Assembly: GCA_943787745.1 (NCBI GenBank)
Contig: CALSNJ010000002.1
Span: 186,001 to 250,000, forward strand
Length of the DNA: 64,000 nucleotides
From: an uncultured Alphaproteobacteria bacterium
GTDB lineage: Bacteria > Pseudomonadota > Alphaproteobacteria > UBA6615
Direction: 5' to 3'
The translations under genes and the position numbers were made by a program. The notes below the pieces were generated by a model that saw nothing but the letters and a program-made list of their open reading frames with translations, made no database searches and was not told the origin of the DNA. Position 1 is the first letter of the stretch; each line of letters begins with the position of its first letter. Shown one piece after another: positions 1 through 64,000 of the stretch.

Positions 1-1
1 T

Positions 2-154
2 GAGAATTGTATTGATGTCTATCTTCGGGCGTATGACCGAAATGCAGATGTTGAAATGCGAATGCAGGAATATATCGACTGGGAAATCGCTCTGGTTGAC
101 CAGATATCCCGTGATTCCGATGTTAGTTTCAGATTGGGCCCGATATTAAAGTAG
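2..154 (+). CDS. C-terminal end of an unidentified protein (5' truncated)
   Basis: Reading frame 2 is open from the window edge for 50 codons and stops at TAG 152-154. The tail is acidic and polar (many D, E and R residues) and ends in RLGPILK. I do not recognise a family from so short a piece. It is reported because the frame stays open from the edge and the next gene begins 172 bases later, so this looks like the end of a real upstream gene. A chance open frame cannot be excluded. Confidence 0.4.
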   Translation, partial: ENCIDVYLRAYDRNADVEMRMQEYIDWEIALVDQISRDSDVSFRLGPILK

Positions 155-326
155 TTAAAAATCAAACAGTTAGTCATTCAGTTCCCATTTTGGTGGAATA
201 AGGTACGGAACAATCCGGCCTCGGACACGTTAAAGCCTTAGTTCGGATCTATTTTTGTGTTCGTCCCGTAAACTGGGGGTTCGGCATTCGGCTGGGCAAG
301 GTTTGCGCAAAATGAGGGGCAACTCC

Positions 327-1193
327 ATGAAACTGAATATGAAAGCTGCAGTCTTTGCTGCTGTACCACTTCTCCTGACAGCATGTGCGGGCACCCAGCT
401 CGGTGAAACGCGTGGTCTTCCCCAGTCGGGAAATGCGTTCGATCAAGCCCTTTACGCAGGGTATCTGGATCGCTCGCAACATGAATATGGCTACGGCAAC
501 TACTCCAGTTCTGACGCCTTTGCGCTGAAAGCGCAGGCTGCTGCGGCGGGTAATCCGGTGGAGCCATTTACTGCGAATGACAAGGGCGCACACCCGCCGG
601 GTTTGGTTCCTGATAGTGATTTGCCCGCCATGGTCTCCGGTCGTGAGAAGTTGGTTGCAGCCTTTGGCAATGGTGCAAAGCAACGTCTCCCTGCGGACGC
701 GGCCACGGCGCAGGTGAACTATGACTGCTGGATCGAAGAGCAGTCCTATATCGGTGATTTCGCAGAAGCTGATCAGCCGATTCATGCTCAGCAGTGTCGC
801 GATGCCTTTGAAAAGGCCCTTGCTGCCATTTCGGTGGTGACGCCGGAACCCGCGGTGCTTCCGGGTAATATCGTCGTCTTCTTTGATTGGGACAGTTCTG
901 CGCTGACAACAGCTGCTCAAAACCTGATTCGCGAAGCGGCCCGGATTTTCGATCGTGGTGATATGTCCGCCGTTGAGACGGTCGGTCATGCCGATAAATC
1001 AGGCACGGTTGCGTATAATAACGAACTCTCTGCCGAACGCTCTGCCAGTGTCGCGTCTGAATTGTCCCGGTTGGGTGTTCCGACAGACGACATTGATGTC
1101 ACGTGGCGCGGTGAAGCAGATCCGCTTGTGCCGACAGCTGACGGAGTTCGTGAGCCGCAGAACCGACGTGTGGAAATTCTGTTCGAAAAATAG
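327..1193 (+). CDS. OmpA-family outer-membrane lipoprotein
   Basis: The protein has 288 aa. The N-terminus is a lipoprotein signal with lipobox LLTAC and lipidated Cys20. Residues 21-180 are a variable linker, and residues 181-287 are an OmpA/MotB-type peptidoglycan-binding domain. That domain begins IVVFFDWDSS and carries the pattern GHADKSG, YNNELSAERS and EPQNRRVE; D223 and R238 match the diaminopimelate-binding pair. The likely role is to tether the outer membrane to peptidoglycan. ATG 327 is chosen because GAGGGG lies about 8 bases upstream and the signal peptide starts cleanly there; TTG 255 and ATG 312 are in frame but less convincing. The exact partner is unknown. Confidence 0.9.
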   Translation: MKLNMKAAVFAAVPLLLTACAGTQLGETRGLPQSGNAFDQALYAGYLDRSQHEYGYGNYSSSDAFALKAQAAAAGNPVEPFTANDKGAHPPGLVPDSDLPAMVSGREKLVAAFGNGAKQRLPADAATAQVNYDCWIEEQSYIGDFAEADQPIHAQQCRDAFEKALAAISVVTPEPAVLPGNIVVFFDWDSSALTTAAQNLIREAARIFDRGDMSAVETVGHADKSGTVAYNNELSAERSASVASELSRLGVPTDDIDVTWRGEADPLVPTADGVREPQNRRVEILFEK

Positions 1194-1210
1194 ATCGACC
1201 GGGTCGTTCT

Positions 1211-1243
1211 GAAACGGGCGCGGCGTGAGGTCGCGCCCGTTTC
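1211..1243 (+). terminator. Intrinsic hairpin after the OmpA lipoprotein gene
   Basis: A perfect 12-bp stem pairs GAAACGGGCGCG (1211-1222) with CGCGCCCGTTTC (1232-1243) around a 9-base loop, 18 bases after the stop codon. The tract that follows (AAATTCTTTC) has only a weak T-run, so termination may be partial. Confidence 0.6.
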
Positions 1244-1380
1244 AAATTCTTTCTGCCGGTCGGGCATGGGTGCTTGCGCGGCCTTCGCGTGATGCAAACA
1301 CCGGGAACGATCCTTGATCAGATCGCCACTGGGCGCGCTCGCCCCTTGATTTCCTGCAAGATGCGCGTCCCAATAGCGGG

Positions 1381-1722
1381 ATGAATACAGCAGAGAATGA
1401 TCTGGACGCTGTGCGTGTGGCACTTCGTGCGGAGTGCGAAACTCTTAAAAACTCCAGTGCCGCCACGGCGGATAACCGATCCCCTGTGCAGCTCGACCAG
1501 CAAAGTGTTGGGCGTCTTTCGCGGATGGATGCACTTCAGGTGCAGGCCATGGCGCAAGCCGAAGAGGGGCGTCGACAGCAAAGGTTGAGATTGATCGACG
1601 CAGCACTCAAGCGTATCGACGAGGGTGAATATGGATATTGCATCTCCTGTGGAGACGATATTCCGGAGAAGAGACTCGCTTTTGATCCGGCTGCGGCCCG
1701 TTGTGTTGATTGCGCGCAGTAA
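1381..1722 (+). CDS. Short DksA/TraR-family C4 zinc-finger protein
   Basis: The protein has 113 aa. An alpha-helical N-terminal part (to about residue 85) is followed by a zinc finger with Cys87, Cys90, Cys108 and Cys111 (CISC, 17 residues, CVDC). It is shorter than E. coli DksA (151 aa) and resembles the short TraR-like relatives, which reach into the RNA polymerase secondary channel. The motif GRLSRMDALQ near residue 44 is typical of these short forms. It precedes pyk by about 50 bases on the same strand. Which promoters it affects cannot be told from sequence. Confidence 0.85.
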   Translation: MNTAENDLDAVRVALRAECETLKNSSAATADNRSPVQLDQQSVGRLSRMDALQVQAMAQAEEGRRQQRLRLIDAALKRIDEGEYGYCISCGDDIPEKRLAFDPAAARCVDCAQ

Positions 1723-1773
1723 AAATGACAAAGCGACGAAACGATAACAAACTCCGTTCATAGGGAGCTCATC

Positions 1774-3210
1774 ATGCATCGCATGAGAAATGTGAAAGTG
1801 CTCGCCACGCTCGGACCCGCGAGCGCTTCGGAAGAGAAAATTCGTGCACTGTTCGAGGCGGGCGCTGATGCGTTTCGCCTGAATATGAGCCATGGCACCC
1901 ATGAGGGTGTGCGCGAGATGTATGAGCGCATCCGCAATGTGGAGGCGGAACTCGGTCGGCCCATTTGCGTGCTGGCGGATCTGCAAGGACCCAAATTGCG
2001 TGTGGGTGAGGTGGCGCCGGGATCTGAACTTGTCGCTGGCGCCAGTTTTCGTCTGAGCCTCAAGCACGGACCGGGAGATTCGACGGCTGCGGAGTTGCCG
2101 CACAAGGAAATTTTTGAAGCCATTGAGGTGGGCGCTGCGCTGCTGCTCGATGACGGCAAGCTTCGACTTGAGGTTGTTGAGGCCGGGGAAGACTATGCCG
2201 TGACCCGTGTGGTCGTTGGCGGGCCGCTGTCGTCCAACAAAGGTGTCAATGTCCCTGATGCCATTCTCCCGTTACCAGCGCTGACGCCCAAGGATCGTCG
2301 TGACCTTGATTTTGCCTTGTCGCTGGACGTTGACTGGGTTGCGCTGTCTTTCGTCCAGCGTCCGGCGGACGTTGCAGAGGTCAAAAAGATCGTTGCTGGC
2401 CGGGCGTTCGTGATGGCGAAAATCGAGAAACCACGCGCGCTCGATCAGCTTGATGAGATAATCGAAGTCGCCGATGGCATCATGGTCGCCCGTGGAGATC
2501 TGGGTGTTGAGTTGCCGATTGAACAGGTTCCGGGCATCCAAAAATCAATCACACGTGCAGGCCGGCGTGCGGGTAAACCGGTTGTCGTGGCCACGCAAAT
2601 GCTGGAATCGATGATTGATGCGCCTGTGCCGACACGCGCTGAGGTATCGGACGTGGCGAATGCTGTCTTTGAAGGCGCAGACGCGGTCATGCTGTCGGGC
2701 GAATCTGCCGTCGGTGATTTTCCAGTTGAGGCGGTTGCCATGATGGACCGGGTCGCCCAATCGGTGGAGCATGATTATCAGTTCCGCGAAGCAATCGATG
2801 CCGGGCGCATTGAACCTGAAACAACAACGGCGGACGCCATCACGCTGGCGGCGCGCCAAGTTGCTGAAACTCTGAAAGCCGCCGCGATCATCTGCTACAC
2901 GGCATCGGGGTCCACGGGGCTTCGCGCGTCGCGGGAGCGCCCCAATGTACCGATTTTGGTGTTGACCCCCGTGACCCAAACGGCGCGTCGACTGGCGATT
3001 GCCTGGGGCGTTCATTGCGTGCTTACCGAGGATGCGTCGAGTTTTCTGGATATGGTCATCCGCGCAAGCCGGGTTGCCGAAGGTGAGGGGTTTGCTGTGA
3101 CCGGTGACCGTTTGGTGATCACAGCTGGCGTACCATTTGGTTCTCCGGGCCGTACCAATATCCTGCGAATAGCGACAGTTGGAACCGAGCGCGGGCGAGG
3201 TCGAGACTAG
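1774..3210 (+). CDS. pyk: Pyruvate kinase
   Basis: The protein has 478 aa, the usual bacterial length. It converts phosphoenolpyruvate and ADP to pyruvate and ATP in glycolysis. The N-terminus has KVLATLGPAS and FRLNMSHG. The active-site signature around residue 213 (AKIEKPRA) and VARGDLGVELP bind Mg2+ and substrate, followed by TQMLESM and DAVMLSGESA. The C-terminal regulatory domain is complete. AGGGAG sits just upstream of ATG 1774. It is followed by pckG, so both ends of the PEP-pyruvate node lie side by side. Confidence 0.96.
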   Translation: MHRMRNVKVLATLGPASASEEKIRALFEAGADAFRLNMSHGTHEGVREMYERIRNVEAELGRPICVLADLQGPKLRVGEVAPGSELVAGASFRLSLKHGPGDSTAAELPHKEIFEAIEVGAALLLDDGKLRLEVVEAGEDYAVTRVVVGGPLSSNKGVNVPDAILPLPALTPKDRRDLDFALSLDVDWVALSFVQRPADVAEVKKIVAGRAFVMAKIEKPRALDQLDEIIEVADGIMVARGDLGVELPIEQVPGIQKSITRAGRRAGKPVVVATQMLESMIDAPVPTRAEVSDVANAVFEGADAVMLSGESAVGDFPVEAVAMMDRVAQSVEHDYQFREAIDAGRIEPETTTADAITLAARQVAETLKAAAIICYTASGSTGLRASRERPNVPILVLTPVTQTARRLAIAWGVHCVLTEDASSFLDMVIRASRVAEGEGFAVTGDRLVITAGVPFGSPGRTNILRIATVGTERGRGRD

Positions 3211-3352
3211 TTTTTGGGACTCATCGTCGCGGCAATGAGATTCACCCCCAGAATTATCCAGACCGGCTGTTTACATCCCCTGAGTCGTTTGGCTTAGTGT
3301 CAGGAAATTGTCGTATTGTGGAACAGACGACTTACGCCCAAAGGGAGGCCAA

Positions 3353-5179
3353 ATGGCACAGGCGAGCAATGGGAAGACCACCAATCAGAAACTGATTGCG
3401 TGGGTCGAGGAAGTCGCGGCTTTAACGAAGCCGGATGACATTTACTGGTGCGACGGTTCGCAGGAAGAATACGACCGGTTGTGTGGGGAAATGGTTGAAA
3501 GCGGGATGATGATTCCGTTGAATCAGGAACTGCGCCCGGGCTGTTTTCTGGCCCGCTCGGACCCCAACGATGTTGCGCGTGTTGAAAACCGGACATTCGT
3601 TTGCTGGGATGACCCCGAGGACGCAGGTCCGAACAACAACTGGATCGCGCCTGATGAGATGCGCGAAACCATGAATGGTTTGTTCGACGGCTGTATGCGT
3701 GGCCGGACGATGTATGTGGTGCCGTTCAGCATGGGACCGATGGGCTCGCATATTGCGCATATTGGTGTGCAGTTGAGCGATTCTCCTTATGTCGCCGCCA
3801 GCATGAAGATCATGACCCGCATGGGTCAGGCCGCGTTGGATGTTCTGGGCGATGGGGACTTTGTTCCTTGCCTGCATTCCGTTGGTGCGCCACTTGAACC
3901 CGGTCAGGAAGATGTCGTGTGGCCGTGTAACGATACCAAATACATCGTGCACTATCCGCAAGATCGTTCGATCTGGTCTTACGGCAGCGGCTATGGCGGC
4001 AATGCGCTGCTCGGTAAGAAGTGTTTCTCCCTACGTATTGCCTCGATTATGGCAAAGGAAGAGGGCTGGCTTGCCGAACATATGCTGATCCTTGGCCTGA
4101 CATCCCCGAAGGGTGAGAAGACCTATATCGCTGCGGCATTTCCGAGCGCATGTGGCAAGACCAATCTGGCCATGCTCATTCCGCCCGAGGGTTATGAAGG
4201 CTGGACCGTCAGCACCGTTGGTGACGATATTGCCTGGATTAAACCTGGTGATGACGGCAAGCTGCACGCGATCAACCCGGAAGCGGGTTACTTTGGCGTC
4301 GTGCCGGGAACGTCGACCAAGACGAACCCGAACGCCATGAAGATGATCACCCGTGACACGATCTTCACCAATGTTGCCCTGACCGATGACGGCGACGTCT
4401 GGTGGGAAGGCAAAGACGGTGACGCACCCGACCATCTCATTGATTGGCAGGGCAATGACTGGACACCGGATTGCGGACGCCTGGCAGCACATGCGAATGC
4501 GCGCTTTACGGTTGCCGCTATAAATTGCCCGAGCCTTGATCCGGCCTGGGATGATCCTGCGGGCGTGCCGATTGATGCTTTTGTCTTTGGCGGCCGTCTG
4601 AGCAGCACTTTCCCGCTGGTCTATGAGGCCAAGGATTGGGAGCACGGTGTCTACATGGCGGCGACCATGGGCTCGGAAGCCACGGCGGCTGCGGACAACC
4701 AGGCCGCGATCCGTCGCGACCCGATGGCGATGCTGCCGTTCTGCGGATACAACATGGCTGACTACTTCACCCATTGGCTGGGTTTCGCTGACAAGAATAT
4801 CCAGTTGCCGAAGATCTTCCGTGTCAACTGGTTCCGCAAAGACGACGCGGGCAAGTTCATCTGGCCCGGCTTTGGTGAGAATATGCGTGTGCTGGAATGG
4901 GTTTGCGAACGCGTCCAGGGCAATGTGGATTCCGTTGAGGGTCCGCTGGGCAATATGCCGCGCTATCAGGATCTGAATTGGTCCGGACTGGAATTTTCGT
5001 CTGACGACTTTGGCGGGATCATGGATTTGGCCCGTGAAGACGGCAGCAATGAAGCGAATTCCCAGAAGGAGCTGTTCGACAGCTTTGCCGGACGGCTTCC
5101 CGATGAAATGGAAGCCCAGCGACAGGCTTTGCTGTCTGACATGGAAAGCGCACCAGAAGTCTGGAGAGCCGCCAGTTAG
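3353..5179 (+). CDS. pckG: Phosphoenolpyruvate carboxykinase (GTP type)
   Basis: The protein has 608 aa. It decarboxylates and phosphorylates oxaloacetate to PEP with GTP, the entry step of gluconeogenesis. The P-loop FPSACGKTN at about residue 263 is the GTP-class form, and the length fits that class (about 600 aa) rather than the ATP class (about 530 aa). Other class features are [13 protein letters not shown], the metal/substrate region FPLVYEA and YNMADYF. ATG 3353 is preceded by GGGAGG. Most well-known alphaproteobacteria carry the ATP enzyme PckA, so this form is a useful taxonomic hint. It ends at a strong intrinsic terminator. Confidence 0.96.
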
Positions 5180-5203
5180 GCGTCGCACGTCATCAGAATG
5201 CTG

Positions 5204-5232
5204 AAAAGGCCGCTCTTACGAGCGGCCTTTTT
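5204..5232 (+). terminator. Intrinsic terminator of pckG
   Basis: AAAAGGCCGCTC (5204-5215), loop TTAC, then GAGCGGCCTTTTT (5220-5232): a perfect GC-rich stem with a T-run. The A-rich left arm means it could also work on the minus strand for the convergent gene that ends at 5235. Confidence 0.9.
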
Positions 5233-5234
5233 GT

Positions 5235-5612
5235 TTATGGCTTTATGACACTCACATGAGCGGCAACGATCCGCCAGCCCTCGGGCATACGAGCCCAGGA
5301 TTGGCTCTGACGACCAATCCCGCCAACGCTTTCACGGAAAAACTCGAGATTGGCCGTTCCGAAGTCATGTCCGTAGGTGGTCACGATTACCGGGTCGGTG
5401 GTCCGGGCCAGTCCGGCAGACGGGCGTGCCGCGCGAAATGCCGCAATTTGGTCATGGCCGTAGAGCTGTTCACCAATCCCGTACCGCAGCGTCAACGCGT
5501 TGTTCCAGAACAATTCGTCGAGCACGTCCACGTCGTTCTTCATGAGGGCTTCTTCATAGCGATCATGGGCCGCTGTGACTTCTGCCAGGACCTCGGGAAT
5601 GTTGATTTCCAT
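5235..5612 (-). CDS. HpxZ/AtzH-like SnoaL-fold protein (DUF3225)
   Basis: The protein has 125 aa. It matches the small NTF2/SnoaL-fold family called HpxZ or AtzH-like: N-terminal INIPEVLAEVTAAHDRYEEA, then DELFWNNALTLRYG, TTYGHDFGTANLEF and the ending WARMPEGWRIVAAHVS. Family members appear in oxalurate (purine) and triazine catabolism loci, and a clear catalytic role is not established. No hpx or atz partner genes lie nearby, so the role here is open. It lies 48 bases downstream of glnS on the same strand and may be co-transcribed with it. Confidence 0.8.
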   Translation of the reverse strand: MEINIPEVLAEVTAAHDRYEEALMKNDVDVLDELFWNNALTLRYGIGEQLYGHDQIAAFRAARPSAGLARTTDPVIVTTYGHDFGTANLEFFRESVGGIGRQSQSWARMPEGWRIVAAHVSVIKP

Positions 5613-5660
5613 GAAAATACTCCGTGTGTTGTGGTGCTTATGGATATGTCGTTGGGAACG

Positions 5661-7346
5661 CTACTTGTTCTTTGCCTTTGCCCAGCTGTCGCGCAGGCTA
5701 ACGGTGCGATTGAAGATCAGTGAGTCCGGACGGGACTCCAGATCGGCACAGAAATAGCCCAGTCGTTCGAACTGCACAGGATTTCCGGGCACAGCCTGTT
5801 CGAGTGCCGGCTCGAGATAGCAGGTTTTGCGAATATCGAGTGAAGCCGGATTCAGGTCTTCCAGCCATTCACGTTCTTTGCCGGGTTCTTCTTCTGAGAA
5901 CAGATGATCGTAAAGACGCACTTCTGCAGTTTTGGCGTGTGCCACGGAGGTCCAGTGGATGGTACCGCGCACTTTGCGACCGTCGGGCGAATCACCGCCG
6001 CGTGAATCCGGGTCATAAGTGCAGCGAATTTCGGTCACGTTGCCCGCGTCATCCTTGAGGACGTCCGTACAGGTCACGAAATAGGCGAAACGCAAACGCA
6101 CTTCCTGGCCGACGGTCAGACGGCGGAACTTTTTTGGTGCGTCGTCCATATAGTCATCGCGCTCAACCCACAGTTCGCGCCCGAACGAAATCATGCGGGT
6201 GTCGGAGTTTTCATCGGCTGGGTTGTTGACGGCTTCAAGCTCTTCGGTCTGGTCTTCGGGATAGTTCTCGATGACCAGTTTGACCGGGTCGAGCACCGCC
6301 ATCCGGCGCTCCGCGCTGTGGTTAAGATGCTCGCGGATCGTGTTCTCGAAATAGGACATCTCGACAAGGCCGTCTGCCTTGGTCACTCCCAGCCGCGTGA
6401 TGAAATCACGGATCGCAACGGCCGGCACGCCACGGCGGCGTAGGCCGGTGACCGTAGGCATGCGTGGGTCATCCCAGCCTGCGACGTGATTCTCGGAGAC
6501 GAGCTGGATCAGTCGACGCTTGGAGAGAACGGTATGTCCGAGGTTCAGGCGCCCGAATTCATACTGTCGGGGGGTGGCGGGGACCGGCAGGTTTTCGAGA
6601 AACCATTCGTACAGAGGCCGATGGTCTTCGAACTCCAGAGTGCAGAGTGAATGGGTTACGCCTTCGATTGCGTCAGACTGACCATGGGCGAAGTCATAAT
6701 TTGGGTAGATGCACCATGTGTCGCCGGTGCGAGGGTGCGGATTGCGCAGAATGCGGTAAAGCACCGGATCGCGAAGGTTGATATTGCCAGATGCCATATC
6801 AATCTTGGCGCGCAGCACGCGTTCCCCGTCGACGAATTCACCGGCCCGCATGCGGGCGAAGAGGTCCAGGTTTTCGTCCGCGGAGCGATCTCTGTGCGGG
6901 CTGGGCGTGCCGGGCTCGGTGAGTGTGCCGCGATACTCGCGCATCTCTTCGGCCGACAGGTCATCGACATAAGCCAGACCTTCGCGGATCAGATGGCAGG
7001 CCCAGTCGTAAAGCTGCTCAAAATAGTCCGAGGCATAGAAAAGATTGTCGCCCCAGTCGAACCCGAGCCAGCGCACATCTTCCTGAATGGCGCGGATGTA
7101 GGTTTCATCTTCCTTGGCCGGGTTGGTGTCGTCGAACCGCAGATTGCAGGTGCCTGAGAATTCTTCGGCGATCCCGAAATTCAGACAGATCGACTTGGCG
7201 TGACCAATATGCAGATAGCCGTTCGGCTCAGGCGGAAAGCGGGTGACGATATGCTCGTGGAGTCCGGAATCCACATCCGCGCGAACCTTCTCGCGGATAA
7301 AGTCGTTCGGGCCTTCGTCATTGGGGGTTTCGCTGTTATCGGTCAT
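5661..7346 (-). CDS. glnS: Glutaminyl-tRNA synthetase
   Basis: The protein has 561 aa (E. coli GlnRS 554). It charges tRNA-Gln with glutamine directly. The class I signature is [16 protein letters not shown] (HIGH at 46-49), and the KMSKS variant is VLSKR in [14 protein letters not shown]. The [20 protein letters not shown] region and the C-terminal anticodon-binding beta barrels are present. GlnRS and bacterial GluRS are related; the length and C-terminal barrels favour GlnRS. ATG 7346 is preferred over an upstream in-frame TTG at 7403 that would overlap a terminator-proximal region. Many alphaproteobacteria lack this gene and use GatCAB transamidation. Confidence 0.95.
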
Positions 7347-7420
7347 CACGTCTATTTCGGTAAGTGTATTGACCTGTCTGCCAGAAATGCCGGTATCCGC
7401 CAAGTCGTTGTGTAGAAATG

Positions 7421-7453
7421 AAAACGGCCCGGTGAAACCACCGGGCCGTTTTT
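7421..7453 (-). terminator. Intrinsic terminator after the dioxygenase gene
   Basis: AAAACGGCCCGGT (7421-7433), loop GAAACC, then ACCGGGCCGTTTTT (7440-7453): a perfect 13-bp stem. It lies directly downstream of the minus-strand dioxygenase gene and upstream of glnS. It is symmetric enough to stop transcription on either strand. Confidence 0.85.
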
Positions 7454-7470
7454 ATAATTATTTCGGACGC

Positions 7471-8433
7471 CTACGGGCTGACGTGGTTGATGAATTCCAT
7501 GGGAGCGGGCTCACCCCATTGAGAGTTCAGACCTTCTTCCGCGGGCACATAGCGGGTGCCATAGGCGTTGTTGAGGGTATCGGTATCTGCCCAATGCTCG
7601 TGCACCCGACCCCACGGGTCTTTCCAGTAATCATAGATCTGGCTGCCAAGAACATGACGCCCAATGCCCCAGACATGATCGTAGTCTCCGGTGTCGCGCA
7701 GATGCTCGTGACCCATCATGACGTCATCGAAATCGGGGACTTCGAAGGAGATATGGTTCAGCCCGGCCTTTTCGTTGCCGACATACAGGAACACATGATG
7801 ATCGACGAACTGCTCACCCGCATCGATCCGGTTGAAGCTGGCAATCACCTTGTCCTTGTCACCTTCGACAAAGACTTCGTCCGACGCGATCAGGCCAATG
7901 TGCTTGCGGACCCAGGCTGTGCTCTCTTCAAGCTTGGTCGTTCCCAGGACGCCGTGGCCGATACGCATCACGCGGGCCGGACCTTTGTCGACGCGCCAAA
8001 GTTCGCCGGCGCGTTTGTATTTGTCGATATTGCCAAAGTTATAGGCGTGTCGCTCAATCGGAATCTCTGCGACTTCTTCAACGCCGTGGACCACTTCGAT
8101 CGTGTAACCGTTCGGCTCTGTCAGTCGGACACGTTTGCCGCCGCCGGGTTCATCGATGTCTTCAACGCTTGAAGCGCCTTCGGCCTCAGCTGCAAGCTTG
8201 TGCAAATCGTCTTCTGAACTGGCTCGGAAGGCAAGGCTCACAAAGCCTGGGTCACCCAATTCAGTAACGTGTATGTGGTGGCTCGACGTCGTACCGCGCA
8301 TGTAGAGCGCTGTGTCGGTTCGCGCGCTGCGGATCATGCCGAAGCGGGTTAGAAACTCTTCCTGCTTGTCGAGATCGGGAGAACGGATACGTCCCCACGC
8401 GATATCTGCAACGCGAATGATTGGATCAGTCAT
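7471..8433 (-). CDS. Extradiol ring-cleavage dioxygenase (VOC / type I)
   Basis: The protein has 320 aa with two vicinal-oxygen-chelate modules. The C-terminal one carries the 2-His-1-carboxylate Fe(II) ligands: His160 (RIGHGVLG), His227 (GLNHISFEV) and Glu279 (GRVHEHWADTD), plus GIGRHVLGSQIYDYW. The family opens catechol or 2,3-dihydroxybiphenyl-type rings next to the diol. ATG 8433 follows a strong AGGAGGAAAG; the longer in-frame start at 8472 is rejected. It is divergent from a TetR gene, a common layout for a catabolic gene and its repressor. The aromatic substrate cannot be deduced and no ring-hydroxylating partner is in the window. Confidence 0.9.
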   Translation of the reverse strand: MTDPIIRVADIAWGRIRSPDLDKQEEFLTRFGMIRSARTDTALYMRGTTSSHHIHVTELGDPGFVSLAFRASSEDDLHKLAAEAEGASSVEDIDEPGGGKRVRLTEPNGYTIEVVHGVEEVAEIPIERHAYNFGNIDKYKRAGELWRVDKGPARVMRIGHGVLGTTKLEESTAWVRKHIGLIASDEVFVEGDKDKVIASFNRIDAGEQFVDHHVFLYVGNEKAGLNHISFEVPDFDDVMMGHEHLRDTGDYDHVWGIGRHVLGSQIYDYWKDPWGRVHEHWADTDTLNNAYGTRYVPAEEGLNSQWGEPAPMEFINHVSP

Positions 8434-8545
8434 TTGTGTCTTTCCTCCTGCCCAGTCGCCTGTTGACGACACTTGGCCTTACTCTAGTGGAAACCACATC
8501 GGCGTGGAATGCCTGCAGTGGCTCGAAATGAGATGAGTAGAAGCT

Positions 8546-8563
8546 CCATACGGAAGCGTATGG
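8546..8563. promoter_or_regulatory. Putative TetR operator
   Basis: CCATACG-GAAG-CGTATGG is a perfect dyad with 7-bp arms, centred in the 186-bp divergent gap between the dioxygenase and the TetR gene. A second dyad, CGTGC-N6-GCACG, lies at 8569-8584. Position and symmetry suit a TetR-family binding site controlling both genes. This is inferred, not shown. Confidence 0.6.
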
Positions 8564-8619
8564 TATTGCGTGCATGACAGCACGTCAATACTTTGTAGTC
8601 TGGATTTGGAGAAGGTTCT

Positions 8620-9195
8620 TTGAACAAGAAACGCGATCAATCTCAGGATCGGGATTCCTGGCTGTCTGAAGCTCTAGAGCTGATGCGCGAACGGGGCGTC
8701 GATCATGTAAAAGTGGAACCGCTGGCGTCCCGACTTGGGGTCACAAAGGGCAGTTTCTACTGGCATTTCAAGAACCGTGGGGACCTCTTGCGGTCACTGC
8801 CCGAATTCTGGGTGCGTCGTCAGACCGATCCCGTGCTGGCTCAGGTTGCCAAGGCGGAGGGTGGGCCGGTCGAGAAATTGCGCGCGATTCTTGAGTTTCT
8901 CGCGCATGAAGACCCAGACCGATATGACAATGCCATGCGCGCTTGGGCGCAGTTCGACACTGATGTGGCAAAAGCGGTGGCCGAAGTTGATGATCGCCGT
9001 ATGGCGACAGCCCGTGTGCTGTTTGAAGAAGCCGGACTAAGTCCCGAAGACGCCGCATTTCGCGCGCGTCTCTGGTATTTTTATGATGTTGGTGAACACG
9101 TCACAGGCGATACGCCTGCCGATGTGACTGATCGACTTCACCGTGCGGCACAAAGACTTAAACTGCTGACCTCGGACTTTCCAAAGAATGGCTAG
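8620..9195 (+). CDS. TetR/AcrR-family transcriptional regulator
   Basis: The protein has 191 aa. An N-terminal helix-turn-helix covers residues about 13-58: LASRLGVTKGSFYWHFKNR is the classic recognition-helix signature. The rest is a helical ligand-binding domain with no recognisable ligand motif. The start is TTG 8620 with GGAGAAGG placed well upstream; no ATG is available before the HTH. It probably represses itself and the divergent dioxygenase gene. Its stop codon overlaps the stop of the convergent gene at the palindrome CTAG (9192-9195). Confidence 0.9.
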   Translation: MNKKRDQSQDRDSWLSEALELMRERGVDHVKVEPLASRLGVTKGSFYWHFKNRGDLLRSLPEFWVRRQTDPVLAQVAKAEGGPVEKLRAILEFLAHEDPDRYDNAMRAWAQFDTDVAKAVAEVDDRRMATARVLFEEAGLSPEDAAFRARLWYFYDVGEHVTGDTPADVTDRLHRAAQRLKLLTSDFPKNG

Positions 9196-10379
9196 CTGGC
9201 CAGCTTGAGGCTTTGGCCGGGATCATCAATGCCGAACACCCCAAGCAGACAGTCGAGCAACAGGCGATGCTGTTCGTTTTGCAACTGCTGGTCTGGTGCT
9301 ATCCGGCGCATCTGATCCTGCAACAGGTTGATCGCGTGTGCCGTTGAACTCAGACAGGCGGCCAGTTCAACATAGTGTTTGTCGGCCTCGCTCAGGAAAC
9401 CAATAAAGGCGGCAGGTTTGCCCTGTTCGATGAACTGTTGGTAGCTGTCTTCGTAAGTGTTCAGGGTCGTTTGGATCGTGATGTAGTTTTCACGCATACG
9501 AGCCTTTAGCGCTGTCATTTCGCTGATGATCTGCTCTTTGGTGTCACTGTTGAGAGCTTTCATATCTGAGGGAAGCGACTTTTTGGGGTCGCCAACCCAT
9601 GCAAAGAGATCGCGCATGGCTGGCTCGAACGCTGCGTACTGCGATTGGTAGTAACAAATGCCTTTCCACGCAAAAAACATCTCAGGCGCACGTTCGGGTG
9701 TCAGATCGAGGCTTTTGACAAAATCCTCAATTCCCACGATATCTCGAGCTTCCCAAATCTTCTTCAGGAACCTTGAAACATGCTCTTCGACCTTCTCACT
9801 GGCTTCTTCGGTTCCACCGCTCAAGGCACGCCGCACAAGAGCTTCAATCTTTTCCCGAATGGGCGCCTGTAGTCTCTTCCATTCCTGAATCGTGATGTTG
9901 AAATAGGCAGGATTCAGCTTCTCCTCGATCCCCGTTTGCTGCGCTTTACACTTGAGCAAAAAGGGGTCGAGCGTTGGAAGCGTGTTGAGCATGTCGAGCA
10001 TATCGATGTCCCATCGATAGTCGTCGATCTTTTCCTCATTCGTGGGGTCGAGCCCACACTTCATCTTCAACTTTTCTGTACGTTGACGATCCTTCACGAG
10101 GATTGAATCGCCGCCCTCGTAGACGTTCTTGTGGTTGTAAGGGAAATAGACAAGGGTCTCGATTTTGAAGCTGCGTTTCCCGCGCGCCATTTCGGATTCG
10201 ACAACCTTCAGCAGGATCGCATCGTTCAGATATCTGTTTTTAAACATCGGTCCGCGCGGATCATCTTCGGCAATACCGGCAGTGATCGCTGCAATATTTA
10301 ACGACGTTTCGAAGCATTTTAGTGTTGAGGTGCGCCCCACATCGATCGTGCGTCCCAGCTTTTCCCGATCCATTGCCAT
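9192..10379 (-). CDS. Hypothetical protein, no family recognised
   Basis: The product is about 395 aa from ATG 10379. The frame extends to GTG 10463 (423 aa), but the added segment lacks a good ribosome site and includes an inverted repeat, so I prefer the ATG. The protein is soluble-looking, mostly helical, rich in E, K and Q, with no signal peptide or membrane segment. Visible stretches are IETLVYFPYNHKN near the N-terminus, a middle part with many charged helices, and a C-terminus with HAINLLQDQMRRI. I see no catalytic motif. By eye the coding region looks somewhat AT-richer than its neighbours. It is convergent with tetR and divergent from the split nitrile hydratase genes. Confidence 0.75.
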   Translation of the reverse strand: MAMDREKLGRTIDVGRTSTLKCFETSLNIAAITAGIAEDDPRGPMFKNRYLNDAILLKVVESEMARGKRSFKIETLVYFPYNHKNVYEGGDSILVKDRQRTEKLKMKCGLDPTNEEKIDDYRWDIDMLDMLNTLPTLDPFLLKCKAQQTGIEEKLNPAYFNITIQEWKRLQAPIREKIEALVRRALSGGTEEASEKVEEHVSRFLKKIWEARDIVGIEDFVKSLDLTPERAPEMFFAWKGICYYQSQYAAFEPAMRDLFAWVGDPKKSLPSDMKALNSDTKEQIISEMTALKARMRENYITIQTTLNTYEDSYQQFIEQGKPAAFIGFLSEADKHYVELAACLSSTAHAINLLQDQMRRIAPDQQLQNEQHRLLLDCLLGVFGIDDPGQSLKLAS

Positions 10380-10393
10380 CGAATCAATCCCGT

Positions 10394-10410
10394 TGCCTGT
10401 TTGACAGGCA
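10394..10410. promoter_or_regulatory. Inverted repeat upstream of the hypothetical gene
   Basis: TGCCTGT-TTG-ACAGGCA, perfect 7-bp arms, lies 15 bases upstream of the preferred ATG at 10379 (minus strand). It could be an operator or a leader hairpin. If the GTG 10463 start were used it would be inside the coding region. Confidence 0.35.
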
Positions 10411-10566
10411 TACTTAGCTTCCAAAAGGTGTAAAAATTCTAAAAGAAGGCCGGAATTTTTCACATTAGGTGGTCCAAAGTTGGCGTTTTGTCCGTTTTTT
10501 CACGAACTCCTTGATATGGCGGCGATATGCGCTAAAAATCTTATGGTTAAATCTTTAGAGGTGAAT

Positions 10567-10893
10567 ATGCGCGGTCCCCAAGATTACGGTGGTTTGCCTG
10601 CTGGAGCAGTTGATCCGGTCAAGCACGAACACGTCCCGACCCATTGGGAAAAAACCGTCGATGCGTTGATGATGTTGATCTTTGACCAGCGTCGCCAATT
10701 GGCGCGTGTGGACGAGTCCCGGCGAATGCAGGAAATGCTCGGCGAGGACTATCACAAATATCCCTACTATGAGCGTTGGTTGCAGGCCGTGGCCTGGTTG
10801 ATGCTCGAGAAAGGGGTGTTCACGCAGGAAGAACTTGAGGCCAAGCAGACCGAGGTTCGTGGGCGTCTGGAGGCCGAGCGCAGTGGAAACTAA
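10567..10893 (+). CDS. Nitrile hydratase/thiocyanate hydrolase beta-type subunit (N-terminal half of NHase beta)
   Basis: The protein has 108 aa. It aligns by pattern with the first half of nitrile hydratase beta: HWEKTVDALMMLIFD, RRMQEMLGEDY, then YYERWLQAVAWLMLEKGV (NHase beta has YYEHWL...LVEKGV). A separate subunit of this size is the arrangement in thiocyanate hydrolase (ScnB). ATG 10567 follows AGAGG; the longer frame to 10480 has no support. The gene overlaps the next by 11 bases, and the third subunit follows, so the three are one operon encoding one enzyme. Confidence 0.82.
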   Translation: MRGPQDYGGLPAGAVDPVKHEHVPTHWEKTVDALMMLIFDQRRQLARVDESRRMQEMLGEDYHKYPYYERWLQAVAWLMLEKGVFTQEELEAKQTEVRGRLEAERSGN

Positions 10894-11167
10894 GTATCAG
10901 CCTGGCGACAAGGTTCAAATCCTTCAGCGCAATCAGCCCGGTCATGTGCGCACGCCGATTTATGTGCGCGGGAAGGTCGGAGTGATTGAGCGCATCGTGG
11001 GTGCATTTCCAAATCCGGAAACACTGGCTTACGGGCATTCCGGGTTGCCATACAAAATGCTCTATCGCGTGAACTTCAAGCAAGGTGAGCTCTGGTCGGA
11101 CTACGATGGTTCGCCGGATGACACGCTGGAAATCGAAATCTACGAACATTGGATGGCGCCGGCCTGA
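10883..11167 (+). CDS. Nitrile hydratase/thiocyanate hydrolase alpha-type subunit (C-terminal, SH3-like half of NHase beta)
   Basis: The protein has 94 aa from GTG 10883, with GGAGG about 9 bases upstream and an 11-base overlap with the preceding gene. It is the SH3-like barrel of NHase beta: YQPGDKVQI, then the typical HVRTPIYVRGKVGVIE, LPYKMLYRVNFKQGELW and a C-terminal LEIEIYEHWM. As a free subunit it corresponds to ScnA of thiocyanate hydrolase. Together with the 108-aa protein it would rebuild a full beta chain around the cobalt-binding subunit. Confidence 0.82.
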   Translation: METKYQPGDKVQILQRNQPGHVRTPIYVRGKVGVIERIVGAFPNPETLAYGHSGLPYKMLYRVNFKQGELWSDYDGSPDDTLEIEIYEHWMAPA

Positions 11168-11190
11168 CCGGAGCAGAGAGTGGCAAGACA

Positions 11191-11847
11191 ATGAGTGAAC
11201 ATCATCACGACCATGATCACGGTCACGACCATGACGGGAAGCCGATCCAGGAGGATGAGCTTCCGGCACTTGAGGCCCAAATTCTGGAGACCTCGGTCCG
11301 CGAACTTCTGATCGAGAAGGGTGTTGTCTCGGCTGACGATATCCGACGGGCAATCGAAGCCATGGAAACCCGCGGAGAATCTCTTGGTGCGAAGATTGTC
11401 GTCCGAGCCTGGACGGACCCGGCTTTCAAGGAAAAGCTCCTTACCAGCAGCGATGACGCATTGATGGAGTTCGGTATCGATATGCGGCCGATGGAATTGT
11501 GTGTCGTGGAGAACACCGAGGACGTCCACAATATGGTCGTCTGTACACTGTGTTCGTGCTATCCGCGCCCGATACTCGGGATTCCGCCGGCCTGGTACAA
11601 ACGTCGTGACTATCGTTCACGGGCCGTTCGAGAGCCGCGTGCCGTCTTGCAGGAATTTGGAACAGAGCTTCCTGATAATCGTCAGGTCCGTGTGCATGAT
11701 AGCAATGCTGACCTGCGGTATCTGGTGCTTCCCAAGCGTCCGGAGGGCACTGAGGGCTGGACGAACGATCAATTGGAAGCGCTTGTCACACGCGACAGCA
11801 TGATCGGGGTGAGCGATGTGCGGAGCCTTGATGAGCTTGTTGGCTAA
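11191..11847 (+). CDS. Cobalt-type nitrile hydratase alpha / thiocyanate hydrolase gamma subunit
   Basis: The protein has 218 aa. The metal site is VVCTLCSCYP with Cys118, Cys121 and Cys123. Thr at the second position (CTLCSC) is the cobalt type; iron enzymes have Ser there. Downstream PPAWYKRRDYRSRAVREPR is the conserved family block. The N-terminus is His-rich (His4-6, 8, 10, 12, 14), as in thiocyanate hydrolase gamma, and may bind cobalt. The enzyme hydrates a nitrile to an amide or hydrolyses thiocyanate; sequence alone does not decide. ATG 11191 is preferred over an in-frame start at 11149. No activator/cobalt-insertion gene is visible next to it. Confidence 0.88.
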   Translation: MSEHHHDHDHGHDHDGKPIQEDELPALEAQILETSVRELLIEKGVVSADDIRRAIEAMETRGESLGAKIVVRAWTDPAFKEKLLTSSDDALMEFGIDMRPMELCVVENTEDVHNMVVCTLCSCYPRPILGIPPAWYKRRDYRSRAVREPRAVLQEFGTELPDNRQVRVHDSNADLRYLVLPKRPEGTEGWTNDQLEALVTRDSMIGVSDVRSLDELVG

Positions 11848-12012
11848 CTTTTTCACGAATCGCTGAAAAGCGTTGAGTCGAGTGTGTTAGTACTATTGTC
11901 GGGTGGAGTGTTACGGGGAGGAGGTCACTAGTCGGCCAATCATATTATTTTGCGCATCTGTTGGATTGCGCAGTTTTCTAGGTGCCGCAGGTTGCGGCAG
12001 GGGAGTGCACGC

Positions 12013-13455
12013 GTGTCATTGCGTGAAAAACTGACAAAACTGATCCCTGAAGATCGGGAGGTCATCCTTCGCTCACGCGGAAAGGTGCGCTATGTGAGTC
12101 TGGGGCGTGTGACCCAGTCCGCGGCGTTGGTTTTGGCGGTCTGTGCCGTCGCGTGGTCTGCACATGCGACCGGCCGTTTCCTGTCCCATGAAGGCATCCT
12201 CACCAGCCGGAATGCGACGATAGAAATGTTGCTCCAGGAGAATGAGGCGCTTGCGACAAACCTCGCAAATGCGCAGCGGAAAGCCGAGATACAGGAACTG
12301 TCTCTGACCGCCACACAAAAGACCACGATCGATTTGGTGGCAAACAATCAGGACCTCCAGTTCAAACTTGCTGGACTTGAGACTCGCCTTCGCGAGGCGA
12401 CAGAGCAAGGGCAGGCGCTTGCGCTTTCCTATTTCGGCGCAGTTGAGGCGCATGCACAGACCGGGTCTCAGAAGGAATTTCTCGAGCGTACGCGGGATGC
12501 TTTGACAACCGATCTCGCGGAACATGAAAAACGCCTTGCCGAATTTGATGCCGACCGAACGCGGTTGGGCGAACAGGTTGTGGCGACGCAAGAGCAAATG
12601 CAGGAACTCAAAACAGAGATCGGCACGCTTAACTATGCGCGGGTGGATCTTATTGATCGATTGGATGACAGCAATCGTCGACTGCAAAGTGTCTCTGCTG
12701 ACAAGCAAAAGGTCGATAGCGAGCGCAAAGATCTGGGTGCGCAGGTGGTGGAGCTTTCAGAGCGTCTGGAATCGATCGAAACAGCGCAGATCGACATTGT
12801 ATCCCGGCTGGGAGAGCAGGCAGGCGAAAGCGGTGATGCATTGAAACGCACGCTCTCCATCGCGGGTCTTGATGTTGACGGTTTGCTCGGGCGTTTGGCG
12901 CGCTCGGATGCCGAAAACGGGCGTGGTGTCGGTGGTCCGCTTGTTGCGCTGGCTGATGCACCGGGTTCAAACCTGACCTACCAGATCGCGACCGTCGAGC
13001 AGCGCATTGATGATTTCCAGCGGCTTCAGGACCTGATGGAAAGGCTTCCGTTGGCCGCGCCTCTGGACGAATACCGGCAGACCAGCAGCTATGGACGGCG
13101 CATTGATCCGTTCACGAAGCGCTATGCCCTGCATTCGGGTATTGATCTGGCCAGCCGGCGTCGTGCCCCGGTGCATGTGACATCGCCCGGTGTGGTCACA
13201 TTTGTCGGCTGGAAAGGCGGATTTGGCAAGATTGTCGAGGTTGATCACGGTCTTGGAATCCGGACCCGCTATGCGCATTTGTCGAATATCTACGTAAAAC
13301 GTGGCCAAAAGCTCGAATTTCGTGAGAAGGTTGGTCAGGTCGGGAGTACGGGCCGTAGTTCGGGTGAACATCTCCACTATGAGGTGATCGTCGATGGCCG
13401 GTCTCAAAATCCGGCGAGCTTTATCAAGGCGGGGCAATATGTTTTCAAGAAATGA
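12013..13455 (+). CDS. M23-family peptidoglycan endopeptidase, membrane-anchored, coiled coil
   Basis: The protein has 480 aa. A short cytoplasmic start is followed by one membrane segment (about residues 33-52), a long coiled coil (about 65-280) rich in E, Q, R and L, and a C-terminal LytM/M23 domain (about 345-470). Zinc ligands are His374 and Asp378 (HSGID) and His455 (HLHYEV, with His453), so the site looks intact. It should cleave peptide crosslinks in the periplasm. GTG 12013 follows AGGGGAG. The stop overlaps the bactofilin start by 17 bases; such pairs (LmdC-like with BacA) act together in local cell-wall shaping. Confidence 0.92.
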   Translation: MSLREKLTKLIPEDREVILRSRGKVRYVSLGRVTQSAALVLAVCAVAWSAHATGRFLSHEGILTSRNATIEMLLQENEALATNLANAQRKAEIQELSLTATQKTTIDLVANNQDLQFKLAGLETRLREATEQGQALALSYFGAVEAHAQTGSQKEFLERTRDALTTDLAEHEKRLAEFDADRTRLGEQVVATQEQMQELKTEIGTLNYARVDLIDRLDDSNRRLQSVSADKQKVDSERKDLGAQVVELSERLESIETAQIDIVSRLGEQAGESGDALKRTLSIAGLDVDGLLGRLARSDAENGRGVGGPLVALADAPGSNLTYQIATVEQRIDDFQRLQDLMERLPLAAPLDEYRQTSSYGRRIDPFTKRYALHSGIDLASRRRAPVHVTSPGVVTFVGWKGGFGKIVEVDHGLGIRTRYAHLSNIYVKRGQKLEFREKVGQVGSTGRSSGEHLHYEVIVDGRSQNPASFIKAGQYVFKK

Positions 13456-13825
13456 CCGTACCGGTGCTGGAAGCGCCATTCCGTCGATCATCGGCTCCAG
13501 TATGAAAGTCTCAGGCAATCTCGACAGTGAAGGTTCTGTCCAGATCGAAGGCACGATTGAGGGTGATATGCGTTGCGCCGAGATCACTGTTGGGCGCGGC
13601 GCGCATGTTCAGGGGCAAATATTCGCGGAGCTCGTGCACGTCCATGGCACAGTGACCGGCGATATTCGCGCGACCAAGGCCGTATTGTCTTCCACCGCTC
13701 GGGTCGTTGGAAACATTATCCATGAGGAACTGACCGTTGAGGCCGGTGCTCATATTGAGGGTCAGATGATGCGTCAGGATGCCGAGCAGGCGCGACTCAA
13801 TCTGGTCGTCGGAGAGAACGTCTAG
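13439..13825 (+). CDS. Bactofilin
   Basis: The protein has 128 aa. The core (about residues 20-115) is the right-handed beta-helix repeat of bactofilins: SMKVSGNLDSEGSVQIEGTIEGD, GRGAHVQGQI, GTVTGDIRA, STARVVGNI, GAHIEGQM. It polymerises into cytoskeletal filaments that recruit wall enzymes. The start at ATG 13439 lies inside the 3' end of the M23 gene, implying translational coupling. Its TAG stop (13823-13825) overlaps the TAG stop of the convergent dehydratase (13822-13824). Confidence 0.93.
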   Translation: MFSRNDRTGAGSAIPSIIGSSMKVSGNLDSEGSVQIEGTIEGDMRCAEITVGRGAHVQGQIFAELVHVHGTVTGDIRATKAVLSSTARVVGNIIHEELTVEAGAHIEGQMMRQDAEQARLNLVVGENV

Positions 13826-14809
13826 GCGCTCTCCAGGCAGTCGCGGTAGGTCGCGGCATCCACATTTCCACCCGATAAAGTCGCGACAACAGTCTTGCCG
13901 CGACAATCGAGTCTTCCCGCTCAGGATCGCGGCCAGCGCCACGGCGCCGCCGGGTTCGACCACAATCTTGAAATGTCGCCACGCATAGGCAACGGCTTGC
14001 CGGACGTCGTCGTCCGATACCGCAACACCTTTGAGGTTGCGTGCCGCCATGATGGAGAAGGTCAGCTCCCCGGGAGTCGGTGCGAGTAATGCGTCGCAGA
14101 TAGAGCTTGCGGACGGATCATTGGTGACCCGTTGACCGGCTTCCAGAGATCGTCGCGTGTCGTCAAAACCCTCGGGTTCGGCGGTCATAACCTGTGTTTT
14201 GGGCATTATTTCTGCGATCGCGGTTGCAACACCGGCGGTCAGGCCACCGCCACCGCAGCAAACCAGAACAATGTCCGGTCTGGCGCCGAGCTCAGTGCAT
14301 TGGGCAGCGATTTCGAGACCAACAGTGCCCTGACCTGCAATTGTCCAAGGGTGATCATAGGGCGGCACAAGCGTACTTCCGCTCTGTCTTGCGAGATCAG
14401 CAGCGATGGCTTCGCGGTCTTCGTTCTGACGGTCGTAGGTCACGACCGTTGCGCCGTAACCTTGCGTGTTTTCGACCTTCATTTGCGGGGCATCAGCTGG
14501 CATGACGATTGTGGCAGGGACATCAAATATCTGCGCCGCAGCAGCCACACCCTGAGCGTGATTCCCAGATGAATAGGCCACGACGCCATTCGCCCGGGTC
14601 TCGGGGGCGATCTGGGACAGAAAATTAAAGGCCCCGCGAAACTTGAACGAGCCGGTGCGTTGCAGCGGCTCAGCTTTCAACAGGATGCGTCCGCCCGATG
14701 CTCTGTTAAGCGCGGGAACCTCGAGTAACGGCGTGCGAACGGCCTGATCTTGCAATCGCGTGGCAGCAGATTCGATGTCGGCAAATGTCGGGGCGATCTG
14801 CTGGGTCAT
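13822..14809 (-). pseudogene. Threonine/serine dehydratase, broken by a one-base frameshift
   Basis: The frame from ATG 14809 is a normal PLP fold-type II dehydratase: PLP lysine in GSFKFRGAFNF, SSGNHAQGVA, and the glycine loop VCCGGGGLTAG. After VEPGGAVALAAILSGK the frame shifts at about 13911-13913 and runs antisense through the bactofilin gene to 13511. Dropping one base there restores the expected ending: GKTVVATLSGGNVDAATY, then RDCLESA and a TAG at 13822-13824. The repaired product has about 328 aa, the family norm. It is either a fresh pseudogene or a base-call error. The start overlaps the stop of the HAD gene by 4 bases (ATGA). Confidence 0.85.
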
Positions 14810-15501
14810 AGGGTTGCAAGTCCAAGTATTTCGGGGAGCGGCCCAAGCGTGTCGATGACCAAATCGGGACGTGAGGGGAGGTGTTCAGCGGGTTGCTTGT
14901 AGCGGTTTATCCAAATGACTTTGAATCCGAAGGACGCTGCGCCAGCCGCATCCCAGCCATTGGATGACATGAAGCAGATGTTTTCCTTTGCGATACCGAG
15001 ACGGTCCACAGACATTTGATAGACCCGCGGGTCTGGCTTGAAGATGCCGACATCTTCGACGGACTGCACGTCATCGAGGAGGTCTTCGAGGCCGTTGGCT
15101 TTCACCGCAGCGTCCAGCATTTCGGGTGCACCGTTGGACAGAATGGCCGTCTTCATATTGGCCTGTTGGAGCGCGCGCAGGGTTTCGCGAACCTCTTCGA
15201 AGGCGTCGAGCTCCCGGTAAAGGGTCATCAGTTTTTCGCGCAGCGCCGGGTTGTCGATGCCTGTGGCGGCGAGAGAGAAATCCAGTGCTTCTCCGGTCAC
15301 TTGCCAGAAATCAGCATGGGTTCCCATCAGGCTGCGCAACCAGGTGTACTGCAACTGTTTTTGGCGCCAGATGTCCGACAGCAGCGTGGCGTTGTCTCCG
15401 ATTTCGTCGGCACAGCGCATGACAGCGGAATTGAAGTCCAGCAAGGTGCCGTAGGCGTCAAAGACACAAGCCTCAATACCGGTGATCGTGGGTCCAGACA
15501 T
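14806..15501 (-). CDS. HAD hydrolase, 2-haloacid dehalogenase (type II) family
   Basis: The protein has 231 aa. Motif I is VFDAYGTLLDF with nucleophile Asp15; motif II is TAILSNGAPEML; motif III/IV includes GIFKPDPRVYQ and FMSSNGWDAAGA. These match the L-2-haloacid dehalogenase group, which replaces the halogen of 2-haloacids with hydroxyl. Many members annotated this way act on other substrates, so the substrate is uncertain. It lies between slt and the dehydratase on the minus strand with very short gaps, suggesting one transcript. Confidence 0.88.
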   Translation of the reverse strand: MSGPTITGIEACVFDAYGTLLDFNSAVMRCADEIGDNATLLSDIWRQKQLQYTWLRSLMGTHADFWQVTGEALDFSLAATGIDNPALREKLMTLYRELDAFEEVRETLRALQQANMKTAILSNGAPEMLDAAVKANGLEDLLDDVQSVEDVGIFKPDPRVYQMSVDRLGIAKENICFMSSNGWDAAGAASFGFKVIWINRYKQPAEHLPSRPDLVIDTLGPLPEILGLATL

Positions 15502-15512
15502 GGCGCGATTCC

Positions 15513-17474
15513 CTATGGACGAAGGGGTGTGGTTCCGACTTCGGCGATCTGTGCGCCGCTGAGCAGGTAACGATAAACCGTTGCCGCTTCACTGACGCGC
15601 TGCACATAGTTTCGGGTTTCGCTGAACGGGATGGATTCAATCCAGTCGATCATATCGACTTGTCCTGTGCGCGGGTCGCCGAATTCTTTAAGCCAGCGAT
15701 CCACCCGATGGGGACCGGCATTATAGGCTGCGAGCGCGAGTGGCGGAGAGCCCGCAAATCGGTCCAACATCTGGGCGAGATAGGTCTGACCGAGGCGAAT
15801 ATTGTATGCGGGGTCGGTCGTCAGTTTGTCGCGCGTATAGGGCAGGGATAGCGCGCGGGACACCTGTTTTGCTGTTCCCGGCATGAGCTGCATCATGCCG
15901 CGCGCGCCCGCCCGGCTGAGAGCTGTGCGGTCAAACCCGCTCTCTTGACGGATCACCGCCAGAACAAGCGCGTTCTCTGGTGCAAATGGGTCGTTCATGT
16001 TCGGGACGGTGACGAGCGGGTAGCCCGCGACGCCCACCAGGTTGTCGAGTTGATTGAGTCGTTTGATGGCGCGAACAGCTTCGCGCGGGCGATCTGTTTC
16101 ATGTGCGAGCTGGGCGACAAGCAGTCGTTCTTCGGCGCTTTTTGCCAGCCCCGAAAGGTGCAAAAGAAATGTGCGCAAGCGTTTGTCTGCTCCAAGCTCA
16201 TGCAATCGGTGGACGAGCTGGACGAGCTCTTGGTCGAGAAACTGCTGCCGGACTTCAGGGTTGCTGGGTACGGCAAAACTGAAATGGTCGGGTGTCTCGC
16301 CCAGAGCGCGCTTGGCGAGTTGTCCGTAATAGGTTGTTGGATGCGTCGCGGCGCGCTGCCACCATTCTCGGGCGAGTTCCGTGTTGCCGCGGGCATCTGC
16401 TGCGCGTGCCCGCCAGTATGCGCCGCGTGCGCGGCTGATGGGGAAGCCGACACCGTTATAGAGAGTGGCAAAGTTCTGTTCGGCAGCGTTGGGTTGGGCA
16501 AGATAAGACAGGCGGAGCCATCCGGCGAGAAATTCTGATTCTGCGAACTCGCCACCACTCGACAGGCCGTGATTGGAAACAAGCGCTGCGGCTTCGCTGT
16601 AGTGGCCTTCTGACAGTGCACGTCGCGCCAGGATGCGCGCTTCCTTGGCCCAGAGTTCGGGGCGCGGTCGGGGATTGGGAACACGGTCGAGAATTTCACG
16701 CGCGCCGTTGTTGTTCTCCTTCTTGCGTCGCCATTGCAGTCTTTCGAACCACAATTCGGGGGCGTCACGCAGAGAATCGGGAACCTGCGCAATCGCGCCG
16801 TCGACCCCGTTTGTACGTCGCAGCAAAGCGATGCGAGCTGTTGCAAGTTTTGCGGGGCCTGCTTCCAATCGCTTCACCATGCGGCGGGCCGCTGTGTGAC
16901 TGCGCTGCCAGATCAACCGGTCGGTCCTGGCCTCGTGGCTTGCGCGATCGAGATGCCGCCCATAAGCGCGCAAATATGCCGTCTCCGTAGCCGCTTCAAA
17001 ATTCTTTTCTATCCAATATTTGCGCGCCAGACCTGGAATGGTGGCCGTGTTTCCCAGACGCGAGATGGCGTCAAGATGCGCGAGGCCGCCCTCACCAGTT
17101 GTTGGTGGGTAACGTTCGAACCAGTCCATAAGCATCTGAAAGGAAACGCTTTCGTCAATCTCCCGCTCAGCCAGCCGCCGCATATCTGTTTGCCGCGGCC
17201 ATGTGGGGTGCCTGTCAATAAAGCTGGCGATCTCCGTAAAGGGCGCCTTGGTCTGTCGACGTTGGAGGCGCAACCAATCCGCATAGGCCGAGACAAGCGG
17301 ATCGTTGACGCGTTGAGAGTAGAGCGCGACGCTTTCCCAGTCTTCGCGTTCTGCGGCGGCGACGAGATCACGCGCAGCGATATCGGTTGGATTGGATTGT
17401 GCTTCGGCACCGCCGCCAAGGGCGAATGCGACGACCAGCGTGGCGCTGGCAAAGATACGAGATGCTATATGCAT
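15513..17474 (-). CDS. slt: Soluble lytic murein transglycosylase
   Basis: The protein has 653 aa. The signal peptide (about residues 1-25) ends in GGGAEAQS. A long alpha-superhelical region follows (about 30-470), and the SLT catalytic domain is C-terminal. The catalytic Glu511 is in VIRQESGFD, followed by [13 protein letters not shown] and [13 protein letters not shown], the standard family 1 motifs. It cleaves glycan strands in the periplasm to 1,6-anhydro muropeptides. It opens a minus-strand run slt-HAD-dehydratase, and is divergent from dapA. Confidence 0.93.
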
Positions 17475-17642
17475 GGCCAGATCAATACTCCGATCGAGAC
17501 TTTAAGGGCGCTGCCCTGCGTTGGCCAGCTAAGCGTATGACTCGCGTGTATTCATATGCGATCTGCCTTGTTCACGCCCTGTCTTGCCGTTATCGTCCGC
17601 GCGACTTACCGAATAGGCTGCAAATGCGGCAGGAGGACCAAG

Positions 17643-18521
17643 ATGTTCAAGGGATCATTGACTGCGCTTATCACCCCGTTTCGTGACGGGAAGGTGGATG
17701 AGAAAGCATTCCAGGGACTGGTCGAGTGGCAGATCGATGAAGGCACAGATGGCCTTATTCCATGCGGCACCACGGGTGAATCCCCGACCCTGAGCCATGA
17801 CGAACATGAGCGCGTTGTTGAATTGTGCATTGAAGCGGCTGCCGGCCGGGTTCCGGTGATTGCCGGGACGGGGTCGAATGCGACCGAAGAATGCGTACGT
17901 CTGACGCAGCACGCAAAGACGGCCGGCGCAGATGCGGCACTGATCGTGACGCCGTATTACAACAAGCCGTCTCAGGACGGCCTGTACGCGCATTACAAGT
18001 CCGTTGCTGAAGCCGTAGACCTTCCGATCATCATCTACAATATCCCGCCGCGTTCGGTGATCGACATGTCGGTTGAGACCATGGCGCGTCTGGCTGGTGA
18101 TTTTGCCAGCATCGTTGGGGTCAAGGACGCAACGGCCGATCTGACGCGGCCATTGTCGACCCGTCAGGCGATCGGCGATGATTTCTGCATGTTGTCTGGC
18201 GAAGATGCGACGGTCCTCTCATTCATGGCAAATGGCGGCGATGGCTGTATTTCGGTCACATCGAACGCCGCGCCGCGTGCTTGTGCTGAAATGCATGATG
18301 CGTGGGCCGGCGGCAAGCATGCCGACGCGATGGAGATCAATTCACGTCTGTTCCCGCTGCATCAGGCGCTTTTCGTGGAGCCGAACCCGGTTCCGGTCAA
18401 GTTTGCCGCTTCGCTTCTCGACAAATGCACCAATGATGTGCGGCTGCCGCTGACGCCCGCCAACGAGAACACCCAGAAGCTCGTTCGTGATGCGATGATC
18501 TCTGCCGGTTTGCTGAACTAG
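17643..18521 (+). CDS. dapA: 4-hydroxy-tetrahydrodipicolinate synthase
   Basis: The protein has 292 aa. It condenses pyruvate with aspartate semialdehyde in lysine and diaminopimelate synthesis. The Schiff-base lysine is Lys161 ([10 protein letters not shown]), the catalytic tyrosine is Tyr132 (IIIYNIPPR), and [10 protein letters not shown] is the first signature. ATG 17643 has GGAGG upstream; the longer frame from 17556 has no support. smpB follows after 24 bases. Confidence 0.96.
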
Positions 18522-18545
18522 CCGGGGAGACCCGACGGAACCGTC

Positions 18546-19025
18546 ATGGCACAGAAAAAGAAGAAGGGCGCCCAGAATAATATCGCTGCGCAGAACCGCA
18601 AGGCGCGCCACGACTACAGCATTGAAAGTAACATGGAGACTGGTCTTGTTTTGACTGGGTCAGAAGTGAAATCTCTGCGCCAGGGCCATGCGAGTTTGGT
18701 GGATGCATGGGCTGGGGAGCGTGATGGTGAGCTCTGGATGTTCAATTGCTATATCCCGGAATATGCCGCAGCCCGAAACTTCGGGCACGAGGAACGCCGG
18801 CCGCGCAAGCTGTTGGTTCATGCCCGGGAATTTGACCGGCTGATTATGGCTATCAAACGCGAAGGGGCGACGCTGGTTCCGCTGTCGATCTATTTCAATG
18901 ATCGCGGACTGGCAAAAGTTGATCTGGGTATCGCGACGGGCAAACGCCAGTATGACAAACGTCAGACCGAAAAAAATCGTGATTGGGACCGCCAGAAGGC
19001 CCGTCTCCTGCGTGAGAAAAACTAA
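18546..19025 (+). CDS. smpB: SsrA-binding protein SmpB
   Basis: The protein has 159 aa. It binds tmRNA and delivers it to stalled ribosomes. The core shows NRKARHDY, TGLVLTGSEVKSLRQG, NCYIPEY and PRKLLVH. The C-terminal basic tail (GKRQYDKRQTEKNRDWD) enters the mRNA channel. It directly follows dapA. The tmRNA gene itself is not in the adjacent intergenic space, which is only 81 bases. Confidence 0.96.
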   Translation: MAQKKKKGAQNNIAAQNRKARHDYSIESNMETGLVLTGSEVKSLRQGHASLVDAWAGERDGELWMFNCYIPEYAAARNFGHEERRPRKLLVHAREFDRLIMAIKREGATLVPLSIYFNDRGLAKVDLGIATGKRQYDKRQTEKNRDWDRQKARLLREKN

Positions 19026-19047
19026 ATAACTATCTGAAAAACAATAT

Positions 19048-19053
19048 TATAAT
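19048..19053 (+). promoter_or_regulatory. Putative -10 box of the liu operon
   Basis: A perfect TATAAT lies in an AT-rich stretch between smpB and the MerR gene. The -35 region about 17 bases upstream is poorly conserved. Transcription would begin near 19060, placing the palindrome at 19082-19099 just downstream as a roadblock-type operator. Confidence 0.4.
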
Positions 19054-19081
19054 TGCACTTATGGTTTTTCTATTGATTGAC

Positions 19082-19099
19082 GTTTACGTTAACGTAAAC
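19082..19099. promoter_or_regulatory. LiuR-type palindromic operator
   Basis: GTTTACGTTAACGTAAAC is a perfect 18-bp palindrome, 7 bases before the start codon of the MerR regulator. LiuR-family MerR proteins are known to control branched-chain amino acid degradation genes through palindromes of this look. It most likely mediates autoregulation and control of the operon that follows. Confidence 0.75.
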
Positions 19100-19106
19100 T
19101 GATGAC

Positions 19107-19508
19107 ATGGAACGTACCTATTCAATTTCCGAACTGTCGAGCGAGTTCGACATCACGCCACGGACCATTCGTTACTACGAATCCGAAGGCTTGATTTCCC
19201 CCGATCGCGCGGGTCAAAAGCGTATCTATTCGGCACGCGACCGGGTGCGGCTTGCTCTTGTTTTACGGGGTAAACGGCTGGGGTTCTCACTCGCCGAAGC
19301 CAAAGAGATCATCGATCTTTATGCCGCATCCCATGGTGAAGTCGGGCAACTCAGGACCCTGCTTGCGAAGCTGGGCGAGAAACGTGAGATGCTGGAACAA
19401 AAGCGCAAGGACCTCGACGCGTCCATTACGAGCATGGACCGCTATGCCGAACGTTGTCGTGAGCGGCTGGTCGAACTGGAATCCTCTACGCGGGAGGCTG
19501 CAGAGTGA
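19107..19508 (+). CDS. liuR: MerR-family regulator of leucine/isovalerate catabolism
   Basis: The protein has 133 aa. The N-terminal MerR winged helix reads ITPRTIRYYESEGLISP and RIYSARDRVRLALVLRGKR, followed by LGFSLAEAKEIIDLY and a long dimerisation coiled coil (about residues 80-118). There is no metal-binding Cys cluster, so it is not a metal sensor. It heads the liu gene block and has a perfect palindrome in front, which fits LiuR, usually a repressor relieved by pathway intermediates. Its stop overlaps the next start (TGATG). Confidence 0.88.
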   Translation: MERTYSISELSSEFDITPRTIRYYESEGLISPDRAGQKRIYSARDRVRLALVLRGKRLGFSLAEAKEIIDLYAASHGEVGQLRTLLAKLGEKREMLEQKRKDLDASITSMDRYAERCRERLVELESSTREAAE

Positions 19509-19972
19509 TGCCCGATAGTATGTTTGAGCCCCAAAATCCGGATTTCGAGGCTGACATACGCGCGAGTTTTGCGCGACAAGGTTTGATGTGCCATCTCGGT
19601 ATCGAGATTGTCGATGTCTTACCCGGTGCTGTGACCTTGCAGGTTCCGTTCTCCCAATCTCTGACCCAGCAGCATGGCTATTTTCACGGTGGCGTCATGG
19701 GGGCTATCGGGGACAGTGCTGCCGGCTATGCCGGGTTAACGCTAACGCCGCCTGGCAGCGAAGTCGTGAGTGTCGAATACAAGATCAACTTCACAACGCC
19801 TGGTGCAGGTGAGCGCATCATCGCCAAGGGCACTGTGAAACGCGCTGGACGCACCCTGATCGTCACAAATGCGGACCTTTTCGTGGAAAAGGCCGGAACG
19901 CAAAGCTTGTGTGCGACAATCCAGCAGACAATCATGGTTTTGTCGGCAAATGAGACCCGCCCAGCGGGCTAG
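19508..19972 (+). CDS. PaaI-family hotdog thioesterase
   Basis: The protein has 154 aa. The hotdog fold signature is QQHGYFHGGVMGAIGDSAAGYA, with the PaaI-type HGG motif, followed by VEYKINFTTPGAGERIIAKG. It would hydrolyse acyl-CoA thioesters in the cytosol, perhaps relieving CoA trapping during branched-chain acid breakdown. It is the second gene of the liu run, overlapping liuR and 21 bases before liuA. ATG 19508 is chosen over GTG 19505 for the TGATG coupling. Confidence 0.85.
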   Translation: MPDSMFEPQNPDFEADIRASFARQGLMCHLGIEIVDVLPGAVTLQVPFSQSLTQQHGYFHGGVMGAIGDSAAGYAGLTLTPPGSEVVSVEYKINFTTPGAGERIIAKGTVKRAGRTLIVTNADLFVEKAGTQSLCATIQQTIMVLSANETRPAG

Positions 19973-19993
19973 CCGCTGGCAGGAGGAGAAAAA

Positions 19994-21166
19994 ATGATTC
20001 CGAACGATTATCCGACACTGGGATTCGACCTGGGTGACACCGCCGACATGCTGCGTGATTCTGTTCGCAGCTTTTCGTCCGACAAGATTGCGCCGCGCGC
20101 CGAAGAAATTGACGCCTCGAACGAATTTCCCATCGATCTGTGGCCCCTGATGGGGGAATTGGGACTCCACGGTGTCACCGTGGATGAGGAGTATGGCGGC
20201 TCAAACCTCGGATATCTCGAGCACTGCGTGGCCATGGAGGAAATCAGCCGGGCGTCCGCCTCGGTGGGTCTGTCCTATGGCGCCCATTCCAATCTTTGCG
20301 TGAACCAGATCCATCGCAACGGGACGGCCGAACAAAAGACACGGTATCTGCCGGACCTGGTCTCGGGAAAGCATGTGGGTGCGCTTGCCATGAGTGAGCC
20401 GGGTGCCGGTTCGGATGTTGTCGGGATGCGCACGCGGGCCGAAAAGAAGGGTGATCGCTACATTCTCAACGGCAACAAGATGTGGATCACCAATGGTCCT
20501 GTCTCCGAGACCTTCGTGATCTATGCCAAGACCGATATGGATGCCGGACCGCGCGGGATGACAGCCTTTATCGTCGAAAAAGGTTTCAAGGGATTCAGTC
20601 AGGCCCAGAAGCTCGACAAGCTGGGGATGCGTGGTTCAGACACTTGCGAATTGGTGTTTCAGGATTGCGAGGTGCCAGAAGAGAACGTGCTGGGTGAAGT
20701 TGGCAAGGGCGTCAACGTCCTGATGTCGGGCCTCGACTATGAACGCGCGGTGCTCGCGGCCGGACCACTGGGGATCATGCAGGCCTGCATGGATATCGTG
20801 GTGCCCTATGTCCATGAACGCGAGCAGTTCGGACAGCCCATCGGCACCTTCCAGCTGATGCAGGGCAAGCTGGCCGATATGTACGTCACCATGAATGCCT
20901 GCAAGGCCTATGTGTACGCCGTGGCGCAGGCCTGTGATCGGGGCGAGACCACCCGCAAGGATGCCGCCGGTGCCATTCTCTATGCCGGCGAAAAGGCGAC
21001 CTGGATGGCGCTGGAGGCGATCCAGACGCTGGGCGGCAATGGTTACATCAACGAATACCCGACCGGACGCCTGCTGCGTGACGCCAAGCTTTATGAAATC
21101 GGTGCGGGCACGTCGGAAATCCGGCGCATGCTGATCGGACGCGAATTGTTTGAGGAAACTGCCTAG
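19994..21166 (+). CDS. liuA: Isovaleryl-CoA dehydrogenase
   Basis: The protein has 390 aa. It oxidises isovaleryl-CoA to 3-methylcrotonyl-CoA with FAD and passes electrons to ETF. The general base is Glu250 in [14 protein letters not shown], the position specific to isovaleryl-CoA dehydrogenases rather than the C-terminal Glu of most acyl-CoA dehydrogenases. Other signatures are [18 protein letters not shown] and [21 protein letters not shown] precedes ATG 19994. Gene context (liuR before, liuBCDE after) confirms the assignment. Confidence 0.95.
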
Positions 21167-21567
21167 TGCGGCGTATCTCCACCAATTCCGAGTTTGAGAA
21201 GGCGGTCGGTTACTCCCGAGCCGTGGTTGATGAGCACTATGTGCATGTCTCCGGCACCACCGGTTTTGATTACGAAACCATGGCCATCTCCGATGATGTC
21301 ATAGAGCAGGCTCATCAGGCGTTTGGGACGATTGCGCGGTCGCTTGCGGCAGCGCGTTGTTCCTTCGCCGATATTGTGCGCGTGACCTACTACATCACCG
21401 ATCGGGACGACTACGAGACGCTGATGCCCGTCTTCAAACAGTATCTGGGGCCACACCCGCCCGCTGCGACCGCGCTGATCGCGCAGCTTGTCGATCCTCG
21501 GATGAAGATCGAGATCGAGGTTACAGCGCAGCGTCCCGTTACACCACGCAACGCCGGAGAAGCATAG
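21166..21567 (+). CDS. RidA/YjgF-family protein
   Basis: The protein has 133 aa from GTG 21166, overlapping the liuA stop. RidA features are HVSGTTGFD, ADIVRVTYYITDRDDY, and the end IAQLVDPRMKIEIEVTAQRP. In the imine-deaminating subgroup an Arg near residue 105 binds the substrate carboxylate. Here the segment reads LIAQLVDPRMKIEIE, without the usual RxxxxV arrangement I would expect, so deaminase activity is uncertain. Its role within the liu block is unknown. Confidence 0.88.
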   Translation: MRRISTNSEFEKAVGYSRAVVDEHYVHVSGTTGFDYETMAISDDVIEQAHQAFGTIARSLAAARCSFADIVRVTYYITDRDDYETLMPVFKQYLGPHPPAATALIAQLVDPRMKIEIEVTAQRPVTPRNAGEA

Positions 21568-21569
21568 CC

Positions 21570-22220
21570 ATGACGTCTGTTCTGATTGTTGGTGCCAGTC
21601 GCGGGATCGGGCTGGGGTTCACTCAAAGCTTCGCGGCTGATGGGTGGGAGGTTCATGCGACGACCCGCACGCCAGAAAACCCGGGAGCGCTGGGTGGTGT
21701 TGCCGGTGACGTCACGATCCATGGTCTTGAGGTGCGCAACAAGAATCAGATCGAGAGCTTGGCTGGAGTGTTTGAGGACCGGGGACTGGACCTGCTTATT
21801 CACAGTGCCGGGGTTTTGCGCGGGGTCAGCCGTGACGAAATGATGGCGATCAATGCCGATGCACCGATGGCGGTGGTTGGCGCACTGCTCGCAGCCGTCG
21901 AACGCGGCGCGGAACGCAAAATCGCTATTCTCACAAGCCAGATGGGGGCCCGCCATGGTGGGGAAACACCATCGGCGGACTATGGTGCTTCGAAGTGTTT
22001 GCTCAATGACCGGTTTCGCGAAATCGAGCCTGAATGGGCCGCGAAGGGAATTACATCTGTGGTGTTTCATCCTGGCTGGGTTGCGACCGATATGGGCGGA
22101 CGCAGTGCATCGGTTAGCGTGAATGAAAGTGTAGGTGGAATGCGCCGGGTGATCGATGGGCTTGAACCATCGGATTCCGGGAAATTCCTGACCTGGAAGG
22201 GCACGGAACACGCCTGGTAG
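21570..22220 (+). CDS. Short-chain dehydrogenase/reductase, first of a tandem pair
   Basis: The protein has 216 aa. The NAD(P)-binding motif is GASRGIG at the N-terminus; NNAG is represented by HSAG; the catalytic pair is in DYGASK (Tyr and Lys, YxxxK). HPGWVATDMGG is the typical substrate-side segment. It belongs to the short CsgA-like SDRs and ends in HAW, as does its neighbour. It starts 2 bases after the RidA stop. The substrate is unknown. Confidence 0.88.
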   Translation: MTSVLIVGASRGIGLGFTQSFAADGWEVHATTRTPENPGALGGVAGDVTIHGLEVRNKNQIESLAGVFEDRGLDLLIHSAGVLRGVSRDEMMAINADAPMAVVGALLAAVERGAERKIAILTSQMGARHGGETPSADYGASKCLLNDRFREIEPEWAAKGITSVVFHPGWVATDMGGRSASVSVNESVGGMRRVIDGLEPSDSGKFLTWKGTEHAW

Positions 22221-22260
22221 GCGTGACGTTGGCCTTTGAAATGATCTTGGGGGAGATCGA

Positions 22261-22929
22261 ATGCCAAACATTGCCATAATCGGGGCAAGCCGGGGTATCG
22301 GACTGGAGTTCGTCCGCCAGTACGCGGCCGATGGCTGGCGTGTCTATGCGACCACGCGCACACCGGACAGTCCGGGTGCACTGGGAAAAATGAGAGGTGA
22401 CATCCGCATCCATCATCTTGATGTCCGCAGCGACACCCATATCGCGCGGTTCGCCGATGTGCTGTCCAAGGTCGCGCTGGATGTGCTGGTCCACAATGCC
22501 GGTGTTCTCAACAGCCGGGGGCGTGCCAGTCCCGAAGAAATTGCCGAAACAATGCGCGTCAATGCCGAAGCACCCATCGCGACCGTGTCAGCGCTCATCG
22601 ACAGTGTGATCGCCAGTGAACAGAAGAAGGTTGCAGTGATTTCGAGCATTCAGGGTTCGGGACGTCCACGTCCCAGCAGTCCTGATCTCTATGGTGATTC
22701 CAAGGGTGAACTGAACAAACGCTTCCGCGTGATTGAACCCGAGTGGCGCTCGCTGGGGGTGACAGCCGTTGCGTTGCACCCGGGCTATGTGAAAACGGAT
22801 ATGACCGGCCAACACGCCGGGATTACGACGACAGAAAGTGTTTCTGGGATGCGCTCCTTGCTGGCGGGCCTGACGCCAGGCGACAGCGGGCGGTTTCTCG
22901 ATTACCGCGGAAAGGACATTGCATGGTAG
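22261..22929 (+). CDS. Short-chain dehydrogenase/reductase, second of a tandem pair
   Basis: The protein has 222 aa. GASRGIGLEF binds the cofactor, HNAGVL is the structural motif and the catalytic pair lies in LYGDSK. It resembles the preceding SDR throughout: AADGW, ATTRTP, SPGALG, IEPEW, HPG, TDM, GDSGRFL and a final IAW. The two probably arose by tandem duplication. The 40-base gap contains GGGGGAG before ATG 22261. The end overlaps the carbonic anhydrase start by 7 bases. Confidence 0.88.
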   Translation: MPNIAIIGASRGIGLEFVRQYAADGWRVYATTRTPDSPGALGKMRGDIRIHHLDVRSDTHIARFADVLSKVALDVLVHNAGVLNSRGRASPEEIAETMRVNAEAPIATVSALIDSVIASEQKKVAVISSIQGSGRPRPSSPDLYGDSKGELNKRFRVIEPEWRSLGVTAVALHPGYVKTDMTGQHAGITTTESVSGMRSLLAGLTPGDSGRFLDYRGKDIAW

Positions 22930-23579
22930 GCGCGATCGATCGTCTCGTGGCCGGGTTCCGTGCCTTCCGGGCACGTTACTACGAACAACGGCCCGAAAGG
23001 ATGCAGGAGCTCTCGGCGCACGGACAGTCTCCCGACGTCATGCTGATTGCATGTTCAGATTCTCGTGTGGATCCGGCTCTGTTGCTGGGCTCTGAACCAG
23101 GAGAGATATTTATCGTCCGGAACATCGCGAACCTGATCCCGCCCTATGGGCCTGATGATGGTTTGCACGGCACCAGTGCGTCACTGGAATTTGCGGTTCG
23201 TGATCTCGGGGTGAGCCATATCATTGTGCTCGGGCATTCGGCGTGTGGGGGCATTGGTGCGTTGCGAGCCGCCATATCGGGGGAGCCTGATGCGCGTGAG
23301 TTCATGGCAGCCTGGACGGATATTGCAGCTGACGCCTGCCCATGCGGTGCTGATGGTCAGGTGCCGTCGCAGCCGTTGGTGGAGCAAGAGGCCATACGTA
23401 TTTCGCTTCGGAATCTGGCGACCTTTCCGTGGATAAACGATCGGATCGCTGGTGGGACGCTTGATATTAGGGGTTGGTGGGTGGATCTGGATGACGGTCG
23501 GCTTTGCGAGGTGGATGCCATCACCAATGTGATCCGCGATATCGTCGCCGGTTCTGTGAGAACGCATGCTGCTGTCTGA
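22923..23579 (+). CDS. Beta-class carbonic anhydrase
   Basis: The protein has 218 aa. Zinc ligands are Cys44, His105 and Cys108, with the Asp46-Arg48 dyad (ACSDSRVDP) and GHSACGGI. It interconverts CO2 and bicarbonate. ATG 22923 overlaps the SDR stop, and the next gene overlaps its 3' end by 14 bases, so it is firmly inside the liu transcript. A plausible job is to supply bicarbonate for methylcrotonyl-CoA carboxylase encoded further down. That link is inferred from context. Confidence 0.94.
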
Positions 23580-24702
23580 CGAACAGGCCATGATCCGCGA
23601 TATGGCGCGCGCTTTTGCTGCCGAGAAGCTCGCGCCAAACGCCGCTGTGTGGGACCGGGATGCCATTTATCCTGAAGACGCCGTTCGGGAGATGGGTGAG
23701 TTGGGTCTTCTGGGCATGATTGTCCCTGAGGAATGGGGTGGATCGGGCGCCGACACGTTCTCTCATGCGCTGGCGCTTGAGGAGATCGCTGCGGGAGACG
23801 GGGCCTGTTCTACGATCATGGCGGTTCACAATTCGGTGGCGTGTCTGCCGGTTCTGAATTTCGGCAGTGACGCGCAAAAGGAACAATTTTTGCGGCCGCT
23901 TGCGACGGGAAAGATGCTCGGCGGGTTTGCCCTGACAGAGCCGACCGCCGGGTCCGACGCCGGTGCGATTCAAACACGCGCACAGAAGGTCGGGAACAAA
24001 TACGTTCTCAACGGAACCAAGCAGTTCATCACTTCGGGCAAGAACGCCGATGTGATGATCGCCTTTGCCAAGACCGACCCTGATGCGGGCGGCAAAGGCA
24101 TGAGCGCCTTCATCGTGCCGACGGACACACCGGGCTATCGGGTGGCATTGGTCGAACACAAGATGGGGCAACGCGCATCGGACACCTGCCAGATTGTATT
24201 TGAGGATATGGAACTCACCCCCGATCTGCTGTTGGGCGAGGAGGGTGAGGGATACCGGATTGCGCTTTCCAATCTCGAAGGTGGGCGCATCGGGATCGCC
24301 GCGCAGGCTATCGGTATGGCGCGGGCGGCTTACGAGCATGCGGTTGCCTATGCGAAGGAGCGTGAGACATTTGACAAGCCGATCATCGAACATCAGGCGG
24401 TGATTTTTCGCCTCGCCGAGATGCGCACCAAGATCGAGGCCGCACGACAACTCACACACAACGCTGCGCGCCTGCGGGACGCGGACGAACCCTGCCTGAC
24501 CGAAGCGGCGATGGCGAAGCTTTTTGCGTCCGAGATGGCCGAGGAAGTCTGTTCGGATGCGATCCAGATTCATGGCGGCTATGGCTACCTGCAGGATTTC
24601 CCGGTCGAGCGTATCTATCGCGACGTTCGGGTAACGAAAATCTATGAAGGCACCAGTGATATTCAGAAGCTGATCATCGGTCGCGACATCGCGGCGAACT
24701 GA
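23566..24702 (+). CDS. Acyl-CoA dehydrogenase (short/branched-chain type)
   Basis: The protein has 378 aa. The catalytic base is Glu361 in IYEGTSDIQ, the usual short-chain position, unlike liuA. Other signatures are [17 protein letters not shown], and [21 protein letters not shown]. It would oxidise a short or branched acyl-CoA such as isobutyryl- or 2-methylbutyryl-CoA, or butyryl-CoA; the exact substrate is not evident. It overlaps the carbonic anhydrase gene by 14 bases, indicating coupling. Confidence 0.93.
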
Positions 24703-24732
24703 GACAGTTCAGAAAACAGAGAGGGAAACACC

Positions 24733-25338
24733 ATGTCCAAGACTCCCGTAGAGTTCTTTTTCGATTTCAACAGTCCATACGGATATGTCGCGGCACACAT
24801 GATCGATGACATTGCGGCAAAGCATGGTCGTTCGGTGGACTGGAAGCCGTTTCTGCTGGGTGCGGTTTTCAAGGTCACGGGCGCAGTTCCGTTGCCCCAC
24901 GTGCCGATGAAAGGCGATTACGCACAACATGATTTCGCACGTTCGGCGCGGTTTCATGGCGTGAAATACAATCCGCCCAAGGATTTCCCGTTCTCACCGA
25001 CGGCGGCCTCCCGGGCCGTCTATTGGGCCAAGGCACAGGACCCGGCAAAGGCGCGCGACATGGCACTGGCGCTTTACACCGCGGCTCTGGGTGAGGGCGG
25101 CGATATCTCAAGTCCTGATGCGGTCGCAGAAGCTGCTGGAAAGGCGGGCTTTGATGCAGCTGCGGTTGCCGAAGGCATTCAGGACCCGGCCATCAAGGAG
25201 CAACTCAAGATCGTGACCGATGATGCCATTTCACGGGAAATCTTCGGGTCACCATTCTTTGTGGTGGATGGGGAAGCCTTCTGGGGTTGTGATCGTCTCG
25301 ACATGGTCGACCGCTGGCTCGAAACAGGCGGCTGGTAG
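24733..25338 (+). CDS. 2-hydroxychromene-2-carboxylate isomerase-like (DsbA/GST-kappa fold)
   Basis: The protein has 201 aa. The N-terminus VEFFFDFNSPYGY has Ser14 where kappa-class GST/HCCA isomerases hold glutathione. SREIFGSPFFVVDGEAFWG, with the cis-Pro loop, is the conserved C-terminal motif. Characterised members isomerise a naphthalene-pathway intermediate or reduce with glutathione. No naphthalene genes are present, so the substrate here is probably different. GAGGGAAA precedes ATG 24733. It is the last plus-strand gene before an opposing gene interrupts the liu block. Confidence 0.85.
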   Translation: MSKTPVEFFFDFNSPYGYVAAHMIDDIAAKHGRSVDWKPFLLGAVFKVTGAVPLPHVPMKGDYAQHDFARSARFHGVKYNPPKDFPFSPTAASRAVYWAKAQDPAKARDMALALYTAALGEGGDISSPDAVAEAAGKAGFDAAAVAEGIQDPAIKEQLKIVTDDAISREIFGSPFFVVDGEAFWGCDRLDMVDRWLETGGW

Positions 25339-25359
25339 GCGAGATTAACTGACGTGGTG

Positions 25360-26322
25360 CTATCCCGACAGAATTTGAGTGTACAGCGCGCGGTCGATGT
25401 TGCCGCCCGAAAGTACGACCCCCGTCGTCTTTCCGGTGTGCCGGCTGCGCTCCTGCATCAGGCCAGCAAGCGCTGCCGCACCCGCGCCTTCCGACAGATT
25501 GTGGGTGGCGGTGTAGTAAAGCCGCATTGCATCTCGGATTTCGTCTTCGCTGACGGTGATCACGCGCGCGGCGTGCTGATTGATCACCGGAACGGCGTCA
25601 GCTGCGGGAACACGACAGGCCAGACCATCGGCAAACGTGTCAGCGCTGTTCGTCGAGACAGCTTCGCCCGTCGCGAAGGACAGCGCATAGGCAGGCGCAT
25701 TCTCGGCGACTACACCGACAATCTCGGTCCTAAGCCCCAAGGCTTCGCGCGCGGCAATGCATCCGGTAATCCCCGATCCCAGACCGATCGGCACATACAG
25801 CGTTTCGATCTCCGGCGCGGCGGTCAGCAGTTCCAGACCGTAGGTCGCCACGCCCGGTGCGAGTGTCATTGCATAAGAGGGCACCATTTCCAGTCCGCGT
25901 TCGCCAGCAAGTCCTTCGGCGTATTCGAGAGAGGCCTGAAAGTCGTGGCCGTGGACAAGCAACTCGGCACCGAAGGCTTCCATGGCGGCATTTTTCTCGG
26001 AGGAATTGCCTTCGGGAACGACGATCACCGCGTTGATGCCATTCGCCTTGGCCGCAAAGGCAATCGATTGCCCATGGTTGCCACGGGTCGCGGCGATCAC
26101 GCCTTTGACGTTGGGCCTGTTCCGTCGAAGTTGGGACAGATAGACGAGCCCGCCACGGACCTTGAACGCCCCGATAGGTGTATGGTTCTCATGCTTGACC
26201 CAGACGGTCGTGCTGGTCGCAGCGTTCAGCAACGGCCAGACATATTGCGGGGTCGGTGGCATCGCGGCATAGACGATTTCGGCCGCAGCTTCGATTTCGG
26301 ATTTCGTGGGCAGTTTCGACAT
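25360..26322 (-). CDS. PLP-dependent threonine dehydratase-like enzyme
   Basis: The protein has 320 aa, fold type II. The PLP lysine lies in [14 protein letters not shown], with [13 protein letters not shown] and the phosphate loop GLGSGITGC; the end is [13 protein letters not shown]. It deaminates a hydroxy-amino acid (threonine, serine, hydroxyaspartate or similar). The GLGSGITG loop differs from the GGGGL loop of ordinary threonine dehydratases and recalls hydroxyectoine-utilisation EutB or 3-hydroxyaspartate enzymes, but no ectoine genes are visible. It sits against the direction of the liu block and divides it. Confidence 0.85.
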
Positions 26323-26381
26323 GGTTTCATGTTTATCATACAGGCTTCTGGGTTGAAGCCGTTTTGCCGGAGCGCGTGTTT

Positions 26382-27989
26382 ATGACCGCATTCAAATCCA
26401 GTCTGAACCCCAATTCAGATCTCTTTCGAAAAAACACCACGGCGATGCGGGATGTTATCGCTGATTTGCGTGAGAAGGTCGGCCAGATTGAGCTTGGTGG
26501 AGGAGAGAAATCACGCGCCCGGCACATCTCCCGTGGAAAATTGTTGCCGCGTGAGCGGATCGACACCCTGATTGATGAAGGGGCACCATTTCTGGAGTTC
26601 TCCCAATTTGCGGGCTGGGAAATGTATGACGACACCGTTCCGGCTGGCGGCATTCTGACCGGGATTGGCCGGGTGTCGGGACGGGAATGCGTGATCGTCG
26701 TCAACGACGCCACGGTGAAAGGCGGGACGTATTTTCCGATCACCGTGAAGAAGCATCTCCGCGCGCAGGAAATAGCCCGTCAGAACAATCTGCCCTGTAT
26801 CTATCTGGTGGATTCGGGTGGTGCGAACCTGCCCCAGCAGGATGATGTCTTTCCGGACCGGGATCACTTTGGGCGCATCTTTTACAATCAGGCGACCATG
26901 TCGTCCGAAGGCATTCCGCAGATCGCTGCCGTCATGGGATCGTGCACGGCCGGTGGTGCTTATGTTCCTGCGATGTCCGATGAAGCTGTCATCGTGAAGG
27001 AACAGGGCACGATTTTTCTGGCCGGGCCGCCGCTCGTTAAAGCAGCGACGGGCGAAGTGGTTTCTGCAGAAGATCTCGGCGGTGCTGACGTGCACACGCG
27101 GACCAGTGGTGTTGCCGATCACCTCGCGCTCGACGATACCCATGCTCTGGCCATCGTGCGCAAGATTGTCTCGAACCTGAACCGGCCCAAACAGGTCGGG
27201 CTGGAAACACGCCCGGCACGAGACCCGCTATATGCGGCTGAAGAGCTTTATGGCGTAGTGAACGCGGATATTCGCAAGCCCTATGATGTGCGTGAAGTGA
27301 TCGCGCGGATCGTCGATGGCTCCGAGTTTGATGAATTCAAGGCGCTTTATGGCGAGACGCTTGTGACCGGGTTTGCGCATCTGCATGGCTATCCTGTGGG
27401 CATTGTCGCCAACAACGGGATCCTGTTTTCGGAATCCGCTCTCAAGGGCGCGCATTTCATCGAACTTTGTGCCCAGCGCAAAATTCCGCTGATATTCCTG
27501 CAGAACATCTCCGGCTTCATGGTCGGACAGAAGTATGAGGCCGGTGGTATCGCGCGCGATGGCGCCAAGATGGTGACCGCAGTGGCCTGCGCCAATGTGC
27601 CGAAGTTCACGGTGATCATCGGCGGCAGTTTCGGAGCCGGCAATTACGGCATGTGTGGTCGTGCCTACAGTCCGCGCTTCATGTGGATGTGGCCGAACGC
27701 GCGGATATCCGTCATGGGGGGAACTCAGGCGGCCAATGTTCTCGCCCAAGTCCGACGTGACGGCATGGAAGCGCGGGGGGAAGAATGGAGCACGGACGAT
27801 GAAGAGGCATTCAAGTCGCCGATCCGTGAACAGTATGAACATCAGGGGCACCCCTACTATGCCAGTGCACGGCTCTGGGATGATGGAATTATCGACCCGG
27901 CAGATACGCGACGGATTCTTGGATTGGGGATTTCTGCAGCACTGAATGCCCCCATTGAGGAGACACGTTTCGGCGTGTTTCGGATGTAG
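26382..27989 (+). CDS. liuB: 3-methylcrotonyl-CoA carboxylase, carboxyltransferase (beta) subunit
   Basis: The protein has 535 aa. It transfers carboxyl from biotin to 3-methylcrotonyl-CoA. Crotonase-like oxyanion and CoA sites are seen in [17 protein letters not shown] and [20 protein letters not shown], with [13 protein letters not shown] near the end; this pattern is that of MCC-beta rather than propionyl-CoA carboxylase. ATG 26382 begins the second plus-strand liu run; upstream in-frame codons extend into the opposing gene and are not used. liuC follows after 9 bases. Confidence 0.95.
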
Positions 27990-27998
27990 GAGCCAGCA

Positions 27999-28796
27999 AT
28001 GTCACGTGGAGCCATCAAACTGAAGATCAGCCAAGGTGTTGCGCGGGTCACCATGGCGCGACCGGAAAAGCACAACGCTTTCGACGATGTGTTGATCGGG
28101 GACCTCACAAGGGTCTTCCAAAGCGTCAGCGCAGACGAGGCTGTGCGCGTTGTGGTGTTGGCGGGAGAGGGGAAAAGTTTTTCCGCAGGCGCCGATCTGG
28201 CGTGGATGCAGCGTATGGCGGATTACTCGGAAGCCGAGAATCTCGAAGACGCGCGCCAGCTCGCTGCCATGATGAAGGTTCTGAATGAAATGCCCAAGCC
28301 TACCATTGCCCAGGTGCAGGGAGCTGCGTTTGGCGGCGGTGTTGGTCTTGTGGCGGCCTGCGATATTGCGGTGGCGTCACAAGTGGCAAATTTCTGTCTT
28401 TCAGAAGTGCGCCTTGGGCTGATCCCCTCGGTGATCAGTCCCTATGTTGTCGAGGCGATCGGCGCTCGCGCGTCGCGGCGTTTTTTTCAGACGGCCGAAC
28501 GATTTGGTGCCGATGAGGCCTTCGCGCTTGGACTGGTGCATGATGTCGTCGCGACCGACGGTCTGGAAGCCCGGGTTGAGGAATTTGTATCCATGTTGTT
28601 GAACAATGGCCCTGAGGCAATGGCCGCATCCAAAGACCTGATCCGGCGGGTGTCTGCTGGAGCCGTCGATAGTGAAATGATCGATGACACGGCACATCGG
28701 ATTGCCAAGATACGGGCGACCGATGAAGGCCGCGAGGGTGTCAGTGCATTTCTCGAGAAAAGAGAGGCCGCATGGCGAACCAAGATCGAATCCTAG
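27999..28796 (+). CDS. liuC: Methylglutaconyl-CoA hydratase (enoyl-CoA hydratase family)
   Basis: The protein has 265 aa. It is a crotonase fold: FSAGADLAWMQ, QVQGAAFGGGVGLVAACDIA (oxyanion hole) and LSEVRLGLIPSVISPYVV with the catalytic Glu. In this context it hydrates 3-methylglutaconyl-CoA to HMG-CoA. AGGAG precedes ATG 27999. Its 3' end overlaps the ion-channel gene by 25 bases. The substrate assignment depends on position between liuB and liuD. Confidence 0.92.
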   Translation: MSRGAIKLKISQGVARVTMARPEKHNAFDDVLIGDLTRVFQSVSADEAVRVVVLAGEGKSFSAGADLAWMQRMADYSEAENLEDARQLAAMMKVLNEMPKPTIAQVQGAAFGGGVGLVAACDIAVASQVANFCLSEVRLGLIPSVISPYVVEAIGARASRRFFQTAERFGADEAFALGLVHDVVATDGLEARVEEFVSMLLNNGPEAMAASKDLIRRVSAGAVDSEMIDDTAHRIAKIRATDEGREGVSAFLEKREAAWRTKIES

Positions 28797-29722
28797 GGCT
28801 GCATTTTCCCAACCGCACCTGGTGGGGGGCAGTGGGGTTCTCGGCGCTGATCATTTTCATGATCGCAGTTGGTTCGACCGATGAGCTCGGGATTCTGACC
28901 GGGGTCATTCTCGTGGCTGTCTTCAGTGCTGCCGGAATATTTCTTTGGATGTTCCCGGGCAGCCGATTTTTTGTTCTGGCATTCGCAAATTCTCTGGCGA
29001 TCTACACGATTGTCTATTTCTTTCTTGTTGAGGCCAATTTTCCGAGAATTCGCGAATGGGTTTCGGTTCTTGGTTATTTGTTGCCGATCTACATGTTTCT
29101 GGCCGGAGTCTGGTGGCGACGGGATGCAATCCGCGAAGCCTCGCAGTCCGAGGATTTCCGGCGCGCACGCTTTCAGGGACGCCTGTTCATCTGGTTGTTG
29201 CCGGTTTGTATTGTTGCAGCGCTCACCTTTCTTGTTCCCGGTGTGAAACTTGAGTCCAGTGGGTCCGACATTGTGTTTCTTGCTCTGGTGGCGGGTGTGA
29301 GCCTGTTTGTCATGGTGATCAGTCGGCAAATCTGTCTGTTTTTGATCGATACCGGTGTGTTGTTCGATCACCTGTTTGTGCAGATGTCACGATTGGGAAG
29401 ACCTGCCTTTGCGTTCTTCACCCTCTATTCGTTTTCCGTGATTGTCTTCGCGATGATCTATCGGATCATGGACCGGGTGACAGAATCTTCGATTTTCCTA
29501 ATTGAGGGACAACCAGGCGCAATCAGCTTTACCGAAAGCCTTTATTTTTCCCTGATCACCATGTCGACGGTTGGCTATGGCGATATCACGCCCGCAAGTG
29601 AGGCGTTGCGGGTTGTGGTCGGGATCGAAGTCATGGTCGGAATTATGCTGTTCCTGTTCGGGTTCGCCGAAATTATGCGCTACGCGCGAAATCCCGATGC
29701 TGAAGGGAAGACAGACACGTGA
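28772..29722 (+). CDS. Two-TM-pore potassium-channel-like membrane protein
   Basis: The protein has 316 aa. About eight hydrophobic segments are visible. The last two flank a K+ selectivity filter: SLYFSLITMSTVGYGDITPAS, with TVGYGD at 266-271. There is no arginine-rich S4 voltage sensor and no C-terminal RCK or cyclic-nucleotide domain. It overlaps liuC by 25 bases, and liuD starts inside its stop codon, so it is translated with the carboxylase genes. This location is unexpected for an ion channel. Whether it senses pathway acids or pH, or is a chance neighbour, is unknown. Confidence 0.88.
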   Translation: MANQDRILGLHFPNRTWWGAVGFSALIIFMIAVGSTDELGILTGVILVAVFSAAGIFLWMFPGSRFFVLAFANSLAIYTIVYFFLVEANFPRIREWVSVLGYLLPIYMFLAGVWWRRDAIREASQSEDFRRARFQGRLFIWLLPVCIVAALTFLVPGVKLESSGSDIVFLALVAGVSLFVMVISRQICLFLIDTGVLFDHLFVQMSRLGRPAFAFFTLYSFSVIVFAMIYRIMDRVTESSIFLIEGQPGAISFTESLYFSLITMSTVGYGDITPASEALRVVVGIEVMVGIMLFLFGFAEIMRYARNPDAEGKTDT

Positions 29723-31701
29723 TCAAACGTTTGCTTATCGCCAACCGTGGAGAAATCGCGGTGCGGGTAACCCGGACCGCGCAGCGTCTGGGAATCCATG
29801 TCATTGCGGTCTATTCGGATGCCGACGCCGATGCCATGCATGTCGAAGTCGCTGATGAGGCGGTGCATATCGGACCCGAAACGCCCTCCGAGAGTTACCT
29901 CAACATCGATGCAGTTCTGGCTGCGGCCAAGGCCACGCGAGCTGATGCCATTCATCCGGGTTATGGCTTTCTCTCGGAAAATGCACGTTTTGCTGAGGCC
30001 TGCGCGGGGGCCGGGATTGTCTTTGTTGGGCCCAGCGCTGAGGCCATGCGCGCCATGGGCGACAAGGCGGCCTCCAAGAATGTGATGCAGGCCGCTGGAG
30101 TCCCGCTGGTGCCTGGCTATCACGGTGATGATCAAAGCATTGAGACGCTGACATCGGCGGCGCGAGAGATCGGGTTTCCTGTGTTGATCAAGGCATCGGC
30201 AGGCGGCGGCGGCCGCGGGATGAGGATCGTGGAACAGGATATCGATTTCCCTGATGCTCTCGATGCCGCACGACGCGAAGCCAAGGGTGCTTTCGGTGAT
30301 GATCGGGTGCTTGTTGAGAAGTATCTGACAATACCCCGGCACATCGAGGTGCAGGTGTTCGGAGACAATCACGGGAATGTCGTCCATCTGTTTGAACGGG
30401 ATTGTTCGTTGCAGCGCCGCTATCAGAAAGTGGTCGAAGAAGCCCCGGCGCCCGGGATGCACGCAGAACGACGAGCGGAAATCGGAAAGGCGGCCGTCGC
30501 AGCTGCGAAAGCCATCGACTACGCAGGTGCGGGGACCGTCGAATTTATCGTTGATGCCACGCATGAAGGTGCGAACGGGCCCTTCTATTTCATGGAAATG
30601 AATACACGGCTGCAGGTCGAGCATCCGGTTACCGAATACGTGACAGGGCTCGATCTGGTTGAGTGGCAAGTTCGGGTGGCCGAAGGCGACCCTCTGCCGA
30701 TGGCCCAGAATGATCTTGTGCTGGACGGCCATGCCATTGAAGCGCGGTTATATGCCGAAGATACGGCACGAGATTTCTTGCCGGCACCGGGACACATCGT
30801 GGCATTTGAAGTGCCAGAGCCTCGCACAGCAACGCGCGTTGATACCGGCGTGCGCAGTGGTGATGATATCGCGGTGGCCTATGACCCTATGATCGCAAAG
30901 GTGATTGCGCATGGACCAGATCGTGATGCTGCGATTGCGGAACTGGACCGGGCTTTGGAAGAACTGGTTTGTGTCGGGCCGACAACCAATCAGGCCTTTC
31001 TGCGGCGGGCAATCAAACATCCAGATTTTGTCGCAGCTGCGATCGATACCGGGTTTATCAGTCGCTATCAGAAAGACCTGACGACGGAAGCGCCCGGCAA
31101 GACGCGTCAGGCATTGATCGCAGCGGTGGCCGACGAGTTGTCGTCACGGCAGGTTCACGCTCGTGAGCGTTCCCGGGAGTCTGGGGAGCCCGGTACACCA
31201 TGGGCCGCGACTGATGGTTGGCGCGCAAACATCGCGGCGCGCGAGGCTCTGACGTTTCAGTCCGGAGACGAAGAGATTCTGGTGGGTGTTCATCACGAAG
31301 CTGCGAATATTGTGGTGAGCTTCCCGGATGAAACTTCGGCACGGTTGCCGCAGGATGTCCCGGCAGGGTGGCGGGTTTTTCGTGATGCCCACAGGGTGTT
31401 TGCCTGTTCCGATGGATCGCAGTTTCGGTTCGATCGTGTTGTTGCCGTTGAACAGGCGGCCGGCCAGTCCGGCGCAACGGGCAACCTTAATGCGCCCATG
31501 CCGGGCAAGATTGTCTCGGTGGAAGTGCAGCAAGGTGATGTGGTTTCGGCCGGGCAGACACTTGTGGTTCTCGAGGCGATGAAAATGGAGCACGCCATCA
31601 AGGCACCGGCCGATGGTGTCGTGGCCGAGGTGTTTCATGCGTCAGGGGATCAGGTCGTTGATGGCGTTGAATTGCTGCGGCTGGATCCGGTGGAGAATTG
31701 A
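29719..31701 (+). CDS. liuD: 3-methylcrotonyl-CoA carboxylase, biotin-containing (alpha) subunit
   Basis: The protein has 660 aa. Domains in order are biotin carboxylase (1 to about 450: LLIANRGEIAVRV, HPGYGFLSENA, ATP-grasp loop KASAGGGGRGMR, MNTRLQVEHPVTE), a linker/BT region, and a biotinyl domain with Lys622 in LEAMKMEHAI. It carboxylates biotin with ATP and bicarbonate and pairs with LiuB. The GTG 29719 start overlaps the channel stop (GTGA). The bicarbonate it needs may come from the carbonic anhydrase in the same block. Confidence 0.95.
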   Translation: MIKRLLIANRGEIAVRVTRTAQRLGIHVIAVYSDADADAMHVEVADEAVHIGPETPSESYLNIDAVLAAAKATRADAIHPGYGFLSENARFAEACAGAGIVFVGPSAEAMRAMGDKAASKNVMQAAGVPLVPGYHGDDQSIETLTSAAREIGFPVLIKASAGGGGRGMRIVEQDIDFPDALDAARREAKGAFGDDRVLVEKYLTIPRHIEVQVFGDNHGNVVHLFERDCSLQRRYQKVVEEAPAPGMHAERRAEIGKAAVAAAKAIDYAGAGTVEFIVDATHEGANGPFYFMEMNTRLQVEHPVTEYVTGLDLVEWQVRVAEGDPLPMAQNDLVLDGHAIEARLYAEDTARDFLPAPGHIVAFEVPEPRTATRVDTGVRSGDDIAVAYDPMIAKVIAHGPDRDAAIAELDRALEELVCVGPTTNQAFLRRAIKHPDFVAAAIDTGFISRYQKDLTTEAPGKTRQALIAAVADELSSRQVHARERSRESGEPGTPWAATDGWRANIAAREALTFQSGDEEILVGVHHEAANIVVSFPDETSARLPQDVPAGWRVFRDAHRVFACSDGSQFRFDRVVAVEQAAGQSGATGNLNAPMPGKIVSVEVQQGDVVSAGQTLVVLEAMKMEHAIKAPADGVVAEVFHASGDQVVDGVELLRLDPVEN

Positions 31702-31702
31702 T

Positions 31703-32608
31703 ATGGCAATGCCCGAGCATGTGACCATCGTAGATGTCGGCCCACGTGATGGCTTGCAGGCTGAAAAGGAAATTGTTCCGACGGCGACCAAGATTGCGTT
31801 GATTGATCAACTGTCTAAAGCCGGTATCCCGTCCGTCGAAGCCGGCGCATTTGTGTCTCCAAAATGGGTGCCGCAGATGGCCGATACCTCTGAGGTGCTG
31901 GCCGGCATTCAGCGGCATCCGGGAACGCGGTATCCGGTGCTGGTTCCCAATGCCAGGGGGCTTGAGGGTGCGCTGGCATCTGGTGTTGAAGAGATTGCAA
32001 TCTTTGGTGCCGCCTCCGAAACCTTTTCGCAAAAGAACATCAACTGTTCGATTGACGAGAGTTTGGCGCGTTTTGCACCTGTCGCAGCGGATGCACTGGA
32101 GGCAGGGATGCAGGTGCGGGGCTATATCTCGTGTGTGCTCGGCTGCCCTTATGAGGGCGAGGTTGCTATAGAAGCCGTGGTCCGCGTTGCGCGCACCCTT
32201 GATGAGATGGGGTGCTACGAGATCAGTCTCGGTGACACGATAGGCGTGGGCACGCCGTCACGCGCACGCGCGATGATTGAGGCCGTGGCGGAGGCGGTGC
32301 CCGTTGACCGGATCGCTTTGCATTTCCATGATACCTACGGTCAGGCGTTGGCAAACATTCTGTCGTGTCTTGAAGCGGGTGTGGCGACTGTCGACACAGC
32401 TGTGGCGGGGCTCGGCGGATGCCCTTATGCGCCCGGCGCGTCAGGCAACGTCGCAACCGAGGATGTGGTGTATATGCTGGATGGAATGGGCATTACGACC
32501 GGTGTGGATTTGAACGCAGTTGTGCAAACGGGGGCCTTCATCAGTGCTACGCTTGGGCGATCACCAACATCCAAAGCAGCTCAGGCAATCGCAGCGAAGT
32601 CCGGCTAA
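31703..32608 (+). CDS. liuE: Hydroxymethylglutaryl-CoA lyase
   Basis: The protein has 301 aa. It splits HMG-CoA to acetyl-CoA and acetoacetate, the last leucine-pathway step. A TIM barrel begins VDVGPRDGLQAEKE; SVEAGAFVSPKWVPQMAD is the substrate region; HFHDTYGQAL supplies metal ligands; and Cys240 in GLGGCPYAPGASGN is the catalytic signature. ATG 31703 starts one base after the liuD stop. No acetoacetate-CoA transferase follows in the window. Confidence 0.95.
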   Translation: MAMPEHVTIVDVGPRDGLQAEKEIVPTATKIALIDQLSKAGIPSVEAGAFVSPKWVPQMADTSEVLAGIQRHPGTRYPVLVPNARGLEGALASGVEEIAIFGAASETFSQKNINCSIDESLARFAPVAADALEAGMQVRGYISCVLGCPYEGEVAIEAVVRVARTLDEMGCYEISLGDTIGVGTPSRARAMIEAVAEAVPVDRIALHFHDTYGQALANILSCLEAGVATVDTAVAGLGGCPYAPGASGNVATEDVVYMLDGMGITTGVDLNAVVQTGAFISATLGRSPTSKAAQAIAAKSG

Positions 32609-32701
32609 TGGGCAATGGTTCGTAAAGGAAAACGTAACCAATAGCGCTCTATCTTTTCGCATCTGAAGGCAGATTCTTGTCTGCTCTGAATGCCGTTGGG
32701 G

Positions 32702-33292
32702 ATGAAGTTGGCTTATCGCCTGGAAAATCTGCGAATTCTGATCGTCGACGACAATGCCCATATTCGGCAATTGCTGCGCACGGTCCTGAGTGCTGTTGGA
32801 GTTCGCAACATAGATGTCGCGGAAGATGGCGTGAGAGGGTTCGAATCCTTTTGTCGCCTCGACTACGATTTGGTTTTTACAGATTATGAAATGGAACCCA
32901 TCAGCGGTATTGATCTGGTGGAACTCATACGGACGTCTACAAAAAGTCCCAATCCCTATATTCCTGTGATCATGATCTCTGCCTATTCCGATCAGGACCG
33001 GGTGCAGCTGGCCCGTGATCATGGAGTGACGGAATTTCTTGCCAAACCATTCACGGTCGAACGGCTGATGAGCCGTATGCAAACTGTGATTGAGGAACCT
33101 CGCGCGTTTGTAAAAACGGATACCTATTTCGGACCGGACCGTCGTCGCCAAGAGGATCCGAGTTATATGGGCCCTGAACGTCGAAAAACCGAACTGGAAG
33201 AAGTCGACGTAACTGTCCGGGAGCTTTCCGAACAGCAACGTAATGCGTTGCGGGCCAGCCGTGAGGGCGTCGACAAGATCGCCAGCGACTAA
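32702..33292 (+). CDS. Single-domain response regulator with a C-terminal GPDRRR/GPERRK tail
   Basis: The protein has 196 aa. The CheY-like receiver covers residues 9-125: acidic Asp16 and Asp17, phospho-acceptor Asp61 (VFTDYEME), switch Ser94 and Lys115 (FLAKPF). A tail of about 70 residues holds two similar blocks, YFGPDRRRQEDP and YMGPERRKTE, and a final polar helix. There is no DNA-binding output domain. The start may be ATG 32702 or ATG 32690; the former matches the usual distance to the first strand. It is followed by an uncharacterised gene that may be its partner. No histidine kinase is nearby. Confidence 0.88.
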   Translation: MKLAYRLENLRILIVDDNAHIRQLLRTVLSAVGVRNIDVAEDGVRGFESFCRLDYDLVFTDYEMEPISGIDLVELIRTSTKSPNPYIPVIMISAYSDQDRVQLARDHGVTEFLAKPFTVERLMSRMQTVIEEPRAFVKTDTYFGPDRRRQEDPSYMGPERRKTELEEVDVTVRELSEQQRNALRASREGVDKIASD

Positions 33293-33359
33293 ACCCTCTC
33301 TTAACCTGTCCCTTCTAGAGTTGGAGTTCTTCCGGTTTTTCCGCGACGTCTGGGGATCC

Positions 33360-33863
33360 ATGTCTGACAACAGCCACAACAATGGTGCATACCAGCTGAT
33401 TACGCCGCCCAACCTTCTCAAAGCCAAGGTTGGTGGATTGGGTGGTGGGGGCATTGATGTTGATGCGATCCGTCAGGCATCAAGTGCGATCGAAATCATG
33501 GCTGGAGACTTCGAAGAGCGCGTTGCGCTTGATGTCACCATGATTATGAAATTGTCTCACGATCTCGATGCGGATCCCTCACGGGCCGCTAAAATTGGCG
33601 ATAAGCTGTCACGCATTGGTCTTGAGATGAGCTGTCAGGGTGAAACCTTCGGGTTTGAACTAATCAGTGGTGTCGGTGCCTCCATGTGTCGATATATTCA
33701 GGAACTCGGCGATCCCGAATCTTTGAAGGGAGATGTTATCCGCGCGCATGCGGATGCAATGCGCGCGATCATCAAAAACAAGGTCAAGGGTGACGGTGGC
33801 GTCGTTGGGACTGAACTTGTCACGAGCCTCGAAAAACTCGTTGATCGGATGATCGCCGAATAA
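33360..33863 (+). CDS. Hypothetical protein downstream of the response regulator
   Basis: The protein has 167 aa with no signal peptide or membrane segment. The N-terminus YQLITPPNLLKAKVGG is followed by a Gly-rich turn and a helical body (IEIMAGDFEERVALDVTMIM, then ISGVGASMCRYIQELGD), ending with two amphipathic helices. I do not recognise a named family. ATG 33360 is chosen because the upstream in-frame part overlaps the regulator gene. The 67-base gap and common direction suggest joint expression with the receiver protein. Confidence 0.75.
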   Translation: MSDNSHNNGAYQLITPPNLLKAKVGGLGGGGIDVDAIRQASSAIEIMAGDFEERVALDVTMIMKLSHDLDADPSRAAKIGDKLSRIGLEMSCQGETFGFELISGVGASMCRYIQELGDPESLKGDVIRAHADAMRAIIKNKVKGDGGVVGTELVTSLEKLVDRMIAE

Positions 33864-33914
33864 CCCACAGGCGCCTCGGTTCACCCTTTCGGGTCACACT
33901 GCTATTCTGTGGCC

Positions 33915-34355
33915 ATGGCTGTACATCTCATCAAGCTCGCCGTTGGAATCGAAACGATTGACCATCTTGGCGAGCGACAGAAACAACGCATCGAAGAACG
34001 CAAGGCCGCTGGAGACGGCGAGGTCTTGCGTATTTTCACACGAAACACGCCGCGCCGCGCTGACGAGCTGACGGCAGAGGGCGGGTCTATCTTCTGGGTG
34101 ATCAAGGGACGTGTTCTGGTGCGCCAGAAGATCACTTCAGTCGAGCCAGCAACGGCGCAGGACGGGACACCACGTTGTGCAATCCATCTCGACCCTGAAC
34201 TTTTACGCGTCAGGCCGCGCAGGTCGCGTCCTTTCCAGGGGTGGCGGTATCTTGAAGATGATAACGCACCGGCAGACCTGCCAGCAGGCGCGGCAGAGGA
34301 GCTCGAGCCGCCAGAAGAAATGGCAGAAGAGCTGCGGGAGTTGGGGCTGATCTGA
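33915..34355 (+). CDS. DUF1489 family protein
   Basis: The protein has 146 aa. The pattern VHLIKLAVGIETIDHLGERQ, FTRNTPRRADEL, GSIFWVIKGRVLVRQKI and a C-terminal PFQGWRYLEDDNAP is that of the alphaproteobacterial DUF1489 family, whose function is not established. The acidic C-terminal tail (EELEPPEEMAEEL) is common in the family. ATG 33915 is preferred over GTG 33909. Confidence 0.85.
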   Translation: MAVHLIKLAVGIETIDHLGERQKQRIEERKAAGDGEVLRIFTRNTPRRADELTAEGGSIFWVIKGRVLVRQKITSVEPATAQDGTPRCAIHLDPELLRVRPRRSRPFQGWRYLEDDNAPADLPAGAAEELEPPEEMAEELRELGLI

Positions 34356-34374
34356 GCGCCGAATCAGTTTGTTA

Positions 34375-34403
34375 TTGAGACTTATTCGCAACAACACTAT
34401 ATT
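34375..34403 (+). promoter_or_regulatory. bfd promoter with iron-type operator over the -35 box
   Basis: TTGAGA (34375-34380), 17 bases, TATATT (34398-34403) form a good sigma-70 promoter. The -35 is inside the dyad TTGAGACTTATTCGCAA (34375-34391), which shares the form TTG(A/C)GA-N5-TC(G/T)CAA with sites before bfr and fbpA. This suits a Fur-like repressor. Confidence 0.6.
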
Positions 34404-34424
34404 CATTGTGAGAGGTGTGACGCG

Positions 34425-34613
34425 ATGTATGTCTGTATCTGCAATGCCATCCGGGAAACCGAAATCCAGAGCGTGATCGCTGATGGCGTTCGCAATGTCG
34501 ACGACGTGTATAAGGCGTTGGGTGTTGAACCCCAGTGCGGGACCTGTCGGTCCTATATCGGCGAACTTCTTACGGTTGTTCCATCGAAATCAGAATCCGA
34601 GATAGCGGCCTAG
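34425..34613 (+). CDS. bfd: Bacterioferritin-associated ferredoxin
   Basis: The protein has 62 aa. The [2Fe-2S] ligands are Cys4, Cys6, Cys38 and Cys41 (CIC, then CGTC), the Bfd arrangement. It gives electrons to bacterioferritin to release stored Fe(III) as Fe(II) when iron is short. It lies 122 bases before bfr and has its own promoter with an iron-type dyad, so the pair can be set separately: bfd for release, bfr for storage. Confidence 0.94.
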   Translation: MYVCICNAIRETEIQSVIADGVRNVDDVYKALGVEPQCGTCRSYIGELLTVVPSKSESEIAA

Positions 34614-34621
34614 GCAATTTG

Positions 34622-34638
34622 TTGCGATTGCGTCGCAA
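34622..34638. promoter_or_regulatory. Putative iron-type operator upstream of bfr
   Basis: TTGCGA-TTGCG-TCGCAA is a perfect dyad with 6-bp arms and the same spacing as the sites at bfd and fbpA. It lies about 98 bases before the bfr start. A TTGACG at 34667-34672 and TATATT at 34695-34700 are downstream, but their 22-base spacing is too long for a confident promoter call. Confidence 0.55.
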
Positions 34639-34735
34639 TATCTCAACTGATTGAAAAATAACGATTTTGACGTTCACTTTCGTGCGTAGCGCCTTATATT
34701 CAGCGCTTACGTATTCCTAAAGGGGCAAACCGAAA

Positions 34736-35200
34736 ATGATACGCAGCAGTAAAGTCATCGACGCGTTGAACAAGATTCTCACCAACGAGATGACAGCGAT
34801 CAATCAGTATTTCCTGCATTCCCGTATTCTGAAGGACTGGGGTTTCGAGAAGCTTGGCGAGTATGAGTACAAGGAGTCGCTTGAGGAAATGCAGCACGCC
34901 GATGTGCTGATCGAACGCATTCTTTTTCTCAATGGTTTGCCGAACCTTCAGGATCTTCATCGCCTGCGTATTGGTGAGAATGTGAAGGAAATTCTCGAGT
35001 GTGACCTGAAGCTTGAGGAAGCTGCAATTCCCGAACTCCGGGACGCGATCACCCTCTGCGAGGCTGAGACGGATTATGTAAGCCGTGATCTCTTGAGCAA
35101 GATCCTGGAGAACGAGGAAGAGCATCTCGACTATCTCGAAACGCAGCTTGGTCTGGTCGAACAGATGGGCGTTGAGAATTACCTGCAGTCTCAGGTCTAG
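34736..35200 (+). CDS. bfr: Bacterioferritin
   Basis: The protein has 154 aa. It is a 24-mer iron-storage protein. The ferroxidase residues Glu18, Glu51, His54, Glu94, Glu127 and His130 are all at the E. coli positions, and Met52 (EEMQHAD) is the axial ligand for the inter-subunit heme. It is therefore a true Bfr, not a non-heme ferritin. AAAGGGGC precedes ATG 34736. It is convergent with the iron permease gene, 6 bases away. Confidence 0.95.
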   Translation: MIRSSKVIDALNKILTNEMTAINQYFLHSRILKDWGFEKLGEYEYKESLEEMQHADVLIERILFLNGLPNLQDLHRLRIGENVKEILECDLKLEEAAIPELRDAITLCEAETDYVSRDLLSKILENEEEHLDYLETQLGLVEQMGVENYLQSQV

Positions 35201-35206
35201 TCTCGG

Positions 35207-36949
35207 TCAGTCACCCGCGCTTTTTGTTGGCAGCGCAGGGGACAAGGTCGGCACGGCTTCAAAGAATCCAATTTTCCGGCGCTTGCGCTGTGCGTCAGTC
35301 AGGGCTCTGCTAAGAAGAATCACTGGTATGATTCCGGCCAAAACGATCGTGAGTGCTGACAGAGCGCTTTGTTCCAACAACTCATCTGACGCGAATTGGT
35401 AGACATGTGTTGCCAGCGTGTCGAAGTTGAACGGACGCAGGATGAGCGTCGCGGGAAGTTCCTTCATGCTGTCGACGAAGACGATGGTCCCGGCTGCGAT
35501 CAGGCTGCCGCGGATCATGGGTAGGTGGATCCGCCAGAGCGTCCGGCCCGGTCCTGCTCCCAAACTTCGGGCGGCCATATCCATATTGGGCTGGATTTTG
35601 CCCAGGCTGGCTTCCACTGCACCGAAAGCGACCGCGAGAAAACGAACCACATATGCAAAGACCAGCGCGAAGATCGTGCCGCTGAGCAAAAGTCCGGTCG
35701 AAACACCGAACCAGTCGCGCGCAAGGCTGTCGATCGCGTTGTCGAGACGGGCAAATGGAATCAGTACGCCGACCGCAAGCACAGCGCCCGGCACCGCGTA
35801 GCCAAGCAGAGAGATACGTGAGAGTACGCCAAAGGCACGACCTGACATCCGTCGGCCATAGGCCAGAAATATTGCGATGGCCACGGCTGCGAATGCTGCA
35901 ATCGTGGCCAGCATCAGGCTGTTTCGCGCAAAGCCAAAGAAGGCAGCATTCCAGGATTGGTCAAAGAAGACGATGGCGTGTCTGGTCAGAACACCAGCAG
36001 GTATCAGAAATCCAATCAGGATCGGCAGAGTGCAGATGACAGTCGCCAGCCAGCCGCGCGCGACCCCAAGTCGGTAGCGTGATTGTGCCGTGTGCCGTGT
36101 CGAGGTGTTGTGATATCGCCGACCGCGACGCCCGATGCGTTCGAGGCTGATCAGGACCACGACGAAGGCCAGCATAACGAGCGCGATCTGAGCGGCCCCA
36201 CCGGCATTGCCCATACCAAACCAGACGTCGAAGATCGAGACCGTCAGGGTGTTGACGGCGAAGTAGTCCACGGTTCCAAAGTCGGCCAGAGTTTCCATCA
36301 GTGCGAGAGCGATGCCGACAACAATTGCCGGTCTTGCCAGCGGTAGTGCAACAGAAACAAAGGTCTTCCATGGACCTCGTCCAAGGGTGCGGCTGACTTC
36401 CAGGACGCTGACGGATTGTTCGAGAAACGCAGCACGCGCCAATAGATAAACATATGGGTAGAGGACAAAAGACATCACGAAGATGGCACCGCCCATTGAG
36501 CGTATTTCCGGGAACCAGTAGTCGCGTTTGGTTTGCCAGCCAAAGATATCGCGAAGCAGACCCTGAACAGGCCCGGCAAATTCAAATATGTCAGTGTAGA
36601 CAAAGGCGACGATGTAGGCAGGTACGGCCAGCGGCAATAACAATGCCCATTCGAAAATACGCCGTCCCGGGAACTCTCCTGTCGCGACAAGCCAGGCTGT
36701 GGTTGTCCCGATCAGGAAGACCCCGATGCCGTTGCCGATCATCAGAAGTATGGTGTTCCAGCTATGCCGGGGGAGAATCGTCGAAGCCAGATGTGGCCAG
36801 ATATTCTCACTGGGAAACAACGCAATCCATGTAATTGCGAGCAGGGGGGCCGCAACAATCAGCGCGACGATGACGCCACCCAGAATCCAGACACGCCCCG
36901 CTTGGGGGCGTGCCGGTCCGGTAATGGAAAACTGGGTTGGCGTGTGCAT
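35207..36949 (-). CDS. fbpB: Fe3+ ABC transporter permease (fused two-module, FbpB/SfuB type)
   Basis: The protein has 580 aa with about twelve membrane segments forming two homologous permease modules. Each has an EAA-type loop: SRTLGRGPWKTFVSVALPLARPA in the first, and ARSLGAGPGRTLWRIHLPMIR in the second. This double-length form is typical of iron(III) FbpB permeases. It is 26 bases downstream of the binding-protein gene on the same strand. No ATPase gene (fbpC) adjoins; on the other side is bfr. Confidence 0.93.
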   Translation of the reverse strand: MHTPTQFSITGPARPQAGRVWILGGVIVALIVAAPLLAITWIALFPSENIWPHLASTILPRHSWNTILLMIGNGIGVFLIGTTTAWLVATGEFPGRRIFEWALLLPLAVPAYIVAFVYTDIFEFAGPVQGLLRDIFGWQTKRDYWFPEIRSMGGAIFVMSFVLYPYVYLLARAAFLEQSVSVLEVSRTLGRGPWKTFVSVALPLARPAIVVGIALALMETLADFGTVDYFAVNTLTVSIFDVWFGMGNAGGAAQIALVMLAFVVVLISLERIGRRGRRYHNTSTRHTAQSRYRLGVARGWLATVICTLPILIGFLIPAGVLTRHAIVFFDQSWNAAFFGFARNSLMLATIAAFAAVAIAIFLAYGRRMSGRAFGVLSRISLLGYAVPGAVLAVGVLIPFARLDNAIDSLARDWFGVSTGLLLSGTIFALVFAYVVRFLAVAFGAVEASLGKIQPNMDMAARSLGAGPGRTLWRIHLPMIRGSLIAAGTIVFVDSMKELPATLILRPFNFDTLATHVYQFASDELLEQSALSALTIVLAGIIPVILLSRALTDAQRKRRKIGFFEAVPTLSPALPTKSAGD

Positions 36950-36975
36950 GAAACGATATCGTTGGGATTGGCCGC

Positions 36976-38019
36976 TTAATCGTTGTAGCCGACTTCGTTG
37001 ATCAGCTTGAGGGCTGTGCCCCGATTGGCGGCAACCTCATCAAGGTTGAGTGTGTCCGGCTTGAGTTCACCCATGGACCGAATGAGACCACCCTGAGGAA
37101 CGCCGGCAACGATTGGATATTCAAAATTCTGCTCGGCGTACATCTGCTGTGCGAGATCACCGGCCAGGAATTCCATCAATTTGACGGCGTTCTGCTTGTT
37201 TGGCGCTGATTTGGTCAAGGCGACGCCGGAGATGTTCACGTGGGTGCCGGTATTCGCAATCGTGGGGAATACGGGATAGACCGACTGCGCCCAAGCAAAC
37301 TGTTCTTCATTCTGCAGCATCTGGCCGTAGTAGTAGTTGTTGCCAATGGAGACGTCGCATTCACCTTCCTTGATCGCTTTGACCTGTGCACGGTCGTTAC
37401 CCTGTGGCTTGCGTGCGAGATTGGCTTTCAAACCACGAAGCCAGTCTTCCGCTTTTTCCAATCCGTGATGCGCGATCATCGCCGAGGTCAGGGCGACTTG
37501 ATAAACATGGCTCCCTGACCGGGTACAGATGCGCCCCTTCCATTTTGGATCAGCCAGTTCTTCGTAGGATTTCGGTGCTTCGTTCACCGGAACCCGGTCC
37601 TTGGAGACATACAGAATGCGCGCGCGCTGAGTCAGGCCGTACCAGTGTCCGTTGTCTTGACGGAATGCCTCAGGGATGGCGCCGGACAGCTCTGCCGACT
37701 GGACGGCCTGGGTCACACCTGAGTCATAGGCATCAGAAAGTCGTCCGATATCCACCGTAAAAATGAGATCAGCTGGACTGTTGCGTCCTTCCTGCTCCAG
37801 ACGCTCGACAAGTCCCTTTGGAGCAAACACCACGTTTACCTTGACCCCAGTGTCGCGCGTAAAGGCATCGAACATCGGCTGGATCAGAAATGGTTGCCGG
37901 TAGGAATATACATTCACTTCACCGTTGTTTATGGCGGCCTGTTCGGCGGCAAGGACCGGGCTCGAAGCGAGGGCAGCAGTCAGGCCAGCGGCAGCGAGGA
38001 GGGAAGTACGGAAGCGCAT
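36976..38019 (-). CDS. fbpA: Periplasmic Fe3+-binding protein of an ABC transporter
   Basis: The protein has 347 aa. The signal peptide is residues 1-24 (ending SSPVLA), followed by NVYSYRQPFLIQPMFDAF. The iron-coordinating tyrosines are in SIGNNYYYGQM, the transferrin-like FbpA/IdiA motif. It binds ferric iron in the periplasm and delivers it to the permease. ATG 38019 has GGAGAC upstream and starts the signal peptide; the longer frame from 38085 would run through the operator and is rejected. Two iron-type sites lie upstream. Confidence 0.93.
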   Translation of the reverse strand: MRFRTSLLAAAGLTAALASSPVLAAEQAAINNGEVNVYSYRQPFLIQPMFDAFTRDTGVKVNVVFAPKGLVERLEQEGRNSPADLIFTVDIGRLSDAYDSGVTQAVQSAELSGAIPEAFRQDNGHWYGLTQRARILYVSKDRVPVNEAPKSYEELADPKWKGRICTRSGSHVYQVALTSAMIAHHGLEKAEDWLRGLKANLARKPQGNDRAQVKAIKEGECDVSIGNNYYYGQMLQNEEQFAWAQSVYPVFPTIANTGTHVNISGVALTKSAPNKQNAVKLMEFLAGDLAQQMYAEQNFEYPIVAGVPQGGLIRSMGELKPDTLNLDEVAANRGTALKLINEVGYND

Positions 38020-38046
38020 TTTTGTCTCCGAAATGCGAGTTGTGCA

Positions 38047-38065
38047 ATTGAGAACCATTCTCAAT
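38047..38065. promoter_or_regulatory. Fur-type operator upstream of fbpA (proximal site)
   Basis: ATTGAGAA-CCA-TTCTCAAT is a perfect 19-bp dyad, 28 bases before the fbpA start. It contains TTGAGA-N5-TCTCAA, matching the bfd and bfr sites. It closely resembles Fur boxes of proteobacteria. Confidence 0.75.
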
Positions 38066-38102
38066 GATGGGCAATCTATAGCCATCAGTTTCTAAATGCA
38101 AG

Positions 38103-38118
38103 TGGTTCTCAATTGCAC
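38103..38118. promoter_or_regulatory. Distal iron-type half-site, inverted copy of the proximal sequence
   Basis: TGGTTCTCAATTGCAC is the exact reverse complement of 38042-38057, so 16 bp are repeated in inverted orientation around a 45-base centre. On the minus strand, TTGCAT and a TATAGA- or TAGATT-like -10 lie between the two copies. Two repressor sites may therefore bracket the fbpA promoter. Confidence 0.5.
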
Positions 38119-38184
38119 GTTCAACGCATTGATCGAAATCAATGTGTGAAGATTTTTTTCCAGTTCTTAGGCGTGAAATTGTCC

Positions 38185-39231
38185 TCAGATGGTCGTTTTA
38201 AAACGCTCTTCGGCCATCTTGTCGGCCACAAAATTGGTTGCGGCACCCTCGGTTTCTGCCCGTTTGAATATCTCGGACAAGGTGTCGTGAATACCGTCGA
38301 GATGGGCGTAAATCTCTACATCATCATGATCGCCGCCGAATTTTTTGCCGTGCGCGATCTCGATAATCCCGCCGGCGTTGATCACATAATCCGGTGCGTA
38401 AAGAATATCGCGCGCGGTCAATGCGGATCCATGTCGGTCCTCGGCCAGCTGATTGTTTGCCGATCCTGCGATGATCTTTGCACCCAACTCATTAACGGTC
38501 GTGTCGTTGATTACAGCGCCCAGCGCACAGGGAGCAAAAACATCCACATCGACGGCATGAATTTCATGGGTGTCGACGGGGGTCGCGCCAAACTCGTCGA
38601 CGGCTTTTTGAACGGCCTCAATATTAATATCTGCGACGTGCAATCGCGCACCTTTCTCGTGCAGGCGGCGTGCAAGATCGAACCCCACGGCGCCCAGGCC
38701 CTGAATCGCGACATGCGTGTCCTCAAGTCCGTCATTTCGCTGAAACTTGTATTCCACAGCCGCTTCGATCCCGCGCATTACGCCATAGGCGGTGTAGGGT
38801 GACGGGTTGCCGCTGGTTGCACTGGTGCCTGTCACGTGATCGGTAACGGTGGCCATCTCGTCCATATCGGCCACCGTCATCCCGATATCTTCGGCTGCGA
38901 TGTAGCGTCCGCTCAGACTTTCGACAAAGCGACCCATGGCTTGCATGAGGGCAGGTGTCTTGTCGGTTCGCGCGTCTCCGATGATCACGGATTTACCACC
39001 GCCGAATGGCAATCCCGCTAGTGCGGATTTGTAGGTCATTCCCCGGGAAAGACGCAGCGCGTCGTGCAGCGCCGTCATATCGTTCTCATAGGGCCACATG
39101 CGGCACCCACCGACGCCGGGGCCAAGATTTGAATTGTGAATGGCAATGATCGCCCGCAAACCGGTTTCAGGGTCATGACCAAATGACACATGTTCATGGC
39201 CATCATAGTCGGGTGCAGAAAATACAGTCAC
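38185..39231 (-). CDS. Leucine dehydrogenase (Leu/Phe/Val/Glu dehydrogenase family)
   Basis: The protein has 348 aa. It deaminates leucine (also valine, isoleucine) to the 2-oxo acid with NAD+. Substrate lysine Lys68 (GMTYKSALAG) and catalytic Lys80 (LPFGGGKSV) are at the positions known in Bacillus leucine dehydrogenase. The Rossmann motif is IQGLGAVGFDLARRL. The family length and AGCRMWPY-like segment (GGCRMWPYEND) favour leucine over glutamate dehydrogenase. It could provide the entry to the leucine pathway encoded at 19-32.6 kb. It is separated from fbpA by 165 bases. Confidence 0.92.
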   Translation of the reverse strand: MTVFSAPDYDGHEHVSFGHDPETGLRAIIAIHNSNLGPGVGGCRMWPYENDMTALHDALRLSRGMTYKSALAGLPFGGGKSVIIGDARTDKTPALMQAMGRFVESLSGRYIAAEDIGMTVADMDEMATVTDHVTGTSATSGNPSPYTAYGVMRGIEAAVEYKFQRNDGLEDTHVAIQGLGAVGFDLARRLHEKGARLHVADINIEAVQKAVDEFGATPVDTHEIHAVDVDVFAPCALGAVINDTTVNELGAKIIAGSANNQLAEDRHGSALTARDILYAPDYVINAGGIIEIAHGKKFGGDHDDVEIYAHLDGIHDTLSEIFKRAETEGAATNFVADKMAEERFKTTI

Positions 39232-39439
39232 GGTGTCCTCCGGACGGCACCAATTTGCGAGGCGCGTTCCTTGGCTATGGATTTTGCATCGCTGTGCTTA
39301 AGCTTCAATAGATATCACGAGCTTGTTGGCTGTTCGAAAGATCGCGCCGGGCGAATCGGTGGATTGCGGAGAAACATGAAACCTTGCAGCTTTGGTTTAT
39401 AATATTATTTCAAAGCCGTAAGGGCGTGAGGGAAGTGAC

Positions 39440-39676
39440 ATGGCAGGACCAACGACGCGCGCAAAGTCAGAACCGGATATCTGGAAGCAGCCGGATGGCT
39501 CGGTCATGAGCTGTGAAGAGTCTATTTCTGTGTTGCGAGAGAATCTCGGTGAGATCGAGGAAATTTGTCAGGAGGCGCTTGAAGACGCGGTTTTGATGGA
39601 TGTTTCCGAAGCCCAGTTCCGTGAGGTGCTGCACACTCTCGTCGAAACACTCGCCAATCCCTACAAAAAGGGCTGA
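39440..39676 (+). CDS. Small hypothetical protein
   Basis: The protein has 78 aa, acidic and helical, without signal peptide or Cys cluster. The pattern DIWKQPDGSVMSCEESISVLRENL then a helix EIEEICQEALEDAVLMD and a C-terminal helix EVLHTLVETLANPYKKG suggests a small two- or three-helix protein. GAGGGAAG precedes ATG 39440, and a TATAAT (39398-39403) lies upstream. Convergent with the next gene, 2 bases apart. No family is named with confidence. Confidence 0.72.
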   Translation: MAGPTTRAKSEPDIWKQPDGSVMSCEESISVLRENLGEIEEICQEALEDAVLMDVSEAQFREVLHTLVETLANPYKKG

Positions 39677-39678
39677 CC

Positions 39679-40869
39679 TCAGGAGAGGTCGCCGGTCTGT
39701 GCCTTTTCGAAGAGCGCACGAAAGCCTGCAACATCCAGCCGGACCGGGTTCGCCAATGCGGTCGGATCAACGGTGGCAGCTTCTGCAAGACCATCGAGCT
39801 GCGATTCTTCGACACCGAGTTCGGCGGTTGTATGAGGTATGTCGAACGCACTTCGCAGCTCCAGTGTCCACTCCACAAAGGATTGGAAACCCTGCGATGG
39901 GCTGTCCGTGAGACCAAGATAGGCCGAAATGCGCGATAGCTTTTCTTCAATCGCCTCCCGGTTTCGCAGTAGCACGTAGGGCATCACGACGGCATTGGTG
40001 AGCCCATGATGGGTGTCGTAAAGCGCACCGATCGGGTGGCTCATGGCGTGTATGGCTCCCAGACCCTTCTGGAAGGCCGTCGCGCCCATGGCGGCAGCCG
40101 CCATCATCTGGGAACGGGCGATGATGTCAGACCCATCTGAGACAGCATCCTGCAGATGCTGACGAACCAGTAGCATGCCTTCCAGTGCGATCCCGTCACA
40201 CAGAGGGTTGTGGAAGGGAGAGCAATAAGCTTCCAGACAATGGGCCAGAGCATCCATGCCGGTTGCCGCAGTGATCAGCGGCGGCAGGCCAAGTGTCAGC
40301 TCAGGGTCCGCGATCACGATTCCGGGCATCATGCCCGGATGGGTCACGATGACTTTCTGACCGGTCTCTTCGTTCAAAACGACACTCGAGCGTCCGACCT
40401 CAGATCCCGTGCCCGCGGTCGTTGGAATTGCAAGAATGGGGAGGGGTGTCGCAGCCGATTGCCAGTCTTTGCGTCCTTCCTCCATCGACCAGATATCAAT
40501 CCCGTCTTCGGGTTGGGTGGCCATCAGGGCGATGGCCTTGCCGGCGTCGAGTGATGATCCACCGCCAAAGGCGATCACGCCATCACATCCCGCCGCGCGC
40601 AGGGCTGCCACACCATCAAATACGTTCCGGCTGATGGGGTTGGGTTTCATCTCTGAAAACAGCGTAAGCGGGACCCCATCGGCTTCCAGTGAGGCGATAG
40701 CATCCTTAACCATCGGCAGTTTTGCGAGCCCCGGGTCGGTGACCAAAAATGGTCTTGAAATTCCGAGTGTCGTGCAGGCGCGTGCGAGGGTCGAAATGCG
40801 TCCGGCACCAAACCAGATGGTTGTCGGAAAGCTCCAGTTGCCGCGAAGTGAGCTGGCGTTAATGGTCAT
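39679..40869 (-). CDS. Iron-containing alcohol dehydrogenase
   Basis: The protein has 396 aa. The family III dehydrogenase fold has a GGGSSLDAGKAIAL nucleotide motif near residue 95, and metal ligands in GMDALAHCLEAYCSPFHNPLCD and AIHAMSHPIGALYDTHHGLTNA. It reduces or oxidises an alcohol/aldehyde with NAD(P). ATG 40869 follows GAGAGGAA; TTG 40875 is in frame but less likely. It is 17 bases downstream of a glutamine-synthetase-like gene, so the two may serve one pathway, perhaps processing the aldehyde of a glutamylated amine. Confidence 0.9.
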   Translation of the reverse strand: MTINASSLRGNWSFPTTIWFGAGRISTLARACTTLGISRPFLVTDPGLAKLPMVKDAIASLEADGVPLTLFSEMKPNPISRNVFDGVAALRAAGCDGVIAFGGGSSLDAGKAIALMATQPEDGIDIWSMEEGRKDWQSAATPLPILAIPTTAGTGSEVGRSSVVLNEETGQKVIVTHPGMMPGIVIADPELTLGLPPLITAATGMDALAHCLEAYCSPFHNPLCDGIALEGMLLVRQHLQDAVSDGSDIIARSQMMAAAAMGATAFQKGLGAIHAMSHPIGALYDTHHGLTNAVVMPYVLLRNREAIEEKLSRISAYLGLTDSPSQGFQSFVEWTLELRSAFDIPHTTAELGVEESQLDGLAEAATVDPTALANPVRLDVAGFRALFEKAQTGDLS

Positions 40870-40886
40870 GGCCAATTCCTCTCGCC

Positions 40887-42263
40887 CTAGATCATCTCGA
40901 AATACCGGGCGAGTTCCCAGTCGCTGACATATTTGCGTGCTTCACGCGCTTCCCATTCGCGCGAATCTGCAAAGTGATCAACAAAAGCATCTCCGAACCA
41001 GTCACGCGCGACGGCTGAATCTCTGAATCTGCGGGCAGCCTCTTCGAGTGTACGTGGCAGCTGCCGCTCGGCCGGAAGCTCGGTTTCGTAAGCATTACCC
41101 GTGATCGCCGCATCGGGTTCGATCTCTTGCTCAATGCCATGGAACCCCGATGCAATCGCAGCGGCCAGTGCCAGATAAGGATTGGCATCTGCGCCGGGCA
41201 GGCGGTGTTCGACCCGTTGTGATTTTTCCGAGCCTGGAACAACCCGCAATGCGCAAGTCCGGTTGTCGATGCCCCAGGTTGCGGCGGTGGGCGCCCACAA
41301 TCCGGGAACCAGACGCCGATAGGAATTCACGGTTGGTGCGAACAGAGCTGTGAGTTCGGGCATCAACGCCTGCTGGCCGCCGATGAAATGGCGCATATAG
41401 GTGCTGATATTGTTTGTCTGGTCGGGATCGTGGAAGGCGCTGTATTTGCCATCGGGAGATGTAAGAGACAGATGAATATGTCCCGATTGTCCGGCTTCCT
41501 TCTCGCTCCACTTGGCCATGAACGTGGCCATCATCCCGTTCTTCTGGGCCAGCGCCTTTGTGTGGGCCTTGAACAAGGCGGCCCTGTCGGCGACTTCGAT
41601 TCCCATTTCTGCGGAGAGTGCGGCTTCGATCACACCGGCGCCCATTTCTTCGTGCAGGCCTTCGAGCGGCATGTTCATCGCGGCGCATGTTTCGAACAAT
41701 TCCCGATAGAAGCCGCTCAATGTCGACTGGCGCAACATCGAGTAGCCGGCATTCCCCTGTGAGATAGGCGTCATGTCCTGATGGTTCTTCTCTCGGACGC
41801 TTTCTGGCGTTTCGGAAAACACGAAGAATTCGTACTCGAAGCCCGCCCGGACGCCGAAATTCATGCCGGTGGTGCGTTGGAGCACGCGCTTGAGGACATT
41901 GCGTGGGCATATCCGGCGTGCGTCATCGGTAAATTCACCCAGGAACAGCCAGGTGTTGTCCTCAAACGGAACCTGCCGGCCGGTTTCCGGCACGATCGCG
42001 ACCTGAGCGTCGGGAAATCCCGTGTGCCAGCCGGTGTAGCTGGTGTTGTCATAAAGCTGATCATTGACGTCCCAGCCGAGTACAACGTTGCAAAACCCGA
42101 ACCCGTCCTTGAGTGCGCCCAGAAATTTCTCGCGCTGCATGAACTTGCCGCGCAGGACCCCGTCAATATCGAACACCCCGACTTTCACGAACGGCTGTTC
42201 GGCCTGCCCGATACGGGTTTCAGCATCGGCGCGCGAGGTGATTGGTTTTAAACTCAAGGTCAA
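40887..42263 (-). CDS. Glutamine synthetase-family ligase (gamma-glutamyl-amine synthetase-like)
   Basis: The protein has 458 aa. The GS catalytic domain shows EYEFFVFSETPE (metal Glu), EMGAGVIEAAL, SGHIHLSLTSPDGK and the nucleotide/glutamate segment RVEHRLPGADANPYLALAAA. The N-terminal beta-grasp is VGVFDIDGVLRGKFM, typical of the PuuA/GlnT-like branch rather than GlnA, and the Tyr adenylylation motif is absent. It probably couples glutamate to an amine such as putrescine or a monoamine. The start is TTG 42263, with GGAG very close; no better codon exists. Confidence 0.9.
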   Translation of the reverse strand: MTLSLKPITSRADAETRIGQAEQPFVKVGVFDIDGVLRGKFMQREKFLGALKDGFGFCNVVLGWDVNDQLYDNTSYTGWHTGFPDAQVAIVPETGRQVPFEDNTWLFLGEFTDDARRICPRNVLKRVLQRTTGMNFGVRAGFEYEFFVFSETPESVREKNHQDMTPISQGNAGYSMLRQSTLSGFYRELFETCAAMNMPLEGLHEEMGAGVIEAALSAEMGIEVADRAALFKAHTKALAQKNGMMATFMAKWSEKEAGQSGHIHLSLTSPDGKYSAFHDPDQTNNISTYMRHFIGGQQALMPELTALFAPTVNSYRRLVPGLWAPTAATWGIDNRTCALRVVPGSEKSQRVEHRLPGADANPYLALAAAIASGFHGIEQEIEPDAAITGNAYETELPAERQLPRTLEEAARRFRDSAVARDWFGDAFVDHFADSREWEAREARKYVSDWELARYFEMI

Positions 42264-42332
42264 TGCTCCATTAGGGGAGGCGTGATACTAAGACTTCAGG
42301 CATATCGTGCAATCGCTCGCGCGCATTTGATT

Positions 42333-42363
42333 CCCATTCTGAATGAAAATTGTGGAGAATGGG
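42333..42363. promoter_or_regulatory. Inverted repeat in the divergent gap before the GS-like gene
   Basis: CCCATTCT (42333-42340) and AGAATGGG (42356-42363) form perfect 8-bp arms around 15 bases. It sits between the GS-like gene and the small membrane protein gene, so it could be an operator for either. Confidence 0.4.
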
Positions 42364-42403
42364 CGTCAGTCAAAATTCACATTGTGTCTTGCTGGAGAAC
42401 ACC

Positions 42404-42631
42404 ATGAGTATCGAAGCCATCATCGTCATCCTTGCGATCTTCGTATGTATCGGGCTTGGCACGTGGTCCGCACTCCGCACGAAGGACTCTTGGGACCGTG
42501 AGCCGGTCGAGGGAGAAGACAATTTCGACTATCACAAGGCGACACTGGGTATTCATCAGCCGCCGGGTGACGAAGAGTGGGAAAAAGATCTCGACGCCCT
42601 GCGCATGGACCAGAAGCATCGCCTCTGCTGA
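42404..42631 (+). CDS. Small single-pass membrane protein, hypothetical
   Basis: The protein has 75 aa from ATG 42404, with GGAG upstream. A single N-terminal membrane helix (IEAIIVILAIFVCIGLGTWS, residues 3-22) is followed by an acidic soluble tail (DREPVEGEDNFDYHKATLG). No family recognised. It is divergent from the GS-like gene and convergent with the oxygenase gene. Confidence 0.7.
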   Translation: MSIEAIIVILAIFVCIGLGTWSALRTKDSWDREPVEGEDNFDYHKATLGIHQPPGDEEWEKDLDALRMDQKHRLC

Positions 42632-42670
42632 TCGTTGTTTCGTGTGTCTGGGATTATACGCGTAGGCCAC

Positions 42671-43693
42671 TCAATCCCAGTTTTCGGCGTAGCCGAAATT
42701 CCGCGCGGCATAGCCTGCGTGGAAATCCCCGAATGTAATGGGGGGATATTTGGCCGGATTGCCGTCGCTTTCGCAGCTCGGCACGCAGGTCATCAACGCA
42801 TCCACACTCGGATACAGAAAGAAGATGTTTGAGTAGCGGTCTTCCCGGGTGTCCGCGCGCACCCGATGGGGTGTCGCCTTGAACACATCATTGGTCCATT
42901 GGCACAACGTGTTTCCGGTGTTGAAGAGCAGCCCGTCGGGGACCACCGGCTGTTCGATCCATTCTCCCGACGGCGTCAGTATTTCCAGACCGGGTCGCGT
43001 GGCCGGCGGGATCAGCGAGAGAAACGACAAGTCCGTATGGCCGGGCAGGGATATCTCTGACCCCGCAGCGCCATTGGGCGGGTAGTGCGCGATCCGGCTC
43101 ATCGAGCTGGAGCGTTCGAAATGGGGATCGAAATACCCGGGCTCCATTCCCAGTGCGACCGAAAGTGTGGGGAGCAGTTTGCGGGCGAATTCCTCGAAGG
43201 TCGTGTGGAATCCCATGAACGCGTCATGCAGTCCGGGAACAAGGGTTTCGTCGGGCCATTTGTTGTGGCCGCGGAACCTTCGGTTCTTGCCGAAATCAGG
43301 ATCGTCGGGTGCGAGGTCGAAGGTGAACTTGAAGGCCTCGCTGACCTGTGGCTTGAGCGCGGTCTTGTGTTTTTCAAAGGTGTCTGTGTGCACCGAGACA
43401 TTGGGCGGCATGTAGCCACACTGATGCCGGTTCATTCGCGATTTAAGCTTTTCCTCCATCGGCAGTGCGTGGAACAGCCGGGAGGATTCGAATGTTCTCG
43501 CGACGATATTCATGTCGATGCCATGATTGACGAGAAACATGAAACCCATACCCGTGCAGGCGTCATAGACACGCTCGGCGATCTGCTCGACCGCGCCGGG
43601 TTTACCCGCGAGGACTGCACCGATATCGACGATGGGAATCTCGTCCGCAGCAATTGATGCGGCAGAACGTACCGTTTCGCTTTGAAGGCTCAT
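42671..43693 (-). CDS. Isopenicillin N synthase-like 2-oxoglutarate/Fe(II)-type oxygenase
   Basis: The protein has 340 aa. Fe(II) ligands are His219 and Asp221 (PGHTDLSF) and His276 (ATPHRVR); Arg286 and Ser288 (DRYSNIFF) match the RxS motif that binds the 2-oxoglutarate carboxylate. The N-terminal DIOX_N region begins EIPIVDIGAVL. The family hydroxylates or desaturates small molecules; no beta-lactam genes are present. ATG 43693 follows GGAG; the frame further upstream runs antisense through the DUF488 gene and is not coding. The nearby GS-like and alcohol dehydrogenase genes hint at amine catabolism, but this is a guess. Confidence 0.9.
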   Translation of the reverse strand: MSLQSETVRSAASIAADEIPIVDIGAVLAGKPGAVEQIAERVYDACTGMGFMFLVNHGIDMNIVARTFESSRLFHALPMEEKLKSRMNRHQCGYMPPNVSVHTDTFEKHKTALKPQVSEAFKFTFDLAPDDPDFGKNRRFRGHNKWPDETLVPGLHDAFMGFHTTFEEFARKLLPTLSVALGMEPGYFDPHFERSSSMSRIAHYPPNGAAGSEISLPGHTDLSFLSLIPPATRPGLEILTPSGEWIEQPVVPDGLLFNTGNTLCQWTNDVFKATPHRVRADTREDRYSNIFFLYPSVDALMTCVPSCESDGNPAKYPPITFGDFHAGYAARNFGYAENWD

Positions 43694-43721
43694 CAGCGTC
43701 TCCTGTGTCAAAACCCTATCG

Positions 43722-44159
43722 CTACAGATGGGTGACGTCGAGCGATCGGTTCCAGCGGTCTTCGAGATATTCGACAACCAGTCGACGATGACAGGTGTGG
43801 GGCGTGTCTTCGCTACACAACAGGCATGCGCCTTCGAGGTCCCTCGGATCAAACTGATCTTCGATCTTGCGGTCTGCCATGATCTCCATGAAGCGTGGTT
43901 CGAAGGCGTCCCATGAAAGACCCTTCTTGCGGTAGTCGGAGAACAGGGTTTCATCTGGCGCGAGTTCAGGCGCGTGTTGATAGGAGATATCGCCAATTGT
44001 CTTCAGGAAGAATGTCAGATCGGCGGCTTTGGCAAAGCCTGCGAGTTGGGACGTATTCTGGATGCGCACATCGATGACCTTCTGCACGCCCGCCGCGTTC
44101 AGCCGATCGAAGAAATCTTCCGCACTGGTTTTGGTGAAGCCGATTGTAAATGTTGCCAT
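43722..44159 (-). CDS. DUF488 domain protein
   Basis: The protein has 145 aa. It matches DUF488: TFTIGFTKTSAEDFFDRL, VIDVRIQNTS, GLSWDAFEPRFMEIM and the conserved end CLLCSEDTPHTCHRRLVVEYL. The Cys and His cluster at residues about 112-124 is characteristic, but no biochemical role is settled. It is 28 bases upstream of the oxygenase gene on the same strand and likely co-transcribed. Confidence 0.85.
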   Translation of the reverse strand: MATFTIGFTKTSAEDFFDRLNAAGVQKVIDVRIQNTSQLAGFAKAADLTFFLKTIGDISYQHAPELAPDETLFSDYRKKGLSWDAFEPRFMEIMADRKIEDQFDPRDLEGACLLCSEDTPHTCHRRLVVEYLEDRWNRSLDVTHL

Positions 44160-44224
44160 GTCTCAGTTTCGTCCTGTGACGATGATGTTGCAACTCTCAC
44201 AGATACGTGACGCGGAGTGATTTT

Positions 44225-44302
44225 ATGAAGCGCGGATCATTGATATCTACTGTGCATGATCATCGTGCTTCTCCATCAAGCAGATTGCATGGAGAGACTT
44301 GA
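44225..44302 (+). CDS. Possible 25-aa micro-ORF ending at a terminator
   Basis: ATG 44225 has GGAG at 44214-44217 with 7-base spacing, unusually good for a chance ORF. The 25-codon frame (starting MKRGSLISTV, rich in Ser and His) stops at 44300-44302, exactly where the terminator stem begins. It could be a small protein, a leader peptide for the DUF3179 genes, or chance within a small RNA. No homology can be judged. Confidence 0.3.
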   Translation: MKRGSLISTVHDHRASPSSRLHGET

Positions 44303-44329
44303 ACGGCGGCGGAGACGCCGCCGTTTTTT
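44302..44329 (+). terminator. Intrinsic terminator with no annotated gene before it
   Basis: AACGGCGGCG (44302-44311), loop GAGA, then CGCCGCCGTT (44316-44325) and a T-run to 44329. It is a textbook plus-strand terminator in the divergent gap before the first DUF3179 gene. The upstream minus-strand DUF488 gene cannot be its client, so it ends a short transcript or attenuates the DUF3179 operon. Confidence 0.85.
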
Positions 44330-44394
44330 CCGAGCCTTTGCGGGCGATGATCAATGAAAAACGCAACAAAGATGACACAAACGGGATGTTTCTT

Positions 44395-45387
44395 ATGCCA
44401 CTCTTTCTAACTCAAAAATGGGTCCGTGCAGGAGCTATGCTCAGCGCTGGAATCATGTTCCTCGCGGTGTCGGCAACCGGTCAGGCGAACCCGGCATTCT
44501 GGCAACTCGAATGGCCGGATACGGACTTTTCGAAACATTCTGTTCCGTTTGATGAGATTTTCTCAGGCGGTGTCCCGCGCGATGGCATTCCGCCGATTTA
44601 TGATCCGAAATTTGCTTCGATTGAGGAGGTCAGCCGTCACTATGAAGGGACCGAGCCGGTCATCTCCGTGGCCATTGATGGGAAAGCCCGTGCCTATCCG
44701 CTTGGTATTCTGATGACCCACGAGATCGTCAATGACGAACTCGCGGGCATGCCGATCGCGGTGACATATTGCCCGCTTTGTAACTCCGCGGTCGTGTTTG
44801 ACCGCAACGTCAACGGGAACATCCATACTTTTGGGGTCTCCGGTAAGCTTCGGAATTCTGATCTGGTGATGTGGGACCATGAAACCAACAGCTGGTGGCA
44901 GCAGTTCACGGGTGTCGGCATTGTCGGGCAGGAAACCGATACACAGCTGACGATGCTTCCGGTCCGTGTGGTTTCCTTTGACAAATTCAAGGACGCCCAT
45001 CCGTCTGGAGAGGTTCTTTTGAGCCCGCGCGGTGGTGCGGGATTCAATCCTTATGCCGGGTATGACTCATCGTCCCGACCGTTCCTCTATCGTGGAAGTT
45101 TCCCTGAGGATATCCGTCCACTCGATTATGTTGTCGCTGTGGGTGACCAGGCTTGGGCGCTTGATCTCCTGAGCAAGGAGAAGAAGGTTGAAACCGATGA
45201 TCTATTGATCACCTGGGAATCCGGCCAGAACTCCGCCATGGATCGCCGGAACATTTCGCAGGGCCGCGATATCGGCAATGTGACGGTCCAGCGCAAAGAA
45301 GACGGCAAGCTTGTCGACGCCGTCCATGACGTCACCTTTGCTTTCTCGTTCCACGCGTTTAATCCCGAAGGTACGATCCACAAATAG
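44395..45387 (+). CDS. DUF3179 family exported protein, copy 1
   Basis: The protein has about 330 aa from ATG 44395. A signal peptide or anchor (AGAMLSAGIMFLAVSATGQA) precedes the DUF3179 domain. Core motifs are RAYPLGILMTHEIVNDE, the Cys pair in YCPLCNSAVVFDR, LVMWDHETNSWWQQFTG and a C-terminal FAFSFHAFNPEG. The function of the family is not known; the CxxC pair suggests a redox or metal role in the periplasm. In-frame starts at 44347 and 44386 are possible. It is the most divergent of three tandem copies. Confidence 0.85.
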   Translation: MPLFLTQKWVRAGAMLSAGIMFLAVSATGQANPAFWQLEWPDTDFSKHSVPFDEIFSGGVPRDGIPPIYDPKFASIEEVSRHYEGTEPVISVAIDGKARAYPLGILMTHEIVNDELAGMPIAVTYCPLCNSAVVFDRNVNGNIHTFGVSGKLRNSDLVMWDHETNSWWQQFTGVGIVGQETDTQLTMLPVRVVSFDKFKDAHPSGEVLLSPRGGAGFNPYAGYDSSSRPFLYRGSFPEDIRPLDYVVAVGDQAWALDLLSKEKKVETDDLLITWESGQNSAMDRRNISQGRDIGNVTVQRKEDGKLVDAVHDVTFAFSFHAFNPEGTIHK

Positions 45388-45402
45388 GATCGGGACGAGA
45401 CA

Positions 45403-46440
45403 GTGCTGCGAACATATCTCGGTACACGCGGAGGCCGGTCCCAACCGGGGCTGGCCTTTGGCATTTTTGCAATCGCTGCATTTTCGTTCGGGTTTGCGTT
45501 CTCCGATGCCTTCGCACAGGGGGTGAGCCAATGGCAGGGCGAGTTTCCAAAGACAGATTTTGAAACCCGGGTCATCGAGCTTTCGGAAATCGGTGATGAT
45601 GGCAACACGCGCGATTCCATTCCGCCGGTGCGCGAGCCACGATATGTGGGTGTCGACACGGTCGACAACATTGGCCCGTTGGAGCCGGTTCTTTCGGTCG
45701 GTATCAATGGGGACTTTCGCGCATATCCGCTGCGTATTTTGCTCTGGCATGAAATCGTCAACGAAGAGATTGGCGGTGTGCCCGTTTTGATCAGCTACTG
45801 TCCGCTGTGCAACTCCGGTGTGGTTTTTGACCGACGGGTTGATGGCCAGCTTCTCGAGTTTGGTAATACCGGGCGTCTGCGTCATCGGGATATGGTGATG
45901 TATGATCAGCAGACAGAAAGCTGGTGGCAACAGTTTACCGGTGAGGCCATCATTGGCAGCCTCTCGGGAAAGACAATGACAGCGCTTCCGGCACGTCTCG
46001 AATCTCTCGCGAAGTTCAAAGCGCGCGCGCCCAAAGGCAAGGTTCTGGTGCCCGAAGATGATGGCGCGCGCCCCTATGGTGCCTCGCCCTATATGGGTAT
46101 GGATACCCAAGTGATCCCGCGTGCGCTGCAGGCGGTCCATTTCCCATATCCGCTTCCCGATGGCATCGGGCCTCTGGACCGTGTTGTCGTGGTTGGTGAC
46201 GAAGCCTGGACACTGGCACATTTACGAGAAAACACGCCGGTTGCCAAAGATGGGCTGGTTCTGACCTGGGACGCCGGACAGAATTCCATTCATGACGCGC
46301 GATCGATCGCCCGGAGCCGCGATGTGGGAAACGTGATTGTTCAGAAAGAAACAGTCGGTGGTCTGGCGGATGTGCCCTATGACGTTGTCTTTGCATTCTC
46401 GTTCCGGGCCTTCAATCCGGATGGCGAATTGCATTTTTAG
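45403..46440 (+). CDS. DUF3179 family exported protein, copy 2
   Basis: The protein has 345 aa from GTG 45403, 15 bases after copy 1. The signal peptide (AFGIFAIAAFSFGFAFSDAFAQ, cleaved near residue 39) is followed by the domain. Motifs are GPLEPVLSV, RAYPLRILLWHEIVNEE, YCPLCNSGVVFDRR, MVMYDQQTESWWQQFTGEA and FAFSFRAFNPDG. It is closer to copy 3 than to copy 1, so it belongs to a later duplication. Its last 20 bases overlap copy 3, implying coupled translation. Confidence 0.87.
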   Translation: MLRTYLGTRGGRSQPGLAFGIFAIAAFSFGFAFSDAFAQGVSQWQGEFPKTDFETRVIELSEIGDDGNTRDSIPPVREPRYVGVDTVDNIGPLEPVLSVGINGDFRAYPLRILLWHEIVNEEIGGVPVLISYCPLCNSGVVFDRRVDGQLLEFGNTGRLRHRDMVMYDQQTESWWQQFTGEAIIGSLSGKTMTALPARLESLAKFKARAPKGKVLVPEDDGARPYGASPYMGMDTQVIPRALQAVHFPYPLPDGIGPLDRVVVVGDEAWTLAHLRENTPVAKDGLVLTWDAGQNSIHDARSIARSRDVGNVIVQKETVGGLADVPYDVVFAFSFRAFNPDGELHF

Positions 46441-47416
46441 AATTGTCGCATTGGGCGTCGGTGTTCTGATCACCGTGTCGTCGGCCTTCGCCGCTGATCT
46501 TGAGACATGGCAACACGAGTTCCCGAAAACGAATTTCGCAAAGGCAACCGTGCCGCTGGATGAGATCCGGGATGACGGCAATTTTCGTGACACCATCGCG
46601 CCGATCGATGATCCGGTTTTCCAGTCTGTGTCGGCGCTGACGGCGATGGGCCCACTGGAGCCGGTTCTCTCGGTTGTGATCCAGGGCGATGCGAGGGCCT
46701 ATCCGCTGCGGATGCTGCTGTGGCACGAGATCGTCAACGACACCGTGGGCGGCGTTCCGCTTCTGGTGAGTTACTGCCCGCTTTGTAATTCAGGTGTTGT
46801 GTTTGATCGACGTGTGGACGGAGACGTATTGCGGTTTGGCAATACCGGTCGTATCCGCCATTTCGATATGGTCATGTACGACCATGAAAATGAAAATTGG
46901 TGGCAGCAATTCACCGGTGAAGCGATCATTGGAAATGATGCGGGTGCGTATTTGAAGGCGATCCCCGCACGGCTTGAATCTCTCGCCCGGTTTCGTGCGC
47001 GAGCGCCGCAGGGGCTGGTGATGATTCCGGATGACGTTATGCGGCAACCATACGGCGCGACGGCTTATTATGGCATGGATAGTCTTTGGGAGACCCAGTC
47101 AAGGAACATGCTGCGCGAGCGGTATCCGTATACATTGCCCGAGGATGTTTCTCCTCTCCTGCGCGTGGTTGTTGTTGAGGGGAAAGCCTGGGCCGTTGAA
47201 CTGCTTCGCGCCGTCAGTCGTATCGAGCATGGAGAAACGGTTCTGAGTTGGATCGAAGGTCAGAACTCGATCCACGACCATGCAATTGTCTCTTCAGGCC
47301 GTGATGTCGGGAATGTCATCGTGCAAAGGGCGGGGCGTGATGTTCCTTATGACGTCACATTCGCATTCGCCTTTCGGGCGTTCTGGCCTGATGGTGAGAT
47401 TGTGTTTTTGAAGTAA
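46421..47416 (+). CDS. DUF3179 family exported protein, copy 3
   Basis: The protein has 331 aa from ATG 46421, inside the end of copy 2. The signal peptide is VALGVGVLITVSSAFAADL. Motifs are GPLEPVLSVVIQGDARAYPL, LLWHEIVND, YCPLCNSGVVFDRR, MVMYDHENENWWQQFTGEA and FAFAFRAFWPDG. All three copies keep the CPLCNS motif, so none looks decayed. A molybdopterin oxidoreductase gene follows after 66 bases; whether they work together is unknown. Confidence 0.87.
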   Translation: MANCIFRIVALGVGVLITVSSAFAADLETWQHEFPKTNFAKATVPLDEIRDDGNFRDTIAPIDDPVFQSVSALTAMGPLEPVLSVVIQGDARAYPLRMLLWHEIVNDTVGGVPLLVSYCPLCNSGVVFDRRVDGDVLRFGNTGRIRHFDMVMYDHENENWWQQFTGEAIIGNDAGAYLKAIPARLESLARFRARAPQGLVMIPDDVMRQPYGATAYYGMDSLWETQSRNMLRERYPYTLPEDVSPLLRVVVVEGKAWAVELLRAVSRIEHGETVLSWIEGQNSIHDHAIVSSGRDVGNVIVQRAGRDVPYDVTFAFAFRAFWPDGEIVFLK

Positions 47417-47482
47417 CAAAGGGCACGTTCAATCGACGCTCGTGCTGCGTTCGGGTATAGTTCGGGTCTGGAGATATTTGCG

Positions 47483-49588
47483 ATGCCATTGGATCAGAAC
47501 CGCGCCGAAACGCAGCAGGAAGACCGGACAGACGTCCAGGTTTTTCATTCAGCTTGCCCGCATGATTGCCCGAGCACCTGTGCGCTTGAAGTGGAACGGC
47601 TCGATCCGGAAACCATCGGTCGTGTGCGGGGCGCGAGTGCGAATTCCTACACCGCTGGTGTTATCTGCGCGAAAGTCGCGCGTTATGCCGAGCGTGTTCA
47701 TCACCCCGACCGGCTCAAGAAACCGTTGCGTCGGATCGGCGCAAAGGGTGAAGGCCGCGAGGCTTTTGAAGAGATTTCGTGGGATGAGGCGCTTGACACG
47801 GTTGCCGAGAAGCTCAGGTCGGCCGTTGCGAAATTCGGCCCCGAAACGGTCTGGCCCTATTACTACGCGGGCACCATGGGGCTGGTCCAGCGTGACGGGA
47901 TCAACCGTCTGCGCCATGCCATGGGCTATTCGCGACAGCATTCGACTTTCTGCAGCACGCTTGCTGACGCGGGATGGTTGGCCGGGGCAGGTTCCAAGAA
48001 AGGTGTCGATGCACGTGAGATGGCAGAGTCCGATCTGATCGTGATCTGGGGCTGCAATCCCGTGAGCACGCAGGTCAATGTTATGACCCATGCCTCTCGC
48101 GCCCGAAAAAACAGGGGCGCGAAGATCGTTGTTGTTGATCCGTATGTAACCGAGACAGCCAAGCAGGCCGATATCCACCTGATGCCGAACCCGGGAACGG
48201 ATGGCGCTTTGGCCTGTGCGGTTATGCATGTCCTGTTTCGCGATGGTCACGCAGACCGCGCTTATCTGGAGAAGTACACAGCAGGACATGCGGAGCTGGA
48301 AGTTCATTTGGGAGCGAAAACGCCGGAATGGGCAGAGGAAATTACTGGGATACCCGCAGCTGAAATCGAAGCCTTTGCCGCGCTCTATGGCCAGACCAAT
48401 CGCAGCTATTTGCGGCTTGGCTTCGGGTTTACCCGATCTCGCAATGGTGCCGTACAGATGTTTTCGGCCAGTTGTTTGCCAGCGGTGACGGGCGCCTGGC
48501 AGTACCCCGGCGGTGGCGCGCTCTATTCGAACTCCGGAATTTATGGAATCGACAAGACCATCATCGAAGGGCTGGATAGGGTCGATCAGCAAACGCGTAT
48601 TCTCGACCAATCGCGGATTGGACCGATCCTTACAGGTGATCCGCGCGATTTGGGTGATGGTCCGCCGGTCACCGCGATGTTTGTCCAAAATACCAATCCG
48701 ATGAATGTGGCCCCCGATCTCGGCAAGGTGCGAGAAGGCTTCTCGCGCGAAGATCTGTTCGTCTGTGTCCATGAACAGTTTCTGACCGAGACGGCGCAGA
48801 TGGCTGACATCGTTTTACCAGCGACGACGTTCCTCGAGCATGACGATATGTATGTGGCCGGCGGGCACACGCATCTTCAGGTTACAAAGGCTGTTATTGC
48901 CCCGGTTGGAGAGGCGCGGCCAAACCATTGGGTGCTCGGGGAACTCGCCAGACGATTGGGGGCGGAGCATCCCGGTTTCGACATGAGCGAATGGGAGCTG
49001 ATGGACGATGCCTTGCAACGCTCTGGCTATGCCGATGCGCAAAGTGTCTGGGAAGGTCATTGGGATGACCGTGTTGAGGGGTTTGATGATGCCCATTTCC
49101 TCAACGGCTTTGGCCATGCGGACGGCAAGTTCCACTTTATGCCGGACTGGTCAAAAATCGGGGGTAACCATGCGGGTATGCCGACTTTGCCGGACCATGA
49201 CACTGTGATCGACGGACGGGATGATGCCCACCCGTTTCGCCTTGTAACGGCGCCATCAAGGAACTACCTCAATACAAGTTTCACAGAGACTGCGACGAGC
49301 CAGAAGCGCGAAGGGCGGCCTGAAGCTCAGATACATCCCGAGGTTTGTAAGGAAATGGGTTTGGAGACCGGAGATCAGGTCAGGATCGGAAACGGCCAAG
49401 GGTCTGTTGTGGTGCATGTGCGACCCACCGAAGGGCTTCGCCGCGGAACGGTGATTGTTGAAAGTGTTTGGCCCAACAAAGCCTTTATTGAAGGCATCGG
49501 GATCAATCTGCTTGTCAGTGCAGAGGCCGGGAAACCCAATGGCGGTGCCGTATTTCATGACACTGCAGTCTGGCTGCAGACAGCATGA
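47483..49588 (+). CDS. Molybdopterin-dependent oxidoreductase with an N-terminal [4Fe-4S] cluster
   Basis: The protein has 701 aa. The [4Fe-4S] ligands are Cys25, Cys29, Cys33 and Cys62 (ACPHDCPSTC ... VICAKV). The bis-MGD fold follows: IWGCNPVSTQVNVM, VVVDPYVTETAKQADIHL, FVQNTNPMNVAPD, and a C-terminal dinucleotide-binding domain (RLVTAPSRNYLN). There is no twin-arginine signal, so it is cytoplasmic. It resembles formate dehydrogenase/nitrate reductase-type enzymes of unknown substrate; the Mo ligand position cannot be assigned reliably. Its stop overlaps the mipZ start (ATGA). Confidence 0.92.
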   Translation: MPLDQNRAETQQEDRTDVQVFHSACPHDCPSTCALEVERLDPETIGRVRGASANSYTAGVICAKVARYAERVHHPDRLKKPLRRIGAKGEGREAFEEISWDEALDTVAEKLRSAVAKFGPETVWPYYYAGTMGLVQRDGINRLRHAMGYSRQHSTFCSTLADAGWLAGAGSKKGVDAREMAESDLIVIWGCNPVSTQVNVMTHASRARKNRGAKIVVVDPYVTETAKQADIHLMPNPGTDGALACAVMHVLFRDGHADRAYLEKYTAGHAELEVHLGAKTPEWAEEITGIPAAEIEAFAALYGQTNRSYLRLGFGFTRSRNGAVQMFSASCLPAVTGAWQYPGGGALYSNSGIYGIDKTIIEGLDRVDQQTRILDQSRIGPILTGDPRDLGDGPPVTAMFVQNTNPMNVAPDLGKVREGFSREDLFVCVHEQFLTETAQMADIVLPATTFLEHDDMYVAGGHTHLQVTKAVIAPVGEARPNHWVLGELARRLGAEHPGFDMSEWELMDDALQRSGYADAQSVWEGHWDDRVEGFDDAHFLNGFGHADGKFHFMPDWSKIGGNHAGMPTLPDHDTVIDGRDDAHPFRLVTAPSRNYLNTSFTETATSQKREGRPEAQIHPEVCKEMGLETGDQVRIGNGQGSVVVHVRPTEGLRRGTVIVESVWPNKAFIEGIGINLLVSAEAGKPNGGAVFHDTAVWLQTA

Positions 49589-50418
49589 ACGCGACCATCA
49601 TTGTCCTGGGAAATGAGAAGGGCGGCACCGGCAAATCTACGACCGCGATGCACATTATCGTCGGCCTGATGCATGAGGGTTATACGGTGGGTGCGATCGA
49701 TCTGGATGCACGACAGAGCACCCTGGCACGGTATTTCGATACACGCCGGATTTATGGTGCCAAAAAGGGAGTCGAGCTGTCACACCCGCTGTACCGCGCG
49801 ATCGCGCAGAGCCAGCTTCAAGATCGTCTGGCGGCGGAGGAAGCTGACCGAAACAGTCTCGCAAACACTCTGACGGAGATGACCAAGACCTGCGATATCG
49901 TTGTTATCGATACGCCGGGTAGTGACAGCCCGTTGTCGCGGATCGGTCATTCCTATGCCGATATTCTTGTGACGCCGATGAATGATAGCTTTGTCGACCT
50001 TGATCTGTTGGGGCGCATTGACCCCGAAACCAACGAGGTGGTCGCCCTGAGTGATTACGCCGAGATGGTTTGGGAGCAGAAGAAAGTCCGCGCCGGGCGC
50101 GACGGAGGGTCGATCGACTGGATTGTGATGCGCAATCGCCTTGCCGCGCTGGACTCGCGCAACAAGCGCAACATGGATTCTGCGCTCGAAGCTCTTTCGG
50201 CACGTTTGGGGTTTCGGCTCGCCCATGGTTTCAGCGAGCGGGTTATCTTTCGTGAATTGTTCCTGAAAGGTCTGACCTTGCTCGACATTCGTGAACAAGG
50301 TGCAGACGTGGCGCTGACGATGTCGCATATCGCAGCTTTGCAGGAGGTGCGGAACCTTCTCCACGCGTTGGGTGTGCCGGAAGTTGTTGCTGCACCAGAC
50401 GTTGCGGCGTCGGGTTAG
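49585..50418 (+). CDS. mipZ: Division-plane positioning ATPase MipZ
   Basis: The protein has 277 aa. It is a ParA/MinD-type ATPase with deviant Walker A GNEKGGTGKSTTAMH, switch I region DLDARQSTLARYFDTR and Walker B VVIDTPGSDSPLSR. The IDPETNEVVALSDYAEMVW and SIDWIVMRNRLAALDSRNKRN segments are specific to MipZ. In alphaproteobacteria it forms a gradient from the poles and inhibits FtsZ assembly away from midcell. It starts in the stop of the oxidoreductase gene and is followed by VWA and DnaJ genes. Confidence 0.95.
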   Translation: MNATIIVLGNEKGGTGKSTTAMHIIVGLMHEGYTVGAIDLDARQSTLARYFDTRRIYGAKKGVELSHPLYRAIAQSQLQDRLAAEEADRNSLANTLTEMTKTCDIVVIDTPGSDSPLSRIGHSYADILVTPMNDSFVDLDLLGRIDPETNEVVALSDYAEMVWEQKKVRAGRDGGSIDWIVMRNRLAALDSRNKRNMDSALEALSARLGFRLAHGFSERVIFRELFLKGLTLLDIREQGADVALTMSHIAALQEVRNLLHALGVPEVVAAPDVAASG

Positions 50419-50426
50419 GCGCTGCG

Positions 50427-51152
50427 ATGGCAGGCGACAAGCGCGATCCAAATCTCCCCGCGGACCAGTCCACGCGGTCAGATATTGATGCGTTCCTGCA
50501 GAAGGTTGCCGCAACGCCTGTGCAAGGCCCGGTCGGTCGACGTGGTCGTCTGTTGTTTGCGGTGGACGCGACGGCCAGTCGTGAACCGACCTGGGATATG
50601 GCGTGTCAAATTCAGTCAGAGATGTTCACTTCGACAGATGATCTTGGGGGTCTGGAAGTACAACTCGCATTCTATCGCGGGTTCGGCGAAATGAAGGTCA
50701 CCTCCTGGCTGGATTCGCCCGACGAACTGGTTCGGCGCATGTTGAAAGTGCGCTGTCTCGCGGGACGGACCCAGATCCGAAAGCTATTGCGTCACACGCT
50801 CAAGGAAACCAAGAGTGAGAAGGTTGATGCCGTGGTTTTTGTCGGTGATGTTGTCGAGGAGGATATCGACGAACTTGGTCACCAGGCCGGTAAGCTGGGA
50901 TTGGTGGGGACCCCGATATTTGTCTTCCATGAAGGCGGCGAGCCCACATCACGCCGAGCGTTCGAGCAAATCGCGCGCCTCTCTGGTGGAGCCTATTGCA
51001 GCTTTGATGCTGGAAGTGCCCAGCAGTTACGTGATCTGTTGGCTGCCGTTGCCGTATTTTCGGCTGGGGGGCGTCGGGCCCTTGCAGATCTTGGCAAGTC
51101 ACGCGGTGGACGGGTGCTCCAGATTGCCGATCAGATGAGCGGGAAAAGGTAA
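50427..51152 (+). CDS. VWA-like domain protein
   Basis: The protein has 241 aa. A von Willebrand factor A-like fold is suggested by LLFAVDATASREPTW (MIDAS-type D-x-T-x-S) near residue 43, the later DAVVFVGDVVEEDIDEL, and GTPIFVFHEGGEP. No signal peptide or membrane segment. Genes of this type often lie between mipZ and a DnaJ-domain gene in alphaproteobacteria, but its role is not established. It starts 8 bases after mipZ. Confidence 0.85.
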   Translation: MAGDKRDPNLPADQSTRSDIDAFLQKVAATPVQGPVGRRGRLLFAVDATASREPTWDMACQIQSEMFTSTDDLGGLEVQLAFYRGFGEMKVTSWLDSPDELVRRMLKVRCLAGRTQIRKLLRHTLKETKSEKVDAVVFVGDVVEEDIDELGHQAGKLGLVGTPIFVFHEGGEPTSRRAFEQIARLSGGAYCSFDAGSAQQLRDLLAAVAVFSAGGRRALADLGKSRGGRVLQIADQMSGKR

Positions 51153-51158
51153 ACGCGT

Positions 51159-51887
51159 ATGGCCTGGATTGCATTTGGACTGTTTTTTCTGATCGGTCTT
51201 TATCTCGTTGGACGCTGGTATGTGAATGCGCAACCCGCCGATGTGTTTCGCGCGTTGCGCTGGCTTGCCATGATAATTGTTGTGATCGGGATCGCAGCTA
51301 TCGCTCTGTCGGGGCGTTGGAACCTGCTTTGGGTTCTTTCATTTCCGGCATTGCCGTTGCTAATGCGCTGGCGGGCGATGCGCGCTATGCAAAAGAACGC
51401 GCGCGGGCCTAAAGGTGGTCAACAGAGTCAGGTCGACACGCGGTTTTTGCGCATGACACTCGAGCACGATACCGGTGATATGGACGGCGAAGTGCGTGAA
51501 GGCTCTTTCACGGGACAGATGCTTTCCGAGCTGAAGCTTGGTGAATTGATCGAGCTTTGGCGCGAATGCGCGCGCGAAGATGAACAATCGCGCGGTGTAT
51601 TGGAGAGCTATCTTGATCGTGAGCACGCCGAATGGCGCGATGTGGTGGGTGAGGGGGCGTCAGCCGATGGCCATGATCGCACGCGCGGCGGCGAAAGCCC
51701 TTGGACCCGCAACAGTATGAGCGTTGAGGAAGCCCTTGAGGTTCTTGGCCTTGAGCCTGATGCGTCCAATAGTGATATCGAGAGTGCCTATCGCAATGAA
51801 ATGAAGCGGGCCCATCCCGATCAGGGCGGGTCGGACTGGATGGCTGCCAAGGTCAACCAGGCGCGGGACGTCCTGTTGAGCCGCTAA
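51159..51887 (+). CDS. Membrane protein with C-terminal J domain
   Basis: The protein has 242 aa. Two or three N-terminal membrane segments (IAFGLFFLIGLYLVGRWY, LRWLAMIIVVIGIAAIALSG, NLLWVLSFPALPLLM) are followed by a charged middle part. The J domain is C-terminal (about residues 188-242): EALEVLGLEPDASNSDIESA and the HPD motif in KRAHPDQGGSDW. It would stimulate a DnaK-type chaperone at the inner membrane. It is the third gene of the mipZ cluster. Confidence 0.9.
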   Translation: MAWIAFGLFFLIGLYLVGRWYVNAQPADVFRALRWLAMIIVVIGIAAIALSGRWNLLWVLSFPALPLLMRWRAMRAMQKNARGPKGGQQSQVDTRFLRMTLEHDTGDMDGEVREGSFTGQMLSELKLGELIELWRECAREDEQSRGVLESYLDREHAEWRDVVGEGASADGHDRTRGGESPWTRNSMSVEEALEVLGLEPDASNSDIESAYRNEMKRAHPDQGGSDWMAAKVNQARDVLLSR

Positions 51888-51976
51888 CCCGGTACGCTTG
51901 CGTCGCATCGCGCCGCTATGGCAAAAGTGCCGCTCCTGCCGCATGGCGCACCGCATACGGACTTCGTTCCAGACAG

Positions 51977-52858
51977 ATGGCAAACCGCGTACGCAAGGCG
52001 ATCTTCCCGGTCGGCGGCATGGGGACCAGATTTCTTCCCGCCACCAAGGCGATGCCGAAGGAAATGCTCCCGGTTGTTGACCGGCCTTTGATTCAATACG
52101 CCGTTGATGAAGCGCGCGCTGCTGGGATCGAGCAGTTCATATTCGTCACTGGGCGCGGCAAGAGCGCAATCGAGGACCATTTCGACCACAGTGTGGAACT
52201 GGAAGGCCTGCTGAAGGCCCGCTCCAAGGACGATGCGCTTGCTGATTTGCGAGATACATTGCTCCCACCCGGTGACATTGCATATGTGCGCCAACAAGAG
52301 CCACTGGGGCTGGGACATGCGGTTTGGTGCGCACGCCACCTGGTGGGCAACGAACCGTTTGCCGTGTTGCTTGCGGATGACCTGATCCAGGCGGAAACAC
52401 CCTGCCTGAAACAAATGGCAGATGTTTTTGAGGAAACCGGTGGCAACGTTATCGCTGCTATGGAGGTGCCTCTGGAGCATACCTCACGCTACGGCATTAT
52501 CGATGCAAAGGGCGCTGAGGGTGATGTCCGCCCTGTCCATGGGCTGGTTGAAAAACCTGCAGCCGGTACAGCCCCTTCGAACCTCGCTGTGATTGGCCGG
52601 TACATTCTGATGCCAGAGGTGTTTGCTGAGCTTGAGCGCCAGGAAACCGGAGCCGGCGGCGAAATCCAACTCACTGATGCCATGGCGCGCCTTATTGGCC
52701 GCCAGCCGTTTCACGGTCTTGCCTTCGAGGGTCATCGCTTTGACTGTGGCGACAAGTTGGGGTTTCTGGAAGCAAACATCGCGTTTGCCCTTGCACGGGA
52801 TGACCTTGGCCCGGGAACCCGCGATATGCTCAAACGTCTCGGAGACGCGTCCGTATGA
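51977..52858 (+). CDS. galU: UTP-glucose-1-phosphate uridylyltransferase
   Basis: The protein has 293 aa. It makes UDP-glucose from UTP and glucose 1-phosphate. The nucleotide-binding start is AIFPVGGMGTRFLPATKAMPKEM, with DRPLIQYAVDEA, and GLVEKPAAGTAPSNLAVIGRY as the later signature. It heads a three-gene run galU-ugd-phosphohexomutase with an ATGA overlap, which provides UDP-glucose and UDP-glucuronate for surface glycans. Confidence 0.95.
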   Translation: MANRVRKAIFPVGGMGTRFLPATKAMPKEMLPVVDRPLIQYAVDEARAAGIEQFIFVTGRGKSAIEDHFDHSVELEGLLKARSKDDALADLRDTLLPPGDIAYVRQQEPLGLGHAVWCARHLVGNEPFAVLLADDLIQAETPCLKQMADVFEETGGNVIAAMEVPLEHTSRYGIIDAKGAEGDVRPVHGLVEKPAAGTAPSNLAVIGRYILMPEVFAELERQETGAGGEIQLTDAMARLIGRQPFHGLAFEGHRFDCGDKLGFLEANIAFALARDDLGPGTRDMLKRLGDASV

Positions 52859-54177
52859 AGATCGCGATGGTTGGTACCGGATATGTCGGGCTTGTCTCGG
52901 GCGCCTGTTTTTCGGAATTTGGCTGGGATGTGGTTTGTGTCGACAACAACGCCGACAAGATCGCAATGCTCGAAGCCGGGAAAATGCCAATTTATGAGCC
53001 CGGCCTGGATGACCTTGTGGCAAGGAACGTCGCCGCTGGGCGTCTGAGCTTCACAACGGATCTTGGGTCCGCAGTTAAAGATGCAGAAGCCGTGTTCATT
53101 GCTGTGGGCACGCCCTCGCGGCGTGGCGATGGCCATGCCGACCTGAGTTACGTCTTCCAGGCAGCCGAGGATATTGCACGTCACGCTGAGGGCTATACCG
53201 TCGTGGTGACCAAATCGACGGTACCGGTTGGGACGGGGCGCGAAGTTTTGGCGCGGATCAAGGCGGTTTGTCCCGACGCTGAAATTGAAATTGCGTCGAA
53301 CCCGGAATTCCTTCGTGAAGGATCGGCAATCGAGGACTTCAAGCGGCCCGATCGCGTGGTCATTGGAGCGGATACCGAACGCGCAGCTGAAACAGTTGGC
53401 GCGCTTTATCGCCCGCTTTATCTGCGTGACACGCCGATTATTTTCACAAGTTTGGAAACCGCCGAACTGATCAAGTATGCCGCGAATACGTTTCTGGCGA
53501 CCAAAATTACCTTTATCAACGAATTCGCTGATCTGTGTGAGAAGGTCGGTGCCGATGTACAGGATGTTGCGAAGGGGATCGGCCTGGATGGCCGGATCGG
53601 TTCGAAGTTTTTGCATGCGGGCCCCGGGTATGGGGGCTCTTGTTTTCCGAAGGACACCGAGGCGCTTGTGCGTTCGGCGCGTGATGCCGATGCGCCGATT
53701 ACGCTTGTTGAGCAGGTGATTTCGGTGAACGCTAATCGTAAGGAGGCGATGGCACGGAAGATCATTGATGCCTGTGGTGGCGATGTGTCGGGTAAAACCC
53801 TCGCCGTTCTGGGGCTCACATTCAAGCCCAACACCGATGATATGCGAGACTCACCCAGCCTTGTGATTGTCCCGCGGTTGATCGAAGCCGGGGCGACGGT
53901 TCGCGCCTTTGATCCTGTCGGGATGGACGAAGCCAAAGCACTTATTGACGGACCGGTCTGGTGTTCGGATGCCTATGACGCCATGGACGGTGCAGATGCC
54001 GTTGCAATAATTACGGAGTGGAACGAGTTTCGTGCGCTTGATCTCTCACGTGCACGGGCGTTGCTCAAGCAGCCGATCATGGTCGATTTGCGTAATATCT
54101 ATGGCCCCGAGCAAATGCGGGATGCCGGTTTTACATATATTTCCATTGGGCGCGCCGCCGTGTCTGCAACAGCATGA
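52855..54177 (+). CDS. ugd: UDP-glucose 6-dehydrogenase
   Basis: The protein has 440 aa. It oxidises UDP-glucose twice to UDP-glucuronate with NAD+. The Rossmann start is MKIAMVGTGYVGLVSGACFS. SNPEFLREGSAI and the catalytic Cys263 (GYGGSCFPKDT) are present, and LTFKPNTDDMRDSPS begins the C-terminal UDP-binding domain. ATG 52855 overlaps the galU stop, so substrate-linked enzymes are co-translated. Confidence 0.96.
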   Translation: MKIAMVGTGYVGLVSGACFSEFGWDVVCVDNNADKIAMLEAGKMPIYEPGLDDLVARNVAAGRLSFTTDLGSAVKDAEAVFIAVGTPSRRGDGHADLSYVFQAAEDIARHAEGYTVVVTKSTVPVGTGREVLARIKAVCPDAEIEIASNPEFLREGSAIEDFKRPDRVVIGADTERAAETVGALYRPLYLRDTPIIFTSLETAELIKYAANTFLATKITFINEFADLCEKVGADVQDVAKGIGLDGRIGSKFLHAGPGYGGSCFPKDTEALVRSARDADAPITLVEQVISVNANRKEAMARKIIDACGGDVSGKTLAVLGLTFKPNTDDMRDSPSLVIVPRLIEAGATVRAFDPVGMDEAKALIDGPVWCSDAYDAMDGADAVAIITEWNEFRALDLSRARALLKQPIMVDLRNIYGPEQMRDAGFTYISIGRAAVSATA

Positions 54178-54186
54178 AGGCTTAGT

Positions 54187-55572
54187 ATGTCCAGCTCTCA
54201 TAGATTCAACCCCACAATCCTGCGCGAGTATGACATTCGCGGCATCGTTGGAGACACACTGACGCGCGATGATGCTTATGCTGTCGGTCGTTCTTTTGGG
54301 TCGTGTGTTGTCGAAAGCGGCGGGGATCAGGTTGCGCTTGGCTATGATGGCCGATTGACGTCATCGGATCTCGCGGAAGCGGTTCTGGAAGGGCTGATGG
54401 CGTGCGGATTGCGCGTGAAACGCGTCAATATGGGCCCGACCCCGATGTTATCCTTCGCCATTCGACATCTGGACACCGGGTCCGGAATTATGGTGACGGG
54501 AAGTCACAATCCGGCGGACTACAACGGATTCAAAATGACCCTCGCCGGAAAGCCGTTTTTTGGTGACTCAATCACCCGGCTGGGTTCGATCGCCGAAAGT
54601 GCGAGCTATGCGAGCGGTGAGGGCAGTGTCGAGGATATCGACGTCCGCGAGGATTATGTGAATGTGTTGGCGCAAGAGCATCAGCCACTTCGCATGGCGC
54701 GTATTGCCTGGGATCCGGGCAATGGTGCGGCCGGAGAGATTTTGAACATGCTCTGCGCGCGCATGCCGGGGCATCATCATGTGGTGAACGGAATCGTGGA
54801 TGGAACTTTCCCCGGGCATCACCCGGACCCGACCGTGGCTGAAAATCTGGTTGATCTGCAGAACCATATTGCTGAGTTTGATTGCGAGTTGGGCATTGCC
54901 TTTGATGGTGATGGCGACCGCATCGGCGTTGTGGATGGCAAAGGGCGTATTCTTTGGGCTGATCAGTTGATGATGCTTTTCGCCGAGGATGTCCTGCGTG
55001 AGGACCCCGGCGCGACGATTATCGCGGATGTGAAGTCCAGCCAGGTTCTGTTTGACGAGATTTCCAGGCTCGGTGGTGTGCCGGTTATGTGGAAAACCGG
55101 ACATTCGTTGATCAAGTCCAAGATGTCGGAGACGGGATCGCCGCTGGCTGGAGAGATGAGTGGCCATATTTTCTTTGCTGACAGGTATTTTGGTTTCGAT
55201 GATGGCCTTTATGCCGCTGTGCGTTTGCTGGGGCTGCTGGAACGCCAGGGCGTGATGCTTGCAGATCTGCTCGACAGAATTCCGAAAGTTGAAAACACTC
55301 CCGAACTTCGCTTCCCTTGTTCCGAAGACCGAAAGTTCGCGGTAATCGAAGAAGTGGCAGCTCGTCTTGCAGAGGCGGGAGCCGATGTGACCGCGATTGA
55401 TGGCGTGCGTGTGAATACAGCAGATGGCTGGTGGCTGCTGCGTGCCTCTAATACGCAAGACGTGCTTGTGGCCCGATGCGAAGCCCGGGATTCTGACGGT
55501 CTTGATCGCCTTAAGGGGGCTCTGACGGATCAATTGGCGCTGAGCGGTATTGCCGCACCAGCAGACCTGTAG
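54187..55572 (+). CDS. Phosphomannomutase/phosphoglucomutase
   Basis: The protein has 461 aa. It is an alpha-D-phosphohexomutase. Phosphoserine Ser106 lies in MVTGSHNPADYNGFKM, the Mg2+ loop is FDGDGDRIGVVD, the sugar-specificity loop is GEMSGHIFF, and the C-terminal phosphate loop includes RVNTADGWWLLRASNT. The GEMSGH form is that of AlgC-type enzymes acting on both mannose and glucose phosphates. It would supply glucose 1-phosphate to GalU. It starts 9 bases after ugd. Confidence 0.94.
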   Translation: MSSSHRFNPTILREYDIRGIVGDTLTRDDAYAVGRSFGSCVVESGGDQVALGYDGRLTSSDLAEAVLEGLMACGLRVKRVNMGPTPMLSFAIRHLDTGSGIMVTGSHNPADYNGFKMTLAGKPFFGDSITRLGSIAESASYASGEGSVEDIDVREDYVNVLAQEHQPLRMARIAWDPGNGAAGEILNMLCARMPGHHHVVNGIVDGTFPGHHPDPTVAENLVDLQNHIAEFDCELGIAFDGDGDRIGVVDGKGRILWADQLMMLFAEDVLREDPGATIIADVKSSQVLFDEISRLGGVPVMWKTGHSLIKSKMSETGSPLAGEMSGHIFFADRYFGFDDGLYAAVRLLGLLERQGVMLADLLDRIPKVENTPELRFPCSEDRKFAVIEEVAARLAEAGADVTAIDGVRVNTADGWWLLRASNTQDVLVARCEARDSDGLDRLKGALTDQLALSGIAAPADL

Positions 55573-55698
55573 GGCGCGCTCGGCCTCGTTTTTGATTTGG
55601 ATCACATAGCCGCGGCACAAGTTCATTGCCGATTTGATGTTTCGCGGAACGCGGTGAACGGGCTAAATTACCCGCAACAGATAAAAAGAGAGGTCGCG

Positions 55699-56811
55699 AT
55701 GAGACTTGGTTATTTCGCAATGCCGGTGCACCCGTTGAGCCGGAATTATACAGAGACGCTGAAAGAAGATCGTGCTGCGATCATCTTCTGTGATGAGCTT
55801 GGATATTATGATGCCTTCATGGGCGAGCATCTTTCTGATGCTGCAGAGAACATCACAAATTCGATGCTCTTCCACGCAACGCTGATCCATTCGACCAAGC
55901 AGATCAAGCTGGCCACGGGCACGACCAATCTTTCGTTCCTGCATCCCACGCTTGTCGCCACCCACGCTGCGATGTTCGATCATCTTGCCGAAGGTCGTTT
56001 TATCATGGGCATTAGCCCGGGCGCTTTGACGTCGGATGCCGAGGTGCTGGGTATTCTTGACGAAGACCGCAATCAGATGTTTGCCGAAGCGATCGATGTG
56101 ATCCTTGAAATCTGGAAGCGTGATCCTCCCTACAACATCGATTTGCCGGGCAACCGCTTCAAGGTGTCGACAGAGCGCACCATGTTTGCAGAGACTGGTA
56201 TTGGCATTATGCCGAAACCATATCAGGACCCGCGCCCCGAAATTGTTGGAACGGTCGTCGCGCCATTCTCCAAGGGTGTGATTGCCATGGGCAAACGCGA
56301 TTTTCACCCGTTGTCGGCGAACTTCCTGCTCGACAAGTGGGCTGCGACCCACTGGAACAATTACGCCGAAGGTAAAGCCGAAGTCGGTGTTGAAGCGGAT
56401 ACCTCTGACTGGCGAATCGCGCGCACGGTTTTCGTGGCGGATGACAATGCCACCGCGCAGAGCTATGGCAAGGATGACGCCAAAAGCCCGTATCGCTTCT
56501 ACTACAACCAGCTCTACACCAAGCTGAAGAAGGCCAACCGCCACGTTGTCTTCAAGCATTCTCGTGAAGAGGCTGATGAGGATGTCACGATCGAGCGAGT
56601 GCTTGATGATCTTGTCATCACAGGCACGGTCAATGATGTTGTTGATCAGATTCTGGCGTTCCGCGAGGTCACGGGCGACTTTGGTGAGCTTGTCTATGCG
56701 GGCATGGATTGGGTGGATGAAGACCTTGGTCGCCGTTCCATGCAGTTGATGGCTGAAGAAGTCATGCCGCGTGTAAATGCGGCGATCGGCCAGTCCGAGG
56801 CTGCCGAGTAA
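55699..56811 (+). CDS. LLM-class flavin-dependent monooxygenase (luciferase-like)
   Basis: The protein has 370 aa. A TIM barrel with bacterial luciferase-like signatures: RLGYFAMPVHPLSRNY, GYYDAFMGEHLSD, IKLATGTTNLSFLHP, EGRFIMGISPGALTSD and FAEAIDVILEIWKRDPP. It would use reduced FMN supplied by a separate reductase to oxygenate an unknown substrate. ATG 55699 follows GAGAGG; the longer frame from 55597 is rejected. It is set apart from the sugar genes by a 126-base gap and ends at a strong terminator. Confidence 0.9.
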   Translation: MRLGYFAMPVHPLSRNYTETLKEDRAAIIFCDELGYYDAFMGEHLSDAAENITNSMLFHATLIHSTKQIKLATGTTNLSFLHPTLVATHAAMFDHLAEGRFIMGISPGALTSDAEVLGILDEDRNQMFAEAIDVILEIWKRDPPYNIDLPGNRFKVSTERTMFAETGIGIMPKPYQDPRPEIVGTVVAPFSKGVIAMGKRDFHPLSANFLLDKWAATHWNNYAEGKAEVGVEADTSDWRIARTVFVADDNATAQSYGKDDAKSPYRFYYNQLYTKLKKANRHVVFKHSREEADEDVTIERVLDDLVITGTVNDVVDQILAFREVTGDFGELVYAGMDWVDEDLGRRSMQLMAEEVMPRVNAAIGQSEAAE

Positions 56812-56835
56812 ACCGAATAAGAATTTGTCAAAATG

Positions 56836-56865
56836 AAAAGCCCCGCTGCAATGGCGGGGCTTTTT
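56836..56865 (+). terminator. Bidirectional intrinsic terminator
   Basis: AAAAGCCCCGC (56836-56846), loop TGCAATG, then GCGGGGCTTTTT (56854-56865). It has T-runs on both strands and separates the convergent LLM oxidoreductase and MaoC genes. Confidence 0.92.
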
Positions 56866-56874
56866 CTTTGCCGG

Positions 56875-57327
56875 TCAGTGGGCGTCGCGTCGGCGGAGCA
56901 TGAAGGGTGCCTTGAGAGAAAACACCTCGGCTCCATCCTGATTTGTCATGACGCCTCGGGTGATCACAAACCCCCGGTCGTTTTTACTTTTTGAAGGTCG
57001 TACTTCGTCGACCTCCAGCCGCGCTGACAGGGTGTCGCCCGGACGCACCGGCGCCAGCCAGCGCATTTCATCGACGCCGGGTGATCCCATACCCGCGCAT
57101 TTGTGTAGCAATCCGTCCACCAGCAAGCGCATGAAGACTGAACCGGTGTGCCAGCCGCTTGCAATCAGGCCACCATAATTTGATTGCGCTGCGGCCGCCT
57201 CATCAATGTGGAAAGGCTGCGGGTCGAAGTCGTTCGCAAAACGCAGGATTTCGTCTTTGCTGAAAGTGTATTCACCGAGTTGGTAGACCTGCTCAGCAGC
57301 GAAATCATCGAGATAAAGTTCAGTCAT
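56875..57327 (-). CDS. MaoC-like (R)-hydratase
   Basis: The protein has about 150 aa, hotdog fold. The hydratase-2 motif is DFDPQPFHIDEAAA (catalytic Asp and His), followed by YGGLIASGWHTGSVFMRL. It hydrates enoyl-CoA to (R)-3-hydroxyacyl-CoA, or acts on a branched mesaconyl-like substrate. Start ATG 57327 or 57342 cannot be settled; ribosome sites are weak and the latter would overlap the upstream gene. It is 7 bases downstream of the carboxypeptidase gene on the same strand. Confidence 0.87.
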   Translation of the reverse strand: MTELYLDDFAAEQVYQLGEYTFSKDEILRFANDFDPQPFHIDEAAAAQSNYGGLIASGWHTGSVFMRLLVDGLLHKCAGMGSPGVDEMRWLAPVRPGDTLSARLEVDEVRPSKSKNDRGFVITRGVMTNQDGAEVFSLKAPFMLRRRDAH

Positions 57328-57334
57328 GGCGGGT

Positions 57335-58591
57335 TCAACCATTGCCAGCATTGGCGATTTGCAGGTCGCCATTGGGCGTGACCATAACACAAGGTGATCC
57401 CGAACGACGCAGTTCACGACAAATGAGACTGGCGGCTGTGCGTTCCATTCCGACGATGCGCGCGCGATAGAGCGTTTCCCGTTCACCGTGGAGCGGGGTC
57501 ACTTCAATAGCAGCTGTCACAGGAAGGTCACGAAGCCGTTTGGCTGTGAAACCCGCAGCCGACCGGGCCCGGCTATGGCCACGGAAAGCGCCGATCTGCA
57601 CGCCCCACCGGATATCGGCATTGGGCTCGGAGAGCACAAGCTGGGGAGAAGGAATCTGAGGTTCGAGGGCATCTCCTGACGGGGAGGGTTTGGGCGTCGG
57701 CAGGGCGGCAACCGTCGAACTTGATTGCGCCTTCGCCCAGGAACGGTTGAGCAGAGACGCCATATGCGCATCACGTGATTGTCCGGTCTTGCCCCCGAAT
57801 ACGACACCGATCAGGCGCACACCATCGCGTTCGGCCGATGCGACAAGGTTGAAGCCCGACGCGCGGATGTAACCCGTCTTGATACCGTCCATACCCTCAT
57901 AGGTGCGCAACAGCTTGTTGTGGTTCCGGTAGGTGCGTTTGCCATGTTTGAAGGTCAACTTTGAGAAATAGTTGTACCGGTTCGGGAAGTTGTCCAGGAG
58001 GGCTTTGCCCAGTGTGGCCATATCGCGCGCGGTGCTTTTCTGCCGGCTGTTGGGCAAACCGGATGCATTCATAAACGTCGTGTTCTTCATGCCGAGTGCG
58101 CGCGCGCGTTTTGTCATCAGGCGCGCGAAGTTTGCCTCGGTCCCGCCGATGGCTTCTCCCATCACGGTGGCGACGTCATTGGCTGATTTGACAGAAAGCG
58201 CGTTTATCGCGCGCTCTACAGTGATCGTTTGTCCTGCCTTCAAGCCCAGTTTGGACGGAGCCTGGCCTGCAGCCCGACGCGAAACAGGTAGCGGTTGATC
58301 CATTTGCAGTTTGCCGCTGTCGAGCGCCTCAAACGCCATATAAAGCGTCATCATTTTTGTCAGTGATGCGGGAAACCGTCGGGTGTCGGCGTTACGGGCG
58401 TAGTAGACCTGTCCGGTCTTGGCATCCATGACGAAGGCGGCGTATTTCGCCTCGGCAACACTGGGGATGAAGGTGGCGAGAAGCACAGCCAAAGCAGGGA
58501 GTATGAATCCGCTGCGCAGACAGGACGTGTGTCGGCCGATACTGTAAACTGCCTTGCACAGGCTTTTAAACACGACCGAAGGTCCCATCAT
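57335..58591 (-). CDS. D-alanyl-D-alanine carboxypeptidase with C-terminal SPOR domain
   Basis: The protein has 418 aa. A signal peptide ends around residue 48 (FIPSVAEAKY). The penicillin-binding catalytic motifs are Ser76-x-x-Lys79 (ASLTK), Ser136-x-Asn138 (KSAND) and Lys238-Thr-Gly (GIKTGY). A Pro/Ser linker near 295-320 leads to a SPOR domain (about 330-405: WGVQIGAFRGHSRARS), which binds denuded glycan strands at the division septum. It trims pentapeptides in the periplasm. The usual PBP5 C-terminal amphipathic anchor is replaced by SPOR. Confidence 0.93.
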   Translation of the reverse strand: MMGPSVVFKSLCKAVYSIGRHTSCLRSGFILPALAVLLATFIPSVAEAKYAAFVMDAKTGQVYYARNADTRRFPASLTKMMTLYMAFEALDSGKLQMDQPLPVSRRAAGQAPSKLGLKAGQTITVERAINALSVKSANDVATVMGEAIGGTEANFARLMTKRARALGMKNTTFMNASGLPNSRQKSTARDMATLGKALLDNFPNRYNYFSKLTFKHGKRTYRNHNKLLRTYEGMDGIKTGYIRASGFNLVASAERDGVRLIGVVFGGKTGQSRDAHMASLLNRSWAKAQSSSTVAALPTPKPSPSGDALEPQIPSPQLVLSEPNADIRWGVQIGAFRGHSRARSAAGFTAKRLRDLPVTAAIEVTPLHGERETLYRARIVGMERTAASLICRELRRSGSPCVMVTPNGDLQIANAGNG

Positions 58592-58698
58592 TTGAGGTGC
58601 AAAAATGATTCTCTCAATTGAATCAAATAGATTCTAGTCGTCGTACCGAAAGCATGTAAATAGCAGGCTTCGATTAACCCATCACTAAATCAAGATAA

Positions 58699-59370
58699 AT
58701 GCTCACAAAGATTTTCCCGAAAGTCAGATTAACGGCCGTTTTCGTGGCTCTTGTGCTGGCGAGCTGTGCCACGTTCACCGGAACGACGGACAACCCGGTG
58801 GAGCGTTCATTCACCTGGTTCAGTTATGTGGCGGGGGATGACATCAAGGCAGCATGCACCGCGACAAGCCGTGATCATTTCCGGTTTGTCTACAATGCCG
58901 TCTATGCAAAGCAAATCCGGGCCTATGAGCTCAAGGGTATCGAGGGTGGGGCAGATTTTGAGGCTCGTGCTCGAAATGAGTCGGGGAACGTCGCGCGATT
59001 TTCGTTCTCAAATCCTCTGGGGCCCTGGGAACTCCGCCGCTCAGAGATGCGTTTGACCAATGTACAGGCCAGCGAAATTATATCGGCTCTCAACCATGAC
59101 GCGACATTGGCGCCGTCGCCGGCAGGTCAGCAACTTGCGAGCAATGAGTTCTATTGGATCATCGCAGCCTGCAGTGCTGGCAGTTTCCAGATGTCGGCAT
59201 TCGCGCAGAACAAGGTCGACTTGTCCGGCCTGACCTTCGTTCCGGAGTTGCTGGCATACGATGAGACAGATGTCTCATTTCGTAAACCAAAACCGGTTGA
59301 AGGCTTTGCTGACGGCGCGTTTTATATAAAAATCAATAGTGCAGCAGACGGGATCGTGCGCGGTCTCTAA
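58699..59370 (+). CDS. Hypothetical lipoprotein
   Basis: The protein has 223 aa. The N-terminus is a lipoprotein signal: LTAVFVALVLASCATFTG with lipobox LASC, Cys23. The mature part has no repeats or named domain that I recognise; visible are NPVERSFTWFSYVAGDDIK and FYWIIAACSAGSFQMSAFAQ. It is divergent from the carboxypeptidase gene and 35 bases before a hydrolase gene. Probably outer-membrane attached; function unknown. Confidence 0.8.
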   Translation: MLTKIFPKVRLTAVFVALVLASCATFTGTTDNPVERSFTWFSYVAGDDIKAACTATSRDHFRFVYNAVYAKQIRAYELKGIEGGADFEARARNESGNVARFSFSNPLGPWELRRSEMRLTNVQASEIISALNHDATLAPSPAGQQLASNEFYWIIAACSAGSFQMSAFAQNKVDLSGLTFVPELLAYDETDVSFRKPKPVEGFADGAFYIKINSAADGIVRGL

Positions 59371-59405
59371 CCTGATTTTGCCAAACACGAATTCGGGGGA
59401 ATTCT

Positions 59406-60236
59406 ATGCCGCTTCTCAGACTTGAAGATTATCCGCCACAAATCCCAAGGCCGGATGCGATCCTTGCCGTCCAGCAAGATCTTTGGGATCGCAGTCGCGA
59501 TATCGACGGTGTCGATATTGGCTGGGGTGACGACATTTATCAGCATGTTGCGATCTATCCGGCAACCAAGCCGTCTGGTGCTGTTTTCGCCTTTATTCAT
59601 GGTGGCCGGTGGACCAGTGGACATAAAGAGGCAATGGCTTTCATGGCGCCGGCATTTCAGGCTGCCGGCATAACTTTTGCCAGTCTGGGGCATCGGTTGG
59701 CGCCGCACCATTACGACGACGGATTTCCGGACCTCTGCAACGGGATTGCCTGTCTGGTGGCAAATGTGGACCGACATGGGGGGGACCCGGATCGCATTTT
59801 TGTGGGCGGACACTCCTCAGGTGGTCACTATGCCGCGCAACTCGCCGTCACCCGTGATTGGCAGGCGCGTCACGGGTTGGGGCGTGATGTGATCAAGGGC
59901 TGTTTGCCGATCTCGGGCGTTTATGACGTTTCTTCGGATTCCGATATGGCGGACTGGCCACCTCCCTGTCTTGAGGAAGGCGATGATGGTCAGCAGAAAA
60001 GCCCGCTATACCGGCTTGCTGAAACTCCGCCGCCGTTCCTGGTGTCCTGGGGAAGTGCCGACTATCCGTTCCTGATTCCGCAGGCCAAGGCGTTTGCAAC
60101 AGCCCTTGGAGATGCGGGGGCGGATATCGAGACTCTCGAGATGGAGGGCAAGACGCATTTTTCGGTGATGGGCGAAGGTGCCGAACCCGGGGGTGAATGG
60201 AGCCAGCGCGCAATCAGCTGGATCAACGCGCATTAG
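59406..60236 (+). CDS. Alpha/beta hydrolase (kynurenine formamidase/carboxylesterase type)
   Basis: The protein has 276 aa. The oxyanion motif is FIHGGRWTSG, the nucleophile elbow is FVGGHSSGGHYAAQLA (Ser in GHSSGG), and catalytic acid and base are suggested by SWGSADYPFLIPQ and GKTHFSVMG. The HGG-W arrangement is that of hormone-sensitive lipase-like and kynurenine formamidase enzymes. Kynurenine pathway genes are not in the window, so esterase is the safer name. GGGGGAA precedes ATG 59406. Its stop overlaps that of the convergent Anbu gene. Confidence 0.87.
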   Translation: MPLLRLEDYPPQIPRPDAILAVQQDLWDRSRDIDGVDIGWGDDIYQHVAIYPATKPSGAVFAFIHGGRWTSGHKEAMAFMAPAFQAAGITFASLGHRLAPHHYDDGFPDLCNGIACLVANVDRHGGDPDRIFVGGHSSGGHYAAQLAVTRDWQARHGLGRDVIKGCLPISGVYDVSSDSDMADWPPPCLEEGDDGQQKSPLYRLAETPPPFLVSWGSADYPFLIPQAKAFATALGDAGADIETLEMEGKTHFSVMGEGAEPGGEWSQRAISWINAH

Positions 60237-60994
60237 CTGGCGTCGGGCTTGTTCCCGTCGACGACCCAGAGCGGCGCTGCCAGAAGGTCGTCAACCCAGG
60301 GCCCGTCAGGCATCTCACGGGCGATGCGCGTGATGTTGTCATTCCACCAGAAGCGTTGAGCCCTTACATCATCGTCAATGTACTGGGCTTCGCGCCACGT
60401 TTCATCGGCGTTGGTAAAGGTCATCAAATCGATTGGGAATCCGACATCCGATGCGCTGGCGCGCGTTGAATCGAACGACAGATAAGCCAGCTTGAGGGCT
60501 GTCGACAATGGCGTATCGTAATCCAGCGCTCGGTCGAGAACGGGTTTGCCATAAGGGGTTTCACCGATGACCTGATAGGGCGTTCTCTCGCCGACTTCGA
60601 TCCAGTTACCTTCGGGGTAGACGAGAAAAACATGGGATTCGGTATCTTCTGCGAGCCTTCCGCCGACAAGGGCATGGATATTGAACTTCAGGTTGGATTC
60701 CTCAAGAAACTCCATATCGGCCCGCGCGACCTGACGCATTTGCCCCGCAAAAGCCTCCACAGCATCAAGCATGGTCGGAAAATTGTCAGAATCGAGAGCC
60801 TCAATCTCACGGTCCAGATAGGAAAGCGTTTTGTCCCGCAGAGAGCGCAATCCCGATGTGGCGATGAAGAACCGGTGGTTCTGACCGTGCAGCGTGATCT
60901 TTCGGCCGACGGTGACTTGCGTGCCGGATGTGAGACGACAGTCCGCCAGAGCAACGATTCCGTCGCGAACCTTGATGGCAACGCAATATGTCAT
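60233..60994 (-). CDS. Anbu-type bacterial proteasome homologue
   Basis: The protein has 253 aa. The N-terminus MTYCVAIKVRDGIVALAD is the 20S proteasome/Anbu fold; Thr2 would become the N-terminal nucleophile after Met removal. Further Anbu features are KITLHGQNHRFFIATSG and PYGKPVLDRAL. Anbu assembles into an open ring and usually lies with ATP-grasp, alpha-E and transglutaminase genes; none of these is here. Substrate and partner are unknown. AGAAGG precedes ATG 60994. Confidence 0.88.
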   Translation of the reverse strand: MTYCVAIKVRDGIVALADCRLTSGTQVTVGRKITLHGQNHRFFIATSGLRSLRDKTLSYLDREIEALDSDNFPTMLDAVEAFAGQMRQVARADMEFLEESNLKFNIHALVGGRLAEDTESHVFLVYPEGNWIEVGERTPYQVIGETPYGKPVLDRALDYDTPLSTALKLAYLSFDSTRASASDVGFPIDLMTFTNADETWREAQYIDDDVRAQRFWWNDNITRIAREMPDGPWVDDLLAAPLWVVDGNKPDAS

Positions 60995-61298
60995 CGAAAG
61001 ATACCTTCTGTTTTGGCTGAATCCGGATGATCTCCGAGTCTTGGATATCTACGCACGCTGGCACTTGAGTCTCAAGCACGAGGCCTCGAAAAGACCAGAA
61101 AACAGGCCATATTGCATCAGCGAGATAAAAATGGTGCACTGCACAAAATAATCGTTGACATCGGACGTCAGGGTTAGCATATATGTGTCATGTTGCAATG
61201 CAGCAACGATGTTAATTCAAGGGCTTGGACAGTTTTTGTTTCGCGAGCCCACCACTAAATGTGTGATGCAGCGCACAATTTATAAAGGATAGTCTGAT
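60995..61298. other. 304-base divergent intergenic region (Anbu gene / phasin gene)
   Basis: No coding region is supported here. It must hold both promoters. On the phasin side it contains two TGCN3GCA motifs and an AT-rich stretch (AATTTATAAAGGAT) that includes the phasin ribosome site. Nothing distinctive is seen in 61000-61150. Confidence 0.5.
61194..61275 (+). promoter_or_regulatory. Two PhaR-like TGCN3GCA motifs upstream of the phasin gene
   Basis: TGCAATGCA lies at 61194-61202, embedded in the longer dyad GTTGC-N6-GCAAC, and TGCAGCGCA lies at 61267-61275, 23 bases before the phasin start. PhaR-type phasin repressors are known to bind TGC-rich palindromes of this kind and to be titrated off by PHB granules. 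Confidence 0.55.
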
Positions 61299-61832
61299 AT
61301 GACCACCAAGAAGACCAGCGCAGCGAAATCGGCTCAGGATACACTCGAAGCCGTTGCTGAAGCCCAGAAGAAGACGTTTGATGATGCGGTTCAGGCCGGC
61401 ACCGATGCCTTCGCAAAGGGTTACGAAGAGTTCTACAACACCGCCCGTGACAAGATGGACGAAGCCCAGAAGTCGGCTTTTGAAAACTTCGACCAGGTTT
61501 CCGATTTCAATCGTGAAAATGTTGAAGCCGTGATCGTTTCCTCCAACATCGTTGCCAAAGGCTTCGAAGTTGTGGGTAAGGAAGTCGCAGCGTACGCCCA
61601 GAAGGCCGCTGAAGCCAACATGGCAGCCGCCAAGAAGCTGAGCTCCGCGAAGAACCCGCAGGAACTGATGGATATGCAGGCCGAATGGGCCAAGACCGCA
61701 TTTGATGGCTTCGTCGCCGAATCGACCAAGCTTCAGGATCTTTCGGTTAAGGTTTCCAATCAGGCCTCACAGCCGATCAGCGAGCGTATCAACAAGGCCG
61801 TTGAAACCTTCTCAAAACCTATCGCCGCGTAA
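61299..61832 (+). CDS. Phasin (PHB granule-associated protein)
   Basis: The protein has 177 aa, almost wholly helical and rich in Ala, Lys and Glu, with no Cys. Phasin_2 features are KGYEEFYNTARDKM, NRENVEAVIVSSNIVAKGFE, and AKNPQELMDMQAEWAKTAFD, typical of the family. It coats polyhydroxybutyrate granules. AAGGAT precedes ATG 61299. It stands alone with its own promoter region and terminator; no pha synthase genes are in the window. Confidence 0.92.
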   Translation: MTTKKTSAAKSAQDTLEAVAEAQKKTFDDAVQAGTDAFAKGYEEFYNTARDKMDEAQKSAFENFDQVSDFNRENVEAVIVSSNIVAKGFEVVGKEVAAYAQKAAEANMAAAKKLSSAKNPQELMDMQAEWAKTAFDGFVAESTKLQDLSVKVSNQASQPISERINKAVETFSKPIAA

Positions 61833-61857
61833 CTCTCCTCCCATACGTAGGCGGTTT

Positions 61858-61891
61858 AACGGCCCGACCCAGTACTTCTGGTCGGGCCGTT
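61858..61891 (+). terminator. Hairpin terminator after the phasin gene
   Basis: AACGGCCCGACC (61858-61869), a 10-base loop, then GGTCGGGCCGTT (61880-61891): a perfect 12-bp stem 25 bases after the stop. The T-run is poor directly after the stem, so it may rely partly on the strong stem or protect the abundant mRNA. Confidence 0.75.
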
Positions 61892-62023
61892 GCCATGTCT
61901 GGGGGTTGTTTTTCGCCCGTTTCGTACACATTTAGATGAGCCCAACGTCTCCCCCATGGCTTTCGCAGCGGGGCAAGGCTCAGCTAGACTGTCTGCAGAG
62001 TAAACCGACACCACAGTGCGATA

Positions 62024-62413
62024 ATGGTCAGTAGTTTCAAAAGTGCCGAAGTCTGTAACCGGATCGCGCCGCGCGCATCCGATGATGATTCTGATGACGA
62101 TATTGGCGGCGGCGGGACCGGTGACACTGGTATCGCCACCAAAACCAGAACCAAGACGAAGAAACCGTCGATGTACAAGGTTCTGATGCTCAATGACGAT
62201 TACACGCCGATGGAATTCGTCGTGATGGTGATTGAGCAGTTCTTTTCAAAGTCCCACGACGAAGCCATACAGATCATGCTTCACGTCCATCAGAAAGGCG
62301 TGGGGATATGTGGTGTCTTTACCTATGAAGTAGCAGAGACCAAGGTCACTCAGGTCATGGATTATGCGCGAAAGAATCAACACCCGTTGCAGTGTACTCT
62401 TGAGAAGGATTGA
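62024..62413 (+). CDS. clpS: ATP-dependent Clp protease adaptor ClpS
   Basis: The protein has 129 aa. It delivers N-degron substrates to ClpA. After a disordered Asp/Gly/Thr-rich N-terminus (about residues 18-47), the core reads [39 protein letters not shown] and ends with [15 protein letters not shown]. The Asn-Asp-Asp and His residues of the substrate pocket are present. The longer N-terminus is common in alphaproteobacteria. The start has a weak ribosome site. clpA follows after 62 bases. Confidence 0.94.
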
Positions 62414-62475
62414 ACTGCGGCGCATTGTTTGACGTAAGGATGACGAAGCCCTCACGCGAAAGGTAATCTTCGCAA

Positions 62476-64000
62476 ATGTTGTCTCAGAATTTGGAACAGT
62501 CATTACATCGTGCCCTGTCGCTCGCCAATGAGCGTCACCACGAGTACGCAACCCTGGAACATCTTCTTCTGTCCCTGACCGAAGATCAGGATGCTGTGGC
62601 TGTGTTGCGCGCCTGCGGGGTTGATATCGACCATCTGCGCCGTGACCTGTCCGAATATATTGACGAGGAGCTCTCCAGCCTGATCACGAGCCGGGTTGAG
62701 GAGTCAAAGCCGACCGCCGGGTTCCAGCGCGTTCTGCAGCGGGCGGCGATCCATGTGCAGTCTTCCGGCCGTGAAGAGGTGACCGGTGCAAATGTCCTGG
62801 TCGCTATTTTCTCAGAGCGTGAGAGCCATGCTGTCTATTTCCTGCAGCAGCAGGAGATGACCCGTCTGGATGCCGTCAACTACATCTCTCATGGCATTGC
62901 CAAGGTTCCCGGTCATGAAGACGTTCGTCCTGTTCACGGTGCCGAGGAAGAGGGTGTCGACGGCGACACCGTTGTCAAAAAGGGCCAGGAAGCCCTGAGT
63001 GCGTATTGCGTGCATCTCAACCAGAAGGCAGAAGACGGCGATATCGATCCGCTGATTGGTCGTGAGCATGAAGTTGAGCGCACCATTCAGATCCTTGCCC
63101 GGCGCACCAAGAACAACCCGCTTTACGTGGGGGATCCCGGCGTTGGCAAGACGGCTATCGCTGAGGGCCTTGCCAAGCGCATCGTCGATGGTGAAGTCCC
63201 CGAGGTTCTCGCAGACGCCCAGATATTTGCTCTCGATATGGGAGCGCTGCTTGCAGGCACGCGCTACCGCGGTGACTTTGAGGAACGCCTGAAGGCGGTC
63301 ATCACCGAAATCGAAGATATGGAGGGCTCGGTGCTCTTCATCGATGAAATCCACACGATCATCGGCGCCGGGGCTACATCCGGCGGTGCCATGGATGCGT
63401 CGAACCTTCTCAAGCCAGCCCTGGCCAGCGGCAAGCTGCGTTGTATTGGGTCGACGACCTACAAGGAGTATCGGAGCTACTTCGAGAAAGACCGCGCCTT
63501 GGTGCGCCGCTTCCAGAAGATCGACGTGAACGAACCTTCGGTCGAGGATGCCGTGAAGATCCTGCGTGGCATCAAGCCCAATTACGAAAAGCATCATGAT
63601 GTCCGGTTCACAGATCAGGCGATCCGCACGGCTGTTGAACTGTCGGCACGCTACATCAATGATCGCAAGCTTCCCGACAGCGCGATCGACGTAATTGACG
63701 AGAGCGGGGCTGCCCAGGCGCTGCTTTCACCGTCGAAGCGCAAGAAGACGATCAGCGTGAAAGATATCGAGGCGGTGGTTGCAAAAATCGCCCGCATCCC
63801 GCCAAAAACCGTCAATCGCGACGACAAGGCTGCGCTTGAGAATCTCGAACGTGATCTCAAGACCATGGTATTTGGTCAGGACGATGCGATCACCGCACTT
63901 TCGGGCGCGATCAAGCTCGCCCGTGCGGGCCTGCGTGAGCCCGAAAAGCCCATTGGCGCCTATCTGTTCTCCGGACCGACCGGTGTTGGCAAAACCGAAG
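62476..64000 (+). CDS. clpA: ATP-dependent Clp protease ATP-binding subunit ClpA (3' truncated by window)
   Basis: The first 508 codons are present, open to the window edge. The N-domain (1 to about 145) has two Clp repeats, beginning [32 protein letters not shown]. The first AAA+ module has Walker A GDPGVGKT at 219-226, [21 protein letters not shown] and the Walker B region [14 protein letters not shown]. The second Walker A (GPTGVGKTE) is just reached at 63976-63999. It unfolds substrates for ClpP. There is no ClpB-type middle coiled coil, and clpS upstream confirms ClpA. Confidence 0.95.

Follow-up and report, generated by a model that had tools for sequence, protein, structure and literature searches.

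Three DUF3179 genes in tandem

The window, a stretch of 64,000 nucleotides from an uncultured alphaproteobacterium, carries three DUF3179 genes in a row on the forward strand. P1 (44395..45387) starts with ATG and has a second in-frame ATG at 44386 that is kept in relatives too; P2 (45403..46440) starts with GTG, and P3 (46421..47416) with ATG. An earlier note on this DNA had described three head-to-tail DUF3179 reading frames, with 15 nt between P1 and P2 and a 20-nt overlap of P2 and P3, and the coordinates agree. Family membership was borne out by full-length matches to PF11376 (profile positions 1-291 of 292), with E values of 1.6e-76, 5.1e-72, and 3.7e-61 and scores of 258, 243, and 208 bits for P1, P2, and P3, respectively, the curated Pfam cut-off being 27 bits. 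As the note had it, CPLCNS(A/G)VVFDR and WWQQFTG are present in all three proteins. The near-invariant HEIVN, CPLCN, and WWQQ are likewise retained, and motifs of the HEIVND, CPLC, and WWQQ type recur in the orthologues. Translational coupling, also proposed earlier, is plausible for P2-P3, whose 20-nt overlap is exact in two genera, the window's own and g5 (gaps of ~40 nt occur in g7 and g9), but not for P1-P2, where the spacing varies between relatives.

A hydrophobic export signal is predicted in each of P1, P2, and P3, in line with the exported location originally assigned to them. Across the family, a hydrophobic segment was seen at the N-terminus of 163 of 185 members, and only 12 of those 163 have a Tat-like pair, which indicates that DUF3179 proteins are mainly exported unfolded; a cytoplasmically built iron-sulphur cluster is therefore unlikely in them.

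The window genome has two further DUF3179 copies, at C2:1540924 and C5:209788. The C2 copy (G000; L144 4430-5836) encodes a DUF3179 protein of a second, longer type, with a CTLC motif and an extra N-terminal region, which resembles haloarchaeal proteins annotated as 'DUF3179 domain-containing (seleno)protein' (L231, L232). The family ranges over marine bacteria, haloarchaea, one cyanobacterium, and Deinococcus; no relatives were found in phage records. On Thiothrix and Pseudanabaena plasmids (L229 1-4852, L230 1558-4837), DUF3179 lies near genes for thioredoxin-domain and peroxiredoxin-like proteins, cytochrome c peroxidase, and a GDCCVxC (seleno)protein.

A conserved leader RNA upstream of P1

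P1 is preceded by a structured leader RNA of ~80 nt (44254..44335, forward strand) and, further upstream on the same strand (about 44192..44230), by a stretch of TCAC/GTGAC repeats that stands out in the alignment of triplet carriers and may act as an operator or promoter. Within the leader, a conserved ATGATCATCGTGCTTCTCC block (44256-44274) is followed by a small hairpin and then by a strong intrinsic terminator (44302..44330), all on the forward strand; two base pairs of the terminator show compensatory changes in four genomes. A covariance model of the leader (R1) matched 12 of 60 genomes, always where a DUF3179 locus of the window's GTDB family begins. It matched once per genome except in G011, where a weak reverse-strand match falls on the same place. 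There was no R1 match in sampled genomes outside this family, and no Rfam match to the leader. The leader is conserved, operon-specific, and new here. Because P1 starts ~60 nt past the terminator, the arrangement makes attenuation or a separate small RNA likely.

A leader peptide (MIIVLLH...) was considered and rejected: its ATG is ACG in two genomes, and the differences in G007 affect the encoded peptide, so that the constraint evidently acts on the nucleic acid. The likeness of MIIVLLH to the start of P1 was set aside as chance or local, the best match being confined to genus g7.

Conservation of the triplet and its neighbours

At least seven relatives, belonging to four genera, have the P1-P2-P3 order. 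The complete triplet stands at the same locus in G009, G011, G015, G017, and G019, and is present but divided over contigs in G004 and G013. Other relatives have different copy numbers there, namely five in a row in G007, four in G012, two (P1 and P2) in G005, and P1 alone in G003 and G022; some relatives have cut the locus down to P1 or lost DUF3179 from it. Three as a number is thus not essential. In G001, from the window's genus, the locus consists of a single broken DUF3179 gene (L146 6190-7237), perhaps a hybrid of P1 and P3, and the match to the downstream molybdoenzyme (G001:C16:76977-79112) crosses three TGA codons, which suggests that the operon is decaying in that genome.

DUF3179 occurs in 17 of 23 relatives from the same GTDB family, at least three matches (fragments counted) being present in 13 of the 23. 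Other families of the class have DUF3179 in 13 of 36 genomes, with one or two matches each. An even sample of the phylum gave 47 other genomes with DUF3179, of which 39 had one match, seven had two, and one had three, one of these three being a fragment. The flanks are mostly common to triplet carriers, at protein identities of about 55-91%: genes for ADH, GS-like, 2OG-Fe, and DUF488 proteins on one side, and for the molybdoenzyme, MipZ, VWA, DnaJ-like, and GalU on the other. The survey of copy number and neighbours that the note had called for thus finds the triplet and its neighbours conserved inside the GTDB family. The contrary picture, of usually single copies and a strain-specific triplication without conserved neighbours, does not hold, since single copies prevail only outside the family.

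The gene directly after P3 (47483..49588, forward strand) encodes a molybdopterin enzyme, as noted earlier; it is a cytoplasmic oxidoreductase of MopB type with no visible signal peptide, and the suggested link to DUF3179 fared less well. Among the matches listed for this enzyme none reaches an NCBIfam cut-off, and its best match of solved structure is an F420 formate dehydrogenase. It adjoins DUF3179 in further loci (L074, L092, L108), yet it was not found in G012, where it is absent beside the four-copy DUF3179 cluster, and it is in place at loci without DUF3179 in G021, G018, and G008. Co-occurrence among 60 relatives (21 with both, 24 with neither, and 10 and 5 with one of the two) was given no weight because the genomes are related and unequal in size. 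The block from 47483 to 52858 (molybdoenzyme-MipZ-VWA-DnaJ-like-GalU) is conserved in several alphaproteobacterial lineages, also without DUF3179. Given the different compartments, the absence from G012, and the persistence without DUF3179, the link is weak, and the molybdoenzyme, often adjacent but part of a wider conserved block, was kept out of the mechanism. When neighbouring genes in other alphaproteobacteria were clustered and judged from the start of their sequence only, what emerged was the conserved MipZ/GalU block, along with a small number of unrelated genes that mostly looked like housekeeping ones; the clustering brought up no thiol-redox partner conserved beside DUF3179 genes.

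Divergence of the three copies

In the phylogenetic tree, the copies form three orthologous clades that match gene order, with SH-aLRT values of 100 (P1), 97 (P2), and 100 (P3); the P2 clade takes in one G012 copy. P2 and P3 are close relatives, and P1 lies on a separate branch together with the C5 copy. Each of the three is under purifying selection (dN/dS 0.07-0.14), and active-site residues are lost in none of them, so the earlier statement that three intact copies are retained stands. Together with the order and neighbours conserved in the family, these features mean that the triplet is neither a strain-specific triplication nor a local accident.

Gene-dosage amplification with little specialisation could account for the range of one to five copies at the locus and for the close kinship of P2 and P3. 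We nevertheless judge it very unlikely, because the clades are ancient, ordered, and separately conserved, the copies within the window genome share only about 45-56% identity, there is no sign of homogenisation, and differences around the active site are fixed. The fixed differences between P1 and P2/P3 are at residues 115 (T/W/W), 139 (A/G/G), 155, 156, 158, and 167; residue 115 adjoins His116 and residue 139 adjoins CPLCNS.

The note had suggested a hetero-complex or substrate variants. An obligate hetero-oligomer, for example a periplasmic heterotrimer for whose assembly the triplet is kept, would fit the gene order fixed over four genera, the tight spacing, and the P2-P3 overlap kept in two genera. 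It is harder to square with complete active sites in all three proteins, which leave no visible division between catalytic and scaffold subunits, with relatives that have P1 alone, P1 and P2, or four to five copies, and with the one copy of most other genomes; we regard it as distinctly unlikely. To judge from the sequences, the fixed differences near the His and the CxxC fit substrate variants at least as well as a hetero-complex, and, taken with the intact sites, they favour three working isoenzymes over one catalytic subunit with scaffolds.

Internal duplication and predicted fold

DUF3179 is an internal duplication, a feature new here. In members with a long C-terminal half, the two halves align with each other in within-protein blastp searches (E 2.7e-12 for L036, 2.7e-11 for L038), and comparison of the profiles of the two halves with hhalign gave a probability of 97.6% and a score of 62.6. 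Column-shuffled controls reached at most 11.2 except for three of 100 runs, which scored about 128-130; one of these three was inspected and aligned a single column, so that scores of ~129 were dismissed as a numerical artefact of hhalign. Alphaproteobacterial members have a shorter C-terminal repeat, and for them the half-half comparison gave P 1.1e-5. The His and the CxxC are confined to the N-terminal repeat; where that repeat has CPLC, the C-terminal one reads, for instance, NPGV.

AlphaFold models of P2 and L036 were both confident (pLDDT 92.7 and 94.6). Sequence searches gave no PDB relative at E 1, and Foldseek searches of the PDB with the models gave no match reaching E 0.001. VIA-align matched the N-terminal half of the P2 model to Rieske proteins (best Z 5.3, 95 residues, 3.0 A) and matched each half of L036 (77-180 and 237-353) to the same fold (best Z 7.1, 91 residues, 2.7 A). 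All matches listed by VIA were Rieske proteins; the 50 listed for L036 had 76-105 residues aligned and Z values of 5.3-7.1, and all Z values stayed below 8, the value under which VIA warns that a match may be no more than a common arrangement. The alignments run across most of the Rieske domain for both halves; in one example, model residues 78-177 were placed on chain residues 4-98, leaving no more than 9 residues of the model and 4 of the chain unaligned. That two sequence-related halves both match the same fold strengthens the case, and the likeness of both halves to Rieske domains remains a predicted resemblance.

The CxH-x(15-20)-CxxH cluster motif is absent from DUF3179; mature P1-P3 have only the two Cys of CPLC. 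Pfam searches with 119 DUF3179 members gave no PF00355 match at E values up to 10, and hhalign comparison of DUF3179 with Rieske sequences gave a weak, out-of-register score of 15.1 (best shuffled score 11.3). The spacing H116-x16-C133xxC136 equals that of CxH-x16-CxxH and raised the possibility of a degenerate cluster site. This was rejected because CPLC aligns before the ligand loops: by the aligned ranges it falls near Rieske chain residues 25-41, and the loops lie at about chain residues 45-68, in keeping with the position of the motif in Rieske sequences.

The candidate active site

Broader alignments show H116, N120, C133, P134, G157, D168, and Q177 to be invariant (P2 numbering, carried over from a separate alignment), and C136 to be replaced by Thr in some members (CPLT in L006, L035, and L233). 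Replacement of a conserved Cys by selenocysteine usually signals a catalytic redox residue. Two reviews (PMC9312934, PMC13188914), citing Zhang and Gladyshev 2007, count DUF3179 as a selenoprotein family in which the motif is UxxC/T. We read the U of this motif as C133, whose position it fits. Residue conservation and the published selenocysteine forms together suggest redox chemistry for the family. These selenocysteine forms are literature reports, and none turned up in the DNA analysed: the window copies have no in-frame TGA at the catalytic Cys, the C133 codon being TGC or TGT, and a possible selenocysteine codon in G179 was discounted, as it sits in a decayed fragment and gives no evidence for selenocysteine. 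No function test of DUF3179 was found in the literature searched.

Alternatively, C133, C136, and H116 may bind a metal acquired in the periplasm (copper, zinc, or iron), so that these proteins would use a Rieske-like scaffold to carry metal or to act as metalloenzymes. The invariant His and Cys, near each other in sequence, and the predicted scaffold speak for this; the change of C136 to Thr in some members and the reported UxxT form, which leave few ligands, and the position of the site away from the Rieske ligand positions speak against it, and we consider it unlikely. The best reading is that DUF3179 proteins would be exported thiol or selenol oxidoreductases, represented here by three putatively specialised isoenzymes.

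Proposed explanation

According to the explanation that we prefer, and to which we give about an even chance, P1, P2, and P3 would be Sec-exported isoenzymes of one family of thiol oxidoreductases (selenol oxidoreductases in other species), two-domain and Rieske-like, that are kept for specialisation. Each protein would consist of two Rieske-like beta domains in tandem, with [2Fe-2S] ligands in neither. The N-terminal domain would hold the site, made up of His116, Asn120, a nucleophilic Cys133, and a resolving Cys136, with Asp168 and Gln177 conserved equally with the site residues; the C-terminal domain would have lost it. The gene would have multiplied in the ancestor of the alphaproteobacterial family, and the copies may have been retained because their substrates or partners within the cell envelope differ. 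P1-P3 would form one operon transcript behind the terminator-ended leader RNA, with expression probably attenuated via the terminator. The whole combination, in which a tandem Rieske-fold pair lacks a cluster and has its His/Cys(Sec) site elsewhere, and in which three isoenzymes are governed by a previously undescribed attenuator RNA, is more tentative, and we put it somewhat short of even.

The internal duplication, the likely fold, and the few invariant residues turn DUF3179 into a testable enzyme family. The conserved triplet, with its fixed near-site differences, is a natural set of isoenzymes for a substrate search, and the leader RNA offers a handle on the timing of gene expression.

Relation to known systems

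The triplet is a genuine cluster of paralogues from an uncharacterised family, conserved and in fixed order; it is known in kind, and its novelty lies in the detail. The suggestion of an undescribed system needs qualifying: DUF3179 is already named and listed among selenoprotein families. The window proteins belong to DUF3179 (PF11376) by full-length matches above the cut-off and by their HEIVND, CPLC, YDRxTxS, and WWQQ motifs; elsewhere the family usually has one copy, whereas here its genes form a triplet in fixed order behind a leader RNA specific to the operon. In the models, both halves of DUF3179 resemble the Rieske domain (PF00355; Rieske ferredoxins and NirD-type domains included), a likeness at Z values below 8, but the family has neither CxH...CxxH nor a Pfam Rieske match, its CPLC precedes the ligand loops, and its export is mostly by Sec. 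Like the CxxC or UxxC/T thiol/selenol oxidoreductases, it has a CxxC with an invariant first Cys, for which replacement by selenocysteine is reported in the literature. Unlike thioredoxin-like oxidoreductases, in which the CxxC is at the N-terminus of a helix, DUF3179 is predicted to be beta-rich, and the P2 model places the CxxC between strands 126-133 and 138-143 rather than at a helix start.
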